From contig CANNRV010000004.1 in the NCBI GenBank assembly GCA_947508145.1, positions 1 to 33,324 of the forward strand: DNA of 33,324 bases, read 5' to 3'. Positions 1 to 33,324 of this stretch are shown in pieces. Under the pieces are notes generated by a model. The model did not search any database, was not told where the DNA came from, and saw nothing but the letters and a program-made list of their open reading frames with translations. Both the position numbers and the translations under genes were made by a program. Numbering within the stretch: the first letter of the stretch is position 1; each line of letters begins with the position of its first letter. This DNA is from Comamonadaceae bacterium (GTDB lineage Bacteria > Pseudomonadota > Gammaproteobacteria > Burkholderiales > Burkholderiaceae_C).

Positions 1-356
1 CACGACGTACCTTTGTCATGCGGTAACCAACCCGCGTATATCAGACTGATCTACCGTCGTAACGAGCCTGCTTTGCACTTAGCCCAGTAATAAAAAATGC
101 AAGAATTCAAAAAACAGTTGACACGGTCAATACATATCAGTACTCCACCTAAAAAATCCGCAGCTCTAGAAATTAGGTGTGCAGACCCCAATCGGGCTGA
201 AGATACAAACCGCACTACTTTGCAAAATTTCACTGCTCAAGCGCAAAACTCGACGTGTTTAAAAGCCCTACAGCACGTCGTTTTGCCAGCCCGAATACTT
301 TGGGTGCTGAGAACACAGAGCAGCGCTTGTAGGGCTTGCTCGCTAATCTATGAAGG

Positions 357-474
357 TTATCCACAGAGCGCGTGAGTTATCCAAGAAAAATCACGAAAAA
401 TCTAAGTTTTCATAGATTTCAAAGTTTGAGCGTTGAAATCATTGAAGATTTTTTCAGTGAAAAAGTTATCCACA
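357..474 (+). promoter_or_regulatory. cluster of DnaA-box-like sites around an AT-rich segment (candidate origin or remnant)
   Basis: Perfect TTATCCACA at 357-365 and 466-474, weaker TTATCCAAG at 377-385, all same strand, AT-rich DNA between; no rep gene seen in window. Confidence 0.4.
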
Positions 475-597
475 GCCGATCCAATTTGCCCTGCCCTAGC
501 TCGGTAACCCGCCAAAGTGGACGGACTCAGGTTGCCCAGATAAATATATGAAAACACAATGCAATTAACGCAAACACATGATTTAGGAGATAACACC

Positions 598-1170
598 ATG
601 GCACAAGCAAAGACACTGACAACAGCTGAAATTGAGCGCTTGCTAACGTATATCAATACTCGCAAGTACGCAGCCCGTAACAGATCAATGATGCTGCTCA
701 CACATTGGGCAGGTTTAAGAATCGGCGAAGTAGCTTGCTTACGCTGGAGCGATGTCACAACCACAGATGGCGAAATTAAAGATGAGATTCGCTTGCTGCC
801 CGACATGACCAAAGGCCGTCATGCACGCACTGTGTTTGTCAGCGCTAAGCTGAAAGCTGAATTGCAAGCCTACGCACTGCAAGCTAAGTGCGTGGACCGA
901 AACTATCCATTTTTCGCAAGCCAAAAAAGCATCCGGGCAGGCTTCAATGCAAACAGCTTGGCACAAACTTTTGCCCTGCTTTATGAGGGCGCTGGACTAG
1001 AAGGCGCAAGCAGTCATAGCGGTCGTAGAACCTTTCTTACAAACCTGGCTAACAAGGGCACTGCGATACACATTTTGAAAACACTTGCTGGTCATCGCAG
1101 CATCAGCACTACTGCTGCTTACCTGTACAGCAGCCCAAGTCAATTAAAGGCAGCAGTTGAGTTGGTTTAA
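598..1170 (+). CDS. compact tyrosine recombinase/integrase (catalytic domain only)
   Basis: ATG at 598 with AGGAGA RBS; motifs GLRIGEVACLRW, HSGRRTF, LAGHRSISTTAAYLY match R..HxxR..H..Y; no long N-terminal core-binding domain. Confidence 0.85.
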   Translation: MAQAKTLTTAEIERLLTYINTRKYAARNRSMMLLTHWAGLRIGEVACLRWSDVTTTDGEIKDEIRLLPDMTKGRHARTVFVSAKLKAELQAYALQAKCVDRNYPFFASQKSIRAGFNANSLAQTFALLYEGAGLEGASSHSGRRTFLTNLANKGTAIHILKTLAGHRSISTTAAYLYSSPSQLKAAVELV

Positions 1171-1203
1171 TCAACTGCCTAAAACAACCACGTGTCACAG
1201 AAT

Positions 1204-2466
1204 TTAAAACACTTGCTCTTCGGCATAAACAAATCGCTCAACTTCAGCTAAATTAACTGAGAAACGTTCAAGCAAGTCGGATAGCTCATCTTGTCCTATC
1301 AGCATTACTCCATTTAGGTTTGCGTTCTCATATGCATGTGAGTTGAAGTACTGATTGCTTAGACCGGCTAATTGGAAAGTCACACCAGGATGCCGTCTTT
1401 GATAGTAGGCATGTCCTGCGATGACTTCTTTCACTGTGTCCCAGCCATGTTTATATCCATCGACGCCAGAGCTTTTCGTCTGAATCAGTACGCCTTCGCT
1501 GTTTCGAATCGCAACAACGTCAACGCCATTGTCACCAGACCTAGGCGTACAGTAAACGTTTGAGAAGCCTTGCTTAGCCCAGAGAGCAGCAGCTAACCCT
1601 TCAAACAAGCGCCAGTCCATTTGCAGCGCAACATCTAGGGTGACGGTATCGTCTAGATCTTTTGCGAACTCTGCAGGAACGATTTCATCGATAGCGAAGT
1701 CAGCCATGGTTACATCAGGGCATCCGTTAAGGACATCGCCAGCAAGTGATCGCTTGTGTTCAAGCAATCGATCTGACTTTTCATCAAAAGTAGTGAAATC
1801 GTTGCTCGTGATTACGGGGTAATAGACATACACGTCTTTTTTCTGACCGATTCGATACGCCCGATCCGTCGCTTGGTCTTCTTTCGCAGGGTTCCATGTC
1901 CGCATGTAGTGAATGACATGGTTTGCTTCTTGAATGTTGACACCGAACCCAACAGCAACTGGAGACAGGATGATGACTCCAAATCCGGGTTTAGCTTGAA
2001 ATGCCTTGATTCGCTTCTGACGACTAAGGTTATGACCTGCCGATGCGCTGGTATCACCGTTGATGATGTCAGCATCAAAGTCAAACTGTTCACGGATGTA
2101 GTGCTGGAGCAGGCGTTGAATATTCTTGAATTCACAAAAAACAATCGCCTTCTGATCCTTCTTCTTTATGTCAATCAGTTGCTTGAGTAGCCAGTCTAGT
2201 TTCGGTGAAGCTTCACGGTACTGCTTGATGGGTTCTGGCTTGAAAACACTTAATCCATAGCGCCTTGGGTCAGTACATAAAAGACGTATGTATTGAAGCA
2301 AACCAAGATGGTTCTTGAATGGTGAGACAAAGGTTGGATCATTTCTCTTGTTGAAGTCCTCAATGGCCTTAGCGTATAGCGAACGTTGAATAGAAGAAAT
2401 CGGTAGTCGTCTAGCCCACCTGGCTTCTTGTGCTCTTAGCTCATCCAATTCTTCACTTGTATCCAT
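1204..2466 (-). CDS. SNF2-type helicase C-terminal domain fused to Mrr-like restriction endonuclease domain; N-terminal ATPase half absent
   Basis: Helicase C motifs (KAIVFCEF, GVNIQEANHVIHYMRTWNPAKEDQATDRAYRIGQ) followed by FEGLAAALWAKQGF..SGDNGVDVVAI...LIQTKSS (Mrr-like D..QxK); ATG 2466 preceded by AGGTGG and an in-frame TAG. Confidence 0.75.
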   Translation of the reverse strand: MDTSEELDELRAQEARWARRLPISSIQRSLYAKAIEDFNKRNDPTFVSPFKNHLGLLQYIRLLCTDPRRYGLSVFKPEPIKQYREASPKLDWLLKQLIDIKKKDQKAIVFCEFKNIQRLLQHYIREQFDFDADIINGDTSASAGHNLSRQKRIKAFQAKPGFGVIILSPVAVGFGVNIQEANHVIHYMRTWNPAKEDQATDRAYRIGQKKDVYVYYPVITSNDFTTFDEKSDRLLEHKRSLAGDVLNGCPDVTMADFAIDEIVPAEFAKDLDDTVTLDVALQMDWRLFEGLAAALWAKQGFSNVYCTPRSGDNGVDVVAIRNSEGVLIQTKSSGVDGYKHGWDTVKEVIAGHAYYQRRHPGVTFQLAGLSNQYFNSHAYENANLNGVMLIGQDELSDLLERFSVNLAEVERFVYAEEQVF

Positions 2467-2607
2467 GACAGCCACCTATTTTTCTGCATCAAGCAAAGTT
2501 TTGCTTCAAAACCGCAAATGGGCAACCAAATGGCAAAAAACGAGGGGGATTTATAAATTCGAAATTTGGGCTACTAAGGCTTAAGTACCGCTCATCAAAG
2601 CCTAGAA

Positions 2608-2928
2608 CTAGTCTATTGAAACAATTTGATATGAATTTGGCGTAGCTGAATCAATTGCCCTCATGATTTCAGAGATGCTTTTTTGAATTCGGGGCCAACT
2701 AGTGGTGGTTAGAACAACGATAGCAATCATCCTATTAGATAAGTTTTGCTGATATGAAAGATTTGCATCGGTGGTCACGAAAACACCAAACCCGTTACTT
2801 TCTGCCGCAGCAAGTAATTCACCATTTTTTAATGTTGACCATCCCAGTTCATAAGCTGTTGACACATGGTGTGTTGAGAAGTGGTTTCTTAATGGAACGG
2901 GAGTTCCTTGATCAAACAGGACTTTCAA
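2608..2928 (-). CDS. DUF5615 PIN-like toxin of a type II TA pair
   Basis: MKVLFDQGTPVPLRNHF..., FVTTDANLSYQQNL, pattern of the DUF5615/Mut7-C-like family; directly after a DUF433 gene. Confidence 0.8.
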   Translation of the reverse strand: MKVLFDQGTPVPLRNHFSTHHVSTAYELGWSTLKNGELLAAAESNGFGVFVTTDANLSYQQNLSNRMIAIVVLTTTSWPRIQKSISEIMRAIDSATPNSYQIVSID

Positions 2929-2930
2929 GG

Positions 2931-3152
2931 TTAATGCAGTGCCATAGCGCTTTTAGCAGCGTGTTCTAAAACGCTGCGTGCATGAAATAACTCCACACCG
3001 GGAAATAGCTCAACAAACTCGTTGATGGTGACACCGTCTTCTAAATTTTCAAACAGAGCTACAACCGGAACACGGGTTCCACGAAATACCCAGGCTCCAC
3101 TGACCAGCTCAGGGTTGAGTTCTACAGAAGGGCAAGTATTCCAATCAATCAT
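2931..3152 (-). CDS. DUF433 antitoxin
   Basis: NPELVSGAWVFRGTRVPVVALFENLEDGVTINEFVELFPGV is typical DUF433; 2-nt gap to the DUF5615 gene; ATG at 3152. Confidence 0.85.
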   Translation of the reverse strand: MIDWNTCPSVELNPELVSGAWVFRGTRVPVVALFENLEDGVTINEFVELFPGVELFHARSVLEHAAKSAMALH

Positions 3153-3254
3153 GGACAAATGTTAATACCTACGGGCAATAAAAGCAACCTCAATATCCAT
3201 GAACCAGGGTGCTGTTTTTCATCGATCGTTTTTTTGTACGGCTTCGATGTGTGG

Positions 3255-3360
3255 TGTCCAAGTATGGATTCAAACTTCCGGCCTCCTTTGTTCGAGCACC
3301 AACGCGGGAGTCGAACAACCGGGATTTCAACGTTCTGTGACCCAGCATGGAGTCGAACTT
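3255..3360. repeat. degenerate ~41-42 bp period repeat of tRNA T-arm-like motifs
   Basis: GGATTCAAAC 3266-3275, GGAGTCGAAC 3307-3316, GGAGTCGAAC 3349-3358, spaced 41 and 42 bp. Confidence 0.55.
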
Positions 3361-3442
3361 ACGAAGTGCGACCAATTGCACGAGATATGACACGGTTTTT
3401 AATTCCGATGCCGCTCAAATCACCAAGTTTGAGTCCCTTGTG

Positions 3443-3640
3443 TGGCCTCGAACTCTCACATGCATAATGACGCAGACAATCGCAAATTTGCGTGTTTTGT
3501 CCAGAAAATTACATTATGAAACTTTTGGGTTACTACACGGATTATTACAAATTAATCAAAAATACACATAAGCCTATGATTTATATGGATTTTTGACCAG
3601 CCTGGCTTTCTGTTAATCTGTAGATCACTGTTTCAAGCAA
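3443..3640. repeat. left copy of long direct repeat ending in a diverged tRNA-Asn 3' end (decayed att)
   Basis: Ungapped alignment to 31940-32137 (offset 28497), including TGCATAATGACGCAGAC, CGCAAATTTGCGTGTTTTGTCCAGAAA and GCCTATGATTTATATGGATTTTTGACCAGCCTGGCTTTCTGTTAATC. Confidence 0.85.
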
Positions 3641-3662
3641 ATGCTCGAGTGACCAAACAAAA

Positions 3663-3690
3663 TGCCCTTGCAGCAATGCAAGGGTTTTTT
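3663..3690 (+). terminator. rho-independent terminator-like hairpin
   Basis: Stem CCCTTGCA/TGCAAGGG followed by TTTTTTT; lies just 3' of the diverged tRNA-Asn end and beyond the stop of higA-like gene. Confidence 0.7.
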
Positions 3691-3694
3691 TATT

Positions 3695-3952
3695 TCAAAC
3701 TGCCAATGCTTTGGAAGCAATATCAGGATTGTTCTTAAATTTAATTTCTGCTGTCCAAAGATCCAAAGCCGCCTGCATGCGAAGCCAGCTCTCAAGAGTG
3801 CCACCCACTGCTCTTGCAATGCGAATGGCCATCTCTGCTGTCATTGCTTTTTCCACATGAAGTAAGTCAGACACCGTTTGTCGACTGACCATGAGACGAG
3901 CAGCTAACTCACCTTGTGTCCATGCCAGTTCTGGCAGCACATCTTCACGCAA
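3695..3952 (-). CDS. HigA/XRE-family antitoxin, 5' end unclear
   Basis: LREDVLPELAWTQGELAARLMVSRQTVSDLLH; the frame continues upstream as RPQSQPTHPGAI to a TAG without an obvious ATG. Confidence 0.75.
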   Translation of the reverse strand: MREDVLPELAWTQGELAARLMVSRQTVSDLLHVEKAMTAEMAIRIARAVGGTLESWLRMQAALDLWTAEIKFKNNPDIASKALAV

Positions 3953-4001
3953 AATTGCGCCAGGGTGTGTTGGTTGCGATTGGGGTCTCGTAGAGATCTA
4001 A

Positions 4002-4147
4002 TCAGTGATAGTCCTCCAAGTTCACGTTGACGGCGTCTTCGCCCATAAATTGATATGTGATTCGCCAGTTTCCAGGGACTGAAACAGCGTATCCCTCCTT
4101 TCGATCAACCTTGAGTGCATGATATTTAAACTGGCTAAATTCATGAA
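4002..4147 (-). pseudogene. HigB/RelE-like toxin, C-terminal remnant
   Basis: Frame reads EFSQFKYHALKVDRKEGYAVSVPGNWRITYQFMGEDAVNVNLEDYH*, like the HigB C-terminus; N-terminal half absent. Confidence 0.7.
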
Positions 4148-4306
4148 TTCAACTTCTTTTTTTTGAATCAAAACAGCCTATCGACTGTCTGATCTGCTTT
4201 CCTCAAGACGTACCCTTGCTCATGAAACCAACTTCGAAAATGAGGCGCTTTATCAAGATCCGAGAAGATTGAAATTGAACTGATGCACATACAAAACTTC
4301 AGAACT

Positions 4307-4603
4307 TCAAAACTTCAAAGCAGCAAGCTCATCATCGCTAATTAACGCTTTCGGGACGGATTCGCCTTTAATCTCTTTTTGAATTTGCGCCAACGTGAAT
4401 CGTTGCTTACGGAACTCTGAAGATAAATGATCTGACAAAACTTGACAAGGCAATTCAATTGACTTGCCTTGTCGAGCCCAAGCCACCGTTTCCGATTGAA
4501 CTCTTTCAATAGAGCTCTGAAGCTGCTGACAAATCTGCTGAAGGTGATCTATCTTCACTCGTAACTTTGCATTTAAAGGATTTCGTCTGTCTTTAAAGTC
4601 CAT
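4307..4603 (-). CDS. hypothetical small protein
   Basis: Open frame of 98 aa; no recognised domain. Confidence 0.4.
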   Translation of the reverse strand: MDFKDRRNPLNAKLRVKIDHLQQICQQLQSSIERVQSETVAWARQGKSIELPCQVLSDHLSSEFRKQRFTLAQIQKEIKGESVPKALISDDELAALKF

Positions 4604-4772
4604 GCTGCACCTTTTTTAATTTCCTAATAATTATGTAACTTCTGTGGTTAGATATTTTGAATCTTAATGAAAAGTAACACAATAGAACTCAAAAGAAACA
4701 CTTAGATTTTTTTTCAAGCAGTTGAACCTTTGCATGACGCGAAATGATCGTCTTTGATAGGAAAATCATCAC

Positions 4773-5543
4773 ATGAAACATGAGGATAAAGCAAATCAAA
4801 AGCACAATATTGAGCTTGCGCTCTTGTCTGTCATCAACACGCAAAAAATTGATCTTGCTTATCAAGGGCAATACCAACTGCCGACGAACCAGCTCGTTGG
4901 CCTGGAGGCATTGTGCCGCATACCGCCAGGGCCTTGGGGGGGAATATCACCCGAACAGTTCATTCCTGTGGCTGAAGAAATCGGATTAATTACACGAATC
5001 GAACGCATCGTGTTCAAGCAAATTGCCCTCGATTTGCCACGACTGCTACAAAGCCATCCACACATACGCATCGGCATCAACCTCTCTATTCGCCACGTTT
5101 CATCGCCAGATTTTTCATCGTTCATTCATGGTTGGCTTGATGCGCTTTCAGAATCTGATATTTCACGTCTGGATTTTGAAATTACCGAAACTTATTTCCA
5201 ACTCATTGCACCAGCAGTTATTGAGAGTTTGCAAAAACTGCGTCAACGCGGCGTTCGTGTCGTCATGGATGACTTTGGATCAGGGCAATCAAGCTTAAGC
5301 CGCTTACACACCCTGCCCTTTGATGTGATCAAACTTGACAAGCAATTTACCCAACAAATAGATCACAGCATGGTGAGTGCGATTGTGAAAGCCATAGTTG
5401 CTTTGACGAAAGAATTTGAGATTGCGTTGATTGCTGAAGGTGTAGAAACTGCTGTGCAAGCTCAATCTCTGCAAGAAGTTGGATGTCGCTTGGTCCAAGG
5501 CTATTTCTTTTCAAAACCTCAACCGATAGCCCATTGGCTTTGA
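4773..5543 (+). CDS. EAL-domain cyclic-di-GMP phosphodiesterase
   Basis: LVGLEAL, GINLSIR, FEITETYF, MDDFGSGQSSL, IKLDKQF, IAEGVET, QGYFFSKP: catalytic signature looks complete. Confidence 0.9.
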   Translation: MKHEDKANQKHNIELALLSVINTQKIDLAYQGQYQLPTNQLVGLEALCRIPPGPWGGISPEQFIPVAEEIGLITRIERIVFKQIALDLPRLLQSHPHIRIGINLSIRHVSSPDFSSFIHGWLDALSESDISRLDFEITETYFQLIAPAVIESLQKLRQRGVRVVMDDFGSGQSSLSRLHTLPFDVIKLDKQFTQQIDHSMVSAIVKAIVALTKEFEIALIAEGVETAVQAQSLQEVGCRLVQGYFFSKPQPIAHWL

Positions 5544-5568
5544 GCGTCAAATAGAGCACAACACTTAA

Positions 5569-6873
5569 ATGCCGTACATCACGATTCGTTCGAAGTTCAT
5601 TATCACCGTCACAGTTTCTACCCTTTGGATGCTACTTTCAATTTGGCTCTCTGTACCTTGGTATGACCAACTGAGTAACCATACGACGCCGTTTATCGCT
5701 GCATTTTTGATTGGGTTCATTGCCATCATTCCTGGCTTTATGAACGCCTTCATCATGATGGCACTCGCTTTAGACAAACGACCAGCTGCGACTTTGCTCC
5801 ATGATTATCCAGATGTAACCGTGCTGGTCGCAGCATACAACGAGGCTGCATCTATTGAAGACACGGTAAGAAGCCTGATGCGACAAACTTACCCAGGCAA
5901 GTTGCATGTGATCGTGATCAACGATGGATCTGCTGACAACACAGCCGATATTGTGCGCAGCTTATTGCCAGAATATTCCAACCTGAATTTGGTTGACTTG
6001 CAAATGAACGGCGGCAAAGCCAATGCGCTGAACCAAGGCTTAGCTCATTGCAAAAGCCCATATGTCATTACCGTGGATGCTGATTGCTGGATTTGGAAGG
6101 ATGGGATTCAAAATTTGGTGGGTCGTCGTCTTGCAGATCCAGTCAATACGCGCGCTGTAGCGGGTGCCATTCTCATAAGGAACTCTCGCGAAAACTGGCT
6201 TACCAAAGCACAAGAGTGGGATTACTTCTTGGGTATCGCAGCAATTAAACGCATTCAATCTCTGTTCCAAGGCACCTTGGTGGCACAAGGAGCTTTCTCG
6301 CTGTACGACCGAGATACCTTGGTTGAAGTTGGAGGCTGGCCGCATACAGTGGGCGAAGACATTGTGCTTACATGGAAGATCCTCAATGCTGGCTACCGTG
6401 TGGGCCATGCTGAAAATGCCATTGCGATGACACGTTGTCCTGACAACTTATTGCAATTCATTCGTCAACGTCAGCGCTGGTCTCGTGGACTGATTGAAGC
6501 ATTCAAAATGACACCGGACATCTTGCTAAAAAAACGCTTGCCCGTGTTTTATATCTGGTGGAACACGCTGTTTCCCTTCATGGACTTAGCTTACAGCATT
6601 GGTTTTATTCCAGGTCTTTTTCTCGCATTTTTCGGTCATTTTTGGATTGTGGGTCCGATGACATTGGCGCTGTTGCCGATCAGTTTTGTGATGAACTCAC
6701 TCATGTACACGCGCAGTAAAGCAACATTTGACGAAGTAGGACTCAAAGTGCGTCGCAACCGGCTAGGCTTACTGAATTACACATTGGTCTACAGCTTGAT
6801 TTTGCAGCCAGCTTGTGTATGGGGGTATATCAGCGAAATTTTAAATTTAAGAAAAACTTGGGGGACGAAATGA
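5569..6873 (+). CDS. membrane family 2 glycosyltransferase, PgaC/BcsA-like processive synthase
   Basis: VLVAAYNEAASIEDT, VINDGSADNT, TVDADCWIW, GEDIVLTW, RQRQRWSRG; TM segments at both ends. Confidence 0.88.
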   Translation: MPYITIRSKFIITVTVSTLWMLLSIWLSVPWYDQLSNHTTPFIAAFLIGFIAIIPGFMNAFIMMALALDKRPAATLLHDYPDVTVLVAAYNEAASIEDTVRSLMRQTYPGKLHVIVINDGSADNTADIVRSLLPEYSNLNLVDLQMNGGKANALNQGLAHCKSPYVITVDADCWIWKDGIQNLVGRRLADPVNTRAVAGAILIRNSRENWLTKAQEWDYFLGIAAIKRIQSLFQGTLVAQGAFSLYDRDTLVEVGGWPHTVGEDIVLTWKILNAGYRVGHAENAIAMTRCPDNLLQFIRQRQRWSRGLIEAFKMTPDILLKKRLPVFYIWWNTLFPFMDLAYSIGFIPGLFLAFFGHFWIVGPMTLALLPISFVMNSLMYTRSKATFDEVGLKVRRNRLGLLNYTLVYSLILQPACVWGYISEILNLRKTWGTK

Positions 6874-7802
6874 AAAAATTCATTTCATATTGCACGATCT
6901 ATGTGCTTGTTGTTCATCATCCTGTTAGTGCAGCAGAAAGTAATTGGGCCCTTACACCAATCATAAATTATTCAAGCGACAGTGATGGTTTAACCATCAC
7001 CAAGTTGAATCTTGGACTTCTTCCGGGCTTTGACACAGTGAATAAATTTCAAGGGCTGGAGTGGCAAACGCAAAAGTATCAACAAAATAACACCACAATA
7101 AATGGTCAAGGCCTTAATTACACTTGGCAATCAACCGATGTGCTCACAGGCATGGGACATTCATTACGCGCAGGTTTGAATCAAATAGATTCTTCAAAAA
7201 CGACCCTGATCCTAGATTGGAATTACAACAAAGCTCAAAATGATTTTTTAAACTGGGGAGTTACTTTTAACCGAGATTGGGTTGACTCTATTCCAGCATT
7301 ACAAGATAGAACTCATTACGATTTAGTTGGCGGGAATTTAGATCTGCTACTGCATCCCAGAGTAACTTTGGTTGGCGCTCTCAGTCAAACCTATTTTTCT
7401 GACAATCGCCATAGATCACAACAAAGAATTCGAACTATTTGGGATGCATGGCCTGACCAAGGTATCACCCTCCAATGGTCCTACAAGCACCAGCAGGGTG
7501 AGACAGTCGCAAATCCCAGTTACTTCAATCCAAGTGAATTGAATGAGTCAATAGGCATTGTTGGTTGGCGCAAACGATTACAAAGCTGGCAGTACTATGT
7601 ACGACTAGGAGGAGGTACACAAAGTGTAGATTCACAACCTAGCTCACCGACTCGGATGGCTGAAGTACAAGTTTCCAGTGCACCCAAAAATAAAGGCTAT
7701 TATAAAGTCAGACTGGGGTACAGTGAAACTTACGGCATCAATGGCCCAGGATACTCGTATCGTTACGCTGACCTTCAATATATTTGGCCACTAGGACGCT
7801 GA
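6870..7802 (+). CDS. predicted outer-membrane beta-barrel protein, likely exopolysaccharide export or assembly
   Basis: Signal peptide MKKFISYCTIYVLVVHHPVSAAES; alternating amphipathic strands, aromatic C-terminus; ATGA overlap with the GT2 stop. Confidence 0.65.
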   Translation: MKKFISYCTIYVLVVHHPVSAAESNWALTPIINYSSDSDGLTITKLNLGLLPGFDTVNKFQGLEWQTQKYQQNNTTINGQGLNYTWQSTDVLTGMGHSLRAGLNQIDSSKTTLILDWNYNKAQNDFLNWGVTFNRDWVDSIPALQDRTHYDLVGGNLDLLLHPRVTLVGALSQTYFSDNRHRSQQRIRTIWDAWPDQGITLQWSYKHQQGETVANPSYFNPSELNESIGIVGWRKRLQSWQYYVRLGGGTQSVDSQPSSPTRMAEVQVSSAPKNKGYYKVRLGYSETYGINGPGYSYRYADLQYIWPLGR

Positions 7803-8927
7803 GTACGGTAATCCTTGAATGTTTACACCAAAGCATGACACGCGATTTCGTCCATTACGTTTCGATTCATACATTGCTTGATCTGCTTTCTCTTGTATTT
7901 CCTGAATGCTTTGTTGATCAAACCCTTTAACTGCAACACCAATACTTGCTGTGATTCTGAGGCGTACGCCATCAACTTCTACAAGCGTTGATTCAATGGC
8001 CCCCCGCAATGTTTCTGCCAAATTCTCTGCGCCTGTCATTGAAGTGTTGGGCAAGAAAACAGAAAATTCTTCTCCCCCAACTCTCCCAACAATATCACTT
8101 CGCCGAACAGTTGCTTGAATGGTTTGCGCAACCTTTCTCAAGACTTCATCGCCAACTGAGTGTCCATGATCATCATTGATTGATTTGAAATGGTCGAGAT
8201 CAATGAATAAGACTGAAAATATTTGTTGGCTGCGTTGGCTAGAAAAAATTTGATCATCACAAAATTTATAGTAAGCGCCTGTATTCAAGACCTTGGTCAA
8301 AGGATCATGACTTGCCAAATCTTGCAACTGATTGTTGTAGTCGCGCATGCGTTTGAAATAAGACATAGAACGATCTACATAGGCATGAAATGAAACACCC
8401 AAATATGCCATAGCTAAAAATCCTGTAGCCACAGCGTTAGAAGAATAGGGTTGGTCAAGATATTGGTTGCCAACTAAAAAACCCAGCATGGTGCCACCTG
8501 TCACTACCCAACCAGCTTTTTGACCAAGCAAGATGAATACACAAGGTATATTCGTGTAGAACCATAGAATTCGTAACTCATCAACTGGAACATAAATCAA
8601 TGCCGAGGAGCTCTCTATCAAACTAAGTATCTCGTAGGTCCAACCAAGTGGCTTGAAACGACCCGGGGAGTTTCTTAACAACAACCAAATCAAAATGGTT
8701 ACTGAGACAAATATGATCATCATCCGTCCATGTGTCCAACCAATAATGTTTATTTGACTAACAGTACCTAAAATAAATAAGCCCGTCAAAAAAGCAGCAG
8801 AAAGCATTAAAACTATCAAAAATTTATACCTAAATTCAAGATACTCTTCCTGTTCTGTGAATTGAACAGATCCAAACACCAACCACTTGATTGCTTGCAA
8901 AGGCGAAAAGCTAGTGAATTTGTACAT
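7791..8927 (-). CDS. membrane-bound GGDEF diguanylate cyclase
   Basis: N-terminal TM helices; FSVLFIDLDHFKSIND, VGRVGGEEFSVFLP; RRSD I-site 5 residues before GGEEF. Confidence 0.92.
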   Translation of the reverse strand: MYKFTSFSPLQAIKWLVFGSVQFTEQEEYLEFRYKFLIVLMLSAAFLTGLFILGTVSQINIIGWTHGRMMIIFVSVTILIWLLLRNSPGRFKPLGWTYEILSLIESSSALIYVPVDELRILWFYTNIPCVFILLGQKAGWVVTGGTMLGFLVGNQYLDQPYSSNAVATGFLAMAYLGVSFHAYVDRSMSYFKRMRDYNNQLQDLASHDPLTKVLNTGAYYKFCDDQIFSSQRSQQIFSVLFIDLDHFKSINDDHGHSVGDEVLRKVAQTIQATVRRSDIVGRVGGEEFSVFLPNTSMTGAENLAETLRGAIESTLVEVDGVRLRITASIGVAVKGFDQQSIQEIQEKADQAMYESKRNGRNRVSCFGVNIQGLPYSAS

Positions 8928-8988
8928 GAATTTCTCTTTGTAGTAGATTACAAACTGATGCTAACTATAGTGAAAATAAATAATTCAA

Positions 8989-9675
8989 ATGTCAACTAAC
9001 ACAGAACCTCTTCAGCAAGCTGCTTTTTCAGCTATTCAGATGCAAGTAGGACAAAGAGTTCTATTGGTTCTTGAAGGATCTGCAGCCCACAAGCAATACA
9101 CCAACATCATCGGCTGGGTTGAAAATGAATTCTTGATTCTTCGCGTTCCCCACGAGGATGGTTGGTTAGTTCACATACGCGAAGGGATGAACCTGGACTT
9201 GCGTCTCTTCACTGGCTTATCTATCTTCACCTTCAAGTCTCGCGTCAATCACTTACTTCTGCATCCTCGCAATTACATGCTAATTAGTTTCCCAAAGGAA
9301 ATTTGGGAAGCTCCTATGCGTGAACATAAACGCATATTAACTTCTCTTAAGACAGACATCCTAAGATCAACATTCTCACCTGAATCTTCTGCTAGCTTTT
9401 GGATCAAGGACATCAGCATTGCAGGTGCGGCTCTTTTGGGCCCCAACAAGCTTGGAGAAATTGACAGCACAATTCAAATCAGAGTTCAGTTTGAGCTGAA
9501 ATTAACTGGCAAGATTGAAGAGGTTGATATCGAAGGGAAGATTCAAAACATTGAACCCATACATCTAAATAGTGATGTCGGTGAACAAAGTAAATTTCGG
9601 CATGGAATTCTATTTGTTCAACCTGATGTAAAACTAGCGTTGTTTGTTCATGAGTTAGAAAAAAATTCAACCTAA
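8989..9675 (+). CDS. YcgR-like flagellar brake/PilZ-domain c-di-GMP receptor
   Basis: REHKR (RxxxR) followed by DISIAGAAL (DxSxxG); YcgR-N-like start. Confidence 0.75.
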   Translation: MSTNTEPLQQAAFSAIQMQVGQRVLLVLEGSAAHKQYTNIIGWVENEFLILRVPHEDGWLVHIREGMNLDLRLFTGLSIFTFKSRVNHLLLHPRNYMLISFPKEIWEAPMREHKRILTSLKTDILRSTFSPESSASFWIKDISIAGAALLGPNKLGEIDSTIQIRVQFELKLTGKIEEVDIEGKIQNIEPIHLNSDVGEQSKFRHGILFVQPDVKLALFVHELEKNST

Positions 9676-9845
9676 ATCTTATCGTGACCATGGTATGTTG
9701 TTTGTTGTCAGTATTGAAAGTAAGAACGCGCTCATCAGTGTTGCAAAACTGATCAATCTAAGTGCACAAAAAGTCAAATCAGCTTATTCAAACTTATTTG
9801 CAGTGATGACTGCTATCTAGCACCCATTTTTCATGCACATACATA

Positions 9846-9933
9846 CGTCCAGATTCTTGACGCTCGCTAACCGTCCAGAGCAACCCCGGCGTCCAGATGC
9901 TGGACACCCTGACACCGTCCAGAGCAAAAATTT
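9846..9933. repeat. two imperfect 44-bp tandem units containing four CGTCCAGA motifs
   Basis: CGTCCAGA at 9846, 9872, 9890 and 9916; spacings 26-18-26. Confidence 0.6.
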
Positions 9934-10027
9934 TTCAATTACACAGTTTGTTACACATCGATCAAACTAGGCTTAAACCCAATAAACATGGCTTTATTTG
10001 AAAGTGCTTTTTTATTGATTTGTAGAT

Positions 10028-10060
10028 CACTGGTTCGAGTCCTTCGCCTGGAGTCGAATT
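10028..10060 (+). repeat. tRNA 3'-end-like remnant
   Basis: ATTTGTAGATCACTGGTTCGAGTCC resembles ATCTGTAGATCACTG in the decayed tRNA-Asn end at 3616 and the T-loop of the 32107 copy. Confidence 0.45.
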
Positions 10061-10186
10061 ATTGAAAGCTATTAGTATTTACTTCCAGTTATAAGTTCCC
10101 AAAATCTAAGAGGAGAGAAATTGAAAAATTGACCAAGCCACTAGTTATGTATCATGTAAACTGAAGAATCAATTTCTAGTATTACT

Positions 10187-10777
10187 TTATTCAATAAAGG
10201 CCTTGGATTTATCCAGTTCGTAGGTCCAAGGTAAAAGAGCATTCTTCCAACCGTTAACAGTACGCTGACCCTTAGTGGGGCCATCCTTTGATTTATCACC
10301 TTCAAATCCTTCAACTGCGCTCCAAACATTGGTGTAACCAGATTTCAACATCAAGTCGACAGCCTTGGCAGAGCGATCACCAGAACGGCACATCAAGATG
10401 ATTCGAGCCTGTTTACCTCCAGGAACACCAGATTTAATTAACAAATTCTCTATTTGGCCGACAAATCCAGAGTTGAATTCGCGTTTGTATTCCTTATTTT
10501 TTGGGTCCCAATCCGAATAATCGTATGTGATGTAGGGCACATTGCCATCGATCAATGGTGTGTAACCCACAAATTGCACCTCTGCAGGTGTTCGAATATC
10601 AACCAATAAAGTTTGGGAGGCCTCCCTAGTTTTCAAATCAAACACTTCTTTAGGCAGTAGGTAGAGCTTCGTTTGAGTGCGCTTAGACTCGGGTACTTGC
10701 TCATCCGTAAGTGTGACACCCCAAGTTGGTGCACTTATCAACATTGAGATAAAGGTGAAAAGGATAAATTTTTTCAT
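10187..10777 (-). CDS. periplasmic rhodanese-like protein
   Basis: Signal peptide; LLVDIRTPAEVQFVGY and active-site loop CRSGDRS; overlaps soxB stop/start. Confidence 0.85.
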   Translation of the reverse strand: MKKFILFTFISMLISAPTWGVTLTDEQVPESKRTQTKLYLLPKEVFDLKTREASQTLLVDIRTPAEVQFVGYTPLIDGNVPYITYDYSDWDPKNKEYKREFNSGFVGQIENLLIKSGVPGGKQARIILMCRSGDRSAKAVDLMLKSGYTNVWSAVEGFEGDKSKDGPTKGQRTVNGWKNALLPWTYELDKSKAFIE

Positions 10778-12510
10778 GTGGTGTGAATGAATCCTGGATT
10801 AGGTAAAACATCTTCAAGTAGAGGTATGTTGGCTTTCCTAGTAGGGACTTTACCACCAGTAGCTGACAACCATTGTTCAGTCACTTCCCAAATAGGTTTG
10901 AGATTTTGTTTGGAAGCTTCCTCTGACACAGGTGCCCAACCAGCCACTTTGTAGGTTTTCTCAGGGTCAATCGGTTTATCGTTCAACACCATGTTATGTA
11001 TGCGCTGTCCCATGCTCGACATTGGTCGGCAGGTGTACTTCAAACCGCCGACCCGCACCATGTCACCACCTTGCTGGTAGTAAGGATCAGGGTTGAAAAG
11101 GTTGTCAGCCACATCTTCCAAAATGGTTTTGATCAAACTTCCCTTCATGGGCGTGACCGTGGCATAGGAATAGGTGGTCGCCGTCATGTCCATCAACCAC
11201 TCTTTGGTGATGGCTTGGCCAGGTAGCAAACTGGTGCCCCAACGGAAACCGGGAGAGAACGCAATTTCCGCACTTTGCACATCCAGCATTGCGTCCAACA
11301 GCAACTGGTCACCCGTGCCATTGAAGTTGCCACGTCTGTAAAGCGTGCCTTCGGTAATGGCCAAGGTTTTTTGCAGTTCAGCCAAATAAGGGGCTCGAAT
11401 GCTGGTGATGAGTGATTGCATCTGCGTATCAGCGGGCAATAAATTTGCAAACACGGGCATGAGTTTGTAGCGGAAGTCGGTCACCTGTTTATTTTTTACT
11501 TCCAGGTCGAGCACTCCTAAGAACTTGCCATTCGATCCTGCATTGGTCACCAGCGTCTGTCCGGATTTGTTGGTCACTACTTTAGCCACCGGCATGCCGT
11601 CGTGCGTGTGACCACCCAAGATCGCGTCCAAACCGCTGACGCGCGAGGCCAATTTCAAATCCACGTCCATGCCGTTGTGTGACAAGAGCAGTACTACCTG
11701 TGCACCTTTGGCACGTGCTTCCAAGATGGTTTTTTGCAAGTTCTCCTCTTGGATACCAAATTCCCAATCCGCCACCATATAACGTGGATTGGCAATGGGT
11801 GTGTAGGGAAAAGCTTGGCCAATGATGGCGCAAGGCACCCCGTTCATTTCATGCATCACATAGGGCTTGAAGACTTGGTCGCCAAAGTCTTTGGTCTTGA
11901 TGTTTTGTGCAACAAATGCCATCTTGTCGCCGAGTTTTTTCTCCACCAATTCAGTGACTCGATCTTGTCCGTAAGTGAACTCAAAGTGTCCGGTCATCAC
12001 ATCCACGCCTAGCAAACGACAGGCGTCCACCATGTCTTGGCCTTTGGTCCACAGCGCTGTGGCCGATCCTTGCCAAGTGTCGCCACCATCCAACAACAAA
12101 GCACCAGGCCGCGAGGCCTTCATACGTTTGACTAAAGTCGCCAAATGGGCGAAGCCCCCTACTTTGCCGTAACGCTTGGCAGCCTCTTCAAAGTTCAGAG
12201 TGCTCAGAGCGTGGGCTTGTGCAGTGTTGGGTTTGACGCCTGTGGCTTTAAGCAGTTCAGCGCCTACCAAGTGAGGTAACTGCCCTTTCATGGATCCCAA
12301 GCCCAAATTCATGGTGGGTTCGCGAAAATGAACAGGCAGGAGTTGCGCATGGCAATCGGTCATGTGCAAAAAAGACACTTGACCAAAACGTGGCATGTCG
12401 TACAAGCCTTCAGCATCGGCAGCGTCTTTTTGCGCAAAGCTGGCCATAGGCATGCCACCGGCGATGCCAGCACCCAGTACTTGTAAAAATTCACGTTTGG
12501 TCAAATTCAT
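10774..12510 (-). CDS. soxB: thiosulfohydrolase SoxB
   Basis: 5'-nucleotidase/metallophosphatase motifs HMTDCHAQL, LLDGGDTWQGSA, LLSHNGMDVDLKLA, GGHTHDG; sox neighbours. Confidence 0.95.
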   Translation of the reverse strand: MNLTKREFLQVLGAGIAGGMPMASFAQKDAADAEGLYDMPRFGQVSFLHMTDCHAQLLPVHFREPTMNLGLGSMKGQLPHLVGAELLKATGVKPNTAQAHALSTLNFEEAAKRYGKVGGFAHLATLVKRMKASRPGALLLDGGDTWQGSATALWTKGQDMVDACRLLGVDVMTGHFEFTYGQDRVTELVEKKLGDKMAFVAQNIKTKDFGDQVFKPYVMHEMNGVPCAIIGQAFPYTPIANPRYMVADWEFGIQEENLQKTILEARAKGAQVVLLLSHNGMDVDLKLASRVSGLDAILGGHTHDGMPVAKVVTNKSGQTLVTNAGSNGKFLGVLDLEVKNKQVTDFRYKLMPVFANLLPADTQMQSLITSIRAPYLAELQKTLAITEGTLYRRGNFNGTGDQLLLDAMLDVQSAEIAFSPGFRWGTSLLPGQAITKEWLMDMTATTYSYATVTPMKGSLIKTILEDVADNLFNPDPYYQQGGDMVRVGGLKYTCRPMSSMGQRIHNMVLNDKPIDPEKTYKVAGWAPVSEEASKQNLKPIWEVTEQWLSATGGKVPTRKANIPLLEDVLPNPGFIHTT

Positions 12511-12522
12511 AGCGTTGCCTGC

Positions 12523-13200
12523 TTACTGGTTCACGGGGGATTTAGGATCAAGCAACAACGCCATCAGGTGCTGCAACTGTGTCTCGGTCAGGATGCCGTT
12601 GTGGCCGAATCGCGGCATGTTGGAGCAAGCGTTATAGCCCCGTGCATTCCACAATTTGGCCCATGTGTATTCAACGATGGGCTTAGAGGTGGGGCTGTTC
12701 ACATCAGAGACACCACGCAACTTGCCGTAGTTGTACAGACTGGGGCCCAATGTCCCGTAGGAAATTTCAGTATTGCTGATCTTGTGACAGTTGTAGCAAT
12801 TGCCGCCATTGACCGAACCTTCTTTGTCCGACCAAGTTTTGCCCCGACCATCTTGGGCAATGATTTCACCTTGCGTGTAGTCGCCGATGAACTGACCGTT
12901 GCTTGGCCACTTGATGGTCTTGAAGTTGTCATTGCGTATTTGTTCAGTCTGCTTATCTGACAAAGGCTTGCCCTCATACTCGGATTGACTGCATAAACGA
13001 TTGGCCTCGTCTGGGGTCAGCCTGTCCATGCCAGCTTGCCCTTCAGCGCGGAAAGACGCCGCCAAAACCGGTTGAACTTCTTCAAGGTATTTGCTGCTTT
13101 TCATGGTGGTGGTGGCGCATGACGCCAAGCCCAGGGTCATAGCCAACAAAGTCACGATTGGGATAGGGAATGTTTTCAATGTAATTCCTTTGAACATCAA
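12523..13200 (-). CDS. soxX: c-type cytochrome SoxX with N-terminal lipobox-like motif
   Basis: CYNCH haem site; GTLGPSLYNYGKLRG, ACSNMPRFGHNGILTETQL; position between soxA and soxB. Confidence 0.9.
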   Translation of the reverse strand: MMFKGITLKTFPIPIVTLLAMTLGLASCATTTMKSSKYLEEVQPVLAASFRAEGQAGMDRLTPDEANRLCSQSEYEGKPLSDKQTEQIRNDNFKTIKWPSNGQFIGDYTQGEIIAQDGRGKTWSDKEGSVNGGNCYNCHKISNTEISYGTLGPSLYNYGKLRGVSDVNSPTSKPIVEYTWAKLWNARGYNACSNMPRFGHNGILTETQLQHLMALLLDPKSPVNQ

Positions 13201-14000
13201 CGACGGATGGCGGGTGCGATGGTTTCAACACCTTTAGCAGTCACGCCCAAGTAGACACCCAAGGCGGTGCTGACATCGCTGCCAAACACGGCATAAGGAA
13301 ACCGTTGTTGTCGGTAGCAATCGTTCAAGCGCAATTGAATGCTCCACATCTGACCATTGGACACGCGGTAAGCCGGCCAAGCGCCAAACCCCATGCCTGC
13401 ACCCGCAGCGGTTGTCAGGTTGGGTAGGTCTTGCAGGCGAATGCGCTTGCCGTCTTGGCTGTGACAGGTGGCACAGGCGAAATCATGGGTGCCAGAGCGG
13501 AAGTAAAACAACTTTTTGCCCAGTTCGAACATGCGTTTTTCTTCAGCATGTGCTTGGGGTAAGTTGAATCGCAGGCCTTTGGACTCAGCCGCCACCCATG
13601 TGGCTAACGCTGTGATGGTGGTCTGCTCTCCCTTGCCGTAAGGCGTGTTGCGGATTTCTTGGGCATCAAAGCCTTGCAATGTTTCCATACAGGTCAGAAG
13701 CCTTGACTCCAGGTCTTGCACTTTTTGGGTGTCCGGAAAATAACGCGGTAGTTCCACCCAAGCCCCCTTCACTTGGCCAGGTCCTTTGCCCAAATCGCAT
13801 TGGGCCAGCGTTGTTTTTTTCGGACCACGCGCTTGTTTCCAAAGGTCTTCGCCTTTGGCCTCAAACAAATCGGCAGGGTTGCCGTCTTGCAACATGGCGC
13901 GGTACTCGGCGATGCCATCGGATGCAGATTTTTGGGCCCATGCCGTTGTAGCAGCAAAGACCATGGCCACTGAGGTCAAGGAAACGGACAGGCGTTTCAT
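13197..14000 (-). CDS. soxA: SoxA, L-cysteine S-thiosulfotransferase cytochrome subunit
   Basis: Signal peptide MKRLSVSLTSVAMVFAATTAWAQ; FACATCHSQDGKRIRLQDLPNL; 4-nt overlap with soxX. Confidence 0.93.
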   Translation of the reverse strand: MKRLSVSLTSVAMVFAATTAWAQKSASDGIAEYRAMLQDGNPADLFEAKGEDLWKQARGPKKTTLAQCDLGKGPGQVKGAWVELPRYFPDTQKVQDLESRLLTCMETLQGFDAQEIRNTPYGKGEQTTITALATWVAAESKGLRFNLPQAHAEEKRMFELGKKLFYFRSGTHDFACATCHSQDGKRIRLQDLPNLTTAAGAGMGFGAWPAYRVSNGQMWSIQLRLNDCYRQQRFPYAVFGSDVSTALGVYLGVTAKGVETIAPAIRR

Positions 14001-14001
14001 G

Positions 14002-14313
14002 TCAAGACACCGTGGCTTCATCAGAGCGGGTGTCACCCTTGTTGTCTTTCCAAGTCACGGCCACTTTGTCACCAGCTTTGCCGTTTTTGATGGTGAACTG
14101 CAAGAATGGGTTTTTAGACACACCGGGGCCCAACTCGGCAGAAAAAACGGGTTGGCCGTTGTGGGTGGCGGTGACGTCTTGGATGTGCCAAGCAGGGACG
14201 ATTGCGCCATTAGCGTCTTTGCGTTGACCTGATTCCATTTCGTGGCTCATCAACACACGAACATTGATTTTGTCACCTGCCACTTGTGCACGAATGCGCA
14301 TTGGATCTGCCAT
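14002..14313 (-). CDS. soxZ: thiosulfate carrier chaperone SoxZ
   Basis: MADPMRIRAQVAGDKINVRVLMSHEMESGQRKD...HIQDVTATHNGQPVF. Confidence 0.95.
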   Translation of the reverse strand: MADPMRIRAQVAGDKINVRVLMSHEMESGQRKDANGAIVPAWHIQDVTATHNGQPVFSAELGPGVSKNPFLQFTIKNGKAGDKVAVTWKDNKGDTRSDEATVS

Positions 14314-14340
14314 GTTGTTTCTCCTTGATTTGATGAATGC

Positions 14341-14796
14341 TTAACCGCCGCAACCGCCAAGCGTGACCTTGACTTCTTTTTTAGCAAAAAAGGTTTTGCC
14401 ATCTGCCATTACCGCCACTGCGTAAACATCGCAGGACTCACCCATCTTTGCGCGAGTTTGGAAATTGGCATCCACCGATGGATTGACATTGAATTGCGCA
14501 ATCAATGGAGAAGGGTTTTTTTCCACCAACAGCAGCATTTTTTTGGCACCAGGCAAACTGGTTTGCACCGCCATCGGCACCACCGCGCCGTTTTCGGCAA
14601 TGTCTGGTGCGGTCAAACCAACATCCTTGCTTTCGGTGGGCATGGGCAAACCCAATGCTTTGAAAACATCTGCCATGGTTTTGGCATCGAAAGCTGATTT
14701 TTCAAAGGCCTGCGCCAATTCGGGCAGCATGCCAGCGCCCATCATCAGGCTTACAACCGCAAAGCTGCGTTTGAGTGCATCGCGACGTGTTTGCAT
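14341..14796 (-). CDS. soxY: sulfur carrier SoxY
   Basis: RR signal sequence; C-terminal swinging-arm GGCGG. Confidence 0.95.
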   Translation of the reverse strand: MQTRRDALKRSFAVVSLMMGAGMLPELAQAFEKSAFDAKTMADVFKALGLPMPTESKDVGLTAPDIAENGAVVPMAVQTSLPGAKKMLLLVEKNPSPLIAQFNVNPSVDANFQTRAKMGESCDVYAVAVMADGKTFFAKKEVKVTLGGCGG

Positions 14797-14817
14797 TTCA
14801 TTTCTCCTTGTTGAAGT

Positions 14818-15894
14818 TCAGGGTTTGGCGCCGCCCGCCAACCATTCGGCGATGGCTTTGGCGTCAGCAGGTTTGAGGGTTTGTGCAGGCATGGGGATGT
14901 TTCCCCAAACACCTGATCCGCCCGACAAAATTTTGTTGGTCAGGTAGTCCAACTTACCGTTGTGCTTGTTGGCAACATCGCTGAAGGCGGGACCTACCAC
15001 CTTCTTGTCCAAGCCATGACAGGCCAAACAATTGTTGGCTTGCAACAAGCCCATGACAGCATCGTTGGGGCCTTTGGGGGTATCTTTGGCAGGTGCAGCT
15101 ACTTTTGAACCAGTGCCAGTGGCGGCTGTGCGCAGCGTATTAACGCCCTTTTGCTGACCCACCAAGCGGTTTTGATCAGCCAAGTTGCCATGTGCATCAC
15201 GCGCAAAGTCGGGCAACATCGAGGTGACCTTGACATCTGTCACGCAATTTTTCATACAGGCGGTGTTGGCCGTGTCGGGCTTATTTGTACCGCCCATTTC
15301 AGGACCTGCCCACATGTAGTGCTGTGTGGTCATTCCGTTGCGGTTGGGCATGCGTTCTTGTGCTTGAACTATGGTTTTTTCATTCAGCACAAAGCTGTCT
15401 TCCACGATGCCGCTCAGGTTCAGCAAATAAGCTGTGACGGCATAGACCTCATGGGTGCTGAGTGTTTTGGGTGCATTCCATGGCATGGCCCGGTTGATGT
15501 AGTCCCACACGGTGGAGACGCTCGCCACTTTCATGAAGGTGGTTCGCGCAGGAAAGGACTTGTCGTTGAGTTTGGCAACTCGTCCTGTTTTCACATCATC
15601 AGCTTGCACTCCGCCGACCAAAGGATTGAACACTTCATTGGACTCACCAAAGATGCCGTGACAGCTTGAGCACTTGGCTTCCCACACATCCTGTCCTTGA
15701 GCCACCGAGCCTTCACCTTTGGGCAAACCTTTGAAATCGGGGCGCACATCAATGTCCCATTTGGCCACTTCGGAAGGCGTGGCGGCGCGGCCAATCCCCT
15801 GGAAGTTCTGCTGGGCCTGTGCCGTTGTCACGCAGGCGAAGAGCAACACGCTGAACTTGAGTGTGTTCATGGCTGAATCAAGCGACTTGTACAT
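14818..15894 (-). CDS. soxD: SoxD dihaem cytochrome c subunit of sulfane dehydrogenase
   Basis: Two CXXCH (CSSCH, CLACH); overlaps soxC 3' end; start may be at 15870. Confidence 0.92.
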   Translation of the reverse strand: MYKSLDSAMNTLKFSVLLFACVTTAQAQQNFQGIGRAATPSEVAKWDIDVRPDFKGLPKGEGSVAQGQDVWEAKCSSCHGIFGESNEVFNPLVGGVQADDVKTGRVAKLNDKSFPARTTFMKVASVSTVWDYINRAMPWNAPKTLSTHEVYAVTAYLLNLSGIVEDSFVLNEKTIVQAQERMPNRNGMTTQHYMWAGPEMGGTNKPDTANTACMKNCVTDVKVTSMLPDFARDAHGNLADQNRLVGQQKGVNTLRTAATGTGSKVAAPAKDTPKGPNDAVMGLLQANNCLACHGLDKKVVGPAFSDVANKHNGKLDYLTNKILSGGSGVWGNIPMPAQTLKPADAKAIAEWLAGGAKP

Positions 15895-17221
15895 TTTTCA
15901 CCTCACCACTTTCTTGCACCAGCCATGATTGAATCGCGTTGTTGTGATAAATCGAACGTGTGCCCCTTACTTCACGCAACTGTTTAATGGAGGGTTGAAC
16001 AAAACCTGTGTCATCCGTGGCGCGGCTTTGAATGATGGACGGCTTGCCATCCCAAACCCAATCCATGTTGAAACGCGTCAAACATTTGCTAAGCACCGGC
16101 GACTCCAAGCGCGCTGGCTTCCAATTGACGCCGCCATCAAACGATACATCCACTTTCTTGATAGCGCCGCGACCTGACCATGCCAAACCAGTGATGTTGT
16201 AAAAACCTTTGCCCATCAAGCTTTGACCGCCAGAGGGAGTGGTAACCACGCTCTTGCACTCTTGTATGCCGCTGTATTGGCGGTGCGTGCCATCGGGCAG
16301 CAAATCAATGTAATGAATGGCTTCATCCTTGGTGCCGTAGGGCTTGTCACCCAATTCAATGCGGCGCAAATACTTGACCCAACTCACACCTTGCACACCA
16401 GGCACCACCAAGCGCAAGGGGTAGCCGTTTTCAGGTCTAAGCATTTCGCCGTTTTGGCCATAGGCCACCATCACTTCACCTGATTTGATGAGGCTCATGG
16501 GGATGGTGCGGGTCATGGATGAGCCATCACCGCCTTCGGCCAACACAAACTGCCCGGCTTTCAAGTCTGCGCCGCAGTGTTCCAAAAGAGTGATCAGCGG
16601 CACGCCGGTGAACTCGCTGCACGACAACATGCCGTGGCTGTATTGCACCGTGGGAACAGCGACATTGCCCCATTCCATGCCGGAGTTGGCACCGCACTCG
16701 ATGAAGTGAAAACGCGAGACCGAAGGCAACCGCATCAAGTCGTCCATGGTGAACACCTTGGGTGTTTTCACCAAACCATTAACCATGAAGCGGTGTTTGG
16801 TGGGGTCGATGTCCCACCAACCTTGATGATGTCGTTCGAAATGCAAACCACTGGGGGTAACGATGCCAAACAAGGATTGCAAGGGCGCAAACGACACAGA
16901 AGCTTGTGTGGTTTGGGTCAAGCCTGGGCTTTGCCGACGTTGCAAGTTCACTTCAAATTTAGAAGGATTTCCATAGGCAGGAGAAGCAACGCCCTGCCCC
17001 AAACCAGTTGCGTGGGCAGGCAGGTTCAAAATGTTGGGGTCGCCTTCGGGGGAAGCTTGGGCCACAGCAGTTGCAGTGGCAGTTATGCCGGCAGCAGCGG
17101 CAAAGGCTCTGCTGAGGAAATCACGGCGGCCTTGAGGCGTCTGCATCTTCACTGTCTGAATATCTTGCTGAGACAAAAAATGCTCAGGTGCTTTGAGAAT
17201 TTGACCGGGCAATTTATTCAC
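15878..17221 (-). CDS. soxC: SoxC sulfane dehydrogenase molybdopterin subunit
   Basis: Tat motif GRRDFLSRA; RFHFIECGANSGMEW, GMLSCSEFTGVPL, sulfite-oxidase fold motifs. Confidence 0.95.
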   Translation of the reverse strand: MNKLPGQILKAPEHFLSQQDIQTVKMQTPQGRRDFLSRAFAAAAGITATATAVAQASPEGDPNILNLPAHATGLGQGVASPAYGNPSKFEVNLQRRQSPGLTQTTQASVSFAPLQSLFGIVTPSGLHFERHHQGWWDIDPTKHRFMVNGLVKTPKVFTMDDLMRLPSVSRFHFIECGANSGMEWGNVAVPTVQYSHGMLSCSEFTGVPLITLLEHCGADLKAGQFVLAEGGDGSSMTRTIPMSLIKSGEVMVAYGQNGEMLRPENGYPLRLVVPGVQGVSWVKYLRRIELGDKPYGTKDEAIHYIDLLPDGTHRQYSGIQECKSVVTTPSGGQSLMGKGFYNITGLAWSGRGAIKKVDVSFDGGVNWKPARLESPVLSKCLTRFNMDWVWDGKPSIIQSRATDDTGFVQPSIKQLREVRGTRSIYHNNAIQSWLVQESGEVKNVQVA

Positions 17222-17317
17222 ATCAGTTTTCCTTAAATGTAAATTTATAAATTAACTATGAATAATATATAACTTCTTTAATCGAATGAATCCTAGTGAA
17301 AACCCTATGTTTTAGAG

Positions 17318-18295
17318 TTATTTCAAACTCTCTTGTTCCATAAGCAGATAGGTATTGAAGGCATTCATGCGGTTAGCATACTTAAAAAGAGGTAAATTTG
17401 AAAATCTAGACCAATCGGTGCCCTCATAGGCCTCTTCAAACGAGAAGCCCTCGTCAAGTGCCCGTGACATGCTGGTACGTAAATATTGCAAATACTCCAG
17501 CGTGCGTTGCAGGTCTTGTGTGAAGTTTTGAGTAGCAGGCCCATGGCCAGGGACAGCCCACTGGACGTTCAAGAATGACAAAGATTTCAAGCCTTGTTGC
17601 CAATGTCGGCTGTCAGCCTGACCCACAAAGGGCACACGTTGGCGAAACATCAAGTCACCTGCGAACAGCACCTGTTGCTGAGGCAGATACACCACCAAGT
17701 CTTCCAAGGAATGGGCAGGGCCCAGATGCATGAGTTGAAACGACACGCCACCCAAGTTCAATGAGCGGTCAGCAGTCAGCCATTCATCAGCAAACACCAA
17801 TTGCGTTTGTGCATCCACCCAAGGTGCCAAGTCCACACGGGACGCGGCCAAACGTGCTTGCGCAGTTTCTGAATGAAGGTAGTTTTTGCCTGCTTCATGG
17901 GCCCATATGCGAGCGCCAGCCGCTTTGAACACCTGCAAGCCATAAATATGGTCGGCGTGAAAGTGGGTGACGATGACATCGGTCACAGGCAAGGAGGTGC
18001 GTTTCTTGATTTCTGCCAATAACTGCCTAGCCAAATCGGGCGAGCCCAGGGCATCGATCACCACCACCCTGTCATGGGTGATGACAAAGCCTGCATTGGA
18101 GATGAAATTGCGGTTGGCCGAACTGCCCAAGGCGGCCAATCCCTGGACAAAGAAGACCTGAGGCTGAAGCTCAATGGGACAAACCAAGCAGGTGTTAGGG
18201 GTTTCAGCAGCTTTTGTTAAAGGCGCCCACAGGAACACAGCCCACAAAGCAATTTTCATTAAACCAAGCAGCCAGTCTTGGCGCTTGTATTGCAT
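17318..18295 (-). CDS. MBL-fold hydrolase (SoxH-like)
   Basis: Signal peptide; THFHADHIYG metal motif; LGPAHSLEDLVVYLP; upstream of sox genes. Confidence 0.8.
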   Translation of the reverse strand: MQYKRQDWLLGLMKIALWAVFLWAPLTKAAETPNTCLVCPIELQPQVFFVQGLAALGSSANRNFISNAGFVITHDRVVVIDALGSPDLARQLLAEIKKRTSLPVTDVIVTHFHADHIYGLQVFKAAGARIWAHEAGKNYLHSETAQARLAASRVDLAPWVDAQTQLVFADEWLTADRSLNLGGVSFQLMHLGPAHSLEDLVVYLPQQQVLFAGDLMFRQRVPFVGQADSRHWQQGLKSLSFLNVQWAVPGHGPATQNFTQDLQRTLEYLQYLRTSMSRALDEGFSFEEAYEGTDWSRFSNLPLFKYANRMNAFNTYLLMEQESLK

Positions 18296-18298
18296 AAG

Positions 18299-18646
18299 TC
18301 AGCCCAAAGCTCGATAAGCCTTCAAGCCACCGGCGATGTAACGGGCGTTGACATAGCCCATTTGTCGCAAGGTGTTGGCGGACAAAGCGCCACGGTTGTT
18401 GGCATTACAGTAACAGAGCACGGTGGTATTCAAGTCGGGCAACACACCCTCGATGTTCATTTCCAACTTGCCGCGACTCACATGCATCGAGCCCGCCAAA
18501 TGGTCGGCGTCATGCTCTTCTTTGTCACGTATGTCCAGCGCCACCGCGCCCTGCACCAGCAGCGCATCCACTTGATCTGGCAAGACACTCTGCACTTGCG
18601 CCATGGCGGTATCTGCCATCTGTTGAAATTTCTGTGTATAGGCCAT
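18299..18646 (-). CDS. rhodanese-domain protein
   Basis: ALDIRDKEEHDADHLAGSMHVSRG, active loop CYCNANNRGA. Confidence 0.85.
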   Translation of the reverse strand: MAYTQKFQQMADTAMAQVQSVLPDQVDALLVQGAVALDIRDKEEHDADHLAGSMHVSRGKLEMNIEGVLPDLNTTVLCYCNANNRGALSANTLRQMGYVNARYIAGGLKAYRALG

Positions 18647-18663
18647 GTACGTCTTTCAAAACT

Positions 18664-19698
18664 TTAGTAACTCAGATGGGTGGACTTACCCCAAAACACA
18701 CGGAAGGCAAAAACGGTATACCCAATGATCACGGGTAACACCACCACCACGCCATAGAAAATCACCAACAAGGCTTCGGGCGAACTAGCGGCTTGCCAGA
18801 TATTGAGTTTGTCGATCACCAGCCAAGGGAACAAGCTGTAAGCCAAACCATAAAACGAAAGCAAGAACACACCCACCGTACTTGCAAAAGGAACCCCAGC
18901 TCCATATTGATTGCCTTGCGCGAACCGTGTGGGCAGGCGCGACAAACTGCGTCCAATGACAACAAACAAAGCCAATGTCACGGCGGGAATGGGCAAGAGC
19001 ATCAGCAAATTGGGAAAACTAAACCACTTGTCAAAAATGCGCTGACTGACCCATGGCGTGGCGATGGAAATAGCCAGCACGCCTGCAGCAGTCAACCACA
19101 GACTGTTTTTAGCCCAACGCACGGCATTGAGTTGCAAAAGGCCTTCGGTTTTCATGATCAGCCAGCTCGCACCCAGTAGACGGTAGGCAAACACCAAGCA
19201 AAAACCGATCAAGGCGCTGAATACATAAGCCGCTGTGTCGTGATTGAATCCAAGTATGAGTTGACCCAACATGAATCCTTGCGACCAAGATGCCAGCAGG
19301 GAGCCAATGTAAAAAGCTTTGTCCCACAAGGGCCGGTGATGCGCTTTGGCCTTGACCCGAAAGTCAAAAGCCACGCCACGCAGCGACAAGGCCACCAGCA
19401 TGAGCGCAACCGGCAGGTACAAAGCGCCCAAAATCACACCATGTGCCATGGGAAACCCCACCAGCAATACGCCCACACCCAACACCAACCAGGTTTCATT
19501 CGCATCCCAAAATGGGCCAATGCTGGCGATCATGGTGTCTTTGTGATCCAGCGTGTCGGCGCTGTCGAGCAACGCACCTACACCCAAGTCGTATCCGTCC
19601 AAAATAACGTAGGCCAACATGGACAGCGCCATGACCAAGGCAAACACCAGGGGCAGCCAACCGCTTGGGCTAGTCAAATCCACACCGAACTCAGACAT
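18664..19698 (-). CDS. cydB: cytochrome bd-type (CIO-like) ubiquinol oxidase subunit II
   Basis: LVFALVMALSMLAYVILDGYDLGVGAL, GPFWDANETWLVLGVGVLL. Confidence 0.93.
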   Translation of the reverse strand: MSEFGVDLTSPSGWLPLVFALVMALSMLAYVILDGYDLGVGALLDSADTLDHKDTMIASIGPFWDANETWLVLGVGVLLVGFPMAHGVILGALYLPVALMLVALSLRGVAFDFRVKAKAHHRPLWDKAFYIGSLLASWSQGFMLGQLILGFNHDTAAYVFSALIGFCLVFAYRLLGASWLIMKTEGLLQLNAVRWAKNSLWLTAAGVLAISIATPWVSQRIFDKWFSFPNLLMLLPIPAVTLALFVVIGRSLSRLPTRFAQGNQYGAGVPFASTVGVFLLSFYGLAYSLFPWLVIDKLNIWQAASSPEALLVIFYGVVVVLPVIIGYTVFAFRVFWGKSTHLSY

Positions 19699-21037
19699 GA
19701 CTCAGTCCTTTCATGTTGGCACTGGACTCCGCCCCACCGTTGACAGCTTTTCTGGCCAGGTAAAACACCACCGACACATAGGCAGACAAGAGCGCTGCGT
19801 AGAGCGTGAGGTACATCGCCAAGGACAGAGCGATGTTGGCTGGAGGCACTTGGGAAGCGGCTTGCGCCGTGGTTAGCAACCCATACACCAGCCAAGGTTG
19901 GCGACCTATTTCAGTGACATACCAGCCGGAAACCAAGGCCACCCACCCCGCAAATGTCATAGCCACCAAGACCATGGCGGTACGTTTGGACATGATTTTT
20001 TTGAATTTCAACTCGTAACTGGCAAACCAACTGACGGCCAGCATCAGCAGGCCCACACCGACCATGATGCGAAACGCCCAAAACACAGGTCCCACAGGTG
20101 GATGCTCGGCAAAGTCCTTGATGCCCTTGACCTCGCCGTTCCAATCGTGAGTCAGGTAAAAAGACGCCAATTTGGGAATAGCAATTTCAAATTTGTTGGA
20201 TTGCGTGGCTTGGTCAGGAATCGCAAACAACACGGCAGGCACACCTTGCTGTGTCTCCCAAATACCTTCCATCGCTGCCAACTTAGCGGGTTGGTGGTGC
20301 AAGGTATTCAAACCGTGCATATCGCCCACCAGTATTTGCACAGGTATCAAAGCAGCAGCCACAAACACACCGGTGCGCAACGCGGCCATGACATCTTTGG
20401 CGCGGTCGTTTTTCAGCCAACGGTAGGCGCTGATGCCTGCCAGCAAAAAAGAACCCGTCAAGCCCGAGGCCAAAAGCATGTGCGTCATGCGGTAGGGGAA
20501 AGACGGATTGAAAATGACCTCGAACCAACTGGTGACATGGGCTTGACCATTGATCATCTCGTAGCCAGCCGGTGTGTGCATCCAAGAGTTGAGCGCCAAA
20601 ATCCAAAATGCTGAAGCGGTGGTACCCAAGGCCACCAGCCAAGTGGCCAAGGTGTGCACGCCTTCGCTCACACGTCCGCGCCCGAACAACATGATGCCCA
20701 AAAATGTGGCTTCCAAAAAGAAAGCTGTCAGCACTTCATAAGCGAGCAATGGCCCCGCCACATTGCCCACGGTATTCATGAATCCTGGCCAATTGGTGCC
20801 AAACTGGAAACTCATGGTGATGCCACTGACCACACCCAGTGCAAAGGTCAGGGCAAAAATCTTGATCCAGAACTGGTAGGCGTCCATCCAATGCTGCTCA
20901 CCGGTCGCCACTAAGCGGGTTTTGAAAAACAACAAAAACCAGCCCATGGCTATGCTGATGGTGGGAAACAAAATATGAAAAGTGACATTCGCTGCAAACT
21001 GCAGGCGCGCCAGCACAACGGGATCAAGAGCGTCCAT
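19691..21037 (-). CDS. cydA: cytochrome bd-type (CIO-like, short Q-loop) ubiquinol oxidase subunit I
   Basis: LARLQFAANVTFHILFPTISIAMGW, GVVSGITMSFQFGTNWPGF; 8-nt overlap with cydB. Confidence 0.93.
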   Translation of the reverse strand: MDALDPVVLARLQFAANVTFHILFPTISIAMGWFLLFFKTRLVATGEQHWMDAYQFWIKIFALTFALGVVSGITMSFQFGTNWPGFMNTVGNVAGPLLAYEVLTAFFLEATFLGIMLFGRGRVSEGVHTLATWLVALGTTASAFWILALNSWMHTPAGYEMINGQAHVTSWFEVIFNPSFPYRMTHMLLASGLTGSFLLAGISAYRWLKNDRAKDVMAALRTGVFVAAALIPVQILVGDMHGLNTLHHQPAKLAAMEGIWETQQGVPAVLFAIPDQATQSNKFEIAIPKLASFYLTHDWNGEVKGIKDFAEHPPVGPVFWAFRIMVGVGLLMLAVSWFASYELKFKKIMSKRTAMVLVAMTFAGWVALVSGWYVTEIGRQPWLVYGLLTTAQAASQVPPANIALSLAMYLTLYAALLSAYVSVVFYLARKAVNGGAESSANMKGLSHV

Positions 21038-21045
21038 GTTTTATC

Positions 21046-21258
21046 TCATTCTGCAGGTGTTTCGGAATGGGTTTTGATAGCGCAGGTGCTGAAACCAAAC
21101 AGTGCGTAAGGCATGCAAATGCCCACGACACCGGTGACCAACACAATCACGCCCAGCCACGCCCATGGCCCCAGCACGCCAGTAGCCGCCAAAATGATCA
21201 GCGCCAATCCGGCGATGATGCGAAGAGCGCGGTCGATGCCGCCAACGTTTTGATTCAT
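21046..21258 (-). CDS. DUF2892 inner-membrane protein (YgaP C-terminal-like)
   Basis: MNQNVGGIDRALRIIAGLALIILAATGVLGPWAWLGVIVLVTGVVGICMPYALFGFSTC. Confidence 0.85.
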   Translation of the reverse strand: MNQNVGGIDRALRIIAGLALIILAATGVLGPWAWLGVIVLVTGVVGICMPYALFGFSTCAIKTHSETPAE

Positions 21259-21287
21259 GGTATTTCCTTGAAAGGTGATGGGTCTGT

Positions 21288-21743
21288 TTAAACCTTGAGC
21301 AACGCAGCGCTGACCCAACGCGCCAAATCGGGGGCCGACATCGCCCCAGGCTGTCTGGCAATTTCACGGCCACCCGCAAAAAGCGCCAAAGTAGGAATGC
21401 TGCGAATGCTGTACCTGGCCGCCAGGTTTTGCTCGTCCTCGGTATTGACTTTCACAAAGCGAGCTTGGCCTTGCATGTCTTGGCTGACCTTTTCATAGGC
21501 TGGCGCCATCATTCGGCAAGGGCCGCACCAAGGTGCCCAAAAGTCCACGACCATGGGCAATTCACTTTTGGCCAACTGGGCATTGAACGCTGTCTCACCC
21601 AGGTTGTCGGGTCGTGCATTCAACAATGAGGCGTGACAATTGCCGCAGTTCAACTCGGCTTGCAATTTGTCAGCAGGCACGCGGTTGGTGGCGTTGCAGT
21701 GCGGACATACCAAGTGCATTTTTTGAACATTGCTGTCGGTCAT
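21288..21743 (-). CDS. trxC: thioredoxin 2 (TrxC-type, N-terminal zinc-binding CXXC pairs)
   Basis: CPHCNATNRVPADKLQAELNCGNCH; VDFWAPWCGPCRMMAP. Confidence 0.92.
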   Translation of the reverse strand: MTDSNVQKMHLVCPHCNATNRVPADKLQAELNCGNCHASLLNARPDNLGETAFNAQLAKSELPMVVDFWAPWCGPCRMMAPAYEKVSQDMQGQARFVKVNTEDEQNLAARYSIRSIPTLALFAGGREIARQPGAMSAPDLARWVSAALLKV

Positions 21744-22363
21744 GGTTTCCTCGCGACGAATCCCACCAAAGCCGACATGCCACTGTGGCCTGCGCCCTCG
21801 GTGATGCTGGTTTCATAGGTTTCACAAACCTGAACTTCAAACCCTGCAAAGGCTTGTCTCAACAGGTCTTCGTCATACAGGTGCTCAATCTTGTCGGGGC
21901 CACCAGTTTTATAGGTCAGTTGGTTTTTGCCATAACCTTGGATCACCAACACGCCACCTGGTTTCAAACAGTCTTTGATTTTTTGAAACAGTTCAGAGCG
22001 TTCATCAGGTGTGGCAAATTGAAAAAAGATGCCCGCCACCAAGTCGTAATGTGCCGTGGGCCAATCGAAAGACTGCCAGTCGCTGCAGGTGAAATTCACA
22101 TTCGCTTGGTGCTTTTCAGCCAATGCCCGGGCTTTGACGATGGCCGGCGCTGAAAAGTCAAACGCGTCCACGGTGAAGCCTTGCTTGGCCAACCAGACGC
22201 TGTTGCGCCCTTCGCCATCGGCCAAAGCCAGTGCATGGCCCTTTCCCAGCAATGCGGCTTGGGACACCATAAAGGCGTTGGGCTCCTCACCAAACACATA
22301 GTCGGGCGTGGAAAAGCGCTTGTTCCACATCTCTTGGGGATAGGCGAATCCAGTCATGTTCAC
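21740..22363 (-). CDS. class I SAM-dependent methyltransferase
   Basis: ALALADGEGRNSVWLAKQGFTVDAFDFS motif I; 4-nt overlaps on both sides. Confidence 0.85.
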   Translation of the reverse strand: MNMTGFAYPQEMWNKRFSTPDYVFGEEPNAFMVSQAALLGKGHALALADGEGRNSVWLAKQGFTVDAFDFSAPAIVKARALAEKHQANVNFTCSDWQSFDWPTAHYDLVAGIFFQFATPDERSELFQKIKDCLKPGGVLVIQGYGKNQLTYKTGGPDKIEHLYDEDLLRQAFAGFEVQVCETYETSITEGAGHSGMSALVGFVARKP

Positions 22364-23238
22364 AGCGCGTTTAAAGGAATCTTGGCATAGGCAATGCCGT
22401 TATCTTCCTTGGGCGGCAGCTCTCCGGCACGGATGTTGATTTGCACCGCAGGCAGTATCAGCACCGGCATTTCCAAGGTGGCGTCGCGCTGGGTACGCAT
22501 CTCGACAAACTGCGCTTCGCTGATGCCGTCATGCACGTGTATGTTTTTGGCTTTTTGCTCGGCAACGGTGGTCTCAAACGCAACCGGTCTGTCACTGGGC
22601 GGATAGTCGTGGCACATGAACAAACGGGTCTCAGGCGGCAAACTCAGAATCTTGCGGGTAGAGGCGTACAAAGTTTTGGCGTCACCACCGGGAAAGTCGC
22701 AACGTGCGGTGCCCACATCGGGCATGAACAAGGTGTCGCCGACGAACACCGCATCGCCAAACTGATACGCCACGCAAGCCGGTGTGTGGCCCGGGACAAA
22801 CAGGGTGTGACCCGTCAAGCCGCCCACATGAATGGCTTCACCGTCCGCAAACAAATGGTCAAACTGTGAGCCATCAGGCTTGAATTCAGCTTCCATGTTG
22901 AAAATACCTTTGAACACTTTTTGCACGCCACCGATGTGGTCACCGATGGCGGTTTTGCCGCCGAGTTGCGCTTTCAGGTAAGGCGCAGCGCTCAAGTGGT
23001 CGGCGTGGGCATGGGTTTCCAAAATCCACTCAAGCTTCAAATTATTCGATTTGACGAATTCAATGACTTTGTCCGCTGACTTGTGACTGGTACGGCCCGA
23101 CTTGGGGTCGTAGTCCATGACCGAGTCGATGATGGCGCAGGCCGAGCCTGGTTTTTCAAAAACGACATAAGTCACTGTCCAGGTGGCGGGGTCAAAAATG
23201 CCGTGGACTTGCGGGTTGATATGGGCTGCTGTCATCAC
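22360..23238 (-). CDS. MBL-fold persulfide dioxygenase (ETHE1/Blh-like)
   Basis: LETHAHADHLSAAPYLK, GHTPACVAYQFGDAVFVGDTLFMPDVGTARCDFPGG, MCHDYPPSDR. Confidence 0.9.
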   Translation of the reverse strand: MMTAAHINPQVHGIFDPATWTVTYVVFEKPGSACAIIDSVMDYDPKSGRTSHKSADKVIEFVKSNNLKLEWILETHAHADHLSAAPYLKAQLGGKTAIGDHIGGVQKVFKGIFNMEAEFKPDGSQFDHLFADGEAIHVGGLTGHTLFVPGHTPACVAYQFGDAVFVGDTLFMPDVGTARCDFPGGDAKTLYASTRKILSLPPETRLFMCHDYPPSDRPVAFETTVAEQKAKNIHVHDGISEAQFVEMRTQRDATLEMPVLILPAVQINIRAGELPPKEDNGIAYAKIPLNAL

Positions 23239-23265
23239 AAACTCCTTTTGAATTAGATTTCTGAT

Positions 23266-23300
23266 AATATATTGACAAATATTTTGTTTGTCAATATACT
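23266..23300. promoter_or_regulatory. palindromic operator with two superimposed divergent sigma70-like promoters
   Basis: Arms TATATTGACAAA 23268-23279 / TTTGTCAATATA 23287-23298 (12/12 match, 7-nt spacer); plus: TTGACA 23272 -17- TATACT 23295; minus: TTGACA 23294 -17- TATATT 23271. Confidence 0.8.
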
Positions 23301-23337
23301 TTTCACATCTTCTTCAAAACAGCCAGGAAAACCGCCC

Positions 23338-23667
23338 ATGGACACCTCCACCTTGGACCTTGAAAAAATGAAAGCATCGGCAGGAAATGCTTGCCGACTC
23401 ATGAAAGTTCTCTCCAACCCCGACCGCTTGATGCTGCTGTGCCAGTTATCTCAAAGCGAAAAACGGGTCGGTGAGTTGGAAGAAATACTAGGCATTGTTC
23501 AACCTACCCTGTCGCAACAACTCACCGTATTACGTGAAGAAGAGTTGGTGACCACCCGCCGCGATGGCAAAAACATCTATTACCAGATCGCTAGCCCCCA
23601 AGCGCTGGCAGTCATGAACGTTTTGTTCGAACAATTTTGTGGGCCCAACGCAGGAGACAACACATGA
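23338..23667 (+). CDS. ArsR-family sulfide/persulfide-responsive repressor (BigR/SqrR/YgaV-like)
   Basis: wHTH VGELEEILGIVQPTLSQQLTVLREEELVTTRRDGKNIYYQI; two candidate sensor cysteines LLCQLS and FEQFCGP. Confidence 0.88.
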   Translation: MDTSTLDLEKMKASAGNACRLMKVLSNPDRLMLLCQLSQSEKRVGELEEILGIVQPTLSQQLTVLREEELVTTRRDGKNIYYQIASPQALAVMNVLFEQFCGPNAGDNT

Positions 23668-24107
23668 ATATCGATTGGACACATTTCACACCCTTCGCCT
23701 CTCTGACCGGCGGCATTATTTTGGGGGTGGCATCAGCCATTTTTATCCTGATCAACGGACGCATTTTGGGAATCAGCGGCATCTTAGGCGGCTTGTTGCC
23801 CCCTAAAGCCGGTGACACCACGTGGCGAATCGCATTCATGTTGGGATTGTTTGCAGCGCCTACGGTGTTCCACGCCGTTGTACCCGCCCAATTCATCACT
23901 GAACCCCGCATCGGTGCCACAGACTGGATGGTCGTCGCCGCCGGATTGCTTGTCGGCATTGGCACACGTTACGCATCAGGCTGCACCAGTGGTCACGGTG
24001 TTTGCGGTTTGTCCCGTTTATCGCCCCGCTCTTTGCTGGCCACCATGTCGTTCATGGGTGCGGGTTTTGCCATGGTCTACGTCATGCGCCATCTCTTTGT
24101 CATCTAA
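23664..24107 (+). CDS. YeeE/YedE-family (DUF395) membrane protein, subunit 1
   Basis: GIGTRYASGCTSGHGVCGLSRLSPRSLLATMSFMGAGF; ATGA overlap with the regulator. Confidence 0.9.
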   Translation: MNIDWTHFTPFASLTGGIILGVASAIFILINGRILGISGILGGLLPPKAGDTTWRIAFMLGLFAAPTVFHAVVPAQFITEPRIGATDWMVVAAGLLVGIGTRYASGCTSGHGVCGLSRLSPRSLLATMSFMGAGFAMVYVMRHLFVI

Positions 24108-24116
24108 GGAAAATAC

Positions 24117-24581
24117 ATGCTTCATAAAAACCATCTTTACCGCGTCGCTGAATTCAGCGTTGGCCTATTGTTCGGCATGGGTTTGATGCTTTCGGGCATG
24201 ACCGATCCCGGCAAAGTCATCGGATTTTTAGATTTGTTCGGCACTTGGGACCCTTCTCTCGCACTGGTGATGGGCGGCGCCATCATGGTGGGCTTTTTTG
24301 CCTTTACGGTTGCAAAAAAACGCACAACCACTTTCTTAGGTGGCGTTTTACGCCTACCTACCACCAACCGCATGGACAAACCTTTGGTGATCGGCAGTTT
24401 GCTGTTTGGTGCCGGTTGGGGCTTGGCCGGTTTTTGTCCGGGTCCTGCGCTGGTTTCTATGGCCGATGGCCAGCCTAAAGCGCTTGTGTTCGTGTTGGCC
24501 ATGTTGGTCGGCATGTTGGGCTTTGAATTGATGGACCGTTTTGTCCACGCCCCCCGCAAAGCCAAATTGAACGCAGCCTGA
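24117..24581 (+). CDS. YeeE/YedE-family (DUF395/DUF6691) membrane protein, subunit 2
   Basis: FGMGLMLSGMTDPGKVIGFLDLFGTWDPSLALVMGGA; LLFGAGWGLAGFCPGPA. Confidence 0.9.
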   Translation: MLHKNHLYRVAEFSVGLLFGMGLMLSGMTDPGKVIGFLDLFGTWDPSLALVMGGAIMVGFFAFTVAKKRTTTFLGGVLRLPTTNRMDKPLVIGSLLFGAGWGLAGFCPGPALVSMADGQPKALVFVLAMLVGMLGFELMDRFVHAPRKAKLNAA

Positions 24582-24601
24582 ACCTCACGATTGGAACCAT
24601 C

Positions 24602-26269
24602 ATGGACATCAAAGCACTCACCTCTCACCTTTCTATCAGCCCCCAAATCTTGGTTTCTGAGATGCAAGCTGTGGCGGACGCAGGTTTCAAAGCCATTATT
24701 TGCAACCGCCCGGATGGTGAAGGCCCTGATCAACCTGGTTTTCAAGAAATTGAAAATGCGGCCAAGCAATTCGGCATAGAGGCGAAATACCTGCCGGCTG
24801 AGTCAGGAAAGGTCACGGATGCCGATGGCAAATCTTTTGGTCAATTGCTACAAGTCATGCCCGGCCCTGTGTTGGCTTATTGCCGAACCGGTATGCGCTC
24901 GACCACCATGTGGGCTTTGTCGCAAGCGGGTGTCACACCTCTGCCGCAGATTTTGGAAGCCTCGCAAAAAGTGGGCTTTGACATGAAGGCCTTGGTGCAA
25001 CGTATCGCCAATGGCGGCAAAACCCCGACCGACCAAGCCGATGCCAGTCACGATGTGGTGATTGTCGGCGGCGGTGCTGCAGGCATTTCAGTAGCGTCGA
25101 GTTTGTTAGCCCGCAGTCCTTTGCTGGACATTGCCATCATCGATCCTGCAGATGCCCATTTCTATCAACCAGGCTGGACCATGGTGGGCGGCGGCATTTT
25201 CAAACCCGGTGAAACGGCCCGCACGATGGCCTCTGTCATTCCCACCGACGTGAGTTGGATCAAGGCGGCTGTGGCCGCATTCGAACCGGATAACAACCAA
25301 ATTATTTTGGAAGGTTGCCGTGTGGTGAAGTACAAGCAGTTGGTGGTGTGCCCCGGCTTGAAGCTGGACTGGCAAGGCATTGAAGGGTTGAATGAAACAT
25401 TGGGTCGCAACGGTGTGACTTCCAATTACCGTTTCGATCTGGCCCCCTACACCTGGGAGCTGGTGCAAAACTTGAAAGGCGGCAAAGCGCTGTTCACCCA
25501 GCCACCGATGCCCATCAAATGTGCTGGTGCGCCGCAAAAAGCCATGTACTTATCGGCCGACCATTGGACCCGCCAAGGTGTGTTGAACAACATCGACATC
25601 CAATTTTGCAATGCAGGTGCGGTGTTGTTTGGCGTGGCCGACTATGTGCCCGCCCTCATGGAATATGTGAAGAAATACCGCATCGGCCTGAACTTTGGTG
25701 AAACCTTGGTGGCCGTGGATGGCCCAGCACACAAAGCGACGTTCATGAAAAACCTAGCCAATGGCAGCAAAGAAAAAGTGGTGCGTGACTTCGACATGAT
25801 CCATGTGGTGCCGCCCCAAAAAGCCCCCGACTTTGTGCGTGTCAGCCCCCTTGCAGATGCCGCCGGTTGGGTCGATGTCGACCCGTCCAGCCTGCGCCAC
25901 AAAACGTATGCCAACGTGTTCGCGTTGGGCGATGCGGCCAACACCACCAACGCCAAAACCGCTGCGGCGGCACGCAAACAAGCGCCGGTGGTTGCACACA
26001 ATCTGTTGGTAGCTATGGGGCAATTGCAAGGTGAAGCCAAGTACGACGGTTACGGTTCCTGCCCTTTGACAGTCGAGCGCGGAAAGATTGTGCTCGCCGA
26101 GTTCACCTACGGCGGCAAGCTGGCCCCTAGCTTCCCTTCCTGGTTGATCGACGGCACCAAGCCTTCCGCTTTGGCCTGGTATTTAAAGGAACGCATCCTT
26201 CCCCCTATTTATTGGGAAGCCATGCTCAAAGGCCGTGAATGGATGGCGCAACCTGAAATGGTGGGCTGA
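24602..26269 (+). CDS. fusion of DUF442/TIGR01244 phosphatase-like domain and sulfide:quinone oxidoreductase-like flavoprotein
   Basis: N-term VADAGFKAIICNRPDGEGPDQPGF...AYCRTGMRST; C-term FAD GxGxxG (VVIVGGGAAGISVASSLL), QPGWTMVGGG, VFALGDAANTTNAKTAAAARKQAPVVA. Confidence 0.92.
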   Translation: MDIKALTSHLSISPQILVSEMQAVADAGFKAIICNRPDGEGPDQPGFQEIENAAKQFGIEAKYLPAESGKVTDADGKSFGQLLQVMPGPVLAYCRTGMRSTTMWALSQAGVTPLPQILEASQKVGFDMKALVQRIANGGKTPTDQADASHDVVIVGGGAAGISVASSLLARSPLLDIAIIDPADAHFYQPGWTMVGGGIFKPGETARTMASVIPTDVSWIKAAVAAFEPDNNQIILEGCRVVKYKQLVVCPGLKLDWQGIEGLNETLGRNGVTSNYRFDLAPYTWELVQNLKGGKALFTQPPMPIKCAGAPQKAMYLSADHWTRQGVLNNIDIQFCNAGAVLFGVADYVPALMEYVKKYRIGLNFGETLVAVDGPAHKATFMKNLANGSKEKVVRDFDMIHVVPPQKAPDFVRVSPLADAAGWVDVDPSSLRHKTYANVFALGDAANTTNAKTAAAARKQAPVVAHNLLVAMGQLQGEAKYDGYGSCPLTVERGKIVLAEFTYGGKLAPSFPSWLIDGTKPSALAWYLKERILPPIYWEAMLKGREWMAQPEMVG

Positions 26270-28005
26270 TGTCCACTATTTCACGCTGGCTTCCTTCTGT
26301 CCCCCTGCTAGATTGGGGCCGCCAATACAACCGCGAAACCTTCACCAACGACGCGGTGGCAGCACTGATCGTCACCATCATGCTGATCCCGCAAAGCCTG
26401 GCTTATGCCTTGCTGGCGGGGCTGCCGCCAGAGGTGGGTTTGTATGCCAGCGTCGCGCCTTTGCTGCTGTATGCAGTGCTGGGCAGCAGTCGCGTGTTAG
26501 CCGTGGGTCCCGTGGCCGTGGTGTCTCTCATGACCGCCGCCGCCGTGGCCGAACACGCCGCTGCGGGTACGCACGCCTATTGGCAAGTCGCTATTACGCT
26601 GGCGTTTTTGTCCGGCGGCATGTTGATGCTCATGGGTTTGCTGCGCTTGGGTTTTCTGGCCAATTTTTTGAGCCACCCGGTCATTTCAGGTTTCATCTCC
26701 GCTTCGGGTTTGCTGATTGCGCTGAGCCAACTCAAAACCCTCATGGGCGTGAAAGCCGAGGGGCATCACTTTGTAGACCTGTTGTTGGCCTTGGTTCATC
26801 AGGCAGCTAACACTCACCTGCTGACACTGATCGTTGGCATCATGGCCACGGCGTTTTTGTTTTGGGTGCGCAAGGGCTTAAAGCCTTTGCTCATCTCGGC
26901 AGGTTTGAAACCCAAACTCGCCGACGTGCTGGCCAAAGCGGGCCCGGTGGTGGCGATTGCTCTGACCACCGTGTTGGCATGGTCGCTAGATTGGCAAGGC
27001 CAAGGCATGAAACTGGTGGGTACTGTGCCGCAAGGTTTGCCACCCATCACCGCCCCTTTGTGGGATTTGGCTTTGTGGCAAGAGTTGTTGGTTCCTGCGT
27101 TGCTCATCAGCGTGGTCGGTTTTGTGGAATCTGTGTCGGTGGGCCAAACCTTGGCCGCCAAACGCCGTCAGCGGATTGAACCCGACCAGGAGTTGGTGGC
27201 TTTAGGTGCCAGCAATTTGTCAGCGGCATTCACGGGCGGCTTTCCGGTGACGGGTGGTTTCGCACGCTCGGTGGTCAACTTTGACGCAGGTGCTGTCACC
27301 CCGGCAGCAGGTGTATTCACTGCAGTAGGCATCACCTTGGCGTCACTGTTTTTAACTCCTGCGCTTTACTATTTGCCGCAAGCCACACTGGCGGCAACCA
27401 TCATCGTGGCCGTGTTGTCATTGGTGGACTTTGGCATTTTGAAATCCACTTGGCGTTTCTCAAAATTAGACTTTCTGGCCGTGGCCACCACTTTGCTCGC
27501 GACACTGTTGGTAGGTGTGGAAAGCGGTTTGGTCATGGGCGTGGCGGTGTCCTTGGCACTGTTTTTGTTCCGTGCCAGCCGCCCGCACATTGCCACGGTG
27601 GGCCTGGTACCCAACACGGAATACTTTAGAAATGTGTTGCGCCACGATGTCTTGGTCAGCCCCAAACTGGTTTGTCTGCGCGTGGATGCCAGCATGTTCT
27701 TCGCCAACGCACGAGGGGTGGAAGACCGCATCAATGCCGAGGCGGCTGCACGACCAGCCCTGGAGCACGTGTTGCTGCAGTGCTCTGCGGTGAACGATAT
27801 TGATGCCAGTGCACTGGAGAGTTTGGAAGCCATTGCCAGCCGCTTGAAAGATTCGGGCATCGCCCTGCATTTTTCAGAGATCAAAGGTCCGGTGATGGAC
27901 AAACTCAAGCAAACTGAGTTCTTGCAGCATTTGCACGGCCGCGTGTTTTTGACCAACTACCAAGCCATACAAGCGCTGACGCCGGAAGTTATTCAGCAGC
28001 GCTGA
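26269..28005 (+). CDS. SulP/SLC26-family anion transporter with STAS domain
   Basis: MLIPQSLAYALLAGLPPEVGLYASVAPLLLYAVLGSSRVLAVGPVA; STAS region VLLQCSAVNDIDASALESLEAI; TGATG overlap with preceding stop. Confidence 0.93.
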   Translation: MSTISRWLPSVPLLDWGRQYNRETFTNDAVAALIVTIMLIPQSLAYALLAGLPPEVGLYASVAPLLLYAVLGSSRVLAVGPVAVVSLMTAAAVAEHAAAGTHAYWQVAITLAFLSGGMLMLMGLLRLGFLANFLSHPVISGFISASGLLIALSQLKTLMGVKAEGHHFVDLLLALVHQAANTHLLTLIVGIMATAFLFWVRKGLKPLLISAGLKPKLADVLAKAGPVVAIALTTVLAWSLDWQGQGMKLVGTVPQGLPPITAPLWDLALWQELLVPALLISVVGFVESVSVGQTLAAKRRQRIEPDQELVALGASNLSAAFTGGFPVTGGFARSVVNFDAGAVTPAAGVFTAVGITLASLFLTPALYYLPQATLAATIIVAVLSLVDFGILKSTWRFSKLDFLAVATTLLATLLVGVESGLVMGVAVSLALFLFRASRPHIATVGLVPNTEYFRNVLRHDVLVSPKLVCLRVDASMFFANARGVEDRINAEAAARPALEHVLLQCSAVNDIDASALESLEAIASRLKDSGIALHFSEIKGPVMDKLKQTEFLQHLHGRVFLTNYQAIQALTPEVIQQR

Positions 28006-28012
28006 ACACAGC

Positions 28013-29239
28013 ATGAAGCGCTTGCAACTGGGCATTCGCCACAACTTACATCAAGTGGTGCAGCAACTCTTGCAAGTGCTGTTGGTGGGTATGACGGTGG
28101 GCATGATGCGCAACGTCGTACCCGCGTTGGCAGAACAAGAATTTGGCGTGCCACGCGGTTCGTTCTTATTGCTGGTCACTTTCGTAGTGGCTTTTGGCGT
28201 GGTCAAAGGCGGTATGAATTTTGTCGCCGGTCGACGTGCTGAAGAACACGGTCGAAAGAAGGTGTTGCTTTTGGGTTGGCTGGTGGCCTTACCCATTCCG
28301 ATATTGATTTATTTCAGTACCAGTTGGAATGCGATTGTTTTAGCCACTTTGCTGCTCGGTATCAACCAAGGCCTGACCTGGTCTATGACCCAAACCTCAG
28401 CGCTTGATTTCACGCAACCCCAACAGCGCGGCTGGGTAATTGGCTTGAATGAGTTCTCGGGTTATGTGGGCGTGGCGTTGGCCGGCATTGCCACCGGCTA
28501 CGCAGCCACATGGTTGGGCGCACGCGCTGGTCTGCTGTGGTTTGGTGCCGCCGTGATTTCGCTGGGCACGTTGCTTGCAATGTTTGCTGTGGTTGAAAGC
28601 CAGCCTTGGAACCAATTGCACAGTTCTCAAACGCCTGCATCGGGTGCTGCGCCATTGAGTACCCGAGAGATTTTTGCATTGATGAGTTGGCGCGACACTC
28701 GAATGATGGCGCTCAGTCAAGCCGGTCTGGTGGAGAAGTTTGTCGACGCTTTGGTGTGGATGATTTGGCCGCTGTATCTGGTCCAACATGGCCTGCCGCT
28801 GACAGACATTGGCTGGGTGCTAGGCAGTTACGGCATCACCTGGGGCGTGGCGCAATTGGCCACCGGTTATTTTTCAGATGTGATTGGCAGGCATCGCCTT
28901 AACTGGATGGGGATGTGGCTTTGCGGTTTAGGTGTGGCCTTGTTTCCGTTTGGGAGTAACGCCTTTGAGTGGTCTTCTTCTGCGGCTTTAAGCGGCTTAG
29001 GCATGGCCATGCTCTACCCCAACCTGAGTGCAGCCGTTGCCGACTTGGCTGAGCCCGCCTGGCGCGCCTCGGCCATTGGCATTTATCGTTTTTGGCGCGA
29101 CATTGGCTACGCCGTGGGTGCAGCAGGCATCGGTTTGGTGGCGTTCTTGAGCGGCAACCTTGACTGCACTTTTTACTTTGTCGCCATCAGCATGTTGTTG
29201 TCAGGCGCCTGGTTGGCTTGGCGAGGCCAAGACGCCTGA
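28013..29239 (+). CDS. MFS transporter
   Basis: About 12 hydrophobic segments; AGRRAEEHGRKKVLLLGW loop motif; DVIGRHRLNWMGMWLCG. Confidence 0.88.
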   Translation: MKRLQLGIRHNLHQVVQQLLQVLLVGMTVGMMRNVVPALAEQEFGVPRGSFLLLVTFVVAFGVVKGGMNFVAGRRAEEHGRKKVLLLGWLVALPIPILIYFSTSWNAIVLATLLLGINQGLTWSMTQTSALDFTQPQQRGWVIGLNEFSGYVGVALAGIATGYAATWLGARAGLLWFGAAVISLGTLLAMFAVVESQPWNQLHSSQTPASGAAPLSTREIFALMSWRDTRMMALSQAGLVEKFVDALVWMIWPLYLVQHGLPLTDIGWVLGSYGITWGVAQLATGYFSDVIGRHRLNWMGMWLCGLGVALFPFGSNAFEWSSSAALSGLGMAMLYPNLSAAVADLAEPAWRASAIGIYRFWRDIGYAVGAAGIGLVAFLSGNLDCTFYFVAISMLLSGAWLAWRGQDA

Positions 29240-29248
29240 CATCCAGAC

Positions 29249-29608
29249 TTATTTGCCGCCTTTGCCGGCGCCACTTGCGCCGCTGCCCTGGCCCATGCCA
29301 GAACCCGTTGCCATTCCTTCACCCATCTCAGAACCTTTGTGTCCTTGGGTACCTTGACCCGACATGGGAGCATCTGGCAAAGTCACACCTCTTTCAGCGG
29401 CACGTGTCTTCATCAATTCATGATGCTCCGCTCTGAAGGCTTGTTTTTCAGCCTTGGTTTTCAAAGAACGCATTTTGGTTTGGTATTCCGTGCGTTCAGC
29501 ATCGGTCATCAACTGCGCCCCGTACATAGGCATTGCAGTTTGCGTTTGTGTTTGTGTTTGTGCCTGCGTTGTCAAAGTGGCAGCTACCAATGCGACAACG
29601 AATACCAA
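29249..29608 (-). CDS. small predicted periplasmic protein; 5' end probably frameshifted
   Basis: Signal-like VFVVALVAATLTTQAQTQTQTQT, then LMTDAERTEYQTKMRSLKTKAEKQAFRAEHHELMKTRAAERG; no ATG start in frame. Confidence 0.6.
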   Translation of the reverse strand: MVFVVALVAATLTTQAQTQTQTQTAMPMYGAQLMTDAERTEYQTKMRSLKTKAEKQAFRAEHHELMKTRAAERGVTLPDAPMSGQGTQGHKGSEMGEGMATGSGMGQGSGASGAGKGGK

Positions 29609-29865
29609 CTGAGAGACTGCGTTATGTGAAGTTTTTCACTGGATTTCTTTCGGTTATGAATGAAAGTCAAGTATCCAGACTAAAGTAAATAGCAGCTTGA
29701 TCTTAGTCAAGTTATACGGACATCAAGCAATTAATTTTCTAAATTCAGTTGAACAATTTATGCGAGTTTTCATGGGTGATTAATCAATTTACTAAAGAAC
29801 ACCGTAAATTTCTGTTAGAAATTGCTAAGGAATACGTGCTGATTAATGCTTTATTGAGTCAACAA

Positions 29866-30906
29866 TCAGTGGGTATGACGATGGTGAATATCTGGGTAAT
29901 GTGGGTGCTTGTGTTTCACCTCTATATGCATATGTTTATGATCATGAGGCTCTTGTCCATCCCACTCAAAATCATGAATGTGTTGGTGATGAAGATCGTG
30001 AATATGACCGTGCTCATGTTCAAGTGATTCATGATGGTGTTCATGCTCATGATGCTCGGTCAGATGGAGCCAGACGCCAACAGCCATCAGGAAAGCCGAT
30101 AGCCAGAATAACCAACCCGTTGCCTCACCTATCAGTACTACCGATATGGCGGCTCCTATGAAAGGTGCTGTTGAAAAATATGCACCCGTGCGAGCTGTAC
30201 CCAAGCCTCGCAAAGCCAACACAAACAGGACAAGGCTCATGCCATAGCCTATCAATCCAAGTGTCATGGTTGAGAAAACCACAAGTCCTGTCGGCAAAGA
30301 TAGTCCTAGGACTAAAGAGAGTGCACAGTTAACGGTACCAGCGATTAATCCTTTAACCCCAGCAATGAACAAGGCATCTGAAGCTGAAACCATACGTGTA
30401 AGGTTGTTGTCTACAGCCCAACAAAGACAAGCTATAGAAATCAACACGGGACCCGGCCAATTCAAGCTGTTATCAACATTTGCTTGCCAAGACAAGGCGA
30501 TACCTCCCAGAACGATCGCTGCCATACCCAGCACGATTCGCTTATCCGCACTCTCTCTAAACACCGTCCACGCAATCACCGCTGTCAGTACAGCTTCTAA
30601 ATTAAGCAAAAGTGAGGCTGTTGCACCCGTTGTTTTGCTTAAACCAAAAAGTAAGGTAACTGGTCCAAGTACTCCACCAAAAAGAATTACCCCGAAGAGC
30701 CAAGTCCATTCTGTAATTGCAAGTTGGGGGAAGTTCAAGCCTCGGTCGCGAATTAATCTAATTAACGTAAGACCGACGCCACTGCCTAAGTAAAGCAACC
30801 CAGCAAGCATGACAGGCTCCACATCACCCAACAGTAGCTTTGCAAATGGAGTGCTGGCACCAAATAACAGTGCAGCCAAAAGCGCGTAAACGACATCTCG
30901 GTTCAT
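29866..30906 (-). CDS. EamA/DMT-family transporter with His-rich C-terminal tail
   Basis: Ten hydrophobic segments with EamA repeats; tail EHHEHEHHHESLEHEHGHIHDLHHQHIHDF...HDHKHMHIEVKHKHPHYPDIHHRHTH. Confidence 0.88.
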   Translation of the reverse strand: MNRDVVYALLAALLFGASTPFAKLLLGDVEPVMLAGLLYLGSGVGLTLIRLIRDRGLNFPQLAITEWTWLFGVILFGGVLGPVTLLFGLSKTTGATASLLLNLEAVLTAVIAWTVFRESADKRIVLGMAAIVLGGIALSWQANVDNSLNWPGPVLISIACLCWAVDNNLTRMVSASDALFIAGVKGLIAGTVNCALSLVLGLSLPTGLVVFSTMTLGLIGYGMSLVLFVLALRGLGTARTGAYFSTAPFIGAAISVVLIGEATGWLFWLSAFLMAVGVWLHLTEHHEHEHHHESLEHEHGHIHDLHHQHIHDFEWDGQEPHDHKHMHIEVKHKHPHYPDIHHRHTH

Positions 30907-30987
30907 ACTAGGGAATCCATTGTTAATTAATTAGGAGCACTCTGATTTCAATCGCAACACTAATACATATTTCTTCCAATGAAACTA

Positions 30988-31596
30988 CTAAAACAACTTA
31001 TCTACTTGAAAGAGTGTGAGTAAACCCATAACAGCGAAGATGGCTGCGGCAACCGAATGTACCAACCTCATGGGAATCTTGGCTGCAAACCTATTGCCAA
31101 CAAATACAGCTGGAACATCTGCTATCAACATTCCCAATGTTGTTCCAGCAATAACAAACAGAGGTGAAGCGTAGTGGGCAGCTAAAGCCACGGTGGCTAT
31201 CTGAGTTTTATCACCCATCTCAGCCAAAAAGAACGTTACCAAAGTTGCACCGAACACGCCGAGATGGTTCGCTACTTCAGTTTCCTCTTCTTCAATTTTG
31301 TCTGGAATCAATGTCCAAATCGCCATCGAGATGAATGATCCACCAAGAACCCAACGCATGATTTCAGGACTTACTACTGAGGTAATCCAAGCGCCCAATG
31401 CACCGGCTAGGCCATGGTTAACTAATGTGGCGGCCAATATCCCTGTAATTATTGGAATAGGCTTTTTAAAACGTGCTGCAAGAATGAATGCAAGAAGTTG
31501 GGTTTTGTCACCGATTTCAGCAAGGGCAACAACACCAGTCGAAATGAATAGAGCTTCCATGAGAGAGATTCCTAAGCCAGACAAAACAATGACCAT
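30988..31596 (-). CDS. TMEM165/GDT1 (UPF0016) family manganese exporter
   Basis: Duplicated signature EIGDKTQLLAF and EMGDKTQIATVALAA; preceded by yybP-ykoY riboswitch. Confidence 0.93.
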   Translation of the reverse strand: MVIVLSGLGISLMEALFISTGVVALAEIGDKTQLLAFILAARFKKPIPIITGILAATLVNHGLAGALGAWITSVVSPEIMRWVLGGSFISMAIWTLIPDKIEEEETEVANHLGVFGATLVTFFLAEMGDKTQIATVALAAHYASPLFVIAGTTLGMLIADVPAVFVGNRFAAKIPMRLVHSVAAAIFAVMGLLTLFQVDKLF

Positions 31597-31740
31597 GCAA
31601 CCTCCCCGGCCAAACCGAAGGCAACATGGTCAAAGGTCTTGTCAAGTTAGAAACCGCTTACGCCATGGTCAAACAATGACCAAGTATGTTGACGTAAGCC
31701 CCTTCGAATAGTTCGAAGGGCGACTACTCCCCAGTGACTA
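31597..31740 (-). promoter_or_regulatory. yybP-ykoY manganese riboswitch
   Basis: Reverse strand CTGGGGAGTAGTCGCC..., GCTTACGTCAACATACTTGGTCATTGTTTGACCATGGCGTAAGC, CTTGACAAGACC, GGCCGGGGAGGTTGCATG at the start codon. Confidence 0.9.
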
Positions 31741-31844
31741 AATTATCTTAACTTAAAAGATCATTAGATTGAATAAATATTTGCGCGATAAAGACGCAGT
31801 AACTTATGAACAGCCTACAAACTAAAACCAATAACACGACAAAT

Positions 31845-32151
31845 GACACGGTTTTAAATTCCTGGGCTCCTCAAATCACATAGTTCGAGCCCCGCGTATA
31901 GAACCAAACTTCTGTCATAACTGGTTCGAGCCCCAAGCCTGGCCTCGAAATTTCACCTGCATAATGACGCAGACGATCGCAAATTTGCGTGTTTTGTCCA
32001 GAAAGTTACATTATGAAACTTTTTGGTTATTACACGGATTATTACACGTTTATCAAAAATACACGTAAGCCTATGATTTATATGGATTTTTGACCAGCCT
32101 GGCTTTCTGTTAATCCGTAGGTCCCTGGTTCGAGCCCAGGTCGAGGAGCCA
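31845..32151. repeat. right copy of the long direct repeat, with 41-bp insertion and tRNA-Asn 3' end (att)
   Basis: Matches 3389-3640 (offset 28456 before, 28497 after the insertion); GTTCGAGCCCC at 31883 and 31924 bounds the extra 41 bp. Confidence 0.85.
32107..32151 (+). tRNA. tRNA-Asn(GTT) 3'-terminal fragment (att core), not a complete tRNA
   Basis: CTGTTAATCCGTAGGTCCCTGGTTCGAGCCCAGGTCGAGGAGCCA = anticodon loop through CCA; 5' half absent immediately upstream. Confidence 0.85.
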
Positions 32152-32159
32152 AAACCCTT

Positions 32160-32190
32160 TTAAAATCAAGCACTTACAACTTGATTTTAA
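32160..32190. repeat. 11-bp perfect inverted repeat between att and integrase
   Basis: TTAAAATCAAG (32160-32170) / CTTGATTTTAA (32180-32190), 9-nt loop. Confidence 0.7.
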
Positions 32191-32277
32191 CCTAAAGTAT
32201 TAATTACACGGTTATTACACGAATTCATTGCCCTGCCGCTGGTTGCACTACTCGTTTTTTGACATTAAAGTGTGTTC

Positions 32278-33324
32278 ATGCGCACACCCGGCAACGAAAC
32301 AATCGTAGTCAAGCCTGAGCTGATTAGGCTGGTGCGCCGTGACGACAGTAAAAAGTGGCAAGCACACTACAAGCTGGAGAATTTAAAAACTTGGTTCCGC
32401 CGCAGCACTGACACAGCCAACGTCAAAGAAGCTGCCAAGATTGCTGAGCGTATGTGGATGAAAGCCACCTTCGATCTTGAAGAGGGTCGCCCAGTTATCA
32501 GCAGGAAGTTCAAGCCTGTGGCTGAGGTTGTTTTACACCGCTTGGAGGCTGAAATAGCTGCCGGTACTGCCAAGCCCAGCGCCCGTGACTATGTATCAGC
32601 CATCAAGCTGTACCTCATCCCCTTCTACGGCGCCTACAACGTGGACGGTATCAAACCCTCCGTGATCTCAGAATTCCATGTGTGGCGACGTGACAAGGTG
32701 GGACGCGAGCTTTCAGGCAGTGCTCAGAACAACCACAACGCAGCGCTGAACCTTATCTTTGATGAAGCCGTTGAACGGGGCTACATGACCGCCTATGAAC
32801 GCCCACTGACCAAGAACACGGGTGCTGAGAGTGACCGTCGTGCGGAGTTCAGCCACGAAGAGCTGGAAACCATGATGAAGTACGCAGCTAAGTTCATCGC
32901 TGATGGGCGTACTGCTCGCACCAAAGTCATCCGAGAGCTGCTGGCTATTTACGTGCCCTTCATGGCTGCGACTGGCATGCGCCCAGGTACTGAAGCTGAA
33001 TATCTTGAGTGGCGGCACATTGACGTGGAAGTTCGTGACGGACAGCCCGTCCTGCATTTCCGTCTACAACGCGGCAAACGCGGCGCACGTAACTTTGTAG
33101 CCCACAACAGTTGTTGGCTGCTGCTAGAGCGCCTACGTCAGCTCAGTCCGGACTTGAACCACATGACCCTTGATGAAGTTTTAAAGAAAAAAGTCCCCAA
33201 GCTGCTTTTCCGCCTATCGGATGGCTCTGTGCCAGATAACTGGAACAAGCCCTTTCGCCAGTGGCTTGAGGACTCTGAGCTACTCAACTGCCCAGTTACG
33301 GGCAAGGAACGCAGCTTGTACAGC
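32278..33324 (+). CDS. phage-type tyrosine integrase, partial (continues beyond window)
   Basis: Open frame from ATG 32278 to window end (349 codons): MRTPGNETIVVKPELIRLVRRDDSKKWQAHYKLEN...YVPFMAATGMRPGTEAEYLEWRHIDV; not in the supplied ORF track. Confidence 0.88.
   Translation, partial: MRTPGNETIVVKPELIRLVRRDDSKKWQAHYKLENLKTWFRRSTDTANVKEAAKIAERMWMKATFDLEEGRPVISRKFKPVAEVVLHRLEAEIAAGTAKPSARDYVSAIKLYLIPFYGAYNVDGIKPSVISEFHVWRRDKVGRELSGSAQNNHNAALNLIFDEAVERGYMTAYERPLTKNTGAESDRRAEFSHEELETMMKYAAKFIADGRTARTKVIRELLAIYVPFMAATGMRPGTEAEYLEWRHIDVEVRDGQPVLHFRLQRGKRGARNFVAHNSCWLLLERLRQLSPDLNHMTLDEVLKKKVPKLLFRLSDGSVPDNWNKPFRQWLEDSELLNCPVTGKERSLYS

Follow-up and report, generated by a model that had tools for sequence, protein, structure and literature searches.

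One palindrome of 35 bp appears to serve two divergent sulfide-detoxification operons at once, both as the operator of an adjacent ArsR-family repressor and as a pair of interlocked promoters. The window, i.e., the whole stretch of 33,324 nucleotides that was analysed, has in a 99-bp intergenic region between those two gene sets a perfect dyad, each arm of which comprises the −35 box of one predicted promoter and the adjoining −10 box of the opposite one. The reading that we favour, and to which we give a probability of roughly 0.8 from comparison of sequences, is that operator and divergent promoter pair are one element here, through which a sulfane-sulfur-responsive ArsR would silence both operons together. 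Dozens of related bacteria have this arrangement next to the same repressor gene, so that a genuine switch, turning both operons on and off together, is very probable. Is it also a distinct Burkholderiales architecture, long kept, in which the ArsR operator is itself two reciprocal near-consensus sigma70 promoters, polymerase orientation fixes the operon ratio, and the arms change together in evolution since the bases that polymerase reads are those that the repressor reads too? That fuller proposal is more tentative, and we put it at a little short of an even chance.

The interlocked element

The features of the intergenic element are as follows.

23266..23300, unstranded: whole interlocked element, palindrome plus both promoters (from the sequence, with in-register conservation at 62 non-redundant related loci)
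23268..23298, unstranded: perfect dyad TATATTGACAAA-TATTTTG-TTTGTCAATATA, 12-bp arms round a 7-nt spacer, which the adjacent ArsR dimer is proposed to use as its operator
23279..23287, unstranded: inner core ATA-N3-TRT, here ATATTTTGT (columns 15, 17, 21 and 23 conserved at 89–100%)
23272..23277, plus: −35 box TTGACA of the arsR-side promoter (mean match 5.2/6 at 47 divergent-dioxygenase loci)
23295..23300, plus: −10 box TATACT of the arsR-side promoter (TAnAnT in 59/62 loci)
23289..23294, minus: −35 box TTGACA of the dioxygenase-side promoter (mean match 4.9/6 at 47 divergent-dioxygenase loci)
23266..23271, minus: −10 box TATATT of the dioxygenase-side promoter (TAnAnT in 57/62 loci)

In both predicted promoters the −35 and −10 boxes are 17 nt apart, and each matches the sigma70 consensus at 11 of 12 positions, i.e., with one mismatch. 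The letters thus hold hexamers on both strands, with a spacer in the range of 16–18 and on shared DNA, which is what defines overlapping divergent sigma70 promoters. A first-pass annotation, made from the sequence, had given the dyad, its arms, the boxes and the spacers, and all were found correct on re-reading; its description of the promoters as face-to-face was mistaken, as on each strand the −35 precedes the −10 that belongs to it and the transcripts point apart. The pair is back-to-back and fully interleaved, with each −10 outermost and transcription outward. From this geometry starts are expected near 23307 (plus) and 23259 (minus), about 48 bp apart.

That the element might instead be a transcription terminator was considered and rejected. 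The strand does fold (−12.9 kcal/mol), but the stem is nearly all A/T, lacks a T-run and is upstream of both expected starts.

The flanking operons

The genes on the two sides, with the ribosome-binding site of the dioxygenase, are these.

18664..22363, minus: remainder of the left operon, a methyltransferase, thioredoxin TrxC and cytochrome bd-type subunits I and II
22360..23238, minus: persulfide dioxygenase-like protein of metallo-beta-lactamase fold, first gene of the left operon
23241..23248, minus: ribosome-binding site AAAGGAGT, preceding the dioxygenase start (ATG at 23235)
23338..23667, plus: ArsR-family repressor of the BigR/SqrR/HlyU/YgaV group, with Cys35 and Cys101, proposed to bind the palindrome
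23664..28005, plus: remainder of the right operon, YeeE half 1, YeeE half 2 (DUF6691), a DUF442-SQR fusion and a SulP permease

The dioxygenase-like protein scores 396 bits against the C-terminal domain of Blh (NF040641), and its nearest solved chains are 4ysk and 4efz, with ETHE1 (4chl) more distant. Upstream of the CAT a CTCCTTTT-like block is found again in close relatives. On the minus side a rhodanese and then SOX genes lie beyond the cytochrome bd-type subunits, and on the plus side an MFS protein follows SulP. The right-operon order is retained in relatives, and that of the left operon is identical in a second copy of the region, described below. Profile and structure-relative matches bear out the gene contents that had been assigned to both operons in the first-pass annotation.

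Several other features of the window were noted in passing. The DUF442 sulfur-transferase domain is fused to sulfide:quinone oxidoreductase (24602-26269, plus), and relatives such as L040 match the DUF442 part alone, so the fusion seems to have been gained or lost within the group. A manganese riboswitch, RF00080 (109 bits; 31565-31744, minus), is directly upstream of, and slightly overlaps, the gene for a GDT1-family cation/proton antiporter (30988-31596, minus). Further along, a stretch resembling a tRNA 3′ end, GGTTCGAGCCCAGGTCGAGGAGCCA (32119-32152, plus), is ahead of an open frame (32278-33324, plus) that continues past the window edge and by eye resembles an integrase, with no Pfam match; more tRNA-like ends near 31885 and 31925 make this a possible integration site. 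Just past the tRNA-like stretch is the window's second-longest perfect dyad (32160-32190), with 11-bp arms beginning AAAATCAAG and a 9-base loop.

Chance, symmetry and the second promoter

Could the dyad be an accident of composition? It is the sole match within 3 mismatches in the window and also the window's longest perfect dyad. Perfect dyads with arms of 12 bp or longer arise at a mean of 0.07 per shuffled window, and in 6 of 20,000 shuffles of the 99-bp intergenic region. This uniqueness, with the shuffle statistics, rules out a chance dyad. Across the window no 17-spacer promoter other than the two described reaches 11/12; a scan of 23100–23450 returned exactly these, at 11/12 each, where shuffles average 0.5, and no further 17-spacer promoter of at least 9/12 was found within the 99-bp gap. 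The second promoter is, nevertheless, no independent coincidence, because dyad symmetry copies the first, and as it follows in part from the symmetry the local statistics alone cannot prove two promoters.

Symmetric operators are common and, given the dyad, a first promoter creates most of a second. Perhaps, then, there is one real promoter, that of arsR, over a palindromic operator, and its partner is an unused mirror image, with the dioxygenase operon starting elsewhere. We consider this unlikely: the 99-bp gap has no other promoter of comparable score, a good ribosome-binding site is at the right distance before the dioxygenase, the last T of the minus −10 falls outside the 12-bp dyad of the window, and that −10 keeps TAnAnT in 57 of 62 loci despite its two variable bases. 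The independent evidence for the predicted pair is its conservation, i.e., the second copy in the assembly and the spacing found in 61 of the 80 orthologous loci.

Conservation at related loci

Within the same assembly (2.0 Mb in 233 contigs, with a contamination estimate of 4.2%) there is a second perfect copy of the element beside a second arsR (93% identity). The region of sulfur-oxidation genes, dioxygenase and arsR is present twice (the second is locus L033, on contig C20), in the same order and with about 65–96% protein identity. The bin may contain another strain or species, or the duplication may be a true one; the former was considered because the flanking genes are duplicated too, at that range of identity.

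A scan of species genomes gave 80 further arsR loci, mainly from Burkholderiales. The genera among the 80 include Limnohabitans, Hydrogenophaga, Acidovorax, Comamonas, Polaromonas, Cupriavidus, Paraburkholderia and Ralstonia; the element is also borne by a Diaphorobacter plasmid. In most of these loci the dioxygenase is divergent, 80–210 bp off, and the YeeE genes are downstream. A motif search that took the window sequence as its seed placed the element in register ahead of most of the arsR genes, and 62 of these sites were left after near-identical ones had been dropped. Counted without the motif model, a divergent TAnAnT pair at the 23-base gap is present in 61 of 80 arsR loci (14 loci at the next-best gap), and when abutting −35 boxes of at least 4/6 are demanded on both strands as well, there are 41 at the true spacing versus 0–1 at other spacings. 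Where the dioxygenase is divergent (47 loci), 38 reach at least 9/12 on both strands, the mean −10 match being 4.9/6 for the plus and 4.7/6 for the minus strand. Because of the kinship among many of the 80, such counts overstate the number of independent events.

What happens when the arrangement of genes departs from this? When the divergent gene is other than the dioxygenase, TTGACA fades on both strands and not on one alone, so the constraints on promoter and on operator are not fully separable. Non-divergent loci are few; one, from Paraburkholderia (L096), retains a weak minus −35 (3/6).

Two further arrangements were seen. A Massilia alkalitolerans paralogue (L102:2889-3001) keeps the spacing and both −10 boxes while the arms TATCACA/TGTGATA replace TTGACA, a paired change in which both −35 boxes are lost and symmetry is retained. 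A more distant arsR/dioxygenase pair, L126, has upstream of arsR a long palindrome of another sequence, AATAACATTATAT-N6-ATATAATGTTATT, whose two TATAAT boxes are much nearer each other; it is possibly an independent shared-operator layout.

The geometry itself is narrowly distributed. The pattern TATTGACA-N3..25-TGTCAATA has 7 sites in 399 order-level genomes; four are at gap 11, all of them at the arsR locus, and the remainder are single sites at gaps 12, 13 and 25. At phylum level (399 genomes) the gaps scatter, and the counts come close to those of a reversed-pattern control. A general module serving many regulators is ruled out by this order-level confinement and phylum-level scatter. With the gap-11 sites confined to the arsR locus, the geometry is a property of ArsR and its operons, not a cassette in wide circulation.

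Promoter and proposed operator in the same bases

The column profile of the related loci falls into three layers of conservation. Positions 1, 2, 4 and 6 of the −10 boxes are nearly fixed (95–100%) on both strands while 3 and 5 vary; TAnAnT is retained at about 95–97% on each side, bases outside the 12-bp dyad included, and persists even where the arms lose complementarity at the variable bases. As conservation goes, this is the classic sigma70 −10 signature on both strands. The TTGACA boxes have graded conservation, and the inner core ATA-N3-TRT persists where the TTGACA arms are lost, the core being the likeliest centre of ArsR recognition.

Excess arm-to-arm complementarity is found only at the true centre. 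The most telling column is the third −10 base, which pairs between the arms (T/A, G/C, A/T) in 39 of 62 loci versus 27.7 expected. An independent-pairs test gave too few pairs, hence a simulation was used in which the two sides evolve independently on the ArsR and dioxygenase tree; against that null the count is 31 of 47 versus 19.6 expected (p 0.002 before correction for 11 columns), with offset 20 at p 0.013 and offset 16 at p 0.06, so that the tree-based co-variation signal amounts to one strong column and two weak ones. Sigma70 need not match the third −10 base between strands. The co-variation there suggests that a dimer reads through both −10 boxes, so the recognition edge would be at or beyond them and one dimer would cover both promoters.

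Symmetry can also be maintained by mutation. Were template switching in the quasi-palindrome the main cause, copying changes from one arm to the other, paired changes would be no proof of dimer recognition; the paired changes at −10 position 3 (TATACT, TAGACT and TAAACT in both arms) accord with this, as does the lack of any known sigma70 contact at the positions of paired variation. But such copying should correct the whole arm, yet offsets 5–10 co-vary no more than conservation predicts and offset 18 is without co-variation, and it leaves the fixed spacing and the TAnAnT pattern unexplained. We regard it as decidedly unlikely to be the main cause.

The candidate regulator

The ArsR is, by its sequence, a member of the BigR/SqrR/HlyU/YgaV group. 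In profile comparison its best solved relative is BigR 3pqj (E 3.5e-33), together with the ArsR-family chains 6o8k-6o8o, which we take to be SqrR, followed by HlyU 4k2e and YgaV 3cuo. Cys35 and Cys101, at the positions of BigR Cys42 and Cys108, are invariant in 18 aligned relatives, and a QPTLSQQL segment, also present in BigR 3pqj, is invariant among the ArsR relatives. The NCBIfam BigR equivalog NF040642 gives 104.3 bits (E 2.8e-30), below its curated 155-bit cut-off, which was passed in none of 229 genomes of the class. BigR-like proteins across the class mostly have different operators and different neighbours.

Comparison with what is published for the group brings out both kinship and divergence. 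BigR is reported over a −10 region and YgaV on the promoter of its own operon, with release by polysulfide (PMC5823870, PMC9774250); HlyU protects 35 bp (PMC4330345), the same size as the element here. The present system resembles these in the protein family by profile, in the cysteine pair and in its partners dioxygenase, YeeE and SQR. It differs in that the ArsR falls under the BigR cut-off and in that the arms are unlike both ATTC-N8-GAAT and the HlyU site; the former, the SqrR/YgaV-type motif (PMC9774250), is absent, there being no ATTC in the intergenic sequence. Those known sites also involve one promoter, whereas here two would be beneath the proposed site.

Does some other regulator, then, use the palindrome? 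Arms unlike the published SqrR or HlyU sites would be accounted for, but the element accompanies this arsR through dozens of species and, order-wide, every exact match at this spacing adjoins arsR. Further, in Polynucleobacter (L105 and L114), where dioxygenase and arsR are co-directional, the TTGACA dyad is gone, although such loci are few and suggestive only. Such a regulator is very unlikely in our estimation. The adjacent gene, proposed as the binder at the outset, stays the best candidate, as the element travels with it across relatives.

Known shared operators and bidirectional promoters

Single operators for two directions are not new. In E. coli, one palindromic operator, that of BirA, is between the divergent bioA and bioB operons. 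In this it is like the window element, but its promoters are weaker (best 7–8/12 when the sequence was scored here) and its arms are not reciprocal −35/−10 boxes. The overlapping divergent promoters of E. coli fepA-fes (PMC4469952) are similar in their overlap and differ in lacking a symmetric near-consensus pair, the best opposing candidates scoring 9/12 here. Closest in logic is acrA/acrR of E. coli (PMC12825309), where, as proposed here, one autoregulatory repressor, AcrR, shuts both directions and simultaneous polymerase binding is impossible; under strong transcription, competition there sets the divergent output. Its two directions share one −10, though, whereas each direction of the window element has its own interlocked −10 and −35. 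Control of both directions by one repressor is thus already known from acrA/acrR and what is new is the reciprocal geometry; no description of this locus or of that geometry was found in open-access papers.

The bidirectional promoters described by Warman and others have a shared −10 element and start sites 7–25 bp apart (PMC10268837). The symmetric TATA-rich arms could permit some starts of that kind, but that the element is a conventional E. coli-type promoter with a shared −10 is most improbable, as it has two separate −10 hexamers, which place the expected starts about 48 bp apart, outside the range round one −10 that characterises the class (PMC10268837, PMC12825309).

The proposed switch

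How might the switch work? A reduced ArsR dimer would sit on the palindrome over both promoters and keep RNA polymerase out whichever way it faced. On oxidation of its Cys35-Cys101 pair by persulfide or polysulfide the repressor would let go, both operons (dioxygenase/cytochrome bd and arsR/YeeE/SQR/SulP) would be induced together, and the arsR product would reset the switch by negative feedback. Free DNA would have room for a single polymerase at any moment, facing one way or the other, and the split between the operons would be set by the near-equal promoter scores on one common site.

The dual role proposed for the palindrome in the first-pass annotation is supported, at the level of sequence, by a conserved symmetric element beside arsR and by conserved interlocked promoters for both operons. 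Its further step, from polymerases that could not bind together to mutually exclusive transcription, is not supported. Since the promoters overlap, two polymerases would be sterically excluded from binding together; the anti-correlated output that it envisaged is not what is expected, as a common repressor predicts co-induction of the operons. Among E. coli bidirectional promoters, competition is seen only when one direction is strongly transcribed, and those tested are weak, with a shared −10 and competition mostly absent at basal level (PMC12825309). Polymerase competition is more plausible here by analogy, as both promoters are one base off consensus.

Bacterial bidirectional promoters have been described only recently, and the window element is the opposite of the tested weak cases: two strong-looking interlocked promoters, kept in many species, with a candidate natural repressor. 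It offers a compact natural system for how the choice of polymerase orientation sets the ratio of two operons, and also for how one DNA site can go on serving two different proteins. For the freshwater Burkholderiales that carry it, it suggests that the oxidation of persulfide, respiration through cytochrome bd and the capture of sulfide are tied together directly at the level of regulation.
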